DNA of 64,000 bases from Paraburkholderia gardini. GTDB lineage: Bacteria > Pseudomonadota > Gammaproteobacteria > Burkholderiales > Burkholderiaceae. The notes beneath the pieces are model-generated. The model was not told where the DNA came from, did no database searches, and saw only the letters and a program-made list of their open reading frames with translations. The position numbers were made by a program, and so were the translations under genes. Positions 1 to 64,000 of this stretch are shown here, piece after piece (the first letter of the stretch is position 1; the number at the start of each line of letters is the position of its first letter). The stretch covers positions 1 to 64,000 of the forward strand of contig NZ_CAJQYY010000028.1 in NCBI RefSeq assembly GCF_907164575.1, given 5' to 3'.

Positions 1-357
1 TCGGGGGCGGGTGCGGGGCCCGGGGGTGGCGCGGGGCGCCAGGGGGCCAACGGCGCCGTCCGCCTGCTTCCAGCTGGTCAGCTCCCACGTGGTGTCGTCG
101 AGCAGCTGGGTGGCGGCCGGATTGAACGGATCGGGCGCTTCGGCGGAGGCGTCGGTATGCACGGGAAGCGAGCAGGCGGTGACAAGGCCGGTGAGGCAGA
201 GGGCGGCCAGTGGCGCGCGCCACGGCGAACCGGACGCGGCGCGGGCGATGGCGCCGAAAACACGGAGACCGCGAAGGCCACGAAAGGAAGCACGAACGCG
301 GGCATGCAGCGGGGCGACGGAAAGCGCGGGATGTCGCGTGAAGGACCGGAGGGCCAT
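1..357 (-). CDS. META-domain (HslJ-like) lipoprotein, C-terminus cut by window edge
   Basis: Open frame on the minus strand from an ATG at 357 that runs off the left edge after 119 codons without a stop. The N-terminal half is arginine-rich, then a hydrophobic stretch ([13 protein letters not shown], residues about 58-70) ends in a good lipobox (LVTAC), predicting lipidation of the Cys and export to the envelope. Shortly after comes [11 protein letters not shown], typical of the beginning of a META (HslJ) domain. The family is of envelope proteins of poorly known role, in E. coli linked to heat shock and novobiocin resistance. It is divergent from purT. The 57 residues before the signal core are long, so the true start may lie further in. 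Family assignment rests on a short part of the domain. Confidence 0.6.
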
Positions 358-418
358 GACGTCGTTCCTCTTCAAAACTGACGAAGGCGTAAGGGTAACG
401 CACTCGGCAGGCCGCGCG

Positions 419-441
419 CGAGCGCATGTTAACATCGCTCG
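419..441. promoter_or_regulatory. Inverted repeat in the lipoprotein/purT divergent region
   Basis: CGAGCG, one unpaired C, then the palindrome ATGTTAACAT, then CGCTCG. This gives 11 paired positions per arm with one bulge, 38 bases upstream of purT in the only gap between the divergent genes. It could be a protein-binding site or an mRNA hairpin. No matching family operator is recognised. Confidence 0.35.
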
Positions 442-478
442 TTCTCTTTTCATCCACCGATTTCTCTCTGGAGACCTC

Positions 479-1693
479 ATGCAGATCGGTCAACGGATCG
501 GCACACCGCTGTCGACATCCGCAACGCGCGTCATGCTGCTCGGCGCAGGCGAACTGGGCAAGGAAGTGATCATCGCGCTGCAGCGCCTGGGCGTCGAAGT
601 GATCGCCGTCGACCGTTACGCCGATGCGCCCGGACATCAGGTCGCGCACCGCGCGCACGTGATCGACATGACGGACGGCGCCGCGTTGCGCGCGCTCGTC
701 GAGCAGGAAAAACCGCATCTGATCGTGCCGGAAATCGAGGCCATCGCCACCGATGCGCTCGCCACGATCGAAACCGACGGCCTCGCCGTCGTGATTCCGA
801 CCGCGCGTGCAACGCAACTGACCATGAACCGCGAAGGCATCCGTCGTCTCGCCGCTGAAGAACTCGGCCTTGCCACCTCGCCCTATGCCTTCGCCGATTC
901 GCTCGACGAACTGAAGGCGGGCATCGCCAAGGTCGGTTACCCGTGCGTCGTGAAGCCGGTGATGTCGTCGTCGGGCAAGGGACAGTCGGTGCTCAGAAGC
1001 GACGCCGACGTCGAACCGGCCTGGCAGTATGCGCAGGCGGGCGGCCGGGTGAAGGGCGGGCGCGTGATCGTCGAGGGCTTCATCAACTTCGATTACGAGA
1101 TCACGTTGCTGACCGTGCGCGCGACCGATCCGGCGACGAGCGAAACCAGCACGTACTTCTGCGATCCGATCGGCCACGTGCAGGTGGCGGGCGACTACGT
1201 CGAATCGTGGCAGCCGCAGCCGATGAGCCCGGTCGCGCTGCGGCGCTCGCGCGAAATCGCGCACGAAGTGACGACGGCGCTGGGCGGGCGCGGCCTCTTC
1301 GGCGTGGAACTTTTTGTCGCTGGCGACGACGTATGGTTTTCGGAAGTGAGTCCGCGTCCGCACGACACGGGTCTCGTCACGCTGTGCTCGCAACGCTTTT
1401 CCGAGTTCGAACTGCACGCGCGTGCGATTCTCGGTTTGCCGGTGGATACGTCGCTGCGGGAGCCGGGCGCGTCGGCGGTGATTTACGGCGGCCTCGAGGA
1501 AACGGGCATCGCGTTCGAAGGCGTCGCAGAAGCGCTGACCGTGCCGAACGCGGATCTGCGTCTGTTCGGCAAGCCGGAGAGTTTCACGAAGCGCCGCATG
1601 GGCGTGGCGCTCGCGACCGGCGCCACGACCGACGAAGCGCGTGTGCGCGCAAAGCAGGCCGCGGCGGCCGTGCGGCCGGTGTCGGCGAAATAG
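479..1693 (+). CDS. purT: Formate-dependent phosphoribosylglycinamide formyltransferase (GAR transformylase 2)
   Basis: PurT makes formyl-GAR from GAR, formate and ATP, a folate-independent route for the third step of de novo purine synthesis in the cytosol. The 404-residue product matches the family length. It opens with the nucleotide-binding loop [11 protein letters not shown] (about 20-30) and continues with an ATP-grasp fold: [14 protein letters not shown], the [13 protein letters not shown] region, and [14 protein letters not shown] near the metal and phosphate site. The frame is open far upstream (to position 11), but the start at 479 follows a GGAG (470-473) and gives the family N-terminus. 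purD in the same window serves the preceding purine step. Confidence 0.96.
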
Positions 1694-1858
1694 TTGCACA
1701 TACGGCGCGGACGCCCGCGCCAGCAGGTGAATCGGGAGAGACCGGTAATGAAGCGCTCGACTCTGTTGCATGCCGCGAAGGCCGATGGTCACGCGGCGCG
1801 TCGAACGGATGACGTGGCGGGTGCGGACATCGACTTTCATCCGCGGCGAGGGCGAGGC

Positions 1859-2026
1859 ATGCTGATGCGCTCGTGCGTGCTGATGGCGCTGTGCGCGGGG
1901 CTCACCGGCTGCGGCCTCGCCGCTGCGCCGTGCCGGATCGCATCGGCGGGCCTGAAGATCGTGCCGGTGGTCGGTCACGTCGCCGCCGCGCCCACCGACG
2001 CATGCGCCGACGTGATCGATCCATGA
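1859..2026 (+). CDS. Small DUF6726-type lipoprotein
   Basis: A 55-residue protein: hydrophobic signal VLMALCAGLTGC with a lipobox (LTGC), then a short mature part rich in Ala and Cys (CGLAAAPCRIASAGLKIVPV, followed by VGHVAAAP). This is the pattern of DUF6726 small lipoproteins common in Burkholderiaceae. The function is unknown. The start at 1859 follows a purine-rich GGCGAGGGCGAGG. A second ATG at 1865 would also work. It lies between purT and a lysozyme-inhibitor-like gene in the same direction, so co-expression of the two envelope genes is plausible. Confidence 0.7.
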   Translation: MLMRSCVLMALCAGLTGCGLAAAPCRIASAGLKIVPVVGHVAAAPTDACADVIDP

Positions 2027-2079
2027 CGCGCGCATGCGGCACCGTGGATCGCAATCTGGCATCTGACCTGAGGCATTCG

Positions 2080-2448
2080 ATGAAAACAGGATTCGTGGTT
2101 GCGTCGGCGATATCCGGCGCGATCGTCATGTGCAATGCCGCGTCGGCTGAACCGTTTCGTCTCCCGGACACCCAGGCGAAGAGCCGTCATACGAGTCAAT
2201 ACACCTGCGCGACCGGCAGGATCCTGCAGGTCACGTACTGGAACGCTGTCAACGGCCAGAGCTTCGCGCTGGTGCCTGTCAAGGGGCAACAGATGTTGTT
2301 CGTCAACACCCTGTCCGCCTCGGGCGTGAAGTACCAGGCGGGCAGCTATACATGGTGGACCAGGGGGCCGCGCGCCGAACTCTACGACGCAACGAACGGC
2401 GAGAATGCGCCGCCCATCCTGTCCGACTGCGTGACGATCGTCCGCTAG
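2080..2448 (+). CDS. Periplasmic MliC-family C-type lysozyme inhibitor
   Basis: A 122-residue product with a cleavable signal peptide (hydrophobic core VVASAISGAIVMC, AxA site at NAASA, about residues 18-22), so periplasmic and soluble rather than lipidated. The mature part follows the MliC pattern: YTCATGRILQVTYWN, then LVPVKGQQMLFVN, then YQAGSYTWWTRGPRAELYD, ending in a Cys (DCVTIVR) that would form the conserved disulfide with YTC. MliC proteins block host c-type lysozymes. Sequence length and motif order agree with the family. The exact inhibitory residues cannot be confirmed by eye. Confidence 0.8.
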   Translation: MKTGFVVASAISGAIVMCNAASAEPFRLPDTQAKSRHTSQYTCATGRILQVTYWNAVNGQSFALVPVKGQQMLFVNTLSASGVKYQAGSYTWWTRGPRAELYDATNGENAPPILSDCVTIVR

Positions 2449-2717
2449 TGCTGGCGTCGTTTCGTCCGCCTGGCCGCGCTTCGCGCTGCCTTGCTGCATC
2501 CATTTCGCGCGGATCCTTCCAGCGTCATCGTTTCATTCTGGATGGCGCTACCCGCCCGCGCGCATCTTTCGTCCGCCGGGAGTAAGCTGTCTGACTCGCG
2601 CCCGAACCTGCTGCCGGTCTTCACGGCGCGTGACATCGTTTTCGGCCTGAACCGTCCGTTCCGGATCACATCGCGCAGGCCGTGTGCCCGCGCCCGTTCG
2701 TCAAGCGAGACTCTCAA

Positions 2718-4370
2718 ATGAAAGCTTCGGATCTGTTCGTCAAGTCGCTGGAAGCTGAAGGTGTCGAGTACGTGTTCGGCATCCCCGGCGAGGAAAACCT
2801 CGATCTCCTCGAATCGCTGCGTCGCTCGAAAATCCGTCTGATCCTCACGCGCCACGAGCAGGCTGCTGGCTTCATGGCGGCGACCTATGGGCGCCTCACC
2901 GGCCGCACCGGCGTCTGTCTCGCGACGCTCGGCCCGGGCGCGACCAACTTCGTGACGGCGGCGGCCTACGCGCAGCTGGGCGGCATGCCGATGCTGATGG
3001 TCACCGGACAGAAGCCGATCAAGTCGAGCAAGCAGGGCCATTTCCAGATCGTCGACGTCGTGCGGATGATGGAGCCGCTCACCAAGTACACGCGGCAGAT
3101 CGTGTCGATCGCGAATATTCCGGCGTCGGTGCGCGAGGCGTTCCGTCAGGCCGAGGAAGAGCGGCCAGGCGCCACGCATCTGGAGTTGCCCGAGGACGTC
3201 GCGCACGAAGAGGGCGACGGCAAGCCGATTCCAAAGAGTTTCAGCCGCCGGCCCGTCGCCGAGGAAAAGGCGGTCGCGCGTGCGGTCGAGGCGATCACGA
3301 AGGCGCAGCATCCGTTGCTGATGATCGGCGCCGGCGGCAACCGCAAGACCACGACGAAGATGCTGCGTGAATTCGTCGACCAGATCGGCATTCCGTTCTT
3401 CACGACGCAGATGGGCAAGGGCGTGATCGACGAATCGCATCCAATGTGGCTCGGCAACGCGACGCTCTCCGACGGCGACTTCGTCCACCGTGCGATCGAT
3501 CACGCCGACTGCATCATCAACGTCGGCCACGATGTGATCGAGAAGCCGCCCTTCTTCATGCGCAGCGGCGAAGCCGGCGAGAAGACCGTGATTCACGTGA
3601 ATTTTCTCGGTGCCGAGGTCGATACCGTGTATTTCCCGCAGATCGAAGTGGTGGGCGATATCGCGAACGCCGTGTGGCAACTGAAGGAAAGCCTGAAGTC
3701 GCGTCAGGAGCACTGGGACTTCACGCGCTTCAAGGAGATCAAGCAACATTTCGAGGCGCATCTCGTGAAAGGGCAGCTCGACGACCGCTTTCCGATGTAT
3801 CCGGTGCGCATCGTCAACGACGTGTACGAGACCACGCCTGTCGACGGCATCGTGTGTCTGGATAACGGCATGTACAAGATCTGGTTCGCGCGCTACTACC
3901 GTGCGCACGAACCGAATTCGCTGCTGCTCGACAACGCGCTCGCCTCGATGGGCGCGGGGCTGCCGTCCGCCATCGCGACGAAAATCGTGCATCCGGACCG
4001 CAAGGTAATGGCCGTGTGCGGCGACGGCGGCTTCATGATGAACTCGCAGGAGCTCGAAACAGCGGTGCGGCTCAAGCTCGATCTCGTGATCCTGATCCTG
4101 CGCGACGACGCGTTCGGCATGATCCGCTGGAAGCAGGAGAACATGAACTTCCCCGATTACGGCATGACGCTGCGCAACCCCGATTTCGTCGACTACGCGA
4201 AGAGTTACGGCGCGCAGGGGCACCGGATCGAGGCCGCGTCCGAATTCGCGCCGCTCCTGCGCGAATGCTTCGCGACGCCGGGCGTGCACGTGGTCGATCT
4301 GCCGATCGACTACTCGGATAACGAACGCGTGCTCAATCGCGAGATCAAACGGCTGAGCGCGCAGATTTGA
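2718..4370 (+). CDS. Acetolactate synthase large subunit, catabolic (AlsS-like) type
   Basis: A ThDP-dependent enzyme of 550 residues that, by family, condenses two pyruvates into acetolactate. The catalytic Glu lies in RHEQAA (E47). The ThDP/Mg motif begins at GDGGFMMNSQELETAVRLK (about 435 on) and ends in RDDAFGM, where most family members have N or DN before the last aromatic. No small regulatory subunit is adjacent, unlike the biosynthetic ilvI/ilvH pair at 59849-62219, which fits an FAD-independent catabolic enzyme. An aldehyde dehydrogenase starts 49 bases downstream, suggesting a two-gene operon. The substrate could be something other than pyruvate, since the annotation rests on overall family resemblance. 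The start is the ATG at 2718; an earlier in-frame codon lacks the family N-terminus. Confidence 0.85.
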   Translation: MKASDLFVKSLEAEGVEYVFGIPGEENLDLLESLRRSKIRLILTRHEQAAGFMAATYGRLTGRTGVCLATLGPGATNFVTAAAYAQLGGMPMLMVTGQKPIKSSKQGHFQIVDVVRMMEPLTKYTRQIVSIANIPASVREAFRQAEEERPGATHLELPEDVAHEEGDGKPIPKSFSRRPVAEEKAVARAVEAITKAQHPLLMIGAGGNRKTTTKMLREFVDQIGIPFFTTQMGKGVIDESHPMWLGNATLSDGDFVHRAIDHADCIINVGHDVIEKPPFFMRSGEAGEKTVIHVNFLGAEVDTVYFPQIEVVGDIANAVWQLKESLKSRQEHWDFTRFKEIKQHFEAHLVKGQLDDRFPMYPVRIVNDVYETTPVDGIVCLDNGMYKIWFARYYRAHEPNSLLLDNALASMGAGLPSAIATKIVHPDRKVMAVCGDGGFMMNSQELETAVRLKLDLVILILRDDAFGMIRWKQENMNFPDYGMTLRNPDFVDYAKSYGAQGHRIEAASEFAPLLRECFATPGVHVVDLPIDYSDNERVLNREIKRLSAQI

Positions 4371-4419
4371 GACTGCTGCGGGCGCATTGCACACTGCATC
4401 GTTGAAGGGAGAACGCGAC

Positions 4420-5856
4420 ATGTTGAAGAAGTCCTACCCGTACTACCTCGCGAACGAACCGGTCGCGGCGAACACGGATCTCGAAGTCACCGACAAGTTC
4501 AGCGGCGAAGTGGCGACGCGCGTCGCGCTCGCCGACGCGAAAGCCATCGACAAGGCGATCGGCGCCGCCGTCGACGTGATGCCCGCGATGCGCGACTTTC
4601 CGCCGTTCAAGCGTCAGGCCGTGCTCGAGCATTGCGTGGCCCGCTTTCGCGAGCGCTACGACGAACTGGCGATGGCGCTGTGCATCGAAGCGGGCAAGCC
4701 GATCAACGATGCGCGCGGCGAGGTGACGCGCCTGATCGACACGTTCAAGGTGGCGGCGGAAGAGTCGGTGCGCATCGACGGCGAGATCATCAATCTCGAG
4801 ATTTCGCCGCGCGCGAAGGGTTATCACGGCTACACGAAGCGCGTGCCGATCGGGCCGTGCTCGTTCATCTCGCCGTTCAATTTCCCGCTCAACCTGGCGG
4901 CGCACAAGGTCGCACCCGGGCTCGCCGCGGGCGTGCCGTTCGTGCTGAAACCGGCGAGCCGCACGCCGGTCGGCGCGCTCATCATCGGCGAGGTTCTCGC
5001 GGAAACCGATCTGCCGAAGGGCGCGTTCTCGATCCTGCCCGCGCATCGCGACGGCGCCGATCTCTTCACCACTGACGAGCGCTTCAGGCTGCTGTCGTTC
5101 ACCGGCTCGCCGGCGGTCGGCTGGGACCTGAAGAAGAAGGCCGGCAAGAAAAAGGTGATCCTGGAACTGGGTGGCAACGCGGCGGCGATCGTCGACGGCG
5201 ACCAGCGCGACAAGCTCGATTACGTCGTCGACCGTCTCGCGTTCGGCGCGTTCTACCAGTCGGGGCAGAGCTGCATCGGCGTGCAGCGCATCCTGATTCA
5301 TACGGATATCTACGACGCCCTGCGCGAAAAACTGATCGCGAAAACGAAGTCGCTGAAAATGGGCGACCCGAAGGACGAAAAGACGTTCGTCGGCCCGATG
5401 ATCTCGGAATCGGAGTCGAACCGGCTGGCCGGCTGGATGGAAGCGGCGGTGCTGGCGGGCGCGAAGATCGTCGCGGGCGGCAAGGTGGACGGCGCGATGT
5501 TCGAAGCCACGCTGCTCGAAAACGTGCATCGCGATCAGGATCTGTACCGCAAGGAAGCGTTCGGGCCGGTCGCGATTCTGGAGCGCTTCGAGCAGTTCGA
5601 CGACGCGCTCGCGACCGTCAACGACAGCGACTTCGGCCTGCAGGCGGGCGTTTTCACCGATTCGCTCGCGCATGCGCATCGCGCGTGGGACACGCTCGAC
5701 GTGGGCGGCGTCGTGATCAACGACGTGCCGTCGTTTCGCGTCGACAACATGCCGTACGGGGGCGTCAAGGATTCGGGCCTCGGGCGCGAGGGCATCCGCT
5801 ACGCGATCGAGGACATGACCGAAATCCGCCTCATGGTGATGCGCGAGACGTGGTGA
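4420..5856 (+). CDS. NAD(P)-dependent aldehyde dehydrogenase
   Basis: A 478-residue aldehyde dehydrogenase. Visible are the general base in LELGGN (E249), the catalytic Cys in QSGQSCIG (C285), the cofactor region SPFNFPLNL, the FTGSPAVG loop, and KEAFGPV for the C-terminal cofactor contacts. GAAGGGAGA (4404-4412) gives a clear ribosome site for the ATG at 4420. The sequence type resembles the lactaldehyde or non-phosphorylating glyceraldehyde-3-phosphate dehydrogenase branch more than betaine-aldehyde enzymes, but the substrate cannot be fixed by eye. It follows the AlsS-like gene closely, so the pair may handle an aldehyde made or consumed with the ThDP enzyme. Confidence 0.88.
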   Translation: MLKKSYPYYLANEPVAANTDLEVTDKFSGEVATRVALADAKAIDKAIGAAVDVMPAMRDFPPFKRQAVLEHCVARFRERYDELAMALCIEAGKPINDARGEVTRLIDTFKVAAEESVRIDGEIINLEISPRAKGYHGYTKRVPIGPCSFISPFNFPLNLAAHKVAPGLAAGVPFVLKPASRTPVGALIIGEVLAETDLPKGAFSILPAHRDGADLFTTDERFRLLSFTGSPAVGWDLKKKAGKKKVILELGGNAAAIVDGDQRDKLDYVVDRLAFGAFYQSGQSCIGVQRILIHTDIYDALREKLIAKTKSLKMGDPKDEKTFVGPMISESESNRLAGWMEAAVLAGAKIVAGGKVDGAMFEATLLENVHRDQDLYRKEAFGPVAILERFEQFDDALATVNDSDFGLQAGVFTDSLAHAHRAWDTLDVGGVVINDVPSFRVDNMPYGGVKDSGLGREGIRYAIEDMTEIRLMVMRETW

Positions 5857-5881
5857 GCGGGTGGTTCTTCTGGCCGGTTCT

Positions 5882-5909
5882 GCCCGCGCCTTCGCGACGA
5901 TGCGCGGGC
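5882..5909. terminator. Inverted repeat after the aldehyde dehydrogenase gene
   Basis: GCCCGCGC at 5882-5889 and GCGCGGGC at 5902-5909 form an 8-bp perfect stem with a 12-base loop, 26 bases after the stop. No T-run follows, so this is at best a Rho-assisted or mRNA-end hairpin. Confidence 0.35.
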
Positions 5910-6047
5910 GTCACGCAACTGTCGTCTGAACGCGGTACGCTCGACGCGCCGGGATCTGTCCCCGGCGCCGGGCGAGATCGGTGCCATGCCTGTCGGGCGG
6001 GGCAGAGCAGAAAGGCGGCAGGTGCGCCATGAGTGTTTTTGCTGAAG

Positions 6048-6056
6048 TGCTACAAT
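6048..6056 (+). promoter_or_regulatory. Extended -10 promoter for rhlE
   Basis: TGCTACAAT is an extended -10 (TGn plus TACAAT at 6051-6056, 5/6 to consensus). The -35 region is weak, as expected for this promoter type. Transcription would begin near 6063, leaving a leader of about 160 bases before the rhlE ATG at 6224. Confidence 0.5.
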
Positions 6057-6062
6057 ACCGCC

Positions 6063-6223
6063 CTTTCCGGCGGATGTTTCCGTCGGCCGGAGCCGGCCGC
6101 ATTCTTTCTCCTGTTTCTTCGGGTCCCGTGCGGCATGCCGTGGCTCCGCCTTCATCCTGATGTCCTCTGCGGCTTTGCCCGCTGCCACGCTTAGCCGCAG
6201 GCGCATTTTTAGCGAAAGCCACC
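6063..6223 (+). promoter_or_regulatory. Long structured 5' leader of rhlE
   Basis: This stretch without a gene holds two consecutive hairpins: GGCGGA/TCCGTC with a TGTT loop (6069-6084) and CGGCCGG/CCGGCCG with a 2-base gap (6084-6099). A pyrimidine-rich tract (CATTCTTTCTCC) follows. Hairpin plus pyrimidine tract resembles an attenuator but lacks a clean T-run. The rest of the leader shows nothing distinct. A leader of this size is compatible with autoregulation of a DEAD-box helicase. Confidence 0.4.
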
Positions 6224-7678
6224 ATGTCCGACACAGACGTCACGCCCAGTACCGATACACCGACCTTCGACCAGTTCGGCCTTCACGCCGATATCCTGAA
6301 GGCCATCACGGACTCGGGCTACACGACGCCGACGCCGATCCAGGCGCAAGCCATTCCAGTTGTACTCGCGGGCCGCGACGTGATGGGCGCCGCGCAGACG
6401 GGAACCGGCAAGACCGCGAGCTTCTCGCTGCCGATCATCCAGCGTCTGTTGCCGCAGGCCAGCACGAGCGCCTCGCCCGCACGCCATCCGGTGCGCGCGC
6501 TGATTCTCACGCCGACGCGCGAACTCGCCGACCAGGTTGCCGCGAACGTGCATGCGTACGCGAAGCACACGTCGCTGCGCAGCGCGGTGGTGTTCGGTGG
6601 CGTCGACATGAACCCGCAGTCGGCCGAATTGCGGCGCGGCGTGGAAATCCTGATCGCGACGCCGGGGCGCCTGCTCGACCACGTCCAGCAAAAGACGGCC
6701 AACCTCGGCCAGGTCCAGATGCTCGTGCTCGACGAAGCCGACCGCATGCTCGACATGGGCTTCCTGCCCGACCTGCAACGCATCCTGAACCTGCTGCCGA
6801 AGGAGCGCCAGACGCTGCTGTTCTCGGCCACGTTCTCCGGCGAAATCAAGAAGCTGGCCGCGACGTATCTGCGCAATCCGCAGACGATCGAAGTCGCGCG
6901 CAGCAATTCGACGGCGACGAATGTGACGCAGGTCGTTTACGAAGTGGCGGAAGGCGACAAGACCGGCGCGGTGGTGAAGCTGATCCGCGATCGCGGCCTG
7001 AAGCAGGTGCTCGTGTTCTGTAACAGCAAGATCGGGGCGAGCCGTCTTGCGCGCTCGCTCGAACGCGATGGCGTGGTGGCGACCGCGATTCACGGCGACC
7101 GCACGCAGAACGAGCGGATGCAGGCGCTCGAGGCGTTCAAGCGCGGTGAAATCGAAGCGCTGGTGGCCACCGACGTGGCCGCGCGCGGTCTCGACATCGT
7201 GGAACTGCCGGCCGTGATCAACTTCGATCTGCCGTGGAATCCGGAAGATTACGTTCACCGTATCGGCCGTACTGGCCGCGCGGGCGCCTCGGGCGACGCC
7301 CTGTCGCTGTGCAGCCCGAACGAGCGCAAGCAACTGGCCGATATCGAGAAGCTGATCAAGCGTCCGCTCGAAGTACAGCCTCTGCACGTCGACGTGCCCG
7401 TGCGTCATCATCATGAAGAGCGCGGCGCCCGTCGCGAGCGCGACGAACGTCCGGCGCGTCGCCGCACGACAGGCGGTTCGGGTACGTTCGACCGTCCGCA
7501 TCATCATCGCCACGCGGCGGCGCCCGTCGACGATTTCTTCCTCAAACCCTACGAACCGTCGCCCTCCACGAAGAATCCGGAAGAGCCCGCGTCTTCGCCG
7601 CAAAAGCCCGCTTCGCGGCAACCGCTTGCTGCGTTGCTCGGCGGTTTCGGCATGCCGCGCAAGACCACATCGACCTGA
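6224..7678 (+). CDS. rhlE: DEAD-box ATP-dependent RNA helicase, RhlE type
   Basis: A 484-residue cytosolic RNA helicase for RNA remodelling and probably ribosome assembly or RNA turnover. All family motifs are visible in order: Q motif (FDQFGL, then PTPIQ), motif I AQTGTGKT (57-64), Ia PTRELADQ, GG, Ib TPGRL, DEAD (170-173), SAT, and in the second RecA domain LVFCNSK, ATDVAARGLDI and HRIGRTGRAG. The C-terminus is a basic tail with many Arg and His (HHHEERGARRERDERPARR), typical of RhlE proteins and used for RNA contact. The start codon follows the long leader described above. Confidence 0.93.
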   Translation: MSDTDVTPSTDTPTFDQFGLHADILKAITDSGYTTPTPIQAQAIPVVLAGRDVMGAAQTGTGKTASFSLPIIQRLLPQASTSASPARHPVRALILTPTRELADQVAANVHAYAKHTSLRSAVVFGGVDMNPQSAELRRGVEILIATPGRLLDHVQQKTANLGQVQMLVLDEADRMLDMGFLPDLQRILNLLPKERQTLLFSATFSGEIKKLAATYLRNPQTIEVARSNSTATNVTQVVYEVAEGDKTGAVVKLIRDRGLKQVLVFCNSKIGASRLARSLERDGVVATAIHGDRTQNERMQALEAFKRGEIEALVATDVAARGLDIVELPAVINFDLPWNPEDYVHRIGRTGRAGASGDALSLCSPNERKQLADIEKLIKRPLEVQPLHVDVPVRHHHEERGARRERDERPARRRTTGGSGTFDRPHHHRHAAAPVDDFFLKPYEPSPSTKNPEEPASSPQKPASRQPLAALLGGFGMPRKTTST

Positions 7679-7802
7679 ATCGTTCGGCTCGATCATTGAT
7701 CTTCGAGCCGGCGTTCGTGGTTTTCCTGTCTGGCTGAACCTGAACGCGCACCGCACCCATGCATGGGTCACGCGCCGCGATGTTCGGGATGTTGTCGCCC
7801 GT

Positions 7803-8750
7803 TCAGGTTTGTTCGCGCGTTTCGAGCTGCGCAAGGCGCTCGGACCATGCCCTGGTGGCATTCCTGTAGAACGTGCCCAGCGATTCGCTTCGCACGTTGT
7901 TTCCCATATCGAGACCGAGATGCGCCGCTGCTGCGTGTAGCGCGGCCAGCGGATTGTCCGTGTCGAGCGCGATCGCGCCGGTCTGCTTGCTCAGCTTTTC
8001 GCCCAGTTCGTTCGTGACGACCGGAACATGCAGGTACGAGGGCGTCGCGGCGCCCATGCAACGTTGCAGGTAGATCTGGCGCGCGGTCGAATCCAGCAGG
8101 TCCGCGCCGCGCACGACGTGGGTGATGCCCGCATCCGCATCGTCCGTGACCACGGCCAGTTGATAGGCCCACTGGCCGTCCGCCCGTTTCAGCACGAAAT
8201 CACCGACTTCCGTCGCCAGGTTCTGGGTTTGCAGACCTTGCCAGGCATCGTTGAAGGTGATGATGGCCGCATCGCCATCCGGCACCCTCAGGCGCCACGC
8301 GCGGGCCGGCTTGCCGTGCAGGCCGTCGCGGCATGTGCCGGGATACGCGAGCGTTGTGTGCCGCGCATGCGCGTGAAGCAGCGAATCCGCGATTTCCCTG
8401 CGCGTGCAGCCACACGGATAGACGAAGCCGCCATCTTCGAGCTGCGCGAACACCTGCTGGTAGCGTTCGGACCGCTCGCTTTGCCACACCGGTGGTTCAT
8501 CCGCGTGCATGCCGAAGCGGGCGAGGGTAGCGAGGATATCCTGCGCGGCGCCAGGGACGGTACGCGGCGCGTCGACATCCTCGATTCTGACGAGCCACGT
8601 GCCACCATGCGCACGGGCGTCGAGCCAGCTGGCGAGCGCGCTCACGAGCGAGCCGAAATGCAGCGGGCCGGTGGGTGACGGGGCGAAGCGCCCCCGGCAG
8701 GCAGGGGGCGCCCCGGTGCCAGTTGCAGGGGCCTCGGCGGGCGCCGTCAT
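7803..8750 (-). CDS. gluQ: Glutamyl-Q tRNA(Asp) synthetase
   Basis: GluQ activates glutamate and attaches it to queuosine at wobble position 34 of tRNA-Asp. The 315-residue protein has the class I synthetase catalytic domain, with the HIGH-like motif in [12 protein letters not shown] (about 22-33), the KMSKS-like KLSKQTG, and a zinc-binding cluster starting YPCGCTRRE. It has no anticodon-binding domain, which separates it from GltX. The ATG at 8750 is 8 bases after the trhO stop, so the two form an operon. Both products act on tRNA position 34. An upstream in-frame start (8795) would lie inside trhO and is less likely. Confidence 0.93.
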
Positions 8751-8758
8751 TTGCGTGA

Positions 8759-9622
8759 CTACGCAGCCTGTGCGCGATTCCTTTCGGGATGGCATTCAGG
8801 ACAGGTTTTCCCGGGCGTGTACAGCGGTGACTTCTGCGCTTCCGCGCTGACGACCGCGCGGCAACCGAAGCACTGCGCCGTTGCAGTCGGTTCAAGTTGT
8901 GGATTGAGGGCCGTGCGGTAGTCGAATACGAAGCACTCGCCATGGTAGTGCGCGCCGCCGACTTCCTCGAAATACTTCAGGATGCCGCCTTCGAGCTGAT
9001 AGACGTTATCGATTCCGACTTCCTTCATGTGGATCGCGGCCTTCTCGCAGCGAATTCCGCCTGTGCAGAACGACACGACGGTCTTGCCTTCGAGATCCGC
9101 GCGGTTCTGTTCGATGACTTCCGGGAATTCGCTGAACTTCGTGATGCGGTAATCGAGCGCGTTATCGAACGTGCCGACGTCGACTTCGAACGCGTTGCGC
9201 GTGTCCAGCATCACGACCGGGCGGCCCGCGTCGTCATGACCGCGGTCGAGCCACGTTTTAAGCGTGGGTGCATCGACGAACGGCGCACGGCCGAGTTCCG
9301 GGCGGATGGCCGGTTTCTTCATCGTGATGATCTCGCGCTTGAGCTTGACCAGCATGCGGCGAAACGGCTGCTTTTCAGAAACGCTTTCCTTGAACTGCAG
9401 GCCCGCGAACCGGCCTTCGAACAGCGGATCGCGACGAAGATAGGCGATGAAGTCGCGCGCGGCTTCCGGCGTGCCGGCCACGAACAGGTTGATGCCTTCA
9501 GGCGCGAGCAGGATCGTGCCGCGCAGGCCGAGCGCATTGCAGCGGTCGGTGACGAGAGGGCGCCACGCGACGATGTCGTCCAGCGTCGCGAATTGATAGG
9601 CAGCGAGATTAACGATACTCAT
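8759..9622 (-). CDS. trhO: tRNA uridine(34) hydroxylase, rhodanese family
   Basis: TrhO (formerly YceA) carries out O2-dependent hydroxylation of U34 in tRNAs on the way to 5-methoxy- or carboxymethoxyuridine. The 287-residue product has an acylphosphatase-like N-terminal part ([18 protein letters not shown]), a rhodanese domain with the active-site loop [12 protein letters not shown], and a C-terminal Cys-rich zinc-like segment (CFGCRAVV, then CPECHP). The start [11 protein letters not shown] fits the family. Longer upstream codons do not. It is first gene of the trhO-gluQ pair and divergent from dnaE. Confidence 0.93.
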
Positions 9623-9945
9623 GATGGTCCAGCAGTAATGGGTGGCCGCTGGCGCTGAACGCGCATTCGCAGCGTAATTCGTACGATGCGGCCGATGCAC
9701 GCCATGCGGCCACGGCAGGAAGTCTTGAATCCGTATTATCCCTCATCCCGCGATCGCGCCGGCAAGCTGGCCGGATGGCCAGTGATCGAACGCAACTTGC
9801 CGGGCTCGCGCCCGCCAAACCGGATACCGGAGACTTCGCCGCGAGGCGTCAAGACCCGCGTGGCGGCGCGCGTGCCGTCGTCACCCCTGGCCGGATGGCT
9901 GACGCGCCGGTTTTCGGCTCAAATGTTCGGGAGGGTGGAGTTACA
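9623..9945. other. Divergent intergenic region trhO/dnaE
   Basis: This 323-base gap must carry promoters for both directions. On the minus strand GATAAT (near 9735) with an upstream TTGCCG is a possible trhO promoter, but the spacing is about 19 bases and the call is weak. I see no convincing dnaE promoter. There is no coding sequence with a recognisable product. Confidence 0.3.
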
Positions 9946-12900
9946 ATGTCGCCCATGTCAGATCCCCGCTTCGTTCATCTTCGCGTCCACTCCGAATTCT
10001 CGATTGCCGACGGCATCGTGCGCCTTGACGACATCGTCAAGGCCGCTGCCAGCGACGGTCAGGGCGCGCTCGCACTTACCGATCTCGGCAACGCGTTCGG
10101 TCTCGTTCGTTTCTACAAGGAAGCGCGTGGCAAAGGGGTCAAACCCATTGCCGGTTGCGACGTCTGGATCACGAATCCCGACGACCGAGACAAGCCTTCG
10201 CGGCTGCTGCTCCTCGTCAGGAACCGGCGGGGTTATCTGAACCTCTGCGAACTGCTTTCCAGGGCGTGGCTGACGAACCAGTATCGCGGTCGTGCCGAAG
10301 TCGAAGTCAGCTGGCTCGAATCGGGTCTGGGCGAAGGGCTGCTCGCGATCTCGGGCGCGCAGCAGGGCGACATCGGTCTTGCCCTCGCCGCGGGCAACGA
10401 GGAAGCCGCGAAGCGCAATGCGCAACGTTGGGCGAAACTGTTTCCGGGCGGCTTCTATATCGAGTTGCAGCGCTGCGGCCAGCCGGGTGGCGAAGCGTAC
10501 GTGCAGCAGGCCGTCGCCATCGCGGCGGCGCTGAAACTGCCGGTCGTCGCCACGCATCCGTTGCAGTTCATGACGCCGGACGACTTTACCGCGCATGAGG
10601 CGCGTGTCTGTATTTCCGAAGGCGACATACTTGCCAATCCGCGCCGCCAGAAGCGCTTTACGACTGACCAGTATTTCCGTACGCAGGATGAGATGGCCGC
10701 GCTGTTCGCGGACATTCCGTCGGCGCTTGCGAATACCATCGAAATCGCGAAACGCTGCAATCTGACGCTCGAACTCGGCAAGCCGAAGCTACCCTTGTTC
10801 CCGACGCCTGATGGCATGTCGCTCGACGACTATCTCGTCCAGCTGTCCAAAGAAGGCCTCGAAAAGCGGCTCGAACAGCTGTATCCGGAACTCGCCGAAC
10901 GCGAAGCCCAGCGCGACACGTATTTCCAGCGCCTCGAATTCGAGTGCGGCACGATCATCAAGATGGGCTTTCCGGGCTACTTCCTGATCGTTGCCGACTT
11001 CATCAACTGGGCGAAAAACAATGGCGTGCCGGTCGGCCCGGGGCGGGGCTCGGGCGCGGGGTCGCTGGTCGCGTACGCACTGGGCGTCACCGACCTCGAT
11101 CCGCTGCGCTACAACCTGCTGTTCGAACGTTTCCTGAATCCGGAACGGGTATCGATGCCTGACTTCGATATCGACTTCTGTCAGGAAGGGCGCGACCGTG
11201 TCATCCAGTACGTGAAGCAGAAGTATGGCGCGGATGCGGTTTCGCAGATCGCGACCTTCGGCACGATGGCCGCGAAGGCCGCGGTGCGCGACATCGGCCG
11301 CGTGCTGGATCTGGGCTACATGTTCACGGACGGCATCGCCAAGCTGATTCCGTTCAAGCCTGGCAAGCACGTCACGATCGCCGACGCGATGAAGGAAGAG
11401 CCGCTTTTGCAGGAGCGCTTCGATAACGAAGACGAAGTGCGCCAGCTGCTCGAACTCGCGCAACGTGTGGAAGGCCTCACGCGTAACGTCGGCATGCACG
11501 CAGGCGGCGTGCTGATCGCACCTGGCAAGCTGACCGATTTCTGTCCGTTGTACACGCAGGGGGACGAGAGCGGCGTCGTGAGTCAGTACGACAAGGACGA
11601 CGTCGAAGCCGTCGGCCTCGTGAAGTTCGACTTTCTGGGTCTCACCACGCTGACGATCCTCGACTGGGCCGAACGCTACATCCGCCGTCTCGACCCTTCG
11701 AAGCAGGACTGGTCGCTTGCGCAGGTGCCGCTCGACGACCCCGCGTCGTTCTCGATCCTGAAGAAGGCGAATACGGTTGCGGTGTTCCAGCTGGAAAGCC
11801 GCGGCATGCAGGGCATGCTGAAGGACGCGCAGCCTGACCGCTTCGAAGACATCATCGCGCTTGTGGCGCTGTACCGTCCGGGCCCGATGGACCTGATCCC
11901 GAGCTTCTGCGCGCGCAAGCACGGGCGCGAAGTCGTCGAGTATCCGGACCCGCGGGTCGAACCTGTTCTGAAAGAGACCTACGGCATCATGGTCTACCAG
12001 GAGCAGGTGATGCAGATGGCGCAGATCATCGGCGGCTATTCGCTGGGCGGCGCCGACCTGTTGCGTCGTGCGATGGGCAAGAAGAAGGCCGAGGAAATGG
12101 CCGAGCACCGCGCGTTGTTCCGCGAAGGTGCGGCGAAGAACGGCCTGACGGGTGAAAAGGCCGATGAAATCTTCGACTTGATGGAGAAATTCGCGGGCTA
12201 CGGCTTCAACAAGTCGCACGCGGCGGCCTACGCGCTGCTCGCGTACTACACGGCGTGGCTGAAGGCGCATCATCCGGCGGAATTCATGGCGGCGAATATG
12301 TCGCTCGCCATGGACGACACCGACAAGGTCAAGATCCTGTTCGAAGACTGCATCTCGAACGGCATGAAGGTCTTGCCGCCGGATATCAACCAGTCGGCGT
12401 ATCGGTTCGAACCGGTCGCCGAAGCCGACGGCAAGCGTTCGAAGACAATCCGCTATGGCCTGGGCGCGATCAAGGGCAGCGGTCAGAACGCGATCGAAGA
12501 AATCCTTCGTGCGCGTGATGACGGGCCGTTCATCGATATCTTCGATTTCTGCAACCGTATCGACCGTCGCATGGTGAACCGCCGCACGGTCGAGGCGCTG
12601 ATACGCGCGGGTGCGTTCGATCTGCTGCATGACAACCGCGCGCAGCTGATCGCCTCGGTGTCGCTCGCCATGGAAGCGGCCGACCAGGCGAGCGCCAACG
12701 CGATGCAGGCGGGCCTCTTCGACATGGGCGACGAGCCTTCGCAAGGTCATGAACTTGTCGATGAGCCGGCGTGGGCGGAAAAGAAAAAGCTCCAGGAAGA
12801 AAAGGCTGCGCTCGGGTTTTATCTCTCGGGCCACCTGTTCGATGCGTACAAGGGCGAAGTGCGCCGCTTCGTGCGCCAGAAGATCGGCGAACTGAAGGAA

Positions 12901-13515
12901 GGGCGCGACAAGCTGGTGGCCGGCGTGATCGCGTCGATGCGCACGCAGATGACCCAGCGCGGCAAGATGCTGATCGCGCTGCTGGATGACGGCACGGGCC
13001 AGTGCGAAGTGACGGTATTCAACGAAACGTTTGAGGCGCACAAGCAGCTCTTCAAGGAAGACGAACTGCTGGTGGTGCAAGGGCAGGCGCGCAACGACGC
13101 GTTTACGGGCGGCATCCGCTTCACGGTCGACACCGTGATGGACCTCGAACGCGCGCGTAGCCGTTATGCGCAGGCGGTGAAAGTCGAAATGAACGGGAAT
13201 GCGGACGCGATCGCGCTGCGTCGCGTGCTGGAAGCCTATTGCGCCGGCCCCGACGAGGCAGCGAAGGCCGCGCCGGTCGCCACACGCGGTGGCGGTGGTG
13301 GGCGTGGTGGTAATGGAGGCGGTGGCTATGGCGGCGACCGGCAGCGTACGCCTGTCCATATACCCAACGGCCTCGCCGTGCAGGTCGTCTATCGCAGCGA
13401 GCACGCGGAAGGCGAAGTGCGTCTGGGCGACGCCTGGCGCGTCAAGCCGACGGACGAACTCATCGCTGCGTTGCGCGGCGAGTTCGCGGGTAGTTCGATT
13501 GAGATTGTGTATTGA
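9946..13515 (+). CDS. dnaE: DNA polymerase III subunit alpha
   Basis: The replicative polymerase core, 1189 residues. The N-terminal PHP domain begins with FVHLRVHSEFSIADG. The palm carries PDFDIDFCQEGR with two catalytic aspartates, and the core PGRGSGAGSLVAYALG and GYGFNKSHAAAYALLAY are typical. A C-terminal OB-fold follows (KLVAGVIASMRTQMTQRGKM). The start at 9946 has a strong site (GGGTGGAG ending at 9940). An ATG at 9955 gives the E. coli-like N-terminus and is an alternative. Oddity: a Gly-rich linker (GGGGGRGGNGGGGYGGD, about residue 1120) sits before the last segment. The stop overlaps the next gene's ATG. Confidence 0.97.
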   Translation: MSPMSDPRFVHLRVHSEFSIADGIVRLDDIVKAAASDGQGALALTDLGNAFGLVRFYKEARGKGVKPIAGCDVWITNPDDRDKPSRLLLLVRNRRGYLNLCELLSRAWLTNQYRGRAEVEVSWLESGLGEGLLAISGAQQGDIGLALAAGNEEAAKRNAQRWAKLFPGGFYIELQRCGQPGGEAYVQQAVAIAAALKLPVVATHPLQFMTPDDFTAHEARVCISEGDILANPRRQKRFTTDQYFRTQDEMAALFADIPSALANTIEIAKRCNLTLELGKPKLPLFPTPDGMSLDDYLVQLSKEGLEKRLEQLYPELAEREAQRDTYFQRLEFECGTIIKMGFPGYFLIVADFINWAKNNGVPVGPGRGSGAGSLVAYALGVTDLDPLRYNLLFERFLNPERVSMPDFDIDFCQEGRDRVIQYVKQKYGADAVSQIATFGTMAAKAAVRDIGRVLDLGYMFTDGIAKLIPFKPGKHVTIADAMKEEPLLQERFDNEDEVRQLLELAQRVEGLTRNVGMHAGGVLIAPGKLTDFCPLYTQGDESGVVSQYDKDDVEAVGLVKFDFLGLTTLTILDWAERYIRRLDPSKQDWSLAQVPLDDPASFSILKKANTVAVFQLESRGMQGMLKDAQPDRFEDIIALVALYRPGPMDLIPSFCARKHGREVVEYPDPRVEPVLKETYGIMVYQEQVMQMAQIIGGYSLGGADLLRRAMGKKKAEEMAEHRALFREGAAKNGLTGEKADEIFDLMEKFAGYGFNKSHAAAYALLAYYTAWLKAHHPAEFMAANMSLAMDDTDKVKILFEDCISNGMKVLPPDINQSAYRFEPVAEADGKRSKTIRYGLGAIKGSGQNAIEEILRARDDGPFIDIFDFCNRIDRRMVNRRTVEALIRAGAFDLLHDNRAQLIASVSLAMEAADQASANAMQAGLFDMGDEPSQGHELVDEPAWAEKKKLQEEKAALGFYLSGHLFDAYKGEVRRFVRQKIGELKEGRDKLVAGVIASMRTQMTQRGKMLIALLDDGTGQCEVTVFNETFEAHKQLFKEDELLVVQGQARNDAFTGGIRFTVDTVMDLERARSRYAQAVKVEMNGNADAIALRRVLEAYCAGPDEAAKAAPVATRGGGGGRGGNGGGGYGGDRQRTPVHIPNGLAVQVVYRSEHAEGEVRLGDAWRVKPTDELIAALRGEFAGSSIEIVY

Positions 13516-14648
13516 TGGCGTCCGCCACGTCCGGCGTCGAACGCCATATCCACGGGCGGGATGTCCGTGATGGCGCGTCTGGCAGGGTCGGGCTGTCGTG
13601 CAACGCGTTTCGTCACAGCGGCGGCCTTGAACGGTATGCGATGGATCTCGTGCGCGGACTGAGCGCCGAAGGCGTCGAGCCGGTCGTATTCGCCCGCCGG
13701 TTCGACCACTCGCTGCCTGAATTCAGACTTGTCGAACCGCATCGGATTGCCGTGAACTGGCTTCCAGGCAAACTTCGCGATTACTACTTCTCGTGGAATC
13801 TGCGCCGCGCCAGGCGGGTAGAGAACGTCAACGTGCTGATCGGTTGCAATCGTGTGGATTCGTCGGAGATCGCGATTTGCGGTGGTACGCATCGCGGCTA
13901 TCTTCGTGCATCTGGACGTCCGCTGAAGGCATTCGACCGTGCACAGATCGCCCTCGAGCAGAGGCAGTACGACCAGGCACAATTTGTCGTCGCGCATTCA
14001 AGATTGATGCGAGATGAACTGATCGAGCTTTACGGCGTAGCCGACCAGAAAATCCGTCTGCTGTATCCGCCGGTAGACACGCAACGCTTTACGCCGGTCG
14101 ATCAGGCAACCCGCGCTGACCTGCGCCGGCGGTTTGGCTTTTCCGATGACGAAGTGGTACTGCTGTTTCCGTCCAGCAGCCACATGCGAAAAGGGCTGCC
14201 GCTGATCGAAGCCGCGTTGCACGAGACCAGCCTGCCCATCGTTGTCGCCGTGGCCGGGCGCGCACCGGAACGTACATCGTCGCGCATCCGGTTTATCGGT
14301 TACACAAAGAATATCGAGGACTGGTATCGGGCTGCCGACTACTCGATCCTCGCATCGAATTACGAACCGTTCGGTCTCGTCGGCGTCGAATCGGCGTTGT
14401 GTGGAACGCCGATCATCCTGTCTTCGAATGTCGGTTGCAGCGAGGTGTTGTCGGGCGACGCGAGCATCGTGTTCCTGCCGGGGGACCTCGACGGTTTGCG
14501 GCAGGCACTTGCGCAGGCCGTCGAAATGGCTGCCAGCGCGCACCGCATACCGCCGGGCCGGGCGTCGATCGGCTACGACCCGGGCGTCGCGCCTCACGTC
14601 GATGCGTTGCTCGATCTGGTCGCGCAGGTTCGGGTGCGGTCGCGCTGA
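13515..14648 (+). CDS. Glycosyltransferase family 4, lipopolysaccharide core type
   Basis: A GT-B glycosyltransferase of 377 residues. The C-terminal nucleotide-sugar domain is clear: LLFPSSSHMRKGLPLIEAAL (pyrophosphate-loop region), FIGYTKNIEDWYRAADY, and the EX7E-like ASNYEPFGLVGVESALCGTP followed by SNVGCSE. The N-terminal acceptor domain is of the WaaG-like type (GLERYAMDLVRGL). Its ATG (13515-13517) shares its A with the dnaE TGA, so translation is coupled to dnaE. A TTG one codon earlier is possible. Downstream genes are LPS functions, supporting a core or O-antigen role. The exact sugar is unknown. Confidence 0.85.
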   Translation: MASATSGVERHIHGRDVRDGASGRVGLSCNAFRHSGGLERYAMDLVRGLSAEGVEPVVFARRFDHSLPEFRLVEPHRIAVNWLPGKLRDYYFSWNLRRARRVENVNVLIGCNRVDSSEIAICGGTHRGYLRASGRPLKAFDRAQIALEQRQYDQAQFVVAHSRLMRDELIELYGVADQKIRLLYPPVDTQRFTPVDQATRADLRRRFGFSDDEVVLLFPSSSHMRKGLPLIEAALHETSLPIVVAVAGRAPERTSSRIRFIGYTKNIEDWYRAADYSILASNYEPFGLVGVESALCGTPIILSSNVGCSEVLSGDASIVFLPGDLDGLRQALAQAVEMAASAHRIPPGRASIGYDPGVAPHVDALLDLVAQVRVRSR

Positions 14649-14660
14649 AGTCCTGAAACT

Positions 14661-15425
14661 TCACGCGCCGTCACGTCGGCGATTCATCGTGTCCAGTTTC
14701 AGAAACCGGTAATAGACAGTCTCCGCATTGAAAACCGCGATCATGAAGCCCGCTCGACCATCCAGAAAGCCACGTCGCAGCACGTAAGTCCGCACGAAAG
14801 CCCACGCGCCGCGCGCGAGCGCCTTGCCGAAGCTGGCGCGTTGACCCGCCGTGTGGCGTTGTCTGGCGCCGGCGTCCGAATAGGCATCGAGCTTTCGCAG
14901 AACTGTTCCAAAATCCTCGTAAGAGTAGTGCAGCAGCTTGCCTTCCAGTCGCGCGGCCGCTGGTTCGAACACCAGCCGCTCGTGTACCAGGTCGTCGGAG
15001 AAGCGGGCGGCGTTGCGCCGGAAGAGACGCGGAATCCAGTCCGGATACCAGCCGCTGTGATGAACCCACTGTCCGCAGAAACTGGACAGCCGGTCGACGG
15101 CGTAAACATCGGCGGAAGGCGACCGGATCGCCGCGACGATCGACGCCCTGAGTTCCGGTGACACGATTTCGTCGGCATCGATAGACAGAATCCAGTCCGT
15201 CGAAAGCGCTGCCACCGCGCGATTCTTTTGCGGCCCGAAACCTGGCCAGTCAGTCGCGACGATCACGCGCGCATGATGGGCGCGGGCGATGGACGCCGTG
15301 TCATCCGTGCTGCCGCCATCCACGACGACGATATCATCGGCAAACGACAGCGCTTCGAGACATTGCGCGAGCCGTCCCGCTGCATTGTGCGTAATCAGGG
15401 CAACGCCGAGGGTGTTTTCCGCCAT
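14661..15425 (-). CDS. Glycosyltransferase family 2, WaaE/KdtX-like
   Basis: A 254-residue GT-A enzyme. The nucleotide-sugar fold begins VALITHNAAGRLAQCLEAL, has VVVDGGSTDDTASIA for the first Asp, and ILSIDADEIVSPEL for the DXD-type metal site. The pattern matches the beta-1,4-glucosyltransferase subgroup (LgtF/WaaE/KdtX) that adds glucose to the inner LPS core heptose. The C-terminal half contains RKLDAYSDAGARQR and a hydrophobic stretch before FLDGRAGFMIAVFNAE, seen in membrane-associated members. It is convergent with the GT4 gene, the stops being only 12 bases apart. Confidence 0.85.
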   Translation of the reverse strand: MAENTLGVALITHNAAGRLAQCLEALSFADDIVVVDGGSTDDTASIARAHHARVIVATDWPGFGPQKNRAVAALSTDWILSIDADEIVSPELRASIVAAIRSPSADVYAVDRLSSFCGQWVHHSGWYPDWIPRLFRRNAARFSDDLVHERLVFEPAAARLEGKLLHYSYEDFGTVLRKLDAYSDAGARQRHTAGQRASFGKALARGAWAFVRTYVLRRGFLDGRAGFMIAVFNAETVYYRFLKLDTMNRRRDGA

Positions 15426-15532
15426 GGAGTCGGTGGGTGATCGTCAGGTAGCCAGATGAAGGAGAGTGCCGTCGCGAGTATAGCGGGCACGTCGAACGAC
15501 GCGGACATTGTCGCGGCCAGCTCGCGTGGCGG

Positions 15533-16528
15533 CTAGCGGAGCAGATGCCATTTCACGAAGAAAAACGGCTTGTAAAGCGAGGGGCAGGTTGCATACATGA
15601 ACATGCGCAGACGGAACCCGATCGACACGTCGCGACTGCGCAGCACGAGCGTGAGCCGCGTGAAAAGCGACGGGGTGTCGAAGACGCCGCTCGTATAACG
15701 TTCGCGCGCGGACTTGCGCGCGAGAAGCGTGCGCATGGCATCGCCCGAGCCGGCAAGTTCGGCGTCGTGGATCAACTGGCGTGTTTCGCCGAGCCCGTTG
15801 CGGTTCGCAAGCCTGATGCGGGCCACGTACGCTTCGGGCGACTTCCACTTGCGCTTGCGCGACAGTCCACCGCGGCGATACTGGACGAGCGGCTTGCGCA
15901 GCGTGAGGGCGCCGCCCGAAACAATCGCGCGAAACGTCATGATCTGGTCTTCACCGTAGATACCGGGTTCCATCCCGCCGAATACGTCGAAGAGGCGCCG
16001 CGACCACGTATGTGCCGCACCGACTACATGTGGACGGCGGCTTGCCCAGTCGTCGAAAGTTTTGTAAGAACCGAGATCGGTCACTTCGAGTACGTCGTGG
16101 ACCTGACCTTCGACGTCGAGATCGCGGAGATCGGTGGCGATCAGGTCGGGCCGGCGGTCATGGGCTATCCACAGGTCGACCACGGCCTGGCATCGTTCGG
16201 GCAGCGAGATGTCGTCGCCCGCGGCGACAAACAGCAGCTGGCCGGTGCTGGCCCCGGCCAGCAGGCTCAGATGCGCGCTGATCCCGAGATTCGACGGATT
16301 GCGCCGCAGATGCACCGTGTGAGGGCCGGAATAGGCATCGATGCAGCGCCGGGCCACGTCGAAGGTGCGGTCCGTCGAGGCGTCGTCGGAGATGATGATT
16401 TCGAGCGGGGAGTACGTCTGGCTGAGCGCGCCTTCAATCGCCGCGGCGATCGTCTCTTCCTGGTTGTACGCGATCAGCAGAAAGCTCGCGCGCGGTGCGG
16501 GAAGTCCATCAGGTACGACTTTGACCAT
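15533..16528 (-). CDS. Glycosyltransferase family 2
   Basis: A 331-residue GT-A glycosyltransferase: SFLLIAYNQEETIAAAIEGA, then IIISDDASTDRTFDVARR, then FVAAGDDISLPERC (DXD-like), then GEDQIMTFRAIVSGGA (catalytic ED). The acceptor is probably an LPS or O-antigen intermediate, judging from neighbours (WaaE-like gene, O-antigen ligase, msbA). The start MVKVVPDG at 16528 was chosen because the longer frame adds a low-complexity, unconserved extension that overlaps the divergent promoter region. It is 107 bases upstream of the WaaE-like gene in the same direction. Confidence 0.83.
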   Translation of the reverse strand: MVKVVPDGLPAPRASFLLIAYNQEETIAAAIEGALSQTYSPLEIIISDDASTDRTFDVARRCIDAYSGPHTVHLRRNPSNLGISAHLSLLAGASTGQLLFVAAGDDISLPERCQAVVDLWIAHDRRPDLIATDLRDLDVEGQVHDVLEVTDLGSYKTFDDWASRRPHVVGAAHTWSRRLFDVFGGMEPGIYGEDQIMTFRAIVSGGALTLRKPLVQYRRGGLSRKRKWKSPEAYVARIRLANRNGLGETRQLIHDAELAGSGDAMRTLLARKSARERYTSGVFDTPSLFTRLTLVLRSRDVSIGFRLRMFMYATCPSLYKPFFFVKWHLLR

Positions 16529-16617
16529 TGTAAAAATCTGAAAACTGGACGTTTGCGGAGCATAGCATTTCCGCTCCGGCCCCCGGTGCAAACTCGGAGA
16601 ACCGCGGATCGGGACGC

Positions 16618-16623
16618 TATAAT
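16618..16623 (+). promoter_or_regulatory. Consensus -10 box upstream of the O-antigen ligase gene
   Basis: A perfect TATAAT, 53 bases before the ATG at 16677, in the gap between divergent genes. The -35 region (CGGAGA at 17-base spacing) is poor, so an activator or alternative contacts may be needed. Confidence 0.4.
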
Positions 16624-16676
16624 GCACCCACTTTTCTCAATAAAGATCCCGTTTTCTATGGCCCCTTCGTTGCGCT

Positions 16677-17957
16677 ATGACAGCTAGCAGAATCATTTCC
16701 GTCGTCGCCGCTGTGCTGTTGTTTCTTGCGCCCGCAACCATGCTGACTTATCGGGGCGGAACCTCATTCTGCTTTGTGCTCCTCGTGCTCATCGGCATCG
16801 GCAAACTTGTCGCGATGCGGGGCGAGAGGGCGTACGTCGCCCCTGTGCAGCAATACCGGTTCTTTGCCTGGAGTATGGTCGCCTTCGCGATCGCGCTTCC
16901 ATTGCAGCAGCTCGTTGAGCATTACTATCTTCCGCAGCAGTTCGACGCGATGTCCCGCTTCATCCTGAGCCTGCCGGTCTTCCTGCTGCTGTGCACGGTC
17001 TCGACGAGAAGCCTCGTCATGATCGGCTGGGGATGTGCCGCGGGTGCGCTGGGCGCGGGCGGCTGGGCGATCATCAGCGGCCTGCACACGACCTGGAGCG
17101 ACACGCATCGCCTCGGCAACTATTTTACGAACCCGATTCCATTCGGAAACACGGCGCTGCTGCTCGGGTTCCTCGCGTTGCTGTCGATTCGCTGGGACAC
17201 CTCGTATCGCCGGACGGCGATTGTCGTCAAGGCCGTCGCACTGCTGGCTGGATGCTACGCGTCGTATCTGTCTGGCACGCGAGGCGGCTGGCTCGCGCTG
17301 CCGCTGCTGGTGTGGCTGAGCGCGGCGAATTTCGGCTGGACCCGCCGTCGCATGCGTGTGCTCGCGATCTTCAGCGTGCTCGTCGTATGCGCCGCCGCGT
17401 TGTTGTCGACGCATGTGGTGCGGCAGCGGATGACCGACACGTCAACCGATTTTGCGAGGCTCGAACAGGGTGACGCCGATTCGTCGATTGGCCAGCGTCT
17501 GCAGTTGTGGCGCGCGTCAACGGTGCTTTTCGAACAGAATCCGGTATTCGGTGTGGGAAAGGGGCATTTCAAGCGCTCGCTGCAGGTGCTTGCCAATGCG
17601 GGACAGGCGTCGCAGACCATCGTGAACGACCGGGCTCACAGCGAGTTCTTTTCCACCATCGCGGAACTGGGCGTGATCGGCGTGGTGTGCCTTCTTCTCG
17701 TGTATTTCGGGCCGATGCTGTATTTTCTGAGGAACCGCAGATCGGCCGACAGCGTGGTCTCGACCGCCGCCTACTGCGGCCTTGCGACGACGGGTTCGGT
17801 CATCATTTTCGGTTTCAGCATCGACGTCTTTTCGCTGGTCATGAACGTGTCGCTAATTGCGTTACTGTGGGCGACCATGCTGGCCATCATCTATCGCGGT
17901 ACGCGCGTCGAGGGAGTGCCGGCGCCGCAACCGGCGGAGATCGCCGCTGGCCGGTAA
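16677..17957 (+). CDS. waaL: O-antigen ligase/polymerase (Wzy_C family) membrane protein
   Basis: A 426-residue polytopic inner-membrane protein with about ten hydrophobic segments. WaaL-type enzymes transfer undecaprenyl-linked O-antigen to lipid A-core on the periplasmic face. The Wzy_C signature is visible: YLSGTRGGWLALPLLVWL, a periplasmic loop with GQRLQLWRASTVLFEQNP and FGVGKGHFK, and the His/Glu motif HSEFFSTIAELGVIGVV. The first two arginine-containing loops match what is known to be essential in WaaL. Neighbours (three glycosyltransferases and msbA) agree. Wzy polymerases share this fold, so the ligase role is an inference from context. Confidence 0.8.
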   Translation: MTASRIISVVAAVLLFLAPATMLTYRGGTSFCFVLLVLIGIGKLVAMRGERAYVAPVQQYRFFAWSMVAFAIALPLQQLVEHYYLPQQFDAMSRFILSLPVFLLLCTVSTRSLVMIGWGCAAGALGAGGWAIISGLHTTWSDTHRLGNYFTNPIPFGNTALLLGFLALLSIRWDTSYRRTAIVVKAVALLAGCYASYLSGTRGGWLALPLLVWLSAANFGWTRRRMRVLAIFSVLVVCAAALLSTHVVRQRMTDTSTDFARLEQGDADSSIGQRLQLWRASTVLFEQNPVFGVGKGHFKRSLQVLANAGQASQTIVNDRAHSEFFSTIAELGVIGVVCLLLVYFGPMLYFLRNRRSADSVVSTAAYCGLATTGSVIIFGFSIDVFSLVMNVSLIALLWATMLAIIYRGTRVEGVPAPQPAEIAAGR

Positions 17958-18029
17958 CCGTGTAAATAGCACCGGTACGGTCGCGATCCGCCCCCACTCG
18001 CGAGCTCACAGGTAACAGAAGGGAAATTC

Positions 18030-19814
18030 TTGGAAACGCAGAACACACTACGGAAAACGGTAGGCGGCACTGAGCGGACCTCGTCGGCGGCAGTTTTGAG
18101 GCGCCTCTGGCCGTTTATCAAGCCGCTGATCGGGGCCGTGGTGCTCGCGGTCGCGACGATGGGCATTGTCGCGGCGACGGAAGCTGGCATTCCAGCGCTG
18201 CTGAAGCCGCTGCTCGACCACGGGTTCGGCGAGCACGGCAGTAACAGCGCGAAGTGGTTTGTCCCCGCTGCCGTCATCGGCCTCGCGCTCGTGCGCGGTC
18301 TCGCGCAATACGGGTCGGGCTATCTGCTTGCCTATGTATCGAACCGCATCCTGCTGCAGTTGCGGCTCGAAATGTTCGAACGCATGATTCACACGAGCGC
18401 TTCGTTTTTCCAGCGGGAAACAGCGAGCACGGTGATCAACGCGATCGTGTTCGAGGTCAACCAGATCCTGAACGTGCTGATGGGGGTCATGGTCACGCTG
18501 GTGCGCGACTCGCTGACGGTAATCTTCCTGCTGGGCTATCTGTTTTATCTGAACTGGCGTCTCACGTTGATCGTCGCGGTGATCCTGCCTGGTATCGGCT
18601 GGCTCGTCAGCAAGATCAACCGGCGTCTGCGACGGCTCAATCGCGAGCATCAGACGCTGACGAACGAACTGTCGTACATCGTCGAAGAAACGGTCGGCGG
18701 CTACAAGGTCGTCAAGGTGCATAACGGCGAGTCGTACGAAATCGACCGTTTCACGGCCATGAGCACACGCCTGAAAGGCTACGCGATGCGTATGTCCATT
18801 TCCGGCGGCCTCGCGCAGCCGCTCACGCAGTTTCTCGCGTCGATCGCACTCGCGATCGTGATCACGATCGCGGTGCTCCAGTCGGCGAGCGACCAGACGA
18901 CGGTGGGCGGTTTCGTCGCGTTCGTCACCTCGATGTTGCTGGTCATTTCGCCGCTCAAACACCTGATCGACGTCAATCAACCGTTGCAGCGTGGCATGAC
19001 CGCGGCAGAGCTGATCTTCGGCCTGATCGACGAGCCCGCCGAGCCGCAAGGCGGCGAGCGCAAGCTGAGCAACGCGCGCGGCGAAATCGAGTTCCGCGAC
19101 GTGTCGTTCACCTACGGCGAAGTGGATCGTCCAACGCTGGACAACATCTCGTTCAAGGTCCGGCCAGGCGAAATGGTTGCGCTTGCAGGGCCGTCCGGCG
19201 GCGGCAAGACGACGCTCGTGAACCTGTTGCCGCGCTTCTTCGACCCGACGGGCGGCGCCATTCTGGTCGATGGTGTCCCGATTCCGGAATACGACCTCCA
19301 CGATCTGCGCAGCCAGATGGCGATGGTCAGCCAGGAGGTCGTCCTGTTTAACGATACGATCGCGGCCAACGTGGCCTACGGTCTCGAGCCGGACCGCGCT
19401 CGCGTCGAAGCGGCGTTGCGTGCGGCGAATCTGATGGATGCGGTTTCGGTAATGCCTGCCGGGATGGATACGCTCGTCGGCGGCAATGGCATGCGGCTGT
19501 CGGGCGGTCAACGGCAGCGCCTCGCGATCGCGCGCGCAATCTACAAGAATGCCCCAATCCTGATTCTCGACGAAGCGACCTCCGCGCTCGATTCGGAATC
19601 GGAGCGTCATGTTCAGGCCGCGCTCGAGACGCTGATGAAGGGACGCACGACCCTTGTCATCGCTCACCGGCTGTCGACGATCGAACGCGCCGACCGGATT
19701 CTCGTACTCGAAGCCGGACAGATCGCGGAGCAGGGCAGCCACGAAGAATTGCTCACGAAGGGCGGTCTCTACGCGCATCTGCACCGCATCCAGTATCAGC
19801 AGCAGACAGCCTGA
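18030..19814 (+). CDS. msbA: Lipid A/LPS export ABC transporter (flippase) MsbA
   Basis: An ABC half-transporter of 594 residues: six membrane segments (about 25-310) fused to an ATPase. ATPase motifs: Walker [12 protein letters not shown]-loop [12 protein letters not shown], signature [15 protein letters not shown], Walker [14 protein letters not shown]-loop IAHRLST. MsbA flips lipid A-core to the periplasmic leaflet, in line with the O-antigen ligase gene 72 bases upstream. The start is a TTG at 18030 with the Shine-Dalgarno GAAGGGA just before it. No closer ATG fits the family N-terminus. Confidence 0.93.
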
Positions 19815-19838
19815 GCGGCCTGTTCAGGTCGGTTCAAG

Positions 19839-19854
19839 CCGCCATGGATGGCGG
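19839..19854. repeat. Short palindrome between msbA and the convergent gene
   Basis: CCGCCAT, GG, ATGGCGG: a 7-bp stem without a real loop and without a T-run, in the gap between two convergent genes. It may contribute to transcript ends but is not a clear intrinsic terminator. Confidence 0.25.
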
Positions 19855-19928
19855 AACGGCGAGCCGGGCCGTGACGTCGCACACACGCCCGGCCGCAAAA
19901 ACCTGCCGGGCACGCGCGAAGCGTGCCG

Positions 19929-20243
19929 TCACACCCCACCCGTCACCAGCGGCAACACCGACAGATCCGGATGCGTACCGTCGACGATACTGCGTCCCAC
20001 GTGAATCGCCTCGGATAGCGCGTCCTGACTGGTCGCGAACGTTTCTTCCCCATCCGCGTGAAAGGGCACCGCGTGTCCTGGAATAACCGGATCGGCGCCC
20101 GGATGGCACACGTAGCCAACGTACGTATACGGTCCAGGCGGCCGGTGCGGCTCGCTTTCGTGCGGGTCTTTCGCAAATGGCGCCGCGTGAATCTCGAAGC
20201 CCTCGTACTCGACGACCTGCCAGGGTCCGTGTTCGTCGGACAT
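19929..20243 (-). CDS. Conserved hypothetical protein, 104 residues
   Basis: Product of unknown function. It starts MSDEHGPWQVVEYEGFEIHA and contains the Pro/His-rich PHRPPGPYTYVGYVCHPG, then a hydrophilic end (AIHVGRSIVDGTHPDLSVLP). No signal peptide and no membrane segment are seen. GGAGA placed 5 bases before the ATG at 20243 decides the start over an ATG three codons upstream. It looks like a cytosolic protein of the kind recurrent in Burkholderia genomes. It is the last of three small minus-strand genes. Confidence 0.65.
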   Translation of the reverse strand: MSDEHGPWQVVEYEGFEIHAAPFAKDPHESEPHRPPGPYTYVGYVCHPGADPVIPGHAVPFHADGEETFATSQDALSEAIHVGRSIVDGTHPDLSVLPLVTGGV

Positions 20244-20322
20244 ATTCGTCTCCATTTGGGCCGCCGTTCGCGACGTGATGCGACGCGAGCCTTGCTGCTC
20301 TGATCCGGCCCGCGCCGCCGCG

Positions 20323-20493
20323 TCAATGCCGGTGGCGCATGCGATCCCACAGCCTGTGCGCGTCGAGCCAGGCGGGTGCGTGACGCACGTCGTGAAGCCC
20401 CCGATGTTCGCGCCGGTAGCGCGACGCACCCAGCAATACGGCGACGATAACCGCCACCAGTCCGACTATGATGCTGACCATCGATTCGGCCAT
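20323..20493 (-). CDS. Small single-span membrane protein
   Basis: A 56-residue protein: MAESMVSIIVGLVAVIVAVLL forms one membrane helix at the N-terminus (written here from its first residue, hydrophobic core 7-21), and a basic, Arg/His-rich cytosolic tail follows (RYRREHRGLHDVRH). GGAGG is 6 bases before the ATG at 20493. An ATG nine codons earlier lacks such a site. The function is unknown. It resembles small envelope-stress-type peptides only in layout. Confidence 0.5.
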   Translation of the reverse strand: MAESMVSIIVGLVAVIVAVLLGASRYRREHRGLHDVRHAPAWLDAHRLWDRMRHRH

Positions 20494-20654
20494 GGCAGCC
20501 TCCGTCCAGAACACCCTCATACTGGAATTCTAGGTGATCCGCAGGGAAACGGACGACGCCCAGGCTACACCGGTCCTCGCCGCGCGATGAATTACGGCTT
20601 GATCACGCCCGGTTGCGTCAACAGGGTCGGGTTGTCTTCGAGACGCCAGCCTTG

Positions 20655-20939
20655 CTAGCTTTGACTGACGAGTTCGCCCGGAGTCTCGCGGTGCCTGGAC
20701 AGGTCCATCGCTGCATCCGCGCATTGGGGAACGCCGGAGCGGACGAACTCTTCCAGCTGCAGCAGCAGGCTGTCGATCGAGCAGAGCTGGGTTCTGGAAA
20801 GATGTTCGGCGTCGAGCAGCCGATAGAGGCGCTGTCGCCAGTAGGCAGGCGGCAGAATCGGTCCGCCGAGGTCTCCATGCAACGATGGCCGCATCACGCG
20901 TGTGATATGCGCGATGTCCTGATCGATCAAGGTCATCAT
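20655..20939 (-). CDS. Conserved hypothetical protein, 94 residues
   Basis: A soluble 94-residue protein of unknown function. It reads MMTLIDQDIAHITRVMRPSL, then a Gly/Pro stretch (GGPILPPAYWRQRLYRLLD) and a helix-rich second half (DSLLLQLEEFVRSGVPQC). No membrane segment is visible. GGGGG lies 6 bases before the double ATG at 20939/20936. A well-spaced promoter sits upstream at 21006-21034, which supports that this is a real transcribed gene. Confidence 0.6.
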   Translation of the reverse strand: MMTLIDQDIAHITRVMRPSLHGDLGGPILPPAYWRQRLYRLLDAEHLSRTQLCSIDSLLLQLEEFVRSGVPQCADAAMDLSRHRETPGELVSQS

Positions 20940-21005
20940 GTGTTGCCCCCGTGATGCTTCATTTATGCCGGTCAGTGACCTGGTTTTCTTTTATGTCTGA
21001 AGATT

Positions 21006-21034
21006 ACTGTAGAACGGATTTCGCATTCTGCCAA
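21006..21034 (-). promoter_or_regulatory. Sigma-70 promoter for the 94-residue gene
   Basis: On the minus strand TTGGCA (-35, 5/6, 21034-21029), a 17-base spacer and TACAGT (-10, 4/6, 21011-21006). The predicted start near 20999 gives a leader of about 60 bases to the ATG at 20939. The remainder of the 302-base gap to rng shows only a short A-run (21045-21050) next to a 4-bp stem. Confidence 0.5.
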
Positions 21035-21241
21035 CTATCTCAATAAAAAACAGTACGGGATCACCCGGGCGCCGATGCACGAGGCATGCGGCACGATGGC
21101 AAACGGAGGGAGACTTGCAGGCGATGCAGGGCAATCTGCTTTGCCCAATTGGCACGATCGTGGCCAGACTGGCAAGCCGCGAGTGAACAGCAACCAGTCA
21201 AAGGGACTGCGCATGAAAACACGCGGCCCCTTCGGAGGCGA

Positions 21242-22711
21242 TTACATCAGAACGATATCGTACTGTTCCTGACTCAGATTCGACTCCACCTGCAACGACA
21301 CCGGCTTGCCGATAAAGTCGATCAGCATCGCCAGATGTTGCGATTCTTCTTCGAGAAAGAGATCGATCACCTGCTGCGAAGCGACGACGCGAAACTCGCG
21401 CGGATTGAACTGACGCGATTCGCGCAGAATCTCGCGCAGTACGTCGTAGCAGACTGTGCGCGGCGTCTTGACCTGGCCCTTGCCGAGACACACCGGGCAC
21501 GGCTCGCACAGCACATGCGCGAGCGATTCGCGCGTGCGCTTGCGCGTCATTTCCACGAGGCCGAGCTGCGAGAAACCGTTCACGGTCACCCGTGTGCGAT
21601 CGCGCGAGAGCGCCTTCTTCAGTTCGCCGAGCACCTGGTCACGATGCTCGAGGTTTTCCATGTCGATGAAGTCGATGATGATCACGCCACCCAGGTTGCG
21701 CAGACGCAGTTGCCGCGCGATCGTGTGCGCCGCTTCGAGGTTCGTCTTGAAGATCGTATCGTCGAAATTGCGCGCACCGACGTAGCCACCGGTGTTCACG
21801 TCGATGGTCGTCATCGCTTCGGTCTGGTCGATCACCAGATAGCCGCCCGATTTCAGATCGACGCGCCGTGACAGCGCACGCTGGATTTCCGTCTCGATGT
21901 TGTACAGATCGAAGAGCGGCCGCTCGCCGGTGTAGTGATGCAGCTTCGGCGATACCGCCGGCGTGAATTCGGCCGCGAACTCGGCAAGCATCTGGAACGT
22001 TTCGCGTGAATCGACCTGGATGCGCGATGTCTCATCGTTGACGAAGTCGCGCAGCACCCGTTGCGCGAGATTCAGGTCCTGATACAGCAGGCTCGTGGAC
22101 GGCATGCGCTGACCTTGCGAGACGATCGTCGTCCATGTCTTGCGCAGGTACGCGACGTCGGCGGCGAGTTCTTCGCTGGTCGAATCTTCGGCGATGGTGC
22201 GCACGATGTAGCCGCCTTTCTCGTCGACGGGCAGCACGGCGGTGAGCCGCGCGCGGATCGCTTCGCGCTCGGCTTCGCTTTCGATTTTCTGCGAGATGCC
22301 GATATGCGGTTCCTGCGGCAGATAGACGAGCGTGCGGCCCGCGATGCTGACCTGCGTCGAAAGCCGCGCGCCCTTCGTGCCGATCGGATCCTTCACGACC
22401 TGCACCATCAGCGACTGGCCTTCGAACACGATCTTCTCGATCGGTTGATGCGGCGCCTGATGCTGCGGTTCGCCCGCAATGCGCGGATGCCAGATGTCGG
22501 CCACGTGAAGAAACGCCGCACGTTCGAGCCCGATATCGATGAAGGCGGACTGCATGCCCGGCAGCACGCGGACGACCTTGCCGAGATACACGTTGCCGAC
22601 GCGGCCACGCGAGAGCGTGCGCTCGACATGAAGCTCCTGCACAGCGCCCTGCTGGACGAGCGCGACGCGCGTTTCCTGGGGCGTGACGTTAATCAGGATT
22701 TCTTCATTCAT
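21242..22711 (-). CDS. rng: Ribonuclease G
   Basis: RNase G is an endoribonuclease that trims the 5' end of 16S rRNA and degrades some mRNAs. The 489-residue protein has the N-terminal S1 domain (GRVGNVYLGKVVRVLPGMQ), the catalytic region with TTIDVNTGG and IIIDFIDM (the two metal-binding Asp), and the zinc-link CEPCPVC. The length fits RNase G, not the much longer RNase E. It ends the minus-strand group nadD-rsfS-rlmH-maf-rng, starting 9 bases after the maf stop, so it is co-transcribed with maf. Confidence 0.96.
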   Translation of the reverse strand: MNEEILINVTPQETRVALVQQGAVQELHVERTLSRGRVGNVYLGKVVRVLPGMQSAFIDIGLERAAFLHVADIWHPRIAGEPQHQAPHQPIEKIVFEGQSLMVQVVKDPIGTKGARLSTQVSIAGRTLVYLPQEPHIGISQKIESEAEREAIRARLTAVLPVDEKGGYIVRTIAEDSTSEELAADVAYLRKTWTTIVSQGQRMPSTSLLYQDLNLAQRVLRDFVNDETSRIQVDSRETFQMLAEFAAEFTPAVSPKLHHYTGERPLFDLYNIETEIQRALSRRVDLKSGGYLVIDQTEAMTTIDVNTGGYVGARNFDDTIFKTNLEAAHTIARQLRLRNLGGVIIIDFIDMENLEHRDQVLGELKKALSRDRTRVTVNGFSQLGLVEMTRKRTRESLAHVLCEPCPVCLGKGQVKTPRTVCYDVLREILRESRQFNPREFRVVASQQVIDLFLEEESQHLAMLIDFIGKPVSLQVESNLSQEQYDIVLM

Positions 22712-22720
22712 GGTCTTGTT

Positions 22721-23350
22721 CTAGAAGTCGATGCGCGCTGCGCGCAGGAGGGCAGCGGTTTCAAAAAGCGGCAAACCCATGATACCTGAATAGGACCCGT
22801 CGATATGCTCGATAAACTCCGCCGCGCGGCCCTGCACGCCGTAAGCGCCAGCCTTGCCGAGCGGCTCGCCGGTGGCGACGTAGCGCCGCAGCGCAGCGGC
22901 TTCGACGGCCGTGAAGCGCACGCGTGAAGTCGACAGCACGGCGGGCAGCAGCGTGCCGTCCGCGGCCACCACGGCGACGGCCGTCAGCACTTCGTGATCG
23001 CGTCCGGCAAGACGTGTGAGCATCGCAACGGCATCGTCGGCGCCGGCGGGTTTGCCGAGAATCGCGTCGTCGATGGTGACGGTTGTGTCCGCAACCAGAA
23101 TCGGCGCGTTCGCATGACCGCTCGCGGCAAGCCGCGCGCGTGCCGCTCCGGCTTTCGCGACACACACACGCATCACGTAATGATGCGCGCGCTCGCCGGG
23201 CAGTTCGGCTTCGAGCGCTTCGGCGTCTTCATCGGGGCGAGGCAGCAACAGTTCGAAATGCACGCCAAGTTGCTGAAGCAGCTCCTGACGGCGCGGACTT
23301 TGCGAGGCGAGATAGACGAAGGGATAAGACGCAGCGGACGACGAAGTCAT
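22721..23350 (-). CDS. maf: Maf-family nucleoside triphosphate pyrophosphatase (YhdE-like)
   Basis: A 209-residue Maf/HAM1-like enzyme that hydrolyses non-canonical or excess nucleoside triphosphates (dTTP and UTP for the YhdE branch) to monophosphates. Motifs: [17 protein letters not shown] at the start, the central [16 protein letters not shown], and [13 protein letters not shown] followed by [12 protein letters not shown], all hallmarks of Maf proteins. The start [11 protein letters not shown] at 23350 removes a poorly conserved 52-codon upstream extension that would overlap the rlmH leader. Its role in septum or nucleotide-pool control is known only in other species. Confidence 0.92.
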
Positions 23351-23466
23351 GAACGGATCTCGTGAAAGCGAATCGCTTGTGGCGCATACCGCGCGACCGG
23401 AGCGAAGCGGGATCGTCACATTGTGGGATCGAAATCGGGATCGTCGGCTTGTCGGTCGCCCGGCGC

Positions 23467-23937
23467 TCACGCGCGGTGATAGGGGTGATTCTGCGTGATG
23501 GTCCACGCGCGGTAAAGCTGTTCGGCGAGCAGCACGCGAACCATCGCATGCGGCAGCGTGAGGCTCGAGACGCGCAGCATCATGTCGGCGCGCGCCTTCA
23601 GTTCCGGATCGAGCCCGTCCGCGCCGCCGATCAGAAACGCGACGTCGCGCCCATCCTGCTGCCAGCCGGGCAGGGCCTCCGCCAGCTGCATCGTGGTCCA
23701 GTCGCGGCCGCGTTCGTCGAGTGCGACGATGCGCGCGTTCTTCGGCAACGCGGCTTCGATTTTCACGCGCTCGGCGGCCATCACGCTCCCGGCCGGACGG
23801 CCAGACGAGCGCTGCTCCGGCTTGATCTCGCGTAACTCGATGCGCAGCTCGGGTGGCATGCGCTTCGTGTACTCGTCGAAGCCGGTCGCGATCCAGTCGG
23901 GCATCTTGTGGCCGACGGCCAGGATATGCAGCTTCAC
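23467..23937 (-). CDS. rlmH: 23S rRNA (pseudouridine1915-N3)-methyltransferase
   Basis: RlmH methylates pseudouridine 1915 in helix 69 of 23S rRNA, using SAM, at the end of 70S assembly. It is a small SPOUT methyltransferase (156 residues, matching E. coli at 155). Visible are the start [15 protein letters not shown], the SAM loop [15 protein letters not shown] and the knot end [21 protein letters not shown] with NHPYHR. It lies directly downstream of rsfS (19 bases), a conserved ribosome-related pair. Confidence 0.96.
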
Positions 23938-23956
23938 CGCAGGCTCCTGCCAGCGC

Positions 23957-24409
23957 TCAGCGACGACGTGCCGGGGCCTTGCGTGCGGGCTTTGCCGCCG
24001 GCGCTTCGTCTTCTTCCTCGTCGTCGAGCGGTTCGCTTGCGCTCGCGCCGCCGAACGGATTCGGCGTCGACAGCTTGATGCGCACCGGCTTGTCGCCCCA
24101 GATTTCCTCGAGGTTGTAGTACTGGCGCAGCGCCGGTTGCAGGATGTGCACGACCGCGTCGCCGCAATCGACCAGCACCCATTCGCCGATATCCTCGCCT
24201 TCGGTGCTGATCACGTCGCCGCCATTTTCCTTGACCTTCTCACGCACGCTGGAGGCGAGCGATTTGGTCTGCCGGTTCGATGTGCCGCTCGCGACGATCA
24301 CGCGGTCGAACAGCGAGGTCAGATGGCTGGTGTTGAACACCTTGATGTTTTGCGCTTTCACGTCTTCGAGGGCGTCGACGATCACGCGTTGCAGTTTGCG
24401 AATATCCAT
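23957..24409 (-). CDS. rsfS: Ribosomal silencing factor RsfS
   Basis: RsfS binds ribosomal protein uL14 and blocks subunit joining in starvation. The core (about 1-115) carries [38 protein letters not shown] and [15 protein letters not shown]. The product is 150 residues, longer than the usual 105-120, because of a C-terminal tail: an acidic run ([10 protein letters not shown]) followed by a basic one ([11 protein letters not shown]). The tail has no known function. The ATG is 3 bases from the nadD stop, so translation is probably coupled. Confidence 0.95.
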
Positions 24410-24412
24410 TGT

Positions 24413-25126
24413 TTACCGATGGTACAGATGATGTTGAAGAATATAGTCCCACACGGCTTCAGGCACATGGCTCACGGCGATGTCCTGGGTGTTGCCGCCC
24501 GCGTGGTGCTGGAGCCGCTCGCGCAGGTGCGAGCGGATGTCGGTGGCCGAAACGTCGAACGCAAGCGTCGTATCGATCAGCAGATGGCCGCAGGGGGTGC
24601 CCTGCAAAACTTCCGCGCTGGCCTTGCGCGCGGCGATCTCGTCGGCCACCACTGGCGGGATCGTCGTCAATTCAAAACCGGGCCGCGTCGCCGCGCAGAT
24701 ATGCGCGTAGTCGAAGAGCCGTTTCCAGTCATGCCACGTGTCGAGGTGCACGAGCTGGTCGGCGCCGACCAGCAGTGACAGCGATACGTTCGCGCCTTCC
24801 CGCTCGCGCCAGCGTTGCAGCGTGCGGACGGTGTAGGTCGGGCCTGCGTGCTCGACCTCGTCGGTCGCGACGCTTGTCTTCACGCCCGGCAGCACGAGCG
24901 AGCGAGCCGCCGCACGCGTCATCGCCAGCCGGTGTTTCGCCGCCGACACGCCCGCTTTCTGCCACGGCTGGCCGGCGGGCAGGAGCACGAGTTCCGTCAG
25001 ACGCAGCACGTCGGCGAAACGCCGCGCGAGCGCGAGGTGGCCGTCGTGGATAGGATCGAACGTGCCGCCGAGCAGACCGATCCGGCGAGGCAGCGCGACA
25101 GGATGAGCGTTCGGATTCAGGTGCAA
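24413..25126 (-). CDS. nadD: Nicotinate-nucleotide adenylyltransferase
   Basis: NadD converts nicotinate mononucleotide and ATP to deamido-NAD in NAD synthesis. The 237-residue protein has the nucleotidyltransferase signature [15 protein letters not shown] (about 17-31) with the HxGH element, the substrate loop [16 protein letters not shown], and the C-terminal TDIRSHL that corresponds to the ISSTxIR motif. It is first of the rsfS-rlmH-maf-rng string and lies 49 bases after hemF. Confidence 0.95.
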
Positions 25127-25175
25127 GTCCTTTCGTGACGATGTGTTCAGGCCGGATGGCGGGCGCAGGCCCGCC

Positions 25176-26099
25176 TCAAACCCACTCGCGCGGCACGAGA
25201 AAATCGGAATACAGGCGCGCTTCCGGCGTGCCGGGTTCGGGCTGCCAGTTATAGCGCCAGTTCACCACGGGCGGCATCGACATCAGGATGGATTCCGTGC
25301 GTCCGCCGCTTTGCAGCCCAAACAGTGTGCCACGGTCGAAGACCAGGTTGAACTCGACATAACGGCCACGCCGATACGCCTGGAAATCGCGCTCGGCCTG
25401 GCCATACGGCTCTGCGCGGCGTTTTTCGACGATCGGCAGATACGCGTTCAGCAACGCATCGCCGACGCTTTTCACCATCTCGAACGAACGCTCGAAGCCC
25501 AGTTCGGCGAAATCGTCGAAGAAAATCCCGCCAATGCCGCGCGGCTCGTTGCGATGCTTGAGGAAGAAATACTCGTCGCACCATTGCTTGAAGCGCGGGT
25601 ACAGGTCCGCGCCGTAAGGCTGGAGCGAATCGCGGCAGGCCGTATGAAAGTGCCGCGCGTCTTCCTCGTAACCATAGCAGGGCGTCAGATCCATGCCGCC
25701 GCCGAACCAGAACACGGGCGCCTCGCCCGCCTTCGTCGCGATCAGCATACGCACATTCATGTGGACTGTCGGACAATACGGATTGTGCGGATGCAGCACG
25801 AGCGACACGCCCATCGCTTCAAAACCACGTCCGGCAAGCTGCGGCCGCGCCGCGCTGGCCGAGCCGGGCAGCGCATCGCCGGCGACGTCCGAAAAGCCGA
25901 TGCCCGCGCGCTCGAAGAAGTTGCCGCCTTCGAGAATGCGCGTGACGCCGCCGCCGCGCAGCTTTTCGCCGGGCGCGCGCTGCCATGCGTCGGTCGCAAA
26001 GGGCTTGCCGTCGAAGGCGCCGAGCGTGTCGGCGATGTGCGTCTGCAGGCTTTCGAGCCACACGCGGACGGCCTGTACGTCACAGGTTGAATCGGTCAT
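25176..26099 (-). CDS. hemF: Oxygen-dependent coproporphyrinogen III oxidase
   Basis: HemF performs the aerobic decarboxylation of coproporphyrinogen III to protoporphyrinogen IX in haem synthesis. The 307-residue product shows the signature [20 protein letters not shown] (about 95-115), [20 protein letters not shown] and [11 protein letters not shown], and a C-terminal [20 protein letters not shown]. The start [14 protein letters not shown] at 26099 gives family length; an earlier codon adds an unconserved 14 residues. It sits between purD and nadD on the same strand. Confidence 0.96.
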
Positions 26100-26258
26100 G
26101 GGTGCTGGTCGGCGGCCAGAAACGTCAGGCCGCGGGTTCATGAGTGGGCGGTGATGGGACGGGCAGGGGCGCCCGCGCGCTTCCGGTCACGCCGCCACGC
26201 CGCGGGACATCCCGAAGTGTAGCGTTCCCCGCGAAGCGCGCCATGCTGCGGTGCGGCT

Positions 26259-27533
26259 TCAGTGCTTGCGGTTGACTGCGCGATAACCGATGTCGCGACG
26301 ATACTGCATGCCGTCGAACGAGATCTGGTTGATCGTTTCGTAGGCCACCGATTGCGCGCTGCGTACCGAATCCGCCAGACCGACCACGCACAGCACGCGT
26401 CCGCCCGACGTCGTCAGCTTGCCGTCTTTCAGCGTCGTGCCGGCGTGGAACGTCACGGAATCGGCGGATTCAGCGGGGATGTCGCTGATGCGGTCGCCCT
26501 TGTGCGGCGTATCGGGATAGTTGTGCGCGGCCAGCACGACGCCCAGCGCCGTGCGGCGATCCCATTCCAGTTCGACCGTATCGAGCGTGCCCGCGATCGC
26601 CTGCTCGACGACCTTCGAGAAATCGCCCTTCAGGCGCGCCATGATCGGCTGCGTTTCCGGGTCGCCCATGCGGCAGTTGAATTCGAGGGTCTTCGGATTG
26701 CCCTGCGCGTCGATCATCAGGCCGGCGTACAGGAAACCGGTGAACCGGATGCCTTCTTTTTCCATGCCGCGCACGGTGGGCAGGATGATCTCGCGCATGA
26801 CGCGCGCATGCAGTTGCGGCGTGACGATCGGCGCCGGCGAATAGGCGCCCATGCCGCCCGTGTTCGGACCCTGATCGTCGTCCAGCAGACGCTTGTGATC
26901 CTGGCTCGACGCCAGCGGCAGCACGTGCTTGCCGTCGACCATCACGATGAAGCTCGCTTCCTCGCCTTCCAGGAATTCCTCGATCACGACGCGCGCGCCG
27001 GCGTCGCCCAGCTTGTTGTCGGACAGCATCATGTCGACGGCGGTATGCGCTTCCTCAAGCGTGGTCGCGACCACGACGCCCTTGCCGGCGGCGAGGCCAT
27101 CGGCCTTGATGACGATCGGCGCGCCCTTCGAATCCAGATACGCGTGCGCGGCGGCGACATCGGCGAACGTTTCGTATTCGGCGGTCGGGATCGCGTGGCG
27201 CTTCATGAAGGCCTTCGCGAAATCTTTCGAGCTTTCGAGTTGTGCCGCTTCCCTCGACGGCCCGAAAATCTTCAGACCACGCGAGCGGAACAGATTGACG
27301 ATGCCGGCGGCGAGCGGCGTTTCCGGCCCGACCAGCGTGAAGGCGATCTGTTCTTTCTCGACGAAATCAGCAAGCTCGTTCAGGTCGGTGATATCGACGT
27401 TGCGCAGACGCTCGTCCTGCGCGGTGCCGCCGTTGCCTGGAGCCACGTAGACAAGCTGAACGCGCGGCGACTGCGCGAGCTTCCATGCGAGCGCGTGTTC
27501 GCGACCGCCGGACCCGACGACGAGTAACTTCAT
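26259..27533 (-). CDS. purD: Phosphoribosylamine-glycine ligase
   Basis: PurD (GAR synthetase) joins phosphoribosylamine and glycine with ATP in the second step of purine synthesis. The 424-residue ATP-grasp protein begins MKLLVVGSGGREHALAWKLA, has the FTLVGPETPLAAGIV segment, IVIKADGLAAGKGVVVA (ATP loop), and the metal-site LEFNCRMGDPETQPIMARL. Its leader holds an intrinsic terminator only about 20 bases upstream of the ATG (27551-27587), so expression may be attenuated or the terminator may close the upstream gene. The product supplies GAR to PurT-type transformylases, one of which is encoded at 479-1693. Confidence 0.97.
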   Translation of the reverse strand: MKLLVVGSGGREHALAWKLAQSPRVQLVYVAPGNGGTAQDERLRNVDITDLNELADFVEKEQIAFTLVGPETPLAAGIVNLFRSRGLKIFGPSREAAQLESSKDFAKAFMKRHAIPTAEYETFADVAAAHAYLDSKGAPIVIKADGLAAGKGVVVATTLEEAHTAVDMMLSDNKLGDAGARVVIEEFLEGEEASFIVMVDGKHVLPLASSQDHKRLLDDDQGPNTGGMGAYSPAPIVTPQLHARVMREIILPTVRGMEKEGIRFTGFLYAGLMIDAQGNPKTLEFNCRMGDPETQPIMARLKGDFSKVVEQAIAGTLDTVELEWDRRTALGVVLAAHNYPDTPHKGDRISDIPAESADSVTFHAGTTLKDGKLTTSGGRVLCVVGLADSVRSAQSVAYETINQISFDGMQYRRDIGYRAVNRKH

Positions 27534-27550
27534 GTGATTCCCCGAAGACT

Positions 27551-27587
27551 AAAAAACAATGACGGCTGATACGCACGCATCAGCCGT
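27551..27587 (-). terminator. Intrinsic terminator between the YebC-family gene and purD
   Basis: On the minus strand ACGGCTGAT (27587-27579) pairs perfectly with ATCAGCCGT (27570-27562) around an 8-base loop, followed by CATTGTTTTTT with the T-run at 27556-27551. It is 210 bases after the YebC-family stop and only 18 bases before the purD ATG. The rest of the gap (27588-27797) shows no promoter I can support. Confidence 0.75.
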
Positions 27588-27797
27588 GGTTTGCCGCAAC
27601 AACTGCACCCTGCGCTGCAACTTCGCCGATCGACCCCACGAGGCGCGACCACCGCGCTGCCGGCCGTCGCCGCACGACCTGTGCGACGCGCGTGGCGCAT
27701 CGCATCGCATCGCCGCCGCCGTCTCGCCCGCCGCGGCGCACAGGGCGCACAACCGGTGGTGGCCGCGCAGAAGGCACCCGGCCGTGCCGCGCACCGG

Positions 27798-28526
27798 TTA
27801 TTCGTCGGCGATGGCGGCGTTTGTATAGACTTCCTGCACGTCGTCCAGGTTTTCCAGGGCGTCGAGCAGTTTCTGCATTTTTGCTGCGTCGTCGCCGGTG
27901 AATTCGACTTCCGTTTGCGGCTTCATCGTGACTTCCGCTACTTCTGCCTTGAAGCCGGCAGCTTCGAGCGCAGCCTTCACCTTCGGGAAATCGTTCGCCG
28001 GGCAGACCACTTCGATGCTGCCGTCGTCGTTCGTGACGACGTCGTCCGCGCCGGCTTCGAGCGCGGCTTCCATCAGCGTGTCTTCCGGCGTGCCGGGCGC
28101 GAACAGGAACTGGCCGACGTGATCGAACATGAACGACACCGAGCCGTCCGTGCCCATGTTGCCGCCGAACTTCGAGAACGCGTGGCGCACTTCCGCGACC
28201 GTACGCGTGCGGTTGTCGGTCATCGTGTCGACGATGATCGCCGCGCCGCCGATGCCGTAGCCTTCGTAGCGGATTTCCTCGTAGGTCGCGCCGTCAACGC
28301 CGCCCACGCCGCGCTGGATCGCGCGGTTGATGTTGTCCTTCGGCATGTTGGCGTCGTACGCCTTGTCGACGGCGAGCCGCAGACGCGGGTTCGTGTCGGC
28401 GTCGCCCCCGCCCATGCGGGCCGCGACCTGAATTTCCTTGATCAGCCGCGTCCAGACTTTGCCGCGTTTGGCATCGGTCGCCGCTTTCTTATGCTTGATG
28501 TTGGCCCATTTCGAATGACCCGCCAT
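27798..28526 (-). CDS. YebC/PmpR (TACO1) family translation/regulatory protein
   Basis: A 242-residue protein of the YebC family, which has been linked to translation of proline-rich or slow sequences and, in some species, to DNA binding. It starts [20 protein letters not shown], followed by [20 protein letters not shown] and the signature [19 protein letters not shown]. The C-terminal half has the family's acidic part (DLENLDDV-type, here [14 protein letters not shown]). The start at 28526 discards a 25-codon unconserved extension. It is followed by the terminator in the purD leader. Confidence 0.93.
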
Positions 28527-28752
28527 TACTTTCTCCGTCGCATGCGCCAGTGAGGTGCACGCATTAATCCGATTGTCGATGCGTTTTCGTTGCCTGATCA
28601 CACGCGCGTACAGACGCGTCAGGCGCGCCTCGCAGCGTGGAGGCCGGTTTGCGCCGCGTGATGAGCGGATTCGAATTTTATCATGCCGGCGTGGGGCGGC
28701 AGGGGGTCAGGGCGGGGAAATGCGGCGGGTTTGATGCAGGCGGAAGCAGTGA

Positions 28753-28783
28753 TTGCAAATATAAACATTTTTGCTTATATTTG
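28753..28783 (+). promoter_or_regulatory. hicAB promoter with overlapping operator palindrome
   Basis: TTGCAA (-35, 28753-28758), a 17-base spacer and TATATT (-10, 28776-28781), in a markedly AT-rich pocket. A perfect 9-bp inverted repeat, CAAATATAA (28756-28764) and TTATATTTG (28775-28783), overlaps both boxes with a 10-base centre. This is the layout of an autoregulatory operator for the HTH of HicB. Confidence 0.65.
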
Positions 28784-28812
28784 TCACGGTGTTCACGGAC
28801 ACAGGGGGGAAG

Positions 28813-28989
28813 GTGAAACAACGCGAGTTCAAACGCTGGCTCGCTGACCGTGGGGCAACTTTCGAACAGGGCACAAAGCATTTGAAGGTATATCTGAACA
28901 GTCGGCAGACCACGATGCCACGGCATCCCGCTCATGAGATTTCTGAGCCGCTTCGAAAGGCCATTCTGGAGCAGTTGAACTGTAAATAA
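28813..28989 (+). CDS. hicA: HicA-type mRNA interferase toxin
   Basis: HicA toxins cleave mRNA and tmRNA and are neutralised by HicB. The 58-residue product has the HicA double-stranded RNA-binding-like fold: KQREFKRWLADRGATFEQGT, then the catalytic His in THLK-type context (here GTKHLKVYLNSRQTT), then MPRHPAHEISEPLRKAILEQL. The start is a GTG at 28813, behind GGGGGGAAG, which gives the family length; earlier in-frame codons at 28771 and 28789 have no ribosome site. A GNRA-loop hairpin (28994-29011) follows the stop. Confidence 0.85.
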   Translation: MKQREFKRWLADRGATFEQGTKHLKVYLNSRQTTMPRHPAHEISEPLRKAILEQLNCK

Positions 28990-28993
28990 GGCC

Positions 28994-29011
28994 AGGCCCC
29001 GCAAGGGGCTT
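28994..29011 (+). other. GNRA-loop hairpin between hicA and hicB
   Basis: AGGCCCC, GCAA, GGGGCTT: a 7-bp stem (one G-T pair) capped by a GCAA tetraloop, 5 bases after the hicA stop. No T-run follows. It could stabilise or partly shield the hicA end, or tune the hicB/hicA ratio. Confidence 0.4.
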
Positions 29012-29060
29012 GCTGATGACCCGTGCTGACTGCCCGGGAACATGACACACGGAGAGTTAC

Positions 29061-29483
29061 ATGTTTCGTTATCCCGCCCACATCGAAAGGGACGAGGCCG
29101 GCTTCACCGTTTCGTTCCGTGATATTCCGGAAGCGCTAACGTCGGGCGCGACGCTCGACGAAGCGCGGGAAATGGCCGTCGACGCGCTGGCCACGGCGAT
29201 GGATTTTTATTTCGAGGACAAGCGCCCGGTGCCTGCGCCTTCAAAACCCCGGCGCGGAGAAGCGCTGATCGAGCTGCCGGCAAGTCTGGCCGCGAAGGTC
29301 CTGTTGCTGAACGAAATGCTCATGCAAAAGGTTTCACCGGCCGAACTGGCGAGACGCCTTCATACCCGGCCGCAGGAAATCCAGCGTGTCATCGATATCG
29401 GTCACGTGACGAAGATCGACACGATCGCCTCGGCATTCGCGGCGCTGGGCAAGCGCCTCGAGCTTTCCGTAGTGCCGGCCTGA
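29061..29483 (+). CDS. hicB: HicB-type antitoxin with HTH domain
   Basis: A 140-residue antitoxin. Residues 1-60 form the partial RNase H-like HicB domain that binds the toxin (MFRYPAHIERDEAGFTVSFR, then DIPEALTSGATLDEARE and ALATAMDFYFED). The second half is a XRE-like DNA-binding part (VLLLNEMLMQKVSPAELARR, then RPQEIQRVIDIGHVTKIDTI), the arrangement of E. coli HicB, which represses its own promoter. GGAG lies 10 bases before the ATG. The gene ends 18 bases before the convergent upp stop. Confidence 0.92.
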   Translation: MFRYPAHIERDEAGFTVSFRDIPEALTSGATLDEAREMAVDALATAMDFYFEDKRPVPAPSKPRRGEALIELPASLAAKVLLLNEMLMQKVSPAELARRLHTRPQEIQRVIDIGHVTKIDTIASAFAALGKRLELSVVPA

Positions 29484-29501
29484 CGCCGCCACTCCGCCCC
29501 G

Positions 29502-30152
29502 TCAGTTCTTGGTGCCGAACAGACGGTCGCCGGCGTCGCCCAGACCGGGCACGATATACGCGTGCTCGTTCAGGTGCGAATCGAGCGAAGCGACGTACAG
29601 CTTCACGTCCGGATGCGCGTCCTGGAACACCTGGACGCCTTCGGGCGCGGCCACCAGCGCGAGGAACATGATGTTTTCGCCCGGCACGTCGCGGCGCTTG
29701 AGCACGTCGACGGCGTGCGCCGCCGAATAGCCGGTCGCGACCATCGGATCGCACAGGATGAAGATCCGGTCTTCCAGGTCCGGCAGGCGCACGAGGTATT
29801 CCACCGGCCGGTGATCGTCGGCGCGATACACGCCGATGTGGCCGACACGCGCCGACGGAATCAGCTCCAGCAGGCCGTCCGACATCCCGATGCCCGCGCG
29901 CAGCACCGGCACGATCGCGAGCTTCTTGCCCGCGATCACCGGTGCGTCGATGTCGACGAGCGGCGTCGAGACCGGACGGGTGGTCATCGGCAGGTTGCGG
30001 GTGATTTCGTAGCCCATCAGCAGCGTGATTTCGCGCAGCAGTTCGCGGAACGTGCGCGTGGACGTGTCCCGGTCGCGCATGTGCGACAGCTTGTGCTGGA
30101 TCAGCGGGTGATCGAGGATGAAAAGATTGGGGAAACGGCTGTCCTGTGTCAT
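29502..30152 (-). CDS. upp: Uracil phosphoribosyltransferase
   Basis: Upp salvages uracil to UMP with PRPP. The 216-residue protein (E. coli 208) shows [21 protein letters not shown] near the start, the substrate region [16 protein letters not shown], the PRPP-binding loop [13 protein letters not shown] (about 132-144) and the uracil-contact end [17 protein letters not shown]. The start [10 protein letters not shown] at 30152 gives the family N-terminus; upstream codons run through an unconserved GC-rich frame. The 290 bases to the divergent SDR gene hold no clear extra gene. Confidence 0.96.
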
Positions 30153-30446
30153 GGCGTATGCGCGGGCGGCGGCAAGAGGGATCGGCTGGCGCGTCGCCTT
30201 GCGCCGGAAACCGGCCGGCAGCGCGCGCCACGGCTGCAAGTTTACCGAAAGTGCCGCAGGAAGATACCGGAGATTGCAAGGCAGGCACCGGCAGCACGCC
30301 GTCGATTCTTCTAGAATCGGGGCATCAGCGCCGCCGCAAGGTCGCCGCATGGTCGCCACGGGGCCGCAAGGCAGGCCGGCCCGGCCGTTATTGAGCTTTC
30401 GATACTGAAGCCTCGACACTGACACACTGACAGAAAGGATACGGAA

Positions 30447-31226
30447 ATGGATCTGGGCATCGCAGGACGGACCGCGCTGGTGTGCGCGGCAAGCAAGGGC
30501 CTCGGACGGGGTTGCGCCGAAGCGCTCGCCGCCGAAGGTGTGAACGTCGTCATCGTCGCGCGCACGGCGCAGACGCTCGAGGCCACCGCCGCCGCGATCC
30601 GCGCGGCGAGCGGCGTCGACGTGAAAACCGTCGCCTGCGACATCACCACGCCCGAAGGGCGCGCGGCCGCGCTTGCCGCGTGTCCGCAGCCGGACATTCT
30701 CATCAACAACGCGGGCGGCCCGCCGCCGGGCGACTTTCGCCAGTTCACACACGACGACTGGATCCGCGCGCTCGAAGCCAACATGCTGACGCCGATCGAA
30801 CTGATGCGCGCGACGATCGACGGCATGATCGGCCGCGGGTTCGGCCGCATCGTCAACATCACGAGTTCGGCGGTCAAGGCACCGATCGACGTGCTCGGTC
30901 TTTCGAATGGCGCGCGCTCGGGGCTGACGGGTTTCGTCGCGGGTCTCGCGCGCAAGGTTGCGCCGCAGGGCGTGACGATCAATAACCTGCTGCCGGGCAT
31001 GTTCGACACCGACCGCATCGCCGCCACGATGGCGGCGCAGGCGAAAGCGCAGGACATCTCGATCGAGGAGTCGCGCAAGCGCCGGATGGCGTCGATTCCG
31101 GCAGGCCGTTTCGGCACGCCCGACGAGTTCGGCCGCGCCTGCGCGTTCCTGTGCAGCACGCATGCGGGTTACATTACCGGCCAGAACTGGCTGATCGACG
31201 GAGGATCGTATCCAGGCACGTTCTGA
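30447..31226 (+). CDS. Short-chain dehydrogenase/reductase lacking the catalytic Tyr and Lys
   Basis: A 259-residue SDR fold. The cofactor loop is seen in [14 protein letters not shown], the NNAGG motif in [10 protein letters not shown], the catalytic Ser in [11 protein letters not shown] (S140/S141). At the Y-x3-K position the sequence reads [10 protein letters not shown], so the Tyr is replaced by Ser153 and the Lys by Arg157. A subgroup of FabG-like proteins has such a change, and their activity is unclear. The C-terminus [13 protein letters not shown] is normal. It is the first gene of a same-strand run with mgsA and a quinone reductase. Confidence 0.85.
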
Positions 31227-31306
31227 TATCCGTCGTCGCGGGTCACGTTTGATCGCCGCTTGATCGCATTACCCAACCATAACAGCACACTCAGGAGTAT
31301 GGCTTC

Positions 31307-31696
31307 ATGACCACCCGCGTCGCGCTCATCGCGCACGATCACAAGAAGGACGACATCGTCCAGCTCTCCGGCGAATACGTCGACACGCTCGCGCGCTGCG
31401 AACTCCTCGCGACGGGCACGACCGGTTCGCGGATCGCCGCGGCGCACGGGCTGACGGTCGAGCGGATGCTGTCGGGGCCGCACGGCGGCGACCTGCAGAT
31501 CGGCGCGCAGCTCGCGGAAGGCCGGGTCGACATGGTGATCTTCCTGCGCGATCCGATGACGCCGCAGCCGCACGAACCGGACATCAACGCGCTCGTTCGT
31601 GCCTGCGACGTGCACAACATTCCGTGCGCGACGAACATTTCGACCGCGCGGATGATTCTCGACGTGCTGACGCTGCGTCTCACGCAGAAGGTCTGA
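31307..31696 (+). CDS. mgsA: Methylglyoxal synthase
   Basis: MgsA turns dihydroxyacetone phosphate into methylglyoxal and phosphate, a bypass of lower glycolysis under phosphate limitation. The 129-residue protein shows the catalytic Asp in [11 protein letters not shown] (D62), the phosphate loop [10 protein letters not shown] and [12 protein letters not shown], matching the family. It is set in a run with an SDR and an NADPH:quinone reductase, enzymes that could serve carbonyl detoxification, though this is only proximity. Confidence 0.94.
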
Positions 31697-31749
31697 CGCG
31701 GGCTCTGACACACTGATCTTTCCAGCCAGTCGCAACATCAGGAGACACC

Positions 31750-32724
31750 ATGACGAAAGCGATCCGATTCGACAGGACAGGCGGCCCGGAAGTAATGAAA
31801 TGGGTCGACGTCGACGTGGGCAAGCCGGGTGACGGCGAAATCCGCATCCGTCAGCATGCGGTCGGCCTCAACTACATCGATGTGTATTTTCGCACCGGCC
31901 TGTATCCGCTGCCGCTGCCGGGCGGGCTCGGCATGGAAGCCGCCGGCGAAGTGACGGAAGTCGGCGCGGGCGTAACGGGCGTGAAGGTGGGCGAGCGCGT
32001 CGCCTATGTGGCACGCCCGCCGGGCGCGTACGCGCAGGAGCGCGTGCTGCCGGCCGCGCAGGTCGTGAAGCTGCCTGACGCGATCAGCTATGAAGACGCC
32101 GCATCGGTGATGCTGCAGGGACTCACCGCGCAATATCTGCTGCGGCGCACGTACCCGGTGAAAGCCGGCGACACGATCCTGATCCAGGCGGCGGCGGGCG
32201 GTGTCGGCCTGCTCGCGTGCCAGTGGGCGAAAGCACTCGGCGCGACGGTGATCGGCACGGTCGGTTCGGACGAGAAAGCCGAAATCGCGAAGGCCCACGG
32301 TTGCGATCACGCGATCGTCTACACGCGCGAGAACTTCACGAAGCGGGTGCGCGAAATCACGAATGGCGCGGGTGTCCCGGTTGTTTACGATTCGATCGGC
32401 AAGGACACGTTTACCGCGTCGCTCGACTGTCTCGCGCCGCTTGGCATGTTCGTGAGCTTCGGCAACGCGTCGGGTCCGCTGCCGCCGATCGACTCGTCCG
32501 AATTCGCCGGACGCGGTTCGCTCTTCTTCACGCGGCCGACGCTCTTCACGTATATGGGCAAACGCGCCGACTACGAGGCGATGGCCGCCGAACTCTTCGA
32601 CGTCATCGCGACAGGCAAGGTGAAGACGAGCGTGAACCAGCGTTACGCGTTGTCGGACGTGGGCAACGCGCACGCGGATCTGGAAGGCCGTCGCACGACA
32701 GGCTCGACGGTGCTGCTGCCCTGA
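31750..32724 (+). CDS. qor: NADPH:quinone oxidoreductase (zeta-crystallin type)
   Basis: A zinc-free medium-chain reductase of 324 residues, reducing quinones or enals with NADPH. It has the N-terminal GroES-like part (GEIRIRQHAVGLNYIDVYFR), GGLGMEAAGEV, and the cofactor-binding AAAGGVGLLACQWAK. The end includes SVNQRYALSDVGNAHADLE, typical of Qor. The gene is followed by a very strong terminator. It may act on products of the carbonyl stress linked to mgsA, which is inference. Confidence 0.92.
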   Translation: MTKAIRFDRTGGPEVMKWVDVDVGKPGDGEIRIRQHAVGLNYIDVYFRTGLYPLPLPGGLGMEAAGEVTEVGAGVTGVKVGERVAYVARPPGAYAQERVLPAAQVVKLPDAISYEDAASVMLQGLTAQYLLRRTYPVKAGDTILIQAAAGGVGLLACQWAKALGATVIGTVGSDEKAEIAKAHGCDHAIVYTRENFTKRVREITNGAGVPVVYDSIGKDTFTASLDCLAPLGMFVSFGNASGPLPPIDSSEFAGRGSLFFTRPTLFTYMGKRADYEAMAAELFDVIATGKVKTSVNQRYALSDVGNAHADLEGRRTTGSTVLLP

Positions 32725-32760
32725 CGTGAGCGGCGCGACGTAACGCAGCAAGAGAAACGC

Positions 32761-32818
32761 AACGACAAGGGCCGTGCCCGGGAAACCGGGCACGGCCCTT
32801 GTCGTTTACGCGTTTTTT
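32761..32818 (+). terminator. Very strong intrinsic terminator after qor
   Basis: Arms at 32761-32781 and 32786-32806 are perfectly complementary over 21 bp around a GAAA tetraloop. After a short gap comes the T-run TTTTTT at 32813-32818. An additional AAACGC/GCGTTT pairing flanks it with a 3-base bulge. It isolates qor from the kdp operon, whose first ORF starts at 32906. Confidence 0.93.
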
Positions 32819-32905
32819 ATACAGCGGCCTGAAGCTTTGACCCGTCCTTTACGCGCATCGGCATATCCTGGCAGGCATCCAAAGTCCATACAGGGAGAAC
32901 GCTAA

Positions 32906-33019
32906 ATGGATGTGCTGTACATCGGGGGCCTGGTGCTGTTTTCGGCGCTGACCTTTGCATTGATCGCCGGCTGCGAAAAGTTGATGCAGTTGCGCCGTGG
33001 CCAGGGAGCGCGCTCATGA
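32906..33019 (+). CDS. 37-residue membrane peptide preceding kdpF
   Basis: A 37-codon ORF: MDVLYIGGLVLFSALTFALI forms one membrane helix, then a short polar and basic tail (AGCEKLMQLRRGQGARS). GGGAGA is 9-14 bases before the ATG at 32906. Its TGA overlaps the kdpF ATG by 4 bases (ATGA). No known domain is recognised. The position and translational coupling suggest a small subunit or leader of the Kdp complex. The function is unknown. Confidence 0.7.
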   Translation: MDVLYIGGLVLFSALTFALIAGCEKLMQLRRGQGARS

Positions 33020-33108
33020 CCTGGATCCTGTGGCTCTCGGGCTCGGCAACGGCGTTGCTGTTTGGCTATCTCGTCTATGCGCTGTTGCGCGCGGAGGACA
33101 TTGAATGA
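33016..33108 (+). CDS. kdpF: K(+)-transporting ATPase small subunit KdpF
   Basis: A 30-residue one-helix protein ending GYLVYALLRAEDIE, a close match to the KdpF pattern (GYLVYALINAE in E. coli). KdpF stabilises the KdpFABC complex in the inner membrane. It is translationally coupled on both sides: ATG inside the preceding stop, and its own TGA overlapped by the kdpA ATG (33105). Confidence 0.9.
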   Translation: MTWILWLSGSATALLFGYLVYALLRAEDIE

Positions 33109-34910
33109 ACCCGAACAATGTCCTTCAAAGCGGGCTCTTCCTGATCGTCCTGCTCGCGGCGGCGGTGCCCGTCGCGCGCCATATCACGAAGGTGATGGAC
33201 GGCACCTCGCGCGCCGTGCGCCTCGGCGCGCCGCTCGAACGGCTGCTGTATCGCGTCGCGGGCGTCGATCCGTCGAAGGAAATGGGCTGGAAGCACTACG
33301 CGATCGCGACGATCGCGTTCAACACGTTCGGCGTCGCCTTCCTGTATCTGTTGCTGCGCGTGCAGGGCTGGTTGCCGGGCAATCCGCAACAGTTCGGCGC
33401 GATGACCGTCGACGGCGCGTTCAACACGGCCGTCAGCTTCGTCACGAACACGAACTGGCAGGACTATTCGCCGGAACAGACGGTCGGCTATCTTGCGCAG
33501 ATGCTCGGCTTCACGGTGCAGAACTTCCTGTCGGCGGCAACGGGCATCGTCGTCGTGATCGCGCTGATTCGCGGTTTCGCACGCCATACGGCGCAGACCA
33601 TCGGCAACTTCTGGGTCGATCTCACGCGCGTGACGATGTATGTGCTCGTGCCGATGTCGGTGGTGATCGCCGCGCTGATGATGAGCCAGGGCGTGATCCA
33701 GAACTTCAAGGCGTATCAGGACGTCCCGACGCTGCAAACCACCACCTACGCCGCGCCGAAACTCGACGCGCAGGGCAACCCGGTGAAGGACGCGAAGGGC
33801 AATGCGGTCACGGTCGATACGCCGGTGAAGACGCAGACCATCGCAATGGGTCCGGTGGCTTCGCAGGAAGCGATCAAGATGCTCGGCACGAACGGTGGCG
33901 GCTTCTTTAATGGCAACTCGGCGCATCCGTATGAAAACCCGACGCCGTTCTCGAACTTCCTGCAGATCTTCTCGATCCTGATCATTCCGGCCGCGCTGTG
34001 TCTCGTGTTCGGGCAGATGATCGCCGACCGCAGGCAGGGCATCGCGGTGCTCGCCGTGATGACGATTGCGTTCGCCGTCTGCGTGGCGGGCGAAACCGGC
34101 GCGGAGCAGAGCGGCAATCCGGCGCTCACGGCATTGCACGTCGACCAGTCGGCGAACGCGCTGCAGCCGGGCGGCAACATGGAAGGCAAGGAGACGCGCT
34201 TCGGCATCGCGCAGTCGGGCATCTTCACTGTCGCGACGACCGCGGCGTCGTGCGGCGCGGTCGACACCATGCACGATTCGCTGACACCGCTCGGCGGGCT
34301 GATTCCGATGCTCCTGATCCAGCTCGGCGAAGTGATCTTCGGCGGCGTCGGCTCGGGTCTTTACGGGATGCTCGTGTTCGCGCTGCTCGCCGTGTTCGTC
34401 GCGGGCCTGATGATCGGCCGCACGCCGGAATACGTCGGCAAGAAAGTCGAGGCGTACGAGATGAAGATGGTGTCGATCGTCGTGCTGCTGACGCCGCTGC
34501 TGGTGCTCGTCGGCACGTCGATTGCCGTGCTCGCCGACGCGGGCAGGGCAGGTATCGCGAACCCCGGCGCGCACGGTTTCTCCGAAATCCTCTATGCGTT
34601 CAGTTCCGCTGCGAACAACAACGGCAGCGCCTTCGCCGGCCTCACCGTGAGCACGCCGTTCTACAACTGGCTTCTTGGTGTCGCGATGTGGTTCGGCCGC
34701 TTCGGCTCGATCGTGCCGGTGCTGGCGATCGCGGGCTCGCTCGCCGCGAAAAAGCGCATCGCCGTCACGGGCGGCACGCTACCGACGCACGGCCCGCTCT
34801 TCGTCGTGCTGCTGCTGGGGACGGTGCTGCTGGTCGGCGCGCTGACGTACGTGCCCGCCCTTGCACTCGGGCCCGGTGTCGAACATCTGATGATGATCGT
34901 CGGCCATTGA
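33105..34910 (+). CDS. kdpA: K(+)-transporting ATPase subunit A, channel-like subunit
   Basis: KdpA binds and conducts K+ in the high-affinity Kdp-ATPase. The 601-residue protein has about ten membrane helices and four selectivity-filter repeats, seen for example around AVSFVTNTNWQDYSPEQT, LGTNGGGFFNGNSAHPYENP and FSSAANNNGSAFAGLT. It is longer than E. coli KdpA (557), mostly by an insertion in the periplasmic part with a Lys/Asp-rich segment (KDAKGNAVTVDTPVKT). Gene order kdpF-A-B-C is conserved. Confidence 0.97.
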   Translation: MNPNNVLQSGLFLIVLLAAAVPVARHITKVMDGTSRAVRLGAPLERLLYRVAGVDPSKEMGWKHYAIATIAFNTFGVAFLYLLLRVQGWLPGNPQQFGAMTVDGAFNTAVSFVTNTNWQDYSPEQTVGYLAQMLGFTVQNFLSAATGIVVVIALIRGFARHTAQTIGNFWVDLTRVTMYVLVPMSVVIAALMMSQGVIQNFKAYQDVPTLQTTTYAAPKLDAQGNPVKDAKGNAVTVDTPVKTQTIAMGPVASQEAIKMLGTNGGGFFNGNSAHPYENPTPFSNFLQIFSILIIPAALCLVFGQMIADRRQGIAVLAVMTIAFAVCVAGETGAEQSGNPALTALHVDQSANALQPGGNMEGKETRFGIAQSGIFTVATTAASCGAVDTMHDSLTPLGGLIPMLLIQLGEVIFGGVGSGLYGMLVFALLAVFVAGLMIGRTPEYVGKKVEAYEMKMVSIVVLLTPLLVLVGTSIAVLADAGRAGIANPGAHGFSEILYAFSSAANNNGSAFAGLTVSTPFYNWLLGVAMWFGRFGSIVPVLAIAGSLAAKKRIAVTGGTLPTHGPLFVVLLLGTVLLVGALTYVPALALGPGVEHLMMIVGH

Positions 34911-34943
34911 TGTGGCATTTCACTGGAACTCGGACAAAAGAAA

Positions 34944-37055
34944 ATGACTGACCATTCTGCAACCCGGTCCATGTTCGACCCGGCGCTGGTGCGCCCGGCG
35001 ATCGCGGACTCCTTCAGAAAACTCACGCCGCGTACGCAGTTTCGCAACCCGGTGATGTTCTGTGTGTACGTCGGCAGCATCCTGACGACGATCCTCTGGG
35101 TCGCCGCGCTGGCCGGCCAGGCCGAAGCGCCCGCGGGTTTCATTCTCGCGGTCACGCTGTGGCTATGGTTCACGGTGCTGTTCGCGAACTTCGCGGAGGC
35201 GCTTGCCGAAGGCCGTTCGAAGGCCCAGGCCGCGTCGCTGCGCAGCGCGAAGAAAGACGTGATGGCGAAGAAGCTCAACGAGCCGCATCCGAAGTCGCCG
35301 ATCCGCATCATGACCGCTACCGACCTGCGCCGCGGCGACGTCGTGCTCGTCGAAACCGGTGACGTGATTCCGGCCGACGGCGAAGTAATCGAAGGCGTCG
35401 CGTCGGTCGATGAATCGGCCATCACCGGCGAATCCGCGCCGGTGATCCGCGAGTCGGGCGGCGACTTTTCGTCGGTGACGGGCGGCACGCGTGTGCTGTC
35501 GGACTGGATCGTCGTGAAGGTGACGGCCAATCCGGGCGAGGCGTTTCTCGACCGCATGATCGCGATGGTCGAAGGCGCGAAGCGTCAGAAGACGCCGAAC
35601 GAAATCGCGCTGACGATCCTGCTCGTCGCGCTGACGATCGTGATGCTGCTCGCTACCGCGACGCTTCTGCCGTTCTCGATATTCGCCGTCGAGGCGGCGA
35701 AAGCGGGCCACGTCGTGACGATCACGGCGCTCGTCGCGCTGCTCGTGTGCCTGATTCCGACGACGATCGGCGGCCTGCTGTCCGCCATCGGCGTGGCCGG
35801 CATGAGCCGCATGATGCAGGCGAACGTGATCGCCACATCGGGCCGCGCGGTGGAAGCCGCGGGCGACGTCGACGTGCTGCTGCTCGACAAGACCGGCACG
35901 ATCACGCTCGGCAACCGTCAGGCTTCGCTTTTCGTGCCCGCGCCCGGTGTCAGCGAGGAAATGCTGGCGGATGCGGCGCAGCTATCGTCGCTCGCCGACG
36001 AAACACCGGAAGGCCGCAGCATCGTGGTGCTCGCGAAGCAGCGCTTCAACATCCGTCAACGCGATATGGCGACGCTGCATCCGGTGTTCCTCGCCTTCAG
36101 CGCGCACACGCGGATGAGCGGCGTCGACCTGTCCCCCCAGGGACCTTCCTCCGGGGCGTCCCCCCGGGAGATCCGCAAGGGCGCCGCCGATGCCGTGAAG
36201 CATTACGTCGAAGCGCACGGCGGTCGCTATCCGCAGGAAATCAGCAATGCGGTTGCCGAAGTCGCGCGGCGCGGCAGCACGCCGCTCGTGGTGGCGGAAC
36301 AACTGGACGGCGCGGCGCGTGTGCTCGGTGTGATCGAACTGAAGGACGTCGTGAAGGGCGGCATCAAGGAGCGCTTTGCCGAACTGCGCAGGATGGGCAT
36401 CAAGACCGTGATGGTGACGGGCGACAACCGGCTGACCGCGGCGGCGATCGCAGCGGAAGCCGGTGTCGACGATTTCCTCGCCGAAGCCACGCCCGAAGCG
36501 AAGCTCTCGACGATCCGCGCGCATCAGGCCGAGGGCCGTCTCGTCGCGATGACCGGCGACGGCACGAACGACGCCCCGGCGCTCGCCCAGGCCGACGTCG
36601 CCGTGGCGATGAACACCGGCACGCAGGCGGCGAAGGAAGCCGGCAACATGGTCGACCTCGATTCGAATCCGACCAAGCTGATCGAGATCGTCGAGATCGG
36701 CAAGCAGATGCTGATGACGCGCGGCTCGCTCACGACGTTCTCGATTGCCAACGACGTCGCCAAGTACTTCGCGATCATTCCGGCCGCGTTCGCCACGACC
36801 TACCCGGCGTTGAACGCGCTGAACGTGATGCATCTCGCGACACCGGCGTCCGCGATCATGTCGGCGGTGATTTTCAACGCGCTGATCATCGTGATGCTGA
36901 TTCCGCTCGCGCTGAAGGGGGTGCGCTACCGCCCGCTCGGCGCCGCGGTGCTGCTGCGTCGCAATCTGCTGGTGTATGGCCTCGGCGGGATCATCGTGCC
37001 GTTCATCGGCATCAAGCTCATCGATATGGTGCTGGCCGCGTTCGGCTGGGTGTGA
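34944..37055 (+). CDS. kdpB: K(+)-transporting ATPase subunit B, P-type ATPase
   Basis: The energising P-type ATPase of Kdp. The phosphorylated Asp is in DKTGTIT (D315). TGES (as ITGESAPV) in the A domain, [15 protein letters not shown] and [15 protein letters not shown] in the P domain are intact. The 703 residues exceed the usual 682. Most of the excess is at residues about 396-409 in the nucleotide-binding domain, where [19 protein letters not shown] replaces the compact sequence normally found between MSGV and IRKG. The underlying DNA is GC-rich and repeated (36131-36170). Confidence 0.97.
36131..36170 (+). repeat. Short in-frame GC-rich repeat insertion within kdpB
   Basis: Two near-identical 13-mers, GTCCCCCCAGGGA (36131-36143) and GTCCCCCCGGGAG (36158-36170), lie 14 bases apart in the nucleotide-binding domain coding region. 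The encoded Ser/Pro/Gly stretch is absent from typical KdpB. It resembles the small palindromic repeat units that can insert in frame in proteobacterial genes. Confidence 0.45.
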
Positions 37056-37094
37056 TCAGGCCCGCTTCGGATCATTCAAAAGGAAACAGTCGTC

Positions 37095-37673
37095 ATGAAA
37101 TCGCTATTTCGTCCGCTCATCGTGATCTTCGCCGTGCTCAGCGCGGTGACGGGTCTCGCGTATCCCGCGGTGATGACCGCGGTGGGGCAGGCTGCCTTCC
37201 ACGATCAGGCGAACGGCAGTCTCGTCGAAGTGAACGGCAAGGTGGTCGGCTCGACGCTGATCGGCCAGCAGTTCGACGCGCCGCAGTATTTCTGGGGTCG
37301 CCTGTCGGCTACCGCGCCGATGCCGTACAACGCGCAAGGCTCATCAGGCTCGAACATCGGCCCGACCAACCCGGCGCTTGTCGATGAAGTCAAAGGCCGC
37401 ATCGACGCGCTGAAGGCCGCCGGCACCGACATGTCGCAGCCGGTGCCGGTCGATCTCGTGACGTCGTCGGCCAGCGGGCTCGATCCCGAGATCAGCCCGG
37501 CCGCGGCGGCGTATCAGATCGCACGCGTCGCGAAGGCGCGCGGGATGAACGCAAACGATGTGCAGGCACTGGTGGACCGTTATACGAGCGGGCGTCAGTT
37601 CGGCATCCTCGGCGAATCGCGCGTGAACGTGCTGGCGTTGAATCTCGCGCTCGACGCCGCGCATCGCGGATAG
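37095..37673 (+). CDS. kdpC: K(+)-transporting ATPase subunit C
   Basis: A 192-residue subunit with one N-terminal membrane helix ([20 protein letters not shown]) and a periplasmic domain. Typical KdpC elements are [39 protein letters not shown] and [20 protein letters not shown]. It assists assembly and ATP affinity of KdpB. It follows kdpB after 39 bases with a good AAAAGGAAA site. Confidence 0.96.
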
Positions 37674-37708
37674 TTTTTGACGGGTGACATGCAGCAGGTG
37701 CACGTCAG

Positions 37709-37732
37709 GGCGGCGCTCGCGCGCCGCCTTTT
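37709..37732 (+). terminator. Terminator-like hairpin between kdpC and kdpD
   Basis: GGCGGCGC (37709-37716), loop TCGC, GCGCCGCC (37721-37728), then TTTT. The 8-bp GC stem is strong but the T-run is short, so it may only reduce read-through from kdpFABC into kdpDE. Confidence 0.65.
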
Positions 37733-37840
37733 GCGTTCGCACGGGCGCATCAAATTGCAGCGGATTCACTGGCGTGCGACCATGCACAGATGACCTGCCG
37801 CCCGCGCGCACGCCGCGGCGGCAACCTGGAACGACTACGC

Positions 37841-40666
37841 ATGAACCGACCCGATCCCGATGCGCTCCTCGACCGGCTGCAGCGCGAGGAAGCCAGAAGC
37901 CAGCGTGGCAGGCTGAAGATTTTCTTCGGCGCTTCGGCGGGCGTGGGAAAAACGTATGCGATGCTGCAGGCGGCGCGCCGTCGTGCCGACGAGGGCGTCG
38001 ACGTGGTCGTCGGCATTGCGGAAACGCACGGGCGCACCGAAACCGCCGCGGTGCTCGACGGCCTCGATGTGCTGCCGCTTGCGCAGATTGAATATCGCGG
38101 CCGCAAGCTCGGCGAATTCGATCTCGACGCCGCGCTCGCGCGCAAGCCGCAACTGATCCTCGTCGACGAGCTCGCGCATTCGAACGTCCCCGGCGCGCGA
38201 CATCTGAAGCGCTGGCAGGACGTCCACGAACTGCTCGACGCCGGCATCGAGGTCTATACGACGGTCAACGTGCAGCACCTCGAAAGCCTCAACGACGTGG
38301 TCGGACAGATCACCGGCATTCGGGTCTGGGAGACGGTGCCCGACCGCGTGTTCGACGGCGCGGATGAAGTCACGCTCGTCGATCTGCCGGCCGAGGAGCT
38401 GCTCGACCGGATGCGCGACGGCAAGGTCTATCTGCCGCAGCAGGCCGAGCGCGCGGTGCGCAATTTCTTTCGCAAAGGCAATCTGATCGCGTTGCGCGAA
38501 CTCGCGTTGCGGCGCACGGCCGACCGGGTCGATGCGCAGATGCGCGAATACCGCGCCGACCAGTCGATCCAGCGTATCTGGCAGGCGCGCGACCGTCTGC
38601 TCGTCTGCGTCGGACCCGGACCGGATGCGCCCATGCTCGTGCGTGGCGCCGCGCGCCTCGCCGCGAGTCTGCGGGCCGACTGGATCGCCGTGTATGTCGA
38701 GACGCCGAAGCTGCAACGGCTGCCCGACGCGCGGCGCGAGCGCACGCTCAACGCGCTGAAGCTCGCCGCCGAACTCGGCGCGGAAACCGCGACGCTCGCC
38801 GGCAACGATGCCGTCGCCGCGCTGATCGGCTATGCGCGGGTGCGCAACGTATCGAAGCTCGTGGCCGGTGCTTCGTCGCGTTCGGGTTTTACGCGCTGGG
38901 TTCGCCGTCCGCTGGGCGATCGCATCGCGGAGCGCGCGGGCGACCTCGATCTGACGTTGATCGGCGCGCCGCACGAAAGCGATGCCAGCGTGCGCCACGC
39001 GCCGCTGGATGCCGGCGCAAGCGCATGGCGGGACGCGCTGGGCGCGGTCCGCGAGCGACGTTCGTCGCCGTCCGCGTATGGCGGGGCACTGGCGATCTGC
39101 TCGGTCATCACGGTGGTGGCGAGCCGGCTCGAGAATCACATCGATCTGACCAATCTCGTCATGCTGTATCTGCTCGGCGTGATTTTCGCGGCGGCAAAGC
39201 TGGGGCGCGGCCCGGGCGTCGTGCTGTCGTTCATGAGCGTCGCGGCATTCGATTTCTTTTTCGTGCCGCCGCGTATGTCGCTGTCGGTGACGGATACGCA
39301 ATATCTGCTGACGTTCCTCGGCATGCTGCTGACGGCGCTCGTGATCAGCCATCTGACGTCGAGCCTGCGCCACGAGGCGAGCGTCGCGCGGCGCCGCGAG
39401 CAGCGCACCGGGGCGATGTACGAAATGGCGCGCGAACTGGCTGCGGCGCTTGCGACCGAACAGATCGTCGGCATCGGTAGCCGGCATGTGAGCGACGTGT
39501 TTCGCGCGCGCGTCGCGATCCTTTTGCCCGACAGCGCCGATCAGGTCAGGCAGAAGATCGAGGAAACCGATCCGGCCGTCACGCTCGATGGTGCCGCGCT
39601 CGATATCGACGTGGGACAGTGGGTCTACGACCAGCAGAAACCGGCGGGCCACGGTACCGATACGCTGCCGGCCGCCACCGCGCTCTATCTGCCGTTAAAG
39701 GCGCCGATGCGCACGCGCGGCGTGCTCGCGGTCGTCACGCGAGACGATCGCGAGCTCGACGTGCCGGAACAGCAGCGTATGCTCGACGCCTTCGCCGCGC
39801 AGATCGCGCTCGCGCTCGAACGCGTGCATTACGTCGACATCGCGCGCGATGCGCTCGTGAACATGGAATCGGAGCGCCTGCGCAATTCATTGCTGTCGGC
39901 GATTTCGCACGACCTGCGCACGCCGCTGACGGCGATCGTCGGCTTTTCATCGATGCTTGCGCAGCAGCATGAAGCGAACGTGGAGCCGAAACCCGGCGAC
40001 GATCTCGTCGACGCGATTCACGAAGAAGCGCTGCGGATGACGGGGATCGTCACGAATCTTCTCGACATGGCACGGCTTCAGGCGGGCGGCTTGCAGCTGA
40101 ATCGCCAGTGGTCGCTGCTCGAGGAGACGGTGGGCGCCGCGTTGCGCGCGTGCCGCCGGGTGCTGGCGCGGCATCCGGTGCAGGTGAAGCTGCCGCTCGA
40201 TCTGCCGCTGCTTCAGCTCGACGCGGTGTTGATGGAGCGGCTCTTTTCGAACCTGTTCGAAAACGCCGCGAAATACGCGCCGCTGGATACGCCGCTTGCG
40301 ATCGGCGCCGAACGCATCGAAGACGACGGCAAGCCGTTCGTGCGCGTGACTGTCGACGATGCCGGCCCGGGTTTGCCTGCCGGCATGGAAACGCGCGTGT
40401 TCGAGAAATTCACGCGCGGCGAGAAGGAATCGGCGAAGCCTGGCATCGGCTTGGGGCTTGCAATCTGCCGCGCGATCGTCGACGCGCATGGCGGTACAAT
40501 CGGCGCGGCCAGTCGCGTCGCATCCGACGGACGGATCGAAGGCGCGCGCTTCTGGTTCACGTTGCCGGTGGAGACCCCACCACCCGAACCCGAAGCGTCC
40601 GATTTGCTGGATTCGTTCGATGAGCCGGATGTACCCGCGCCAATTTCAAAGCCCGCCCATGAGTGA
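37841..40666 (+). CDS. kdpD: Sensor histidine kinase KdpD
   Basis: The K+ and turgor sensor, 941 residues. The N-terminal KdpD domain has Walker A ASAGVGKTYAML and a Usp-like domain follows (LVCVGPGPDAPMLVRGA). Four membrane helices occupy about 425-515 (AICSVITVVASRL; LVMLYLLGVIFAA). A GAF-like region is followed by the HisKA box SAISHDLRTPLTAI (H690) and ATPase boxes FSNLFENAAKYAP and GIGLGLAICRAIV. The start at 37841 begins MNRPDPDALLDRLQREE. It overlaps kdpE by 8 bases. Confidence 0.96.
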   Translation: MNRPDPDALLDRLQREEARSQRGRLKIFFGASAGVGKTYAMLQAARRRADEGVDVVVGIAETHGRTETAAVLDGLDVLPLAQIEYRGRKLGEFDLDAALARKPQLILVDELAHSNVPGARHLKRWQDVHELLDAGIEVYTTVNVQHLESLNDVVGQITGIRVWETVPDRVFDGADEVTLVDLPAEELLDRMRDGKVYLPQQAERAVRNFFRKGNLIALRELALRRTADRVDAQMREYRADQSIQRIWQARDRLLVCVGPGPDAPMLVRGAARLAASLRADWIAVYVETPKLQRLPDARRERTLNALKLAAELGAETATLAGNDAVAALIGYARVRNVSKLVAGASSRSGFTRWVRRPLGDRIAERAGDLDLTLIGAPHESDASVRHAPLDAGASAWRDALGAVRERRSSPSAYGGALAICSVITVVASRLENHIDLTNLVMLYLLGVIFAAAKLGRGPGVVLSFMSVAAFDFFFVPPRMSLSVTDTQYLLTFLGMLLTALVISHLTSSLRHEASVARRREQRTGAMYEMARELAAALATEQIVGIGSRHVSDVFRARVAILLPDSADQVRQKIEETDPAVTLDGAALDIDVGQWVYDQQKPAGHGTDTLPAATALYLPLKAPMRTRGVLAVVTRDDRELDVPEQQRMLDAFAAQIALALERVHYVDIARDALVNMESERLRNSLLSAISHDLRTPLTAIVGFSSMLAQQHEANVEPKPGDDLVDAIHEEALRMTGIVTNLLDMARLQAGGLQLNRQWSLLEETVGAALRACRRVLARHPVQVKLPLDLPLLQLDAVLMERLFSNLFENAAKYAPLDTPLAIGAERIEDDGKPFVRVTVDDAGPGLPAGMETRVFEKFTRGEKESAKPGIGLGLAICRAIVDAHGGTIGAASRVASDGRIEGARFWFTLPVETPPPEPEASDLLDSFDEPDVPAPISKPAHE

Positions 40667-41357
40667 CCCGAGCATTACCGTCGTGCTGATCGAAGACGAA
40701 AAACAGATCCGGCGCTTCGTGCGCACGTCACTGGAAGGCGAGGGCATGGTGGTCCACGACGCGGAGACCGGCAAGCAGGGTCTCGTCGAAGCCGCCACGC
40801 GCAAACCCGATCTGGTGATCGTCGATCTGGGCCTGCCCGACACCGACGGCCTCGACGTGATCCGCGAACTGCGCGGCTGGAGCGAACTGCCGGTCATCGT
40901 GCTGTCGGCACGCACGCAGGAAAGCGAAAAGGTCGCGGCCCTCGACGCCGGCGCGGACGATTACCTGACCAAGCCGTTCGGTGTGTCCGAACTGCTCGCG
41001 CGGATCCGCGCGCATTTGCGCCGGCGCAACCATGGCGGGGCGAGCGAAGCGCCGCAGGTCCATTTCGGCGCGATCACGGTCGATCTGGCGTTGCGCCAGG
41101 TGACCCGTGAAGGCGCGCCCGTGCATCTGACGCCGCTCGAATACCGTCTGCTCGCCACGCTCGTGCGCCACGCCGGCCGCGTGCTGACGCACCGTCAACT
41201 GCTGCGCGATGTGTGGGGCCCCTCGCACGTCGAAAGTCATCACTACCTGCGCATCTACATGGCGCATCTGCGGCAGAAACTGGAGCGCGATCCGGCCCAG
41301 CCGGAACATATCGTGACCGAAACGGGTGTCGGCTACCGGCTCGTCGGCGCCACATGA
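40659..41357 (+). CDS. kdpE: Response regulator KdpE
   Basis: An OmpR-family regulator of kdpFABC, 232 residues. Receiver: LIEDEKQI (acidic pair), phosphorylated Asp in IVDLGLPD (D56), switch Thr/Ser in VLSART, and Lys in YLTKPF. The winged-helix C-terminus has TPLEYRLLATLVRHAGRVLT and a DNA-binding end HHYLRIYMAHLRQKLE. Its ATG at 40659 lies within the end of kdpD, so the two are coupled. Confidence 0.96.
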   Translation: MSDPSITVVLIEDEKQIRRFVRTSLEGEGMVVHDAETGKQGLVEAATRKPDLVIVDLGLPDTDGLDVIRELRGWSELPVIVLSARTQESEKVAALDAGADDYLTKPFGVSELLARIRAHLRRRNHGGASEAPQVHFGAITVDLALRQVTREGAPVHLTPLEYRLLATLVRHAGRVLTHRQLLRDVWGPSHVESHHYLRIYMAHLRQKLERDPAQPEHIVTETGVGYRLVGAT

Positions 41358-41402
41358 TCATATGATTCCGGATATCCCGGCCCGGCGCGGCCAGATCCGT
41401 CT

Positions 41403-41411
41403 TGATATAAT
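41403..41411 (+). promoter_or_regulatory. Extended -10 promoter for the riboswitch-gdx transcript
   Basis: TGATATAAT: a perfect TATAAT (41406-41411) with an upstream TG. The -35 is poor. The predicted transcription start near 41418 coincides with the first base of the riboswitch stem at 41419. Confidence 0.55.
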
Positions 41412-41418
41412 CGCGACT

Positions 41419-41463
41419 GTGTAAGGACGACCTTGCACGTGTTCTGTATAGCCGGGACGACCC
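41419..41463 (+). promoter_or_regulatory. Guanidine-II riboswitch (mini-ykkC)
   Basis: Two small hairpins with the diagnostic ACGR loops. P1 has AAGG, ACGA, CCTT (41423-41434), extended by a GTGU/GCAC pairing to eight base pairs. P2 has GGG, ACGA, CCC (41454-41463). They are about 19 bases apart, and the Shine-Dalgarno GGAGG of gdx begins shortly after. Guanidine binding is known to bring the two loops together and expose the ribosome site. The gene downstream encodes a guanidinium exporter, which supports the call. Confidence 0.85.
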
Positions 41464-41486
41464 CATCTCATCCATGGAGGTCCCTC

Positions 41487-41807
41487 GTGTCCTGGATTCT
41501 TCTTTTTATCGCCGGTTTGCTGGAAGTCGCATGGGCGGCCGGTCTCAAATCCTCCGAAGGTTTCACGCGTTTCTGGCCGTCGGCGTTCACGGTCGTGACG
41601 GCGCTCGGCAGTTTCATCCTGCTCGCGATGGCCATGCGCCAGTTGCCGCTCGGCACGGCTTACGCCGTCTGGACGGGCATCGGCGCGGTCGGCGCATTCA
41701 TCTTCGGCATCGTGATGCTGGGCGAGGCGCTGACGGCGGCGCGGGTGGCGAGCGCGGCGCTGATCGTCGTCGGGTTGATCGGGCTGAAGCTGTCTTCGGG
41801 CCACTGA
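41487..41807 (+). CDS. gdx: Guanidinium exporter (SMR family, SugE/Gdx)
   Basis: A four-helix small multidrug-resistance protein of 106 residues that exports guanidinium by proton exchange. It begins [20 protein letters not shown], with the essential membrane Glu in [12 protein letters not shown] (E13), and continues [20 protein letters not shown], both typical of the Gdx (SugE) branch rather than EmrE. The start is a GTG at 41487, 7 bases after GGAGG. Regulation is by the riboswitch immediately upstream. It is a same-direction neighbour of kdpE but has its own promoter. Confidence 0.92.
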
Positions 41808-41909
41808 GCGCACCGGTTACAGGCGGAGCGCCCCGCCCCGCCCGTGGATGTCGCGCAACGCCGGGTGTCCTTCCCGGACGTCATTCAGCGGCCTGCGAAT
41901 CAACGTGGC

Positions 41910-41915
41910 TATAAT
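41910..41915 (+). promoter_or_regulatory. Consensus -10 box upstream of the DUF4126 gene
   Basis: A perfect TATAAT, 179 bases before the ATG at 42095. The -35 region is not recognisable. The 287-base gap 41808-42094 shows no other element. Confidence 0.3.
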
Positions 41916-42094
41916 GAAACCAGATCCAGTCACAAAGAGCCTCGCGCGGCTGGTCTGGCGTCGCTTCGGGTCTGATCGACCGCGCTGGCGCAGCGAGATC
42001 CGTCACCGTGCCGGCCAGTGGGTTCGCCATGCACGTCGCCCGTGCGACGCGCGTGAACGACCGTCCACCAGGTGCAGCGCGTCAGGAGGCAGCC

Positions 42095-42706
42095 ATGCTT
42101 GAATCACTTTCGCTTGCAGCAGGCCTTTCCTGGGGTAGCGGCTTGCGCCTCTATCTGACTGTGTTGCTGGCTGGCATCTTCGAACGGCTTGGCTTCATCC
42201 ATCTTCCCGAAACGCTGTCCGTACTGTCGTCGCCGTGGGTCATCGGCGCCGCCGCGGTGCTGACCGTCGCTGAATTCCTCGCCGACAAGATTCCCGCGTT
42301 CGATTCCCTCTGGGACGCGATTCACACCTTCATCCGCATTCCCGCTGGTGCGATGCTTGCAGCCGGTGCGCTCGGGCACGCCGATCCGGCGCTGCTGACC
42401 GTCGCGGCGCTCGCGGGCGGCACGCTCGCCGGCACCGCGCATCTGGCGAAGGCCGGCACGCGGGCGCTGATCAATCTCTCGCCGGAACCGGTGTCGAACG
42501 TGGTCGCGTCTTCCGCGGAGGATGGGCTCGTGTTCGGCGGCCTGCTGCTCGCGCTCTTCGTGCCGTTCCTGTTCCTGCTGCTGCTGATCGGTTTCCTGAT
42601 GGCGGCCGCGTGGGCGTTGCCGCGTTTGTGGCGCGGCGTGCAGGGCGGTTTTCGTGGGATGGCGAACCATATGGTGTCGCGACTCGTCAGGAGCCGGCAC
42701 GATTGA
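42095..42706 (+). CDS. DUF4126-domain membrane protein
   Basis: A 203-residue inner-membrane protein of unknown function with about five hydrophobic segments (LSLAAGLSWGSGLRLYLTVL at the N-terminus, a charged DKIPAFDSLWDAIHTFIRIP loop, and LLLALFVPFLFLLLLIGFLM near the end). The loop with the conserved FDSLWD is typical of DUF4126. GGAGG is 5-9 bases before the ATG. The TGA is overlapped by the TTG start of the following permease, so the two are likely co-translated. Confidence 0.8.
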   Translation: MLESLSLAAGLSWGSGLRLYLTVLLAGIFERLGFIHLPETLSVLSSPWVIGAAAVLTVAEFLADKIPAFDSLWDAIHTFIRIPAGAMLAAGALGHADPALLTVAALAGGTLAGTAHLAKAGTRALINLSPEPVSNVVASSAEDGLVFGGLLLALFVPFLFLLLLIGFLMAAAWALPRLWRGVQGGFRGMANHMVSRLVRSRHD

Positions 42707-45288
42707 GCGACTCGCAGCGTATTTCGATCAACGTTTCGGCAGGCGCAAGGCGAGCGCGCCGCTTCACGCTGTCTGATCTCATCGCGCAGGCCGCTCGCAT
42801 GACGCTGCGCGACTGGCGCGCGGGCGAACTGACGATGCTGCTGCTCGCGCTGGTGCTGGCCGTAGCAGCGCTCTCGAGCGTCGGCTTTCTTGCCGACCGC
42901 CTGCATCAGGGGCTCGAGCGCGACGCGCGACAGATGATCGGCGCCGATTTCATCGTGCGCGCCGATCATCCGGTCGATCCGCAGTTCAGCCGGGAAGCCA
43001 CGGCGCTGAAGCTGAACACGGCGCGCACCGCGATTTTCCCTTCGATGATCAGTTCGACGGCGGCCCAGCCGTTGTCGCGGCTCGCGGCGATCAAGGCCGT
43101 GTCGGACGCCTATCCGTTGCGCGGCGCGCTGCGCATCGCCCCCGCGCCCGATGCGCCCGACCACGCCGCCAGCGCGATTCCGCCGAAAGGCACCGTGTGG
43201 GTCGATCCGGCGCTGCTCGATGCGCTGAAGCTGCGCGTGGGCGATCCGGTGAAGGTCGGCAGCCGCACGTTCACGATTGGCGCGGTGATCACGCGTGAGC
43301 TGGACCGCGGGTTCTCGTTCGTCAACTTTTCACCGCGCCTGATGATGCGCGACGACGAACTCGCGTCGACCGGATTGATCGCTTACGGCAGCCGGGTCAC
43401 GTATCGCCTGCTCGTCGCCGGTCAGGACGACGCCGTCGCGCAGTTCGCGCAGTGGTCGCATGCGCGCGTCGATGGCGGCAAGATGCGCGGCGTCGCGCTG
43501 GAATCGTTGCAGGACGGCCAGCCGCAGGTGCGCCAGACGCTCGACCGCGCGAGCCATTTCCTCACGCTTGTCTCACTGCTCACGGCGTTGCTGGCGGCCG
43601 TCGCGATCGCGATGGCCGCGCATCGCTACATGCGCCGACACCTCGACGGCTGCGCGGCGATGCGCTGCCTCGGCGTCAGCCAGAAAACGCTGCGCGCGCT
43701 CTTCACGCTCGAATTCATCGGGCTTGGCGTGATCGGCGGCGCGCTGGGCGTCCTGCTCGGTTTTGGCGGCCATCTTGCGTTGCTGTGGTGGCTCGCGAGC
43801 CTCATCGACGTCGCGTTGCCGTGGCCGTCCGCGTGGCCCGCGCTCGAAGGCGTCGCGGCCGGTCTCGTCCTGCTGCTCGGCTTCGCGCTGCCGCCGCTGT
43901 TGCCGCTCACGCGTGTGCCGCCGGTGCGCGTGCTGCGCCGCGAGTGGGGCGAGGAGGGGCGCATCGCATGGGCTGCGTACGCGCTCGGCATCGTGCTGTT
44001 CGCGGCGTTGCTGATCGTCGCGGCGGGTGAACTGAAGCTGGGCGGCATCGTCGCGGGGGGCTTCGCGGGCGGGCTGCTCGTGTTCGCGCTCGTCGCGCGG
44101 CTCGCGTTGTGGGGTGCCTCGAAGCTCGTGCGCAGCGAGCGGGTGAACGCGGGCATCGGCTGGCGGTATGCGCTGGCTTCGCTGGAACGGCGCAGCAACG
44201 CGAGCGCGTTGCAGATCACCGCGCTGGGCATCGGCCTCATGTGCCTGCTGCTGATCGCGATGACACGCAACGATCTCGTCGCCGGCTGGCGCAAATCGAC
44301 GCCGCCCGATGCGCCGAACGAGTTCATCATCGACATCCAGCCCGCCCAGCGCGAAGCAGTGACGCAGTATCTGACGGCGCACGGCCTGCCGGGTGCCGAA
44401 CTGTCGCCGATGGTGCGCGGCCGGCTGATCGGGATCAACGGCAAGCCGGTCAATCCCGATTCGTACAAGTCCGAGGACGCGCGGCGCCTCGTGGATCGCG
44501 AGTTCAATCTCTCGTACACGACGAGCCTGCCTGACGACAACCGCATCGAGGCCGGCACGTGGTATGGCAAAACCACTTCGCCGCAGATCTCGATCGAACA
44601 GGGGCTCGCGAAAATCCTCGACGTGAAGCCCGGTGATACGCTGCGTTTCGACGTGACCGGACTGCGGATCGACGCGCCCGTCACGAGCGTGCGCAAGCTC
44701 GACTGGGGCTCGTTCAAGGTCAACTTCTTCGTGCTGATGCCGCCGGCCGCGTTGCAGGATTTTCCCGCGACGTTCATCACGAGCTTCCATTTACCACCCG
44801 AAAAGCGCGCGACGATCGACGGCCTGATCGCCACCTTTCCGAACCTCACCGCGATCGACACCGGCCCGATTCTCGCGCAGGTGCAGCGCGTGTTGCAGCA
44901 GGTGATCGGCGCGGTGCAGTTCCTGTTCGCGTTCACGCTCGCGGCGGGCGTGCTGGTGCTGTACGCGGCGCTCGCCGGCACGCGCGACGAGCGCATGCGA
45001 GAATCCGCGCTGCTACGCGCGCTGGGTGCATCGCATACGCAAGTGCGTGCCGTTCAGGTGGCCGAATTCGTCGCGGTCGGCGCGCTCGCCGGCCTGATGG
45101 CGGCGCTGGGCGCGCAGGCCATCGGCTGGGTGCTCGCGACGCGCGTCTTCGATTTTCATCTCGAGCTCGACCCGTGGCTGCCGCCAGCCGGGATTGCCGC
45201 GGGCATCGCGTGCGCGGGCATCGGCGGCTGGCTGAGCCTGCGACGTGTGCTGGCGCGTCCGGCGCTCCAGTCGCTGCGCGACGCATGA
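42703..45288 (+). CDS. FtsX-like ABC transporter permease (YbbP-type)
   Basis: An 861-residue polytopic protein with two FtsX-like permease domains and a large periplasmic part between them. Typical are the N-terminal LTMLLLALVLAVAALSSVGF, the cluster LTALLAAVAIAMAAHRYMRR with MRCLGVSQKTLRALFTLEFI, and a second core ending RESALLRALGASHTQVRAVQ. It resembles YbbP, whose ATPase YbbA is not encoded nearby. The start is a TTG at 42703 behind AGGAG (42689-42693) within the DUF4126 end. An ATG at 42799 would drop only a cytosolic stretch. Confidence 0.85.
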   Translation: MSDSQRISINVSAGARRARRFTLSDLIAQAARMTLRDWRAGELTMLLLALVLAVAALSSVGFLADRLHQGLERDARQMIGADFIVRADHPVDPQFSREATALKLNTARTAIFPSMISSTAAQPLSRLAAIKAVSDAYPLRGALRIAPAPDAPDHAASAIPPKGTVWVDPALLDALKLRVGDPVKVGSRTFTIGAVITRELDRGFSFVNFSPRLMMRDDELASTGLIAYGSRVTYRLLVAGQDDAVAQFAQWSHARVDGGKMRGVALESLQDGQPQVRQTLDRASHFLTLVSLLTALLAAVAIAMAAHRYMRRHLDGCAAMRCLGVSQKTLRALFTLEFIGLGVIGGALGVLLGFGGHLALLWWLASLIDVALPWPSAWPALEGVAAGLVLLLGFALPPLLPLTRVPPVRVLRREWGEEGRIAWAAYALGIVLFAALLIVAAGELKLGGIVAGGFAGGLLVFALVARLALWGASKLVRSERVNAGIGWRYALASLERRSNASALQITALGIGLMCLLLIAMTRNDLVAGWRKSTPPDAPNEFIIDIQPAQREAVTQYLTAHGLPGAELSPMVRGRLIGINGKPVNPDSYKSEDARRLVDREFNLSYTTSLPDDNRIEAGTWYGKTTSPQISIEQGLAKILDVKPGDTLRFDVTGLRIDAPVTSVRKLDWGSFKVNFFVLMPPAALQDFPATFITSFHLPPEKRATIDGLIATFPNLTAIDTGPILAQVQRVLQQVIGAVQFLFAFTLAAGVLVLYAALAGTRDERMRESALLRALGASHTQVRAVQVAEFVAVGALAGLMAALGAQAIGWVLATRVFDFHLELDPWLPPAGIAAGIACAGIGGWLSLRRVLARPALQSLRDA

Positions 45289-45325
45289 CGTTGCCTGTTT
45301 TTTCGACTTCCTTCTCTTTTCACGT

Positions 45326-45736
45326 ATGACTGATCCGATCGACGAAGCGCCCGCGCAGACCACGGCCTTCGAACTCGTGGGCGGTGAGACGCGCGTGCGC
45401 GAACTCATCGACCGCTTTTATGACCTGATGGACCTCGAACCTGAATTCGCCGGCATCCGCGCGCTCCATCCGCCGACGCTCGAAGGCTCGCGCGACAAGT
45501 TCTTCTGGTTCCTGTGCGGCTGGCTGGGCGGCCCCGATCACTATGTCGGCCGCTTCGGACATCCGCGCCTGCGCGCGCGGCATCTGCCGTTCGCGATTGC
45601 TTCGGATGAACGCGACCAGTGGCTGCGCTGCATGGCCTCTGCGATGGAAGACATCGGTCTGCCGGAAACGCTGCGCGAACGGCTGCTGCATTCGTTCTTC
45701 GAAACCGCCGACTGGATGCGCAACCGGCCGGGTTGA
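45326..45736 (+). CDS. Group II truncated haemoglobin
   Basis: A 136-residue trHb of the group II (TrHbO/GlbO-like) type, a haem protein for O2, NO or redox handling. It has the N-terminal ELVGGETRVRELIDRFYDLM, the E-helix region with FFWFLCGWLGG, the proximal His in RARHLPF and Trp in DQWLRCMASAM (the group II G8 Trp). The Phe/Tyr patterns fit the family, but the distal B10 residue (Tyr) should be checked by alignment. It starts 37 bases after the permease. Confidence 0.88.
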   Translation: MTDPIDEAPAQTTAFELVGGETRVRELIDRFYDLMDLEPEFAGIRALHPPTLEGSRDKFFWFLCGWLGGPDHYVGRFGHPRLRARHLPFAIASDERDQWLRCMASAMEDIGLPETLRERLLHSFFETADWMRNRPG

Positions 45737-45907
45737 GCGGACGTTCGCGCTTCCGGCATCGGCCCAGTCCGTAGCCCATCGCCCGAGGGCAAGCTGGCCT
45801 GCCGGAACGACCGGTACAGTCCGGCTGGTTGTGACGTGGCGGCTGACTTCCGGCTCGCCGGGCTGCCCGGCATAATGATTTTTTCGCGGAATAACGAAGG
45901 ATTCCCC

Positions 45908-46639
45908 ATGACGACGCGCGCGCTCTTTCGCGACGATGCCTATCTCACGCAATGCGACGCCACGATTACGGCCGTGGACGAGCAGGGTATTCATCTCGAC
46001 CAGACGGTGTTCTATCCGCTCGGCGGCGGCCAGGCGGGCGACGCCGGTACGCTGGCGCTTGCCGACGGTACACGTCTTGTCATCGCGGATACGCGCAAGG
46101 CGAAATTCGAGGGTGCCACGCCCGACGACGCCGTCCACGTGCCGGCGCCCGATCAGGACGCGCTGCTGGCCCGCTTTCAGCCGGGTGTACGGGTCACGGC
46201 GGCCATCGACTGGGAGCGCCGCTACCGGCACATGCGGCTGCACACCGCGAGCCACCTGATCTGCGCGGTGCTGCCGTATCCAGTGGACGGCTGCAGCATC
46301 ACGAGCGAATACGCGCGCCTCGATCTTGCGACGGTCGAGCCGATCGGGCGCGAGATGATCGAAGCGCGTCTTGCCGAACTGGTCGGCGGTGCGCACGGCG
46401 TGTCGACACAATGGATCACGGACGAAGAAATGGAGCAGCGTCCGGAACTCGTTCGCACGATGAGCGTGAAGCCGCCGATGGGGTTGGGGCGCGTGCGTCT
46501 CCTGCGCATCGAAGATGTAGATCTTCAGCCGTGCGGCGGCACGCATGTGCGCAACACGCAGGAAATCGGCGCGCTGCGTGTGGCGAAGCTGGAAAAGAAG
46601 AGTGCGCGCACGCGCCGGATCGTGCTGGAATTCGCCTGA
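45908..46639 (+). CDS. Alanyl-tRNA editing protein (AlaX-like)
   Basis: A 243-residue free-standing editing domain that hydrolyses mischarged Ser- or Gly-tRNA(Ala). The metal-binding motifs HTASH (HxxxH) and CGGTH (CxxxH) are intact; FYPLGGGQAGDAG is typical of the N-terminal glycine motif. It begins MTTRALFRDDAYLTQCDATI. An upstream in-frame codon at 45836 is less likely, because the family N-terminus matches here. It is separated from the trHb gene by 171 bases that show no further feature. Confidence 0.9.
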   Translation: MTTRALFRDDAYLTQCDATITAVDEQGIHLDQTVFYPLGGGQAGDAGTLALADGTRLVIADTRKAKFEGATPDDAVHVPAPDQDALLARFQPGVRVTAAIDWERRYRHMRLHTASHLICAVLPYPVDGCSITSEYARLDLATVEPIGREMIEARLAELVGGAHGVSTQWITDEEMEQRPELVRTMSVKPPMGLGRVRLLRIEDVDLQPCGGTHVRNTQEIGALRVAKLEKKSARTRRIVLEFA

Positions 46640-46695
46640 TATTCGCCCGATATACGTCGCGCAGACAGGGCGGCGGCGTTCAGCCAGCCGCCGGC

Positions 46696-47442
46696 TTATC
46701 GCCCGGCGCTGACGTCCAGCAACGCGCCGTTCACGTACGAAGCCGCATCGCTTAACAGCCACACGATCGCTTCGGCCACTTCGTCCGCGCTGCCCGCGCG
46801 GCCGAGCGGCGTTTGTGCGCCAAGCGCGGCGGCGCGATCCGGGCGGCCACCGCTCGCGTGAATCTCGGTATCGATGAGGCCGGGGCGCACCGCGTTCACG
46901 CGCACGCCCTGCGGGCCCAGTTCTTTCGCGAGACCGATCGTCATCGTATCGACCGCACCTTTCGAACTCGCGTAGTCGACGTATTCGTTCGGCGAACCAA
47001 GCCGCGACGCCGCCGACGACACGTTCACGATCGCACCGCCATCGCCGCCGCGATCTTTCGCCATGCGCCGGGCGGCTTCACGCGCGACCAGAAACGCGCC
47101 GAACACGTTGACGTCGAACACCCGCCTGAGCCGTTCGGCGTCCATATCCGCGAGCTGCATCGAAGGCGCGACGATACCCGCGTTGTTGACCACGGCGTCG
47201 ATGCGCCCGAACGCGTGCACGAGCGAATCGAACATCGCGATGACGGCGCCTTCATCGGCGACGTCGCCAGCAATCACGCGCGCGTGGCCGCCGGCGCGGC
47301 CGACTTCGGCGGCGGTTTCACGCGCGGCCGCTTCGTTGTGCGCGTAGTTCACGCCGACCGACCAGCCGCGGACGCCCAGAAGCCGCGCGGTGGCGCGTCC
47401 GATGCCGCGGCTTGCACCAGTGATCAGAACGACTTTGGTCAT
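46696..47442 (-). CDS. SDR-family oxidoreductase (FabG-like)
   Basis: A 248-residue canonical SDR. Visible are VVLITGASRGIGRATARLL (cofactor loop), VNNAGIV, the catalytic Ser in VNVSSAASRLG and YASSK (YxxxK), and RVNAVRPGLIDTEIHASGG near the substrate end. The substrate is unknown. It belongs to the glucose-dehydrogenase/FabG-type broad class. It is convergent with the AlaX gene and starts 45 bases after the LOG-family gene stop. Confidence 0.9.
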   Translation of the reverse strand: MTKVVLITGASRGIGRATARLLGVRGWSVGVNYAHNEAAARETAAEVGRAGGHARVIAGDVADEGAVIAMFDSLVHAFGRIDAVVNNAGIVAPSMQLADMDAERLRRVFDVNVFGAFLVAREAARRMAKDRGGDGGAIVNVSSAASRLGSPNEYVDYASSKGAVDTMTIGLAKELGPQGVRVNAVRPGLIDTEIHASGGRPDRAAALGAQTPLGRAGSADEVAEAIVWLLSDAASYVNGALLDVSAGR

Positions 47443-47487
47443 GGCGAAAAGCTCAGAAAAATATCCGGCGATGGGTGAGCGAGGCGC

Positions 47488-48072
47488 TCAGACGGCTGCG
47501 CGGTTCTGCGCCCATTTGTCCGTGGCGGGCGGCCGGTAGCGTTGCAGCTTGCCGATCAGCGAATCGGGGTCGGCGTCGATCTGCAGAATGTCGAAGTACT
47601 TCTGCTGCATGAAACCTTCGTCGACGGTATGACGCAGCAACGACACGAGCGGATCGTAGAAGCCGTCGATGTTGAGCACGGCCACCGGTTTCTGGTGATA
47701 GCCGAGCTGCGCCCATGTGAATACCTCGAACAGCTCCTCGAGCGTGCCGGCGCCGCCTGGCATCGCGACGAACGCGTCGGACAGATCGGCCATCATCTTC
47801 TTGCGCTGATGCATGTCGGGTACGACGTGCAGTTCCGTCAGCCCGTTATGGCCGACTTCCTTGTTCACCAGCAACTCGGGAATCACGCCGATCGCGCGGC
47901 CGCCAGCGGCCATGACTTCATCGGCGATCACGCCCATCAGGCCGACCTTGCCGCCGCCGTACACGAGCGCGAGGTCCGCTTTGACCAGTGCGCGGCCGAA
48001 TGCCTTCGCGGCTTCGGCGTAAAGAGGGCGGGCTCCATCCGAGGAGCCGCAATAGACACATACCGCTTTCAT
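47488..48072 (-). CDS. LOG-family cytokinin riboside 5'-monophosphate phosphoribohydrolase
   Basis: A 194-residue protein of the LOG family (TIGR00730), which releases adenine-type bases from nucleoside monophosphates. The signature PGGAGTLEELFEVFTWAQLG and the N-terminal VCVYCGSSDGARPLY are clear, as is VYGGGKVGLMGVIAD. In bacteria its usual target is often AMP or another 5'-monophosphate. The ATG at 48072 follows AAGGA. The TetR gene's stop lies 3 bases upstream, so the two are one unit. Confidence 0.88.
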   Translation of the reverse strand: MKAVCVYCGSSDGARPLYAEAAKAFGRALVKADLALVYGGGKVGLMGVIADEVMAAGGRAIGVIPELLVNKEVGHNGLTELHVVPDMHQRKKMMADLSDAFVAMPGGAGTLEELFEVFTWAQLGYHQKPVAVLNIDGFYDPLVSLLRHTVDEGFMQQKYFDILQIDADPDSLIGKLQRYRPPATDKWAQNRAAV

Positions 48073-48074
48073 GC

Positions 48075-48800
48075 TCAACTGTCCTTCGTTTCTGTGCGCG
48101 GCGCGGCGCCGTCCCTGGGTGGAAGGTAATCGTAAAACTCGCGCCTGGGCAGTTTGCCTGAAACGAGATCGTCGAAGATCTGACGCGAGCGGCCCCGCAG
48201 ATACGGCGCCATCAGCGAGATGATCTGCACGCTGACCTGATGCAGCTCGCCGCGGATCGTCTCCTGCTCGTTGTATTTGCGCGGGTTCATCACGAACTGG
48301 TACGACAGCCAGTAGGTGGCGATCACACCGATATTGGTCGCGATCACATGCAGTTCGTCGGGCGTCGCGAACATTTCGCCGTCCGTCACCAGCTGCTCGC
48401 AGAACTGGCTCGCGAAACGCACCTTGTGGCTGATGATCTGCTTGAAATGCGTTTCGAGCGTGCGGTTACGCGCGAGCAGGTCGTTCAGATCGCGATACAG
48501 GAAGCGATAGCGCCATGTGAAATCGATCATGTACTGCAGATACGACCACATTTCGTCGATGGTTGCACGGTGATCGTCGGGGAAACGCAGACGCTTTTCG
48601 ATCTCCTGCTCGAACTGGCTGAAGATGCTGTTGATGATGTCGTCTTTATTGCGGAAGTGGTAGTACAGGTTGCCTGGACTGATCTCCATTTCCTCGGCGA
48701 TCGTCGTGGTCGTGACGTTCGGCTCGCCGATTTCGTTGAAGAGCTTCAGCGAAAGCTCGAGAATCCGTTCGCGGGTGCGGCGGGGAGGTTTGGCTTCCAT
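48075..48800 (-). CDS. TetR-family transcriptional regulator
   Basis: A 241-residue regulator. The HTH is seen in RTRERILELSLKLFNEIGEP, then TTTIAEEMEISPGNLYYHFR and NKDDIINSI. The C-terminal domain has Phe/Tyr/Trp-rich helices (WSYLQYMIDFTWRYRFLYRD), suggesting a hydrophobic ligand such as an acyl compound, but this is only a hint. The start is ambiguous: ATG at 48800 (AGGG 9 bases before) or 48842. It controls at least itself and possibly the following LOG-family gene. Confidence 0.85.
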   Translation of the reverse strand: MEAKPPRRTRERILELSLKLFNEIGEPNVTTTTIAEEMEISPGNLYYHFRNKDDIINSIFSQFEQEIEKRLRFPDDHRATIDEMWSYLQYMIDFTWRYRFLYRDLNDLLARNRTLETHFKQIISHKVRFASQFCEQLVTDGEMFATPDELHVIATNIGVIATYWLSYQFVMNPRKYNEQETIRGELHQVSVQIISLMAPYLRGRSRQIFDDLVSGKLPRREFYDYLPPRDGAAPRTETKDS

Positions 48801-48877
48801 GTCGTCCGGCCCTGGTTTGGCCGGGTTGGTGCGCGGCAACATCTGTCGCGCAATCCACCCGGACGCGGTTCGTATTG

Positions 48878-48900
48878 TCAGAATTGATCGTCTGATTATA
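48878..48900 (-). promoter_or_regulatory. TetR-gene promoter with a small dyad
   Basis: A perfect TATAAT on the minus strand (48900-48895). The complementary segments TCAGA (48878-48882) and TCTGA (48891-48895) form a 5-bp inverted repeat with an 8-base centre overlapping the -10 end, which could be the autoregulatory operator. The -35 is poor. Confidence 0.4.
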
Positions 48901-48978
48901 AACCGGACGTAAACTGACCAGGGCTACCGCGCGCCCGTGCGCCGGACGACATCCAGGCTATTCAGGTGAGTCGCCGGT

Positions 48979-49626
48979 TCAACGCCACGCGTCGATCCAG
49001 CGGACGACGAGCGGCGTCAGCACCAGTCCCCACGTCATCAGACACATCACGAGCGCGACCATCACGGCGGCGCTGCCGAGATCCTTCGCGCGGCGCGACA
49101 GTTCGTGGCGTTCGAGCGAGATGCGGTCGATGGCGGCTTCGACGCTCGAATTCAGCAGCTCGACGATCAGGACCAGCAACACGGAGCCGAGCAGCAGCAC
49201 GCGCGCGACCGGCTCGACCGGTACGATCAGGCCGATCGGCAGCAGGATCGCCGCCAGCGTCAGCTCCTGGCGAAACGCACTTTCCTCACGGATCGCAACC
49301 TGGAAACCGGCCAGCGAATTCTTCATCGCGTGCCATGCCCGCGTGAGCCCGCGATTGCCCTTGTACGGATTGAACGGCAAGGGCGCGAGCGGATCGTCGG
49401 GACTCAGCGGTTCGCTGGGTGTGCCGGCGTGCGTATCGGTTTCGTTTGTATCCGGATGTGGATCGTCGTCGAAAGGATCGCCGCCTGCGTTTCGCGCATC
49501 GGCGGCATCGGCAGTATCGGCGACGTGAGGACGCGCCGCGTCACGCGGCGCGCGAGGCGCGTCCGTGGACGGACGCCGGACAGAAGACGTTCTCGCCTGC
49601 ATGGTGGACTGTGCGCGCCGCGTCAT
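48979..49626 (-). CDS. dgkA: Diacylglycerol kinase (DgkA) with long N-terminal extension
   Basis: DgkA phosphorylates diacylglycerol to phosphatidic acid in the inner membrane. The C-terminal part has the family's three helices and the signature VELLNSSVEAAIDRISLERH, then ELSRRAKDLGSAAVMVAL. The total is 215 residues instead of about 122. The first 95 or so are disordered, rich in Ala, Asp, Pro and Thr (DPFDDDPHPDTNETD), and precede GLTRAWHAMKNS, where the family starts. The ATG at 49626 overlaps the stop of the upstream glycosyltransferase. A start at 49602 lacks a ribosome site. Confidence 0.88.
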   Translation of the reverse strand: MTRRAQSTMQARTSSVRRPSTDAPRAPRDAARPHVADTADAADARNAGGDPFDDDPHPDTNETDTHAGTPSEPLSPDDPLAPLPFNPYKGNRGLTRAWHAMKNSLAGFQVAIREESAFRQELTLAAILLPIGLIVPVEPVARVLLLGSVLLVLIVELLNSSVEAAIDRISLERHELSRRAKDLGSAAVMVALVMCLMTWGLVLTPLVVRWIDAWR

Positions 49627-50654
49627 GCGGCGGCGCTTTCCTCGCTGAACGACGGGCGCGGCAGCGGCTTCAGGTGCGCGGCGAACTGCTCCGATGCCGC
49701 ACCCCACGAAAAACGTTCCGCCCACGCGCGCGCATGGTTGCGATCGATCTTCAGCGCTTCGAGACACGCCTCGCGCAGGTCTTCGTTCATCGCGCCCGCG
49801 CCGCCGTCGCCGAGCACGTCGATCGGGCCGGTCACCGGGTACGCCGCGACCGGCGTGCCGCACGCGAGCGCTTCGAGCAGCACGAGACCGAACGTGTCGG
49901 TACGGCTCGGGAAGACGAATACGTCGGCGGCGGCGTAGACCTTCGCGAGTTCGGCCTGCGTCAGCACGCCGAGATAGTTCGCCGTCGGATAGCGCGACTT
50001 CAGTTCCGCGAGCGCGGGGCCTTCGCCCGCGACCCATTTCGAGCCCGGCAGATCGAGCTTCAGAAACGCCTCGACGTTTTTCTCGACCGCCACGCGCCCG
50101 ACATACAGAAAGATCGGCCGCGCGCTGTTGAGCACCTTCGAGTCCATCTGGTGAAAGATGTCGAGATCGACGCCACGCGTCCACAGCACGACGTTCGTGA
50201 AGCCGAATTTCTCGAGGTCGGTTTTTACCACGGGCGTCGGCGCCATCACGGCGAGCGACGGCTTGTGGAACCAGTGCAGGAACCTGTACGTGGCGGCGAG
50301 CGGCATGCCGAAGCGGGCCTGCACGTACTCGGGAAAACGCGTGTGATACGCGGTCGTGAACGGCAGCTTGTGCTGGATCGCATACGCGCGCGCCGCGAGA
50401 CCGAGCGGACCTTCGGTGGCGATATGCAGCGCGTCGGGCGCGAATTCGCCGATACGTCGACGCAGACGCTTTTTCGGCAGCAGCGACAGGCGGATCTCGG
50501 GATACGTCGGGCACGGGATCGTGTGGAATTCGAGCGGCGTCAGCAGGTCGACGCGATGACCGAGCGCGGTCAGCTCGCGCGTCGTGTTCTTCAGCGTGCG
50601 AACAACGCCGTTGACCTGCGGTTCCCATGCATCGGTGACGATCATGATCTTCAT
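49623..50654 (-). CDS. Glycosyltransferase family 4, lipid glycosyltransferase (Agt-like) candidate
   Basis: A 343-residue GT-B enzyme. Acceptor side: MKIMIVTDAWEPQVNGVVRT and FHTIPCPTYPEIRLSL. Donor side: IFLYVGRVAVEKNVEAFL, WVAGEGPALAEL and FVFPSRTDTFGLVLLEALA (EX7E-type). Such sequences (SqdX/PimB/MgtA group) add sugars to diacylglycerol or lipids. Its position between a PlcP-type phosphoesterase and DgkA suggests that it glycosylates diacylglycerol, as Agt does in phosphate-starved bacteria. It begins 69 bases after the phosphoesterase gene and overlaps dgkA. Confidence 0.8.
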   Translation of the reverse strand: MKIMIVTDAWEPQVNGVVRTLKNTTRELTALGHRVDLLTPLEFHTIPCPTYPEIRLSLLPKKRLRRRIGEFAPDALHIATEGPLGLAARAYAIQHKLPFTTAYHTRFPEYVQARFGMPLAATYRFLHWFHKPSLAVMAPTPVVKTDLEKFGFTNVVLWTRGVDLDIFHQMDSKVLNSARPIFLYVGRVAVEKNVEAFLKLDLPGSKWVAGEGPALAELKSRYPTANYLGVLTQAELAKVYAAADVFVFPSRTDTFGLVLLEALACGTPVAAYPVTGPIDVLGDGGAGAMNEDLREACLEALKIDRNHARAWAERFSWGAASEQFAAHLKPLPRPSFSEESAAA

Positions 50655-50723
50655 CGTTGTGACCCAGGTAAGGTGAAAAGGTAACGCGTGTCCAGCGGGT
50701 GTTGACGTGATGTGACAGGGGCT

Positions 50724-51668
50724 TTAAGCGGCGGTCGCCCGGGCCTTTTGCGCGCTCGCTTCCGGCGAGCGCATGACGGTCCAGTAAATCACCTTGAGTT
50801 CGCCTTCGAACGTCTCGACGAGCGCCGACAGACTCTCGACCCAGTCGCCGTCGTTGCAATACAGCACGCCGTCGATGTCGCGAATCTCGGCCTTGTGGAT
50901 GTGCCCGCAGACCACGCCATCGCAGCCGCGGCGGCGCGCTTCGTCGGTCATCACGCGTTCGAACGACGAGATGAAGTTCACCGCGTTTTTCACCTGATGC
51001 TTCAGGTATTGCGACAGCGACCAGTACTGGAAGCCGAGCCGGCTGCGGATCCGGTTGAACCAGCGGTTGAGCAGCAGGATCAGCGTGTAAGCCGAATCGC
51101 CGAGATAGGCGAGCCACTTCGCGTGCTGGATCACGCCGTCGAACAGATCGCCGTGCGTGATCCACAGGCGCTTGCCGGCAAGCGTCGTGTGAAATGCCTC
51201 GCCGCGCACGTGGATGTCGCCGAACGCGAGGTCGCAGAACTGGCGCGCGCCTTCGTCGTGATTGCCGGGCACGTAGACGACCTGGGTGCCCTTTCTCGCC
51301 TTGCGCAGGATCTTCTGCACAACGTCGTTGTGCGCCTGCGGCCAGTACCAGCCTTTCTTCAACTGCCAGCCGTCGATGATGTCGCCGACGAGATACAGGT
51401 ATTCCGATTCGTTGTGCCGCAGAAAATCCAGCAGGTACGGCGCCTGACAGCCGTTCGAACCCAGGTGGATATCCGAGAGCCAGATCGCGCGGTAGCGATG
51501 CGTCGCGTCGTGGTCGTCTTCGTGATGGCCCGTGCCCGTCATCGGTATCGACGGTGGCGGGGACAGGGGAATGGCATTGGCGGGAAGGGCGCCCGGTCCG
51601 AAAGCGACGGGGTCGACGCCGGGGCCGGTCTGGCGAAAGAGAGAAGTCGCGGACGTCTGGTTGTCCAT
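50724..51668 (-). CDS. Metallophosphoesterase of the PlcP/LpxH-like type
   Basis: A 314-residue calcineurin-like phosphoesterase, cytosolic. Metal and catalytic motifs are complete: SDIHLGSNG (DxH, about 66-68), VGDIIDGW (GD), VPGNHDEGA (GNHD), THGD and CGHIHKAE. The YbbF/LpxH fold is also marked by YWSLSQYLKHQVKNAVNFIS. The N-terminal 55 residues are unconserved. PlcP enzymes of this family hydrolyse phosphatidylcholine or phosphatidylethanolamine to diacylglycerol under phosphate limitation; LpxH acts on lipid A precursors. The gene order with a GT4 enzyme and DgkA favours the PlcP reading. Confidence 0.75.
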   Translation of the reverse strand: MDNQTSATSLFRQTGPGVDPVAFGPGALPANAIPLSPPPSIPMTGTGHHEDDHDATHRYRAIWLSDIHLGSNGCQAPYLLDFLRHNESEYLYLVGDIIDGWQLKKGWYWPQAHNDVVQKILRKARKGTQVVYVPGNHDEGARQFCDLAFGDIHVRGEAFHTTLAGKRLWITHGDLFDGVIQHAKWLAYLGDSAYTLILLLNRWFNRIRSRLGFQYWSLSQYLKHQVKNAVNFISSFERVMTDEARRRGCDGVVCGHIHKAEIRDIDGVLYCNDGDWVESLSALVETFEGELKVIYWTVMRSPEASAQKARATAA

Positions 51669-51712
51669 GGCTCACGCGTCGGGTTGCGGTACGTGCATTC
51701 GGCCATCGGCGT

Positions 51713-51730
51713 GTGTCGGTGCCGTGACAG
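51713..51730 (-). promoter_or_regulatory. Candidate PhoB-binding site (Pho box)
   Basis: On the minus strand CTGTCAC GGCA CCGACAC: against the consensus CTGTCAY-N4-CTGTCAY it scores 7/7 and 5/7, 12/14 in total. It lies 45 bases upstream of the phosphoesterase ATG at 51668. No clear -10 follows at the usual distance. Confidence 0.45.
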
Positions 51731-51888
51731 TCACGAGAAGTTCTTATTACGGCGATACGTGCTCGTGTGTGTATTCACGCGCGTATTCATGAATCCGCCG
51801 CTGGCTTTGCAGGCGCGCCGCTCCGGTTGTGCATTGCAGCGATAACGGACCGCGTCGGGAAAGCCCCAGGTGGGCTTGCCTTGAAGTC

Positions 51889-51904
51889 ATGTAATCGATT
51901 GCAT
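51889..51904. promoter_or_regulatory. LacI-family operator-like palindrome 1
   Basis: ATGTAATCGATTGCAT: 16 bases, palindromic with a single mismatched pair and the CG centre usual in LacI/GalR operators. It is 51 bases upstream of the regulator's ATG. Confidence 0.45.
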
Positions 51905-51910
51905 ATCCTC

Positions 51911-51922
51911 TGAAACGTTTCA
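51911..51922. promoter_or_regulatory. LacI-family operator palindrome 2
   Basis: TGAAACGTTTCA is a perfect 12-base palindrome, a standard LacI/GalR operator form. A second copy with one change, TGGAACGTTTCA, precedes the transporter genes at 53028. Autoregulation is likely. Confidence 0.7.
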
Positions 51923-51954
51923 ATTCCCGTTTTTCCAGCAGGTTGACGGAATCC

Positions 51955-53019
51955 ATGGGTGAGGCCAACAGGTTGCTTCCAACACTGCGCGACGTTGCCA
52001 ATGCGGCCGAAGTTTCGGTCGGCACGGCATCGAAGGTGCTGTCCGGCGCGCCCGGCGTTTCCGCGGCGCGGGCGCAACGCGTGTGGGACGCGGCACGCCG
52101 GCTGGGTTATCGCCGCAACGGCATCGCCGCCGACCTGCGTCGCGGCCGGCCGAGTTCGATCGGTTTCGTGCTGCCGGACCTCACGAACCAGTTCTTCGTC
52201 GATATCGCGCGCGCGCTCGAAAACCACGCGCTCGAACACGGCTACCAGCTGATCATGGCGCACGCCGACGAAGACCCGGCGCGCGAAATGGAGCGCATCC
52301 GCTTTGTGATGTCGCGCCAGGTGGCGGGCATGATCATCATTCCGTGCCGCGGCTATGAACACGCGATCAAGGAAGCCCGCGAGTGCAACGTGCCGCTCGT
52401 GATGGCCGATCGCGTCGACGACACGTTTCCGGCGAATACCGTGACGACCGACAGCCACGGTGCGTCGCTCGACGGTACCGCTCATCTGGTCGCGCTGGGT
52501 CACAGGCGCATCGCGTTTCTCGTCAACACGCTCGATCTGGTGAATTCGAAGGAACGTGCGGACGGCTATATCGACGCGATGCGCCGCGCGGGGCTCGACA
52601 GCTTCATTCAGGTCGTCGAGTGCGGGATGACGGCCGCTGAAATCCACGCATCGACGCTCGACGTGCTGAGCGCGCCCGTGCGTCCAACGGCGCTCTTCGC
52701 CGCCGGCAATGTGACGACGCTCGGCGCATTGCGCGCGCTTCGGGACGCGAATCTGCGTCTGCCGGAAGACATTTCGCTGCTCTCGTTCGACGACGCGCCG
52801 TGGATGTCGGTGTTGCGCCCGTATCTGAGTTCGATCCGCCAGCCGGTCGAAGCGATCGGACACGCGATCTGGCAGCTGATGCTGAAGCTTCTGAACGGCG
52901 AGCGGGGCGAGCCCGCGCATCTGACATTCAAGGCTGAACTGCTGGTGCGCGAGAGCACCGCGCGTGTGCCGGAAGACGTGCCCACGTTGCATCACCAGCA
53001 GGCGACGGCGAGGCGCTGA
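51955..53019 (+). CDS. LacI-family transcriptional regulator
   Basis: A 354-residue sugar-responsive repressor. HTH: TLRDVANAAEVSVGTASKVL, then the hinge region LGYRRNGIAADLRRGRPSS; the periplasmic-binding-protein-like domain begins IGFVLPDLTNQFFVDIARAL and includes HLVALGHRRIAFL and LSFDDAPWMSVLRPYLSSI. It sits directly upstream of a three-gene sugar ABC importer and both promoters carry the same operator, so it is almost certainly its regulator. The ligand is unknown. The start is ATG at 51955; a TTG four codons earlier (51943) is less supported. Confidence 0.92.
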   Translation: MGEANRLLPTLRDVANAAEVSVGTASKVLSGAPGVSAARAQRVWDAARRLGYRRNGIAADLRRGRPSSIGFVLPDLTNQFFVDIARALENHALEHGYQLIMAHADEDPAREMERIRFVMSRQVAGMIIIPCRGYEHAIKEARECNVPLVMADRVDDTFPANTVTTDSHGASLDGTAHLVALGHRRIAFLVNTLDLVNSKERADGYIDAMRRAGLDSFIQVVECGMTAAEIHASTLDVLSAPVRPTALFAAGNVTTLGALRALRDANLRLPEDISLLSFDDAPWMSVLRPYLSSIRQPVEAIGHAIWQLMLKLLNGERGEPAHLTFKAELLVRESTARVPEDVPTLHHQQATARR

Positions 53020-53027
53020 AAGCGCAC

Positions 53028-53039
53028 TGGAACGTTTCA
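53028..53039. promoter_or_regulatory. LacI-family operator in front of the sugar ABC operon
   Basis: TGGAACGTTTCA differs in one base from the perfect palindrome upstream of the regulator (51911-51922). It lies in the 109-base gap before the binding-protein gene and is followed by a T-run (TTTTTT) at 53040. Confidence 0.7.
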
Positions 53040-53128
53040 TTTTTTACGCAGCAGGGCACAGGGACGAGAGAGAAGGAGAGGGGCACACAACCGCGCATCA
53101 CGTAATGCGCAAATTATGGAGACAGTCG

Positions 53129-54085
53129 ATGAACCGCAACCGTCGCTTGATCACTGGCGCACTTGTCACGGCACCGTTTGCCGGGCTCGTGATGAAGGCT
53201 GGATACGTGCAGGCCCAGGGCAAGAAATATCGCTTCGGGTTTTCGCAGGTGACCACGGTCGAACCGTGGCGCGTCCAGTTCAACAAGGACATGAAAGCCG
53301 AAGCCGCGAAACATCCGAACGTCGAACTCGTGATCGCCGACGCCAACGATCGCACCGACAAGCAGAACGCCGACATGGAGAACTTCATCGCACAGAAGAT
53401 GGACGTGATCTTCATCTCGCCGAAGGAGTCGGCCGGGCTCACGGGCGTGGTCGAAAAAGCGTACAAGGCGGGCATCCCGGTGTTCGTGCTCGACCGGACC
53501 GTGAACGGCGATGCGTACACGCAGTTCGTCGGCGGCGACAACACGCTGATCGGCAAGGGCATCGGCGAATTCATCGTCAAGACGACGGGCGGTCCGGGCG
53601 CGGCGAAAGGCAATATCGTCGAAGTGTGGGGCGGTTTTGGCGCGCAGGCTTCGCACGACCGGCACGACGGCGCGATGGCATTCATCGGCAAGGAGAAGGG
53701 GCTGAAGACCGTCGGCCAGCGCGTGGACTGCGACTGGAAGCAGGACAAGGCGTACGACTATATGAAGACGGTGCTGCGCGTGAATCCGCAGGTCGACGTG
53801 GTGTTCGCGCACAACGATCCGATGGCGTACGGCGCGTATCTCGCCGCGAAGGACGCGGGCGTCGAGAAGAAGATCAGGTTCGTCGGCGCGGACGGCTTGC
53901 CGAACGAAGGCGCCGTGTGGGTCGAGAAGGGCATTCTGACGGCGACGTTCGTGTACCCGACGCCGGGTGCCGAGGGCCTGCGTCAGGCGCTCAGGATGCT
54001 TGCCGGCGAGAAGATTCCGAAGAAGGTGATCCTGCCGACGCAGGGCATTTTCGCGGACAACGCGAAGCAGTTCGTGGCCGGCTGA
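53129..54085 (+). CDS. Sugar ABC transporter periplasmic substrate-binding protein
   Basis: A 318-residue type I (RbsB/YtfQ-like) binding protein. The signal peptide is short (RRLITGALVTAPFAGLVM, cleavage near VQAQ|GKKY). The mature domain shows YRFGFSQVTTVEPWRVQFN and IADANDRTDKQNADMENFI, and sugar-contact motifs FVLDRTVNGDAY and FAHNDPMAYGAYLAAKDAG. It delivers a monosaccharide, probably an aldose, to the two following gene products. The substrate is not identifiable. The start at 53129 has GGAGA before it; an ATG at 53105 lies inside a hairpin. Confidence 0.9.
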   Translation: MNRNRRLITGALVTAPFAGLVMKAGYVQAQGKKYRFGFSQVTTVEPWRVQFNKDMKAEAAKHPNVELVIADANDRTDKQNADMENFIAQKMDVIFISPKESAGLTGVVEKAYKAGIPVFVLDRTVNGDAYTQFVGGDNTLIGKGIGEFIVKTTGGPGAAKGNIVEVWGGFGAQASHDRHDGAMAFIGKEKGLKTVGQRVDCDWKQDKAYDYMKTVLRVNPQVDVVFAHNDPMAYGAYLAAKDAGVEKKIRFVGADGLPNEGAVWVEKGILTATFVYPTPGAEGLRQALRMLAGEKIPKKVILPTQGIFADNAKQFVAG

Positions 54086-54125
54086 GGTTGATGCAGGCAC
54101 AAGCCGTGCGTGCCGCGGTCCTCGC

Positions 54126-55772
54126 ATGATCGGACTGCGCACGCTTCGCAACGCTGACCCGACTCAACCGACGAGGCGAACGGCTTTCATGATGCAACAC
54201 GCAGCAGGCGGTCACACCACGCGCGAAGCGCAACGCTCCACGCCGCCACTTTCGCACGAAGGTGCGGCGGTGCCGCTCGTCGCGGCATCACGCATTTCGA
54301 TTGCGTTCAGCGGCAGCGCGGCGCTCACCGACATCGACTTCGATATCGCTGCGGGCGAGGTGCATGCGCTCGTCGGCGAAAACGGCGCGGGCAAGTCGAG
54401 CCTGATGAAGATTCTCGGCGGCCTGTATCTGCCGGACGCGGGCACGATCGCCGTCGCGGGCACACCCGTCGCGTTCAGAACCAGCGCCGATGCGATGGAC
54501 GCCGGCATCGCGATCATTCATCAGGAACTGAATCTGGTCGACAGTCTTTCTGTCGTCGACAACCTTTTTCTCGGCAAGGAAATCACCACGCGCTTCGGTT
54601 TTCCCAACCATGCCGCGATGCGTGCGAAAGCGCGTGAAGTGCTGGCGCAACTCGGCTTCAGGCCCGCGCCTGATGCGCTCGTGGGGCCGCTGCGCATCGG
54701 CGAAAAGCAGCTGATCGAAATCGCGAAGGCGCTGCTCGCCGACGCGCGCGTGCTGATCATGGACGAGCCGACGTCCGCGCTCTCCGACACCGAAACGCAG
54801 GCGCTGTCCGTTCTCGTGCGCGAACTGCGCGAGCGCGGCATGGGCATCGTCCTGATCAGCCATCGTCTGCAGGAGGTCTTCGATCTTGCCGATCGCGTCA
54901 CCGTGCTGCGCGACGGCCGGCATATCGCGACGCTGCCGATCGGCCGCGTCGAATCCGCCGAACAGCTCGTCTCGATGATGATCGGCAAGAACTTCGTCAC
55001 GCCGCATCGCGAGGCGGGCGAACTGCGCGCCGCCGCCGACACGATGATCGCCGTGCGCGATCTGACGCTGCACGGCGATCATCGTCCGGTTGTCGATCAC
55101 GTGTCGTTCGAGGTGCGGCAGGGCGAAGTGTTCGGTCTGTCGGGACTGCTCGGCGCGGGCAAGACGGAGATTCTGGAAACGCTCTTCGGCGTGTCGTCGT
55201 ATCGCGTGGAAGGCGCAATCGAAATCGGCCCTTCGCGGCGTGCGTTCACGACGCCCGCGGCCGCAGTCGAAGCCGGCGTCGCGTTTGTCACCGAAGACCG
55301 CAAGAAAGACGGCCTCTTGCCCGAGCATTCGGTGGAAGCGAACTTCGTGCTGCCGAGCCTTGCGCGTGTCGACGGCTTTCCGTTCTACCGGCGCCGTGCG
55401 ATCGCACGGCGCGTGACAGCACAGGCGAAGGCGTCGAACGTGAAATGCGGCGGCGTCGCGCAGACCGTCACGACGCTCTCGGGCGGCAACCAGCAGAAGC
55501 TCATCATCGGCAAATGGCTGATGACGCAGCCCGATATCCTGCTGCTCGACGAGCCCACGCGCGGCGTCGACGTGGCCGCCAAATCGGAAATCTACAGCCA
55601 GATCCTGCAGGCGGCGCGCGCCGGCCTGACGGTCGTCGTCGCGAGCTCGGAGATCGACGAGCTGATGCTGATGTGCGACCGCATTCTCGTGCTGTGTGAA
55701 GGACGCGCGGCCGGCGTGCTGGAGCGCGAGGCGTTTTCCGCCGGACAGCTCGTGAAGCTGGCCTCGCCTTGA
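54126..55772 (+). CDS. Sugar ABC transporter ATPase, tandem domains (RbsA-like)
   Basis: A 548-residue importer ATPase with two nucleotide-binding domains. Domain 1: Walker A GENGAGKSS, Q-loop IIHQELN, Walker B LIMDEPTSAL. Its signature is degenerate (LRIGEKQLIEIAKAL). Domain 2: Walker A-like GLLGAGKTEIL, signature LSGGNQQKL, Walker B LLLDEPTRGVD. Two degenerate sites are common in this family. The N-terminus is uncertain: ATG 54126 has no ribosome site and MMQHAAGG at 54189 is an alternative. It follows the binding-protein gene by 40 bases. Confidence 0.9.
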   Translation: MIGLRTLRNADPTQPTRRTAFMMQHAAGGHTTREAQRSTPPLSHEGAAVPLVAASRISIAFSGSAALTDIDFDIAAGEVHALVGENGAGKSSLMKILGGLYLPDAGTIAVAGTPVAFRTSADAMDAGIAIIHQELNLVDSLSVVDNLFLGKEITTRFGFPNHAAMRAKAREVLAQLGFRPAPDALVGPLRIGEKQLIEIAKALLADARVLIMDEPTSALSDTETQALSVLVRELRERGMGIVLISHRLQEVFDLADRVTVLRDGRHIATLPIGRVESAEQLVSMMIGKNFVTPHREAGELRAAADTMIAVRDLTLHGDHRPVVDHVSFEVRQGEVFGLSGLLGAGKTEILETLFGVSSYRVEGAIEIGPSRRAFTTPAAAVEAGVAFVTEDRKKDGLLPEHSVEANFVLPSLARVDGFPFYRRRAIARRVTAQAKASNVKCGGVAQTVTTLSGGNQQKLIIGKWLMTQPDILLLDEPTRGVDVAAKSEIYSQILQAARAGLTVVVASSEIDELMLMCDRILVLCEGRAAGVLEREAFSAGQLVKLASP

Positions 55773-55791
55773 TCGACCGGAGACAGAGAAC

Positions 55792-57144
55792 ATGCTGAAA
55801 GCGAATGAACCGGCCCATAAGTCGACCCATGAGCCGGCCCTCGATACGCTGCCCGACCCGCGGCAACGACGCCTGCGGGCGTGGCTGACGAACGTCAAAT
55901 ACTACCTGGGGCTGATCGTACTGATCGCGCTCGGTGCGCTGACCTCGCCGCATGCCGCGGACGGCAGCAATATCTTTCTGTCGGCGGCGAATTTCTCGGA
56001 CGTGTTCCGTCAGGTCGCGAACGTCGGTGTGATGTCGGTCGGCATGACGCTCGTGATCATCACCGCCGGGATCGATCTGTCGGTCGGCTCGGTGATGGGC
56101 TTCGGCAGCGTGCTGACCGCGATCCTGCTGACGACGCCCGGCTCGAACACCGCGTCATGGACGGCGCTCGGGCTCGACGCGGTGAGCATCTTCATCATCG
56201 TCTGCGGGGTGGGCGGTTTGCTGGCGCGGCGCAAGCGTGCGAAAGGCGCTTCGGGTGTTCATGTGCGGCGCCACGGCCCGCGTATGGCGGTTGGGTTCGT
56301 CTGCGCGCTGCTTGCGTGTGCGTACGCATGGCATCAGTTGCCGGTCAAGGTTTCGCTGTGGACGGTCTTGTGGATGGTGCCGCTCGCGGGCCTTGCAATC
56401 GGCGCGCTGAACGGCTGGATCATCACGCGTGGCAGGATGCAGCCGTTCATCGTGACGCTGGCCGCGATGGTCGGCGTGATGGGCGTGGCGCGTCTCGTGG
56501 CGGGGCAGGACACGGCCGTCTACTCGATCTACAGCGGCAGCAATGCGACCACGGACATTGAACTCCTGCGCGCGCTGCTGTTCGGCGTGGTGCCGGTGCC
56601 CACACTCTTTTTCGTCGTGATCGCGCTAATCGCGGATTTCGTGCTGAACCGGACCGTGTTCGGCAAGTACCTGTACGCGATCGGCGGCAACGAGAAATGC
56701 GCGCGCATTTCCGGCCTCAAGGTCGATCGCAACAAGATCGCCGCGTACGCGATCTCCGGGATGCTGTCGGCGCTCGTCGGCGTGCTGTACGCGGCGCAAT
56801 ACCGGCAGGGCAAGGCGGACGCGGGCGTCGGCTGGGAGCTCGACGCGATCGCCGCGGTGGTGATCGGCGGCACGAGCCTGATGGGCGGCGTGGGACGGAT
56901 TGCGGGAACGGTAGCCGGCGTGCTGATCTTCGGCTTTCTCGGCAACATCCTGCTGCTCAACAACATCGACAGCAACACGCAGCTCGTGATGAAAGGGCTG
57001 ATCATCGTGGTCGCCGTGTTCCTGCAGCAGACGCGCATGGATCCGCGGACGATGTTCGCGCGCCTCGGCGGTCGCAAGGGCGTGACGACGTCGCCGGCGC
57101 AGCGGCAGGCGTCGTCGTCAGGAAGCGCGGCGGAGAAGCGTTGA
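55792..57144 (+). CDS. Sugar ABC transporter permease (RbsC/XylH-like), large
   Basis: A 450-residue permease with about ten membrane helices. Conserved cores: SVGMTLVIITAGIDLSVGSV and FIVTLAAMVGVMGVARLV, plus YAIGGNEKCARISGLKVDR and VIGGTSLMGGVGRIAGTVAG, typical of the branched-chain sugar permease group. It is longer than RbsC (321), mainly through an extra membrane segment in the middle (RRKRAKGASGVHVRRHGPRM, then VGFVCALLACAYAW) and a Ser/Gln-rich C-terminus. It starts 20 bases after the ATPase gene. Confidence 0.9.
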   Translation: MLKANEPAHKSTHEPALDTLPDPRQRRLRAWLTNVKYYLGLIVLIALGALTSPHAADGSNIFLSAANFSDVFRQVANVGVMSVGMTLVIITAGIDLSVGSVMGFGSVLTAILLTTPGSNTASWTALGLDAVSIFIIVCGVGGLLARRKRAKGASGVHVRRHGPRMAVGFVCALLACAYAWHQLPVKVSLWTVLWMVPLAGLAIGALNGWIITRGRMQPFIVTLAAMVGVMGVARLVAGQDTAVYSIYSGSNATTDIELLRALLFGVVPVPTLFFVVIALIADFVLNRTVFGKYLYAIGGNEKCARISGLKVDRNKIAAYAISGMLSALVGVLYAAQYRQGKADAGVGWELDAIAAVVIGGTSLMGGVGRIAGTVAGVLIFGFLGNILLLNNIDSNTQLVMKGLIIVVAVFLQQTRMDPRTMFARLGGRKGVTTSPAQRQASSSGSAAEKR

Positions 57145-57185
57145 GGGGCGGCCTCGGGTGGGCGCGTGAGGTGAGGCGTGTGTAC

Positions 57186-57707
57186 CTAACGCGTGAGCTC
57201 GACGATTCGCGTGCCGGCGAGCCGGTCGTGCAGGAACTGCCGGCTCGCGCCGAAACGACCGGTGGCGGCCCACAGCACGAACCAGATTGCCGCGACGATG
57301 AGCGTTTGTGGCACCGCGAGACCCAGCAGCGGGTGCAGCGCGAGCGGCGGCAGGAACCACAGCCACGCGAGCATGTAGCGCACGATCGCGCGCGGCGCCG
57401 ACACGGGCGCACCGTCGGCGCCGACGAGGCGCAGGCGCCAGGTTTTCATCGGCAGCGTCTGGCCGCCATGCGTCCAGAACCAGACGAAATACGCACCGAC
57501 CACGAAACCCACCCAGGCGGCCAGCAGGTTGTGATGCGTGAGGCCGTTGCGTTGCTGCGTCAGCGTGCTGAACAGATAGCCGGCGAGGAACACGATGCCG
57601 AACAGGATCACGCCTTCGTAGAGCATTGTCGCCAGGCGGCGGCGCACGGTCGGCGCGGGTGTCGGGCGATCAGGGGTCAGGTCGGCGGTAGTGGACGGGC
57701 TGGACAC
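57186..57707 (-). CDS. RDD-family membrane protein
   Basis: A 173-residue membrane protein with three hydrophobic segments (GVILFGIVFLAGYLF, AAWVGFVVGAYFVWFW, LIVAAIWFVLWA) and the RDD signature in MLYEGVILF, MKTWRLRLVG, and HDRLAGTRIV. RDD proteins are often near stress genes and may act in ion or solute exchange. The start is a GTG at 57707 (SSPSTTADLTP), giving the family's hydrophilic N-terminus; an ATG at 57626 is the short alternative. It belongs to the ECF sigma gene cluster, last in order. Confidence 0.75.
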   Translation of the reverse strand: MSSPSTTADLTPDRPTPAPTVRRRLATMLYEGVILFGIVFLAGYLFSTLTQQRNGLTHHNLLAAWVGFVVGAYFVWFWTHGGQTLPMKTWRLRLVGADGAPVSAPRAIVRYMLAWLWFLPPLALHPLLGLAVPQTLIVAAIWFVLWAATGRFGASRQFLHDRLAGTRIVELTR

Positions 57708-57732
57708 GGATCGTTGGACGTGGAGAAGGGGC

Positions 57733-58476
57733 TCAGGAGCCGTTGAAGATCGACGGCGCTTCGGCGGGCGAAACCGGTTGCGGCGTCGCGGGAACGAAGC
57801 TGCCGGCGGGTGTCGTGCCCGGCGGCAGGGCGACGGACGCGGGCAACGGCACGGCCGCAGCCGACGCCGGCGCGACGGCGCTCGCGCCACGCGCGTTCAC
57901 CAGGCGGTCGATGTCCTTGACTTCGGATTTGCCGGTCGGCGGCGCGCTGACGACGGTCGGGCGGCGCTTGTGCTCGCTCGCGGCAAGCCGCTGCTTCTGT
58001 TCCTCCGGGAGTTGCTGGTAGGCCTTCCAGGCATTCCGGCGTGCCTCGCGTGGCAGTTCCTTCGACGCCTGATAGTTCTCCCGCGCGACACGCCGCTGCT
58101 CGGGCGTGATGCGGGTCCACTCGGTCATCTGCTCGTGGAGCCGCTTTTGCGCTTCAGGCGACATCTTTGCGTAACGTGACGCGATCTTGATCCATTTACG
58201 CTTGCGTGCATCGCTGAAGGTGTTCCACTGGCTGGCGAACGGCGCGAGCGCGACGCGCTCGGCTTCCGTGAGATGGGACCACGAAAGCGGGTTGTTGCTG
58301 GCGATTCCCTGCAGATCGACGCCCAGCGATGGCGCGGACGACGAGGCTGGCGCACCGGCGACGGGCGCCGAAGCGGAAACAGGCTTTGGATTGAAACGTG
58401 GCCAGGTTGCGGCGAACGACACCAGCGCCGCGATCACGCATCCGGAGACAATGGCGAGGCCGCGCTTGTAACTCAC
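57733..58476 (-). CDS. DUF3106 protein with N-terminal membrane anchor
   Basis: A 247-residue protein. A single N-terminal helix (GLAIVSGCVIAALVSFAATW) anchors it, with a periplasmic region holding the DUF3106 domain (LSWSHLTEAERVALAPFASQ, WNTFSDARKRKWIKIASRYA, SPEAQKRLHEQMTEWTRITP). It is rich in W, R and K repeats like heat-repeat or CpxP/Spy-like helices, and its C-terminus is Ala/Pro-rich. CpxP-like sensing of misfolded envelope protein is one possibility. The start is a GTG at 58476. Confidence 0.8.
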   Translation of the reverse strand: MSYKRGLAIVSGCVIAALVSFAATWPRFNPKPVSASAPVAGAPASSSAPSLGVDLQGIASNNPLSWSHLTEAERVALAPFASQWNTFSDARKRKWIKIASRYAKMSPEAQKRLHEQMTEWTRITPEQRRVARENYQASKELPREARRNAWKAYQQLPEEQKQRLAASEHKRRPTVVSAPPTGKSEVKDIDRLVNARGASAVAPASAAAVPLPASVALPPGTTPAGSFVPATPQPVSPAEAPSIFNGS

Positions 58477-58491
58477 CCGAACGGCCCCCGA

Positions 58492-58938
58492 TCAGCGCGC
58501 GCGCGACAGATACGCGTTGAACCCGTGATCCAGGTACGCGTTGAGCGGCAGATCGTCGCTCAGCATGGCGGCGTCGATATCGGCGAGTTCGGCGGTGCGC
58601 TGCAGGTCTTCCCAGTAGGCAATGCCCACGAGGCTCACGACCAGCGCGGCGAGCGGCCAGGCAAGCGCGAAACGGCGCAGCGGCGAGCGGCGCGGCTTGC
58701 CGGCAGTACCGGATTCCGGCGACGGCGCGTGAGCCGCCATGCCGGCGGCAGCGCCGGCGAACGCGGGCGCGAACACCGGCACCGTTGCCGGTTCGGGTTT
58801 CTTGCGGGCGAGCGCGGTCCGGCGCGCCGCGGCGAGCCGGTCGACGGTGGCGGACGGGAGAGCGGCAGTCGTTTCGTCGAGCGCACGACGCAGCTGCCGC
58901 GCAAACTCGAGTTCTTTTGTATCGGGAGCGGAGCTCAT
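58492..58938 (-). CDS. DUF3619 protein, candidate anti-sigma factor
   Basis: A 148-residue protein with about 90 cytosolic residues (ELEFARQLRRALDETTAALP at the start), one membrane helix (91-109, LAWPLAALVVSLVGIAYW) and a conserved acidic tail (ELADIDAAMLSDDLPLNAYL). It overlaps the ECF sigma gene by 4 bases (ATGA). Such position and topology are those of anti-sigma factors, and the acidic tail is on the outer face. No zinc motif (HxxxCxxC) is visible, so the role is inferred only from context. Confidence 0.75.
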   Translation of the reverse strand: MSSAPDTKELEFARQLRRALDETTAALPSATVDRLAAARRTALARKKPEPATVPVFAPAFAGAAAGMAAHAPSPESGTAGKPRRSPLRRFALAWPLAALVVSLVGIAYWEDLQRTAELADIDAAMLSDDLPLNAYLDHGFNAYLSRAR

Positions 58939-59498
58939 AGCGTGATTCCTTTGGCCCTGAGCGCTTGCGCCAGCGTGTGGGTGGCCCGCGAGCAGTGCGT
59001 TTTCACACTTCCTTCGGAGCAGCCCATGGCGGCGGCGGTCTCAGCGACATCCATATCTTCCCAGTAACGCATGAGAAACGCCTCCCGTTGACGTGCAGGT
59101 AATTTCTGGATTTCTTCGTCTATCAGCTGCAGGACCTGTTCGCGCGCGAGGCGCTGCTCACTGCTCTCCGCCGCGGCCGATCCTTCCTGGGCTTCGAACG
59201 TTTCCAGCAGATCGAAATCGTCGTCATCGGCGCCGCCGAGCGAGGAAAACAGGCTGACCCACGTATTGCGCACCTTCTGCCGGCGGAAGTGATCGTGCAT
59301 CGTATTCTGGAGAATACGCTGAAACAAAAGGGGAAGTTCGGCTGGAGGACGGTCGCCGTATTTTTCGGCGAGCTTGATCATCGCGTCCTGCACGATGTCG
59401 AGCGCGGCGTCATCATCCCGCACGGCGTAGACCGTCTGCTTGAATGCGCGCCTCTCGACGCCCGCCAGAAAATCGGCGAGTTCCTTGTCTGATGCCAT
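58935..59498 (-). CDS. ECF-type RNA polymerase sigma factor
   Basis: A 187-residue sigma-70 family member of the ECF group. Region 2 includes AFKQTVYAVRDDDAALDIVQ, followed by LLFQRILQNTMHDHFRRQKV; region 4 has LPARQREAFLMRYWEDMDVA, then AAAMGCSEGSVKTHCSRATH, the HTH. Directly downstream, overlapping, is the DUF3619 gene, then DUF3106 and RDD genes. The cluster probably forms one unit in which the membrane proteins report on an envelope signal to the sigma factor. The target promoters are unknown. Confidence 0.9.
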   Translation of the reverse strand: MASDKELADFLAGVERRAFKQTVYAVRDDDAALDIVQDAMIKLAEKYGDRPPAELPLLFQRILQNTMHDHFRRQKVRNTWVSLFSSLGGADDDDFDLLETFEAQEGSAAAESSEQRLAREQVLQLIDEEIQKLPARQREAFLMRYWEDMDVAETAAAMGCSEGSVKTHCSRATHTLAQALRAKGITL

Positions 59499-59663
59499 CC
59501 GTTTGGGGGTCGGCGCAGCGGGCGTGCGCGTAATAGATCGAAAAATGTCGTAAAACCCGCGGATGCTAACAAACTTTTGCCCGCACCAGGGAAAAGAGGG
59601 CCACCGCCGCTCACGACGGTAAAACGTGCCTGCCCGCTCCCCGGGGCATGCCGCGCCGCGGAA

Positions 59664-59700
59664 ATATCTGCTTGACCAATATCGTGACAGCAGATATCGT
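59664..59700 (+). promoter_or_regulatory. ilvI promoter flanked by a 9-bp inverted repeat
   Basis: TTGACC (-35, 59672-59677), a 17-base spacer and TATCGT (-10, 59695-59700). Perfect arms ATATCTGCT (59664-59672) and AGCAGATAT (59689-59697) overlap both boxes with a 16-base centre. The arrangement could be an operator. The rest of the 350-base gap 59499-59848 shows no gene. Confidence 0.5.
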
Positions 59701-59848
59701 CAGCGGTTCGCAACATAAGTGACTTGTCTCATTTGAGGTGTGGCCCAAGAAGCTCACCTGTCAAACTGGACGCGCCGCTTGAACCCGAGCCACAAGCCCG
59801 GCAGAGAGCACCCGATCAATTTTTTGCCGAAAATTCGAAAGGTGAACA

Positions 59849-61612
59849 ATGAATATGCCCAGCGCGGAATTCTCCACGTCGGATACGACTCCCCATCACG
59901 AAACTGGCTCTATCGGCGCCACCGTGCTCATGAAGGCACTGGCCGACGAAGACGTCGAATTCATCTGGGGCTATCCCGGCGGCTCGGTACTCTACATTTA
60001 CGACGAGCTGTACAAGCAGGACAAGTTCCAGCATATCCTCGTGCGTCACGAGCAGGCTGCGGTTCACGCCGCTGACGCCTACGCACGCTCGACCGGCAAG
60101 GTCGGCGTCTGCCTCGTGACCTCTGGCCCCGGCGTCACCAATGCGGTGACGGGCATCGCCACCGCCTATATGGATTCGATTCCGATGGTCGTGATCAGCG
60201 GGCAGGTTCCGACCGCCGCGATCGGCCAGGATGCGTTCCAGGAGTGCGATACGGTCGGCATCACGCGTCCGTGCGTAAAGCACAACTTCCTCGTGAAGGA
60301 CGTGCGCGACCTCGCCGCCACCGTCAAGAAAGCGTTCTTTATCGCCCGTACCGGCCGGCCTGGTCCCGTGCTGATCGACATTCCGAAAGACGTGTCGAAG
60401 ATGCCCTGCCAGTACGAGCCGCTCAAGTCGGTCGCGCTGCGCTCGTATAACCCGGTGACTAAAGGCCACTCCGGCCAGATCCGCAAGGCGGTTGCGCTGC
60501 TGCTGTCCGCGCAGCGCCCGTATATCTATACCGGCGGCGGCATCATTCTCGCGGATGCGTCGCGTGAGCTGAACCAGTTCGCCGATCTGCTCGGTTACCC
60601 GGTCACGAATACGCTGATGGGTCTGGGCGGCTATCGCGCGAGCGACAAGAAATTCCTCGGCATGCTCGGCATGCACGGCACGTACGAAGCCAACATGGCG
60701 ATGCAGCACTGCGACGTGCTGATCGCGATCGGCGCGCGTTTCGACGACCGTGTGATCGGCGATCCGGCGCACTTCGCGTCGCGTCCGCGCAAGATCATCC
60801 ATATCGACATCGATCCGTCTTCCATCTCCAAACGCGTCAAGGTCGACATTCCGATCGTCGGCGACGTGAAGGAAGTGCTGAAGGAACTGATCGAGCAGCT
60901 GCAGACGGCCGAGCATGGCCCCGACACCGCGGCGCTCGCCGACTGGTGGAAGGACATCGAAGCCTGGCGCTCGAAAGACTGCCTGAAGTTCGACCGCAAG
61001 AGCGACATCATCAAGCCGCAATACGTGGTGGAAAAGGCGTGGGAGTTGACCGACGGCAATGCCTTCGTGTGTTCCGACGTCGGCCAGCACCAGATGTGGG
61101 CGGCGCAGTTCTACCGCTTCAACAAGCCGCGTCGCTGGATCAATTCCGGCGGGCTCGGCACGATGGGCTTCGGCCTGCCGGCGGCGATGGGCGTGAAGAT
61201 GGCGCACCCGGATGACGACGTGCTCTGTATCACGGGCGAAGGCTCGATCCAGATGTGCATCCAGGAACTGTCCACCTGCAAGCAGTACAACACGCCGGTG
61301 AAGATCATTTCGCTGAACAACCGCTATCTGGGCATGGTGCGCCAGTGGCAGCAGATCGAATACAGCAAGCGCTACTCGCATTCGTACATGGATGCGCTGC
61401 CCGACTTCGTGAAGCTCGCCGAAGCCTATGGCCACGTCGGCATGCGCATCGAGCGCACGGCGGATGTCGAACCGGCGCTGAAGGAAGCGCTGCGCCTGAA
61501 AGATCGCACGGTGTTTCTCGATTTCCAGACCGATCCGACCGAAAACGTCTGGCCGATGGTTCAGGCCGGCAAGGGCATCACGGAGATGCTCATGGGTTCG
61601 GAAGATCTATAA
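59849..61612 (+). CDS. ilvI: Acetohydroxyacid (acetolactate) synthase large subunit, biosynthetic
   Basis: The first common step of valine, leucine and isoleucine synthesis: condensation of pyruvate with pyruvate or 2-oxobutyrate. The 587-residue ThDP, FAD-dependent enzyme has RHEQAA (E68), SGPGVTNAVTGIATAYMDSI, the FAD region MLGMHGTYEANMAM and the ThDP motif GEGSIQMCIQELSTC ending in NNRYLGM. The small subunit gene follows, unlike the AlsS-like gene at 2718-4370. The start is ATG at 59849 with GAAAGGTG before it. Confidence 0.95.
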   Translation: MNMPSAEFSTSDTTPHHETGSIGATVLMKALADEDVEFIWGYPGGSVLYIYDELYKQDKFQHILVRHEQAAVHAADAYARSTGKVGVCLVTSGPGVTNAVTGIATAYMDSIPMVVISGQVPTAAIGQDAFQECDTVGITRPCVKHNFLVKDVRDLAATVKKAFFIARTGRPGPVLIDIPKDVSKMPCQYEPLKSVALRSYNPVTKGHSGQIRKAVALLLSAQRPYIYTGGGIILADASRELNQFADLLGYPVTNTLMGLGGYRASDKKFLGMLGMHGTYEANMAMQHCDVLIAIGARFDDRVIGDPAHFASRPRKIIHIDIDPSSISKRVKVDIPIVGDVKEVLKELIEQLQTAEHGPDTAALADWWKDIEAWRSKDCLKFDRKSDIIKPQYVVEKAWELTDGNAFVCSDVGQHQMWAAQFYRFNKPRRWINSGGLGTMGFGLPAAMGVKMAHPDDDVLCITGEGSIQMCIQELSTCKQYNTPVKIISLNNRYLGMVRQWQQIEYSKRYSHSYMDALPDFVKLAEAYGHVGMRIERTADVEPALKEALRLKDRTVFLDFQTDPTENVWPMVQAGKGITEMLMGSEDL

Positions 61613-61727
61613 CGACCGTTTCTGACGCTGGCTTCGTCGCGCGCGCCTTCACAAAGGGCGGCAGCGGACGAAGCGGCGCGAACCGGCCCGCATACATCGA
61701 TACATCGACATCTGGAAGAAGCGAAAC

Positions 61728-63348
<1,621 letters not shown>

Positions 63349-63413
63349 GCCAGCGTTGCATTCGTCCGGTTTGTGCGTCCGCAGCAATCGCGGGCGCATC
63401 GCCGGATGGTCCC

Positions 63414-63451
63414 AAAAGCCGTCCAGGTGTGATGAACCCTGGGCGGCTTTT
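63414..63451 (+). terminator. Intrinsic terminator after ilvC
   Basis: AAAAGCCGTCCAGG (63414-63427) pairs with CCTGGGCGGCTTTT (63438-63451) as a 14-bp stem with one G-U pair and a 10-base loop. The T-run is partly within the stem. It separates ilvIHC from psd. Confidence 0.8.
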
Positions 63452-63488
63452 GCTATCCTACGGTTTTACAAAAATACTGAAGCCACTC

Positions 63489-64000
63489 ATGAATTACCCT
63501 CATCCGATCATCGCGCGCGAAGGCTGGCCGTTCATCGCCATCGCGGCCGTCGTTGCGTTGTTGATCCATGCCATCGCGGGGTTCGGCTTCGCATGGCCGT
63601 TCTGGCTGATCCTGATTTTCATCGTCCAGTTTTTCCGCGACCCGGCTCGCCCGATTCCCACGCAGGCCAATGCCGTGCTGTGTCCCGCCGACGGCCGCAT
63701 CGTCACTGTCGAAACGGCGCACGACCCGTACGCCAACCGCGAAGCGCTGAAGATCAGCGTGTTCATGAATGTGTTCAACGTCCACTCGCAACGCTCGCCA
63801 GTGGATGGCGCGATCTCGAAGGTCGAATATTTTCCGGGTGCTTACCTGAACGCCGCAGTCGATAAAGCTTCGCTCGAGAACGAGCGCAATGCGCTGGTGA
63901 TCGAAATGGCAAGCGGCCAGACGGTCACGTCGGTGCAGATCGCGGGTCTCATCGCACGCCGGATTCTTTGCTATGTGCGTGCGGGCGAACCGCTCACGCG
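63489..64000 (+). CDS. psd: Phosphatidylserine decarboxylase, 3' end outside the window
   Basis: An open frame from ATG 63489 to the right edge (170 codons). Psd makes phosphatidylethanolamine from phosphatidylserine in the inner membrane. The start [20 protein letters not shown] includes the beginning of a membrane anchor ([20 protein letters not shown]), followed by [20 protein letters not shown] and [17 protein letters not shown], typical of the short PSD type. The LGST-type self-cleavage motif should lie just beyond the edge. The ilvC-psd order is common in Burkholderiaceae. Confidence 0.93.

What the first reader, a model, noticed from the sequence alone, without database searches (positions are those of the whole stretch)
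48979..51730. Putative phosphate-starvation lipid-remodelling operon: PlcP-like phosphoesterase, GT4 enzyme, DgkA, with a Pho box
Seen: three co-directional genes (69-base gap, then a 4-base overlap) and a 12/14 Pho-box match 45 bases upstream of the first. Known: PlcP metallophosphoesterases of this fold turn phospholipids into diacylglycerol, Agt-type GT4 enzymes glycosylate it, and DgkA returns diacylglycerol to phosphatidic acid. Inference: the operon swaps phospholipid for glycolipid when phosphate is scarce and includes its own recycling branch through DgkA. A fused reading of the three activities in Burkholderia has not, to my knowledge, been described.
Basis: partly seen in the sequence, partly recalled or inferred. 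Interest (0 to 1): 0.8.

Follow-up and report, generated by a model that had tools for sequence, protein, structure and literature searches.

The report
Phosphate-starvation lipid-swap operon with DgkA
Three neighbouring genes in a Paraburkholderia-like soil bacterium probably let it replace phosphate-containing membrane lipids with sugar lipids when phosphate runs out, a known bacterial strategy, here with a lipid-recycling kinase built into the same operon across the Burkholderia family.

Summary
Three minus-strand genes lie as described: metallophosphoesterase, GT4 glycosyltransferase and DgkA, with a 69-base gap, a 4-base overlap and a 12/14 Pho-box match. The phosphoesterase is PlcP-type, not LpxH. 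It is about 52-54% identical over its catalytic core to PlcP of Sinorhizobium meliloti and Pseudomonas aeruginosa, it separates from 21 LpxH sequences with full support, and the genome has its own true LpxH elsewhere. The glycosyltransferase is 50.6% identical end to end to P. aeruginosa Agt1, which makes glucosyl-diacylglycerol. The DgkA core matches E. coli DgkA structures and is the only such gene in the genome. The Pho box alone is no better than chance (0.84 expected in the window). However, 46 of 47 Burkholderia sensu lato upstream regions hold such a box, nearly always at the same place, as do most Cupriavidus and Ralstonia. The plcP-agt pair under a Pho box is well known. The addition is that dgkA is the third gene, often overlapping the agt stop codon, throughout the Burkholderia family; I found no paper describing that. 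Lipid exchange is well supported by homology. DgkA as a diacylglycerol overflow or recycling branch is inference. New variant of a known kind, moderate interest.

The parts
51713..51730 (-). Pho box CTGTCACGGCACCGACAC (12/14)
   Evidence: conserved at the same spacing in Burkholderia s.l.; the second half is degenerate in this species and its sister
51742..51750 (-). conserved GTAATAAGA block just upstream of the Pho box, role unknown (possibly an outer PhoB contact or UP-like element)
   Evidence: 1.00 at most columns among 46 upstream regions
51695..51704 (-). conserved GGCcgAATGC block, position fits a -10 region just after the Pho box
   Evidence: mostly 0.96-1.00; promoter assignment is inference
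50724..51668 (-). plcP-type metallophosphoesterase (314 aa); core residues 58-309; about 57-residue variable N-terminus
   Evidence: 54.2% identity to P. aeruginosa PlcP and 51.6% to S. meliloti PlcP; separate from LpxH; all metal-binding motifs present
49623..50654 (-). agt-type GT4 diacylglycerol glycosyltransferase (343 aa)
   Evidence: Glyco_transf_4 plus Glycos_transf_1; 50.6% identity over 346 columns to P. aeruginosa Agt1 (PA3218)
48979..49626 (-). dgkA diacylglycerol kinase (215 aa; core 91-203; variable N-terminal 85-90 residues)
   Evidence: DAGK_prokar 109 bits; aligns to E. coli DgkA structures (3ze3); only copy in the genome
49623..49626 (-). ATGA stop/start overlap of agt and dgkA
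   Evidence: ATGA or GTGA, and at the same position TTGA in Burkholderia s.s.; conserved in many relatives

Best explanation
A PhoB-controlled membrane-lipid remodelling operon. When phosphate is scarce, PhoB binds the Pho box and switches on plcP-agt-dgkA. PlcP cleaves the phosphorylated head group from membrane phospholipids, releasing diacylglycerol (DAG). Agt glycosylates DAG with UDP-glucose and/or UDP-glucuronate to give phosphate-free glycolipid. DgkA, whose start overlaps the agt stop so that output is probably coupled, converts DAG that is not glycosylated back to phosphatidic acid. It thus acts as an overflow and re-entry valve that keeps non-bilayer DAG low and lets the membrane revert when phosphate returns. 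Shown here: gene content, order, orthology, separation from LpxH, conserved Pho box, PhoB and a Pho-boxed pstS in the genome, single-copy DgkA. Inferred: enzyme activities, sugar identity, PhoB binding, co-transcription, and the role of DgkA. The confidence given is for the Pho-controlled PlcP-Agt lipid exchange; I put the specific DgkA valve at about 0.45.
For: PlcP versus LpxH: the window protein scores only 26-31 bits on the LpxH model (cut-off 190), while a true LpxH of 223 bits lies on another contig. The PlcP and LpxH groups split with 100 support. PlcP-wide residues differ from LpxH at fixed positions (GNHD against GNRD, CGHIH against HGHTH) while the metal ligands are shared. Anchors: P. 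aeruginosa PlcP and Agt1 in their PA3219-PA3218-CyaB block and the S. meliloti homologue beside AHL synthase and LuxR genes, 54.2%, 50.6% and 51.6% identical. P. aeruginosa Agt1 makes monoglucosyl-DAG, and PlcP is induced by low phosphate (PMC8528852). Pho box; PhoB 348 bits, over cut-off; own pstS has the same kind of tandem boxes. DgkA: only copy, core like E. coli DgkA, order plcP-agt-dgkA in at least 65 of 106 loci, stop/start overlap conserved in many.
Against: No expression or lipid data. The box in this very species has lost a T kept by about 44 of 46 relatives, so induction could be weaker here. dgkA occurs in 153 of 200 Burkholderiales genomes against 49 with this agt, so DgkA also has duties without plcP-agt. 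Re-phosphorylating DAG spends phosphate, which sits oddly with a phosphate-saving operon. The sugar donor cannot be read from sequence.
Confidence: 0.8

Rival explanations
1. PlcP-Agt remodelling is right, but DgkA is a general housekeeping enzyme whose place in the operon gives basal co-expression; it has no special role in phosphate starvation.
For: Single DgkA copy in the genome; DgkA is far more widespread than plcP-agt in Burkholderiales; many relatives carry plcP-agt without adjacent dgkA.
Against: Adjacency is kept across Paraburkholderia, Burkholderia, Caballeronia, Trinickia, Cupriavidus, Ralstonia and several Polynucleobacter, with overlapping start codons in many Burkholderia s.l.; EptA-type DAG-releasing transferases are absent from this genome; DagK is phosphate-responsive in P. 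putida (PMC5082522).
Confidence: 0.35
2. The glycosyltransferase uses DAG but makes glucuronosyl- or other hexosyl-DAG, or also adds a second sugar, so the end lipid is not only monoglucosyl-DAG.
For: Agt-family enzymes can be promiscuous; a SAR11 Agt makes both MGDG and GADG (PMC4796936), and P. aeruginosa divides this between Agt1 and Agt2 (PMC8528852). No second close Agt paralogue was found in this genome (next best match 32% identity over 111 residues).
Against: The closest tested enzyme I could compare, Agt1, makes only MGDG in E. coli; at 50.6% identity, transfer of donor specificity is weak either way.
Confidence: 0.4
3. The phosphoesterase is an LpxH-like UDP-diacylglucosamine pyrophosphohydrolase and the operon belongs to lipid A synthesis.
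For: Automatic annotation calls such proteins UDP-2,3-diacylglucosamine diphosphatase; same superfamily.
Against:: fails the LpxH cut-off, separate clade, only 22% identity over 117 residues to the genome's own LpxH.
Confidence: 0.02
4. The Pho box is a chance match and the operon is constitutive or otherwise regulated.
For: Alone it is expected 0.84 times in the window; the second half is degenerate in this species.
Against: Conserved at nearly the same place in 46 of 47 relatives, and differently placed boxes precede plcP in other genera; the pstS control has similar boxes. The relatives are not statistically independent, but the core stays fixed where the flank has diverged.
Confidence: 0.05

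Closest known systems
PlcP-Agt1 operon of Pseudomonas aeruginosa (PA3219-PA3218)
   Same: PlcP-type enzyme followed by a GT4 Agt, Pho box upstream; 54.2% and 50.6% identity; phosphate-induced glycolipid (PMC8528852)
   Different: Two-gene operon followed by a convergent cyaB; no dgkA next to it
PlcP of Sinorhizobium meliloti (SMc00171-type)
   Same: 51.6% identity over 256 residues
   Different: No agt or dgkA neighbour in the region read
plcP-agt gene clusters of marine bacteria and methanotrophs
   Same: plcP immediately upstream of agt, DAG glycosylation, Pho boxes in the marine clusters (PMC4796936, PMC9239053)
   Different: The term 'diacylglycerol kinase' does not occur in the main text of either paper
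Pho-dependent DagK in Pseudomonas putida BIRD-1
   Same: Diacylglycerol kinase grouped with PlcP in the low-phosphate response (PMC5082522)
   Different: Pseudomonas; no operon link to plcP-agt described in the passages read
mcr-3-dgkA gene pair
   Same: dgkA linked to a gene whose product should release DAG (PMC7559476; the DAG point is my own knowledge)
   Different: Colistin-resistance gene context, not phosphate starvation

Membership tests
PlcP phospholipase C | Calcineurin-like metallophosphoesterase with intact metal ligands | tested here: met
   Metallophos and Metallophos_2 above cut-off; D66, H68, D96, N136, H172, H256 and H258 conserved in all 47 PlcP rows
PlcP phospholipase C | Groups with characterised PlcP and apart from LpxH | tested here: met
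   split with 100 SH-aLRT support; 54.2% and 51.6% identity to P. aeruginosa and S. meliloti PlcP
PlcP phospholipase C | Hydrolyses phospholipids to diacylglycerol, needed for remodelling | not testable with these tools
   needs enzyme assay or lipid profile of a deletion
LpxH | Passes LpxH model cut-off (TIGR01854, 190.35 bits) | tested here: not met
   31.0 and 26.5 bits; a different gene in the genome scores 223.4
Agt diacylglycerol glycosyltransferase | GT4 domains and full-length similarity to a tested Agt | tested here: met
   50.6% identity over 346 columns to P. aeruginosa Agt1
Agt diacylglycerol glycosyltransferase | Transfers glucose or glucuronate to diacylglycerol | not testable with these tools
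   needs heterologous expression and LC-MS
Prokaryotic diacylglycerol kinase DgkA | DAGK_prokar domain with the E. coli catalytic segment | tested here: met
   109 bits (cut-off 22.3); ELLNSSVEAAIDRI...HELSRRAKDLGSAAV aligns to 3ze3
PhoB regulon | Conserved Pho box upstream and PhoB in the genome | tested here: met
PhoB regulon | PhoB-dependent induction in low phosphate | not testable with these tools
   needs expression or binding data
Operon plcP-agt-dgkA | Co-directional, tight or overlapping genes kept across species | tested here: met
   the co-transcript itself was not tested

The most novel reading that the evidence does not exclude
In Burkholderiaceae, dgkA has been captured as a translationally coupled member of the phosphate-starvation operon and serves as a dosage-matched diacylglycerol valve: it sets how much PlcP-released DAG becomes glycolipid and how much returns to phospholipid, a control point not described for PlcP-Agt remodelling in the papers I could read.
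Probability: 0.45. Interest if true: 0.5.

Novelty: new variant of a known kind. Interest (0 to 1): 0.38.

Why it matters
It predicts phosphate-free glycolipids in Burkholderia, Paraburkholderia, Cupriavidus and Ralstonia; the Burkholderia lipid paper I read discusses ornithine lipids as the phosphorus-free substitute and does not mention PlcP (PMC7814305). It also makes a simple open question testable: what bacteria do with the diacylglycerol made when they dismantle phospholipids. It would correct a common database annotation (UDP-2,3-diacylglucosamine diphosphatase) for this gene.

Tried and rejected
LpxH identity (rejected). Pho box as significant on its own (rejected; accepted only through conservation). 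The B. cenocepacia phosphorus-stress proteome (Shropshire 2021, doi 10.1111/1462-2920.15451) could not be read, so whether this operon was already seen induced there is unknown to me. PDB sequence search gave no relative of the phosphoesterase and only distant GT4 matches. Sigma-70 and terminator scans were uninformative. The first look at the pstS promoter was on the wrong strand and was redone. The strict adjacency script missed overlapping pairs such as the window itself, so 65 of 106 is a lower bound. Structure prediction was not run: it would not separate PlcP from LpxH function better than the tree.

Full report
Observation. The three minus-strand ORFs, the 69-base gap, the 4-base ATGA overlap and the box at 51730-51713 are all present as described. 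The window lies on contig 28 of a 5.83 Mb, 76-contig genome; the closest named relatives of the phosphoesterase are Paraburkholderia. The box matches CTGTCAY-N4-CTGTCAY at 12 of 14 positions. On its own that is not remarkable: 0.84 such sites are expected in a shuffled window.

Pho box by conservation. In 46 aligned upstream regions of Paraburkholderia, Burkholderia, Caballeronia and Trinickia, the first half-site core TGTCA is invariant and GTCA of the second half is 96-100% conserved, while the sequence upstream of the conserved promoter block has diverged to about 0.4. 46 of 47 distinct regions reach 12 or more of 14 (0.23 expected from shuffles). Outside this group 20 of 54 reach 12 (0.12 expected), with Cupriavidus/Ralstonia 7 of 8, at other distances and often as tandem 11-base repeats. 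The sequences are related, so these figures are not probabilities. The genome has one PhoB over the curated cut-off, and its pstS promoter carries the same kind of tandem boxes (ACGTCACGTTACTGTCAT). A caveat for this genome: its second half-site, CCGACAC, has lost a T that, by the printed sites and column counts, only it and its 98%-identical sister lack.

Phosphoesterase. Pfam sees only a calcineurin-like phosphoesterase. The LpxH model gives 26-31 bits against a cut-off of 190, whereas a separate gene in the same genome scores 223. Anchors came from the plasmid collection: the P. aeruginosa PlcP-Agt1-CyaB block, which is the PA3219-PA3218-PA3217 arrangement, and an S. meliloti homologue beside an acyl-homoserine-lactone synthase and a LuxR regulator. 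I identify these with the characterised PlcP proteins by neighbourhood, from my own knowledge of those loci. Identities are 54.2% and 51.6% over the core. In a tree of 47 PlcP-type and 21 LpxH sequences the two groups separate with 100 support (a quick tree with some long LpxH branches, but the split is unambiguous). Metal ligands are shared, and fixed group differences (GNHD/GNRD, CGHIH/HGHTH) put the window protein with PlcP.

Glycosyltransferase. GT4 domains and 50.6% identity over 346 columns to P. aeruginosa Agt1, which makes monoglucosyl-diacylglycerol when expressed in E. coli (PMC8528852). The next most similar protein in the genome is only 32% identical over 111 residues, so this looks like a one-Agt genome. 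The donor sugar cannot be assigned.

DgkA. The core (91-203) aligns without gaps to E. coli DgkA crystal-structure sequences, catalytic segment included; it is the only DAGK_prokar gene in the genome. The first 85-90 residues are variable: the distance from the agt stop to the core ranges from below 20 to 489 bases. Nevertheless the start overlaps the agt stop (ATGA or GTGA) in many Paraburkholderia, Caballeronia and Trinickia. In Burkholderia s.s. the same position reads TTTGA, i.e. a possible TTG start in the same overlap (my reading of the printed sequence, since TTG starts were not listed by the script).

Distribution. plcP-agt-dgkA occurs in at least 65 of 106 loci, in Paraburkholderia, Burkholderia, Caballeronia, Trinickia, Cupriavidus, Ralstonia, some Polynucleobacter, Verticiella and others; about 30 further loci have plcP-agt without a detected dgkA, several on truncated contigs. 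In an even sample of 200 genomes of the order, 49 have the agt and 153 a DgkA. Comparing the printed coordinates by eye, the two genes are adjacent in at least 11 of the 49, including all five agt-positive members of the window's own family. So DgkA has a wider life than this operon, and its inclusion is a lineage feature.

Mechanism. The best reading is PhoB-driven PlcP cleavage of phospholipid to DAG, glycosylation by Agt, and DgkA as the branch that returns unglycosylated DAG to phosphatidic acid. The first two steps rest on close homology to tested enzymes; the third is inference. The main rival is that DgkA is simply a housekeeping enzyme riding in the operon. Against a purely incidental role: the adjacency and overlap are conserved, this genome has no EptA-type transferase that would make DAG otherwise (other DAG sources such as OpgB were not tested), and DagK responds to phosphate in P. 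putida (PMC5082522).

Known versus new. plcP-agt operons are established in Pseudomonas, marine bacteria and methanotrophs, with Pho boxes reported for the first two (PMC8528852, PMC4796936, PMC9239053). For Burkholderia s.l., a paper on ornithine lipids predicts Pho boxes before olsB and reports phospholipid replacement by ornithine lipids in low phosphate, with no mention of PlcP (PMC7814305). I found no description of dgkA as part of the operon, but the B. cenocepacia phosphorus-stress proteome was not available to me, and subscription literature is largely outside the library. The finding is a solid but modest variant of a known system.

Noticed in passing
window 51742-51750 and 51695-51704: Two further blocks (GTAATAAGA upstream and GGC..AATGC downstream of the Pho box) are about as conserved as the box itself in 46 Burkholderia s.l. 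promoters; the second fits a -10 region, the first is unexplained.
   Followed up: partly
window 51713-51719: The second Pho half-site has a T-to-A change shared only with its closest sister (L040), at a position kept by about 44 of 46 relatives.
   Followed up: partly
window 49357-49626 (DgkA N-terminus): The 85-90 residues before the DgkA core are hypervariable in sequence and length among close relatives, while the start overlap with agt is often kept.
   Followed up: partly
L180, L181 (CP075839.1, NZ_CP137508.1): Records filed as P. aeruginosa plasmids contain the chromosomal-type PlcP-Agt1-CyaB block, so they seem to carry chromosomal DNA.
   Followed up: no
L179 (CP090106.1): The S. meliloti record named pSymB is 3.7 Mb and carries an AHL synthase/LuxR pair next to plcP, so it looks like the chromosome under a wrong label.
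   Followed up: no
L122 (CAMDGF010000010.1): A contig titled Klebsiella pneumoniae MAG has the same length (48950) as a Burkholderiales contig (G019:C10) and a Burkholderiales-type plcP-agt pair; the title is probably wrong.
   Followed up: no
window 51943-57144, + strand: Divergent from the operon lies a LacI-type regulator gene followed by what looks like a sugar ABC transporter (binding protein, ATPase, permease).
   Followed up: no
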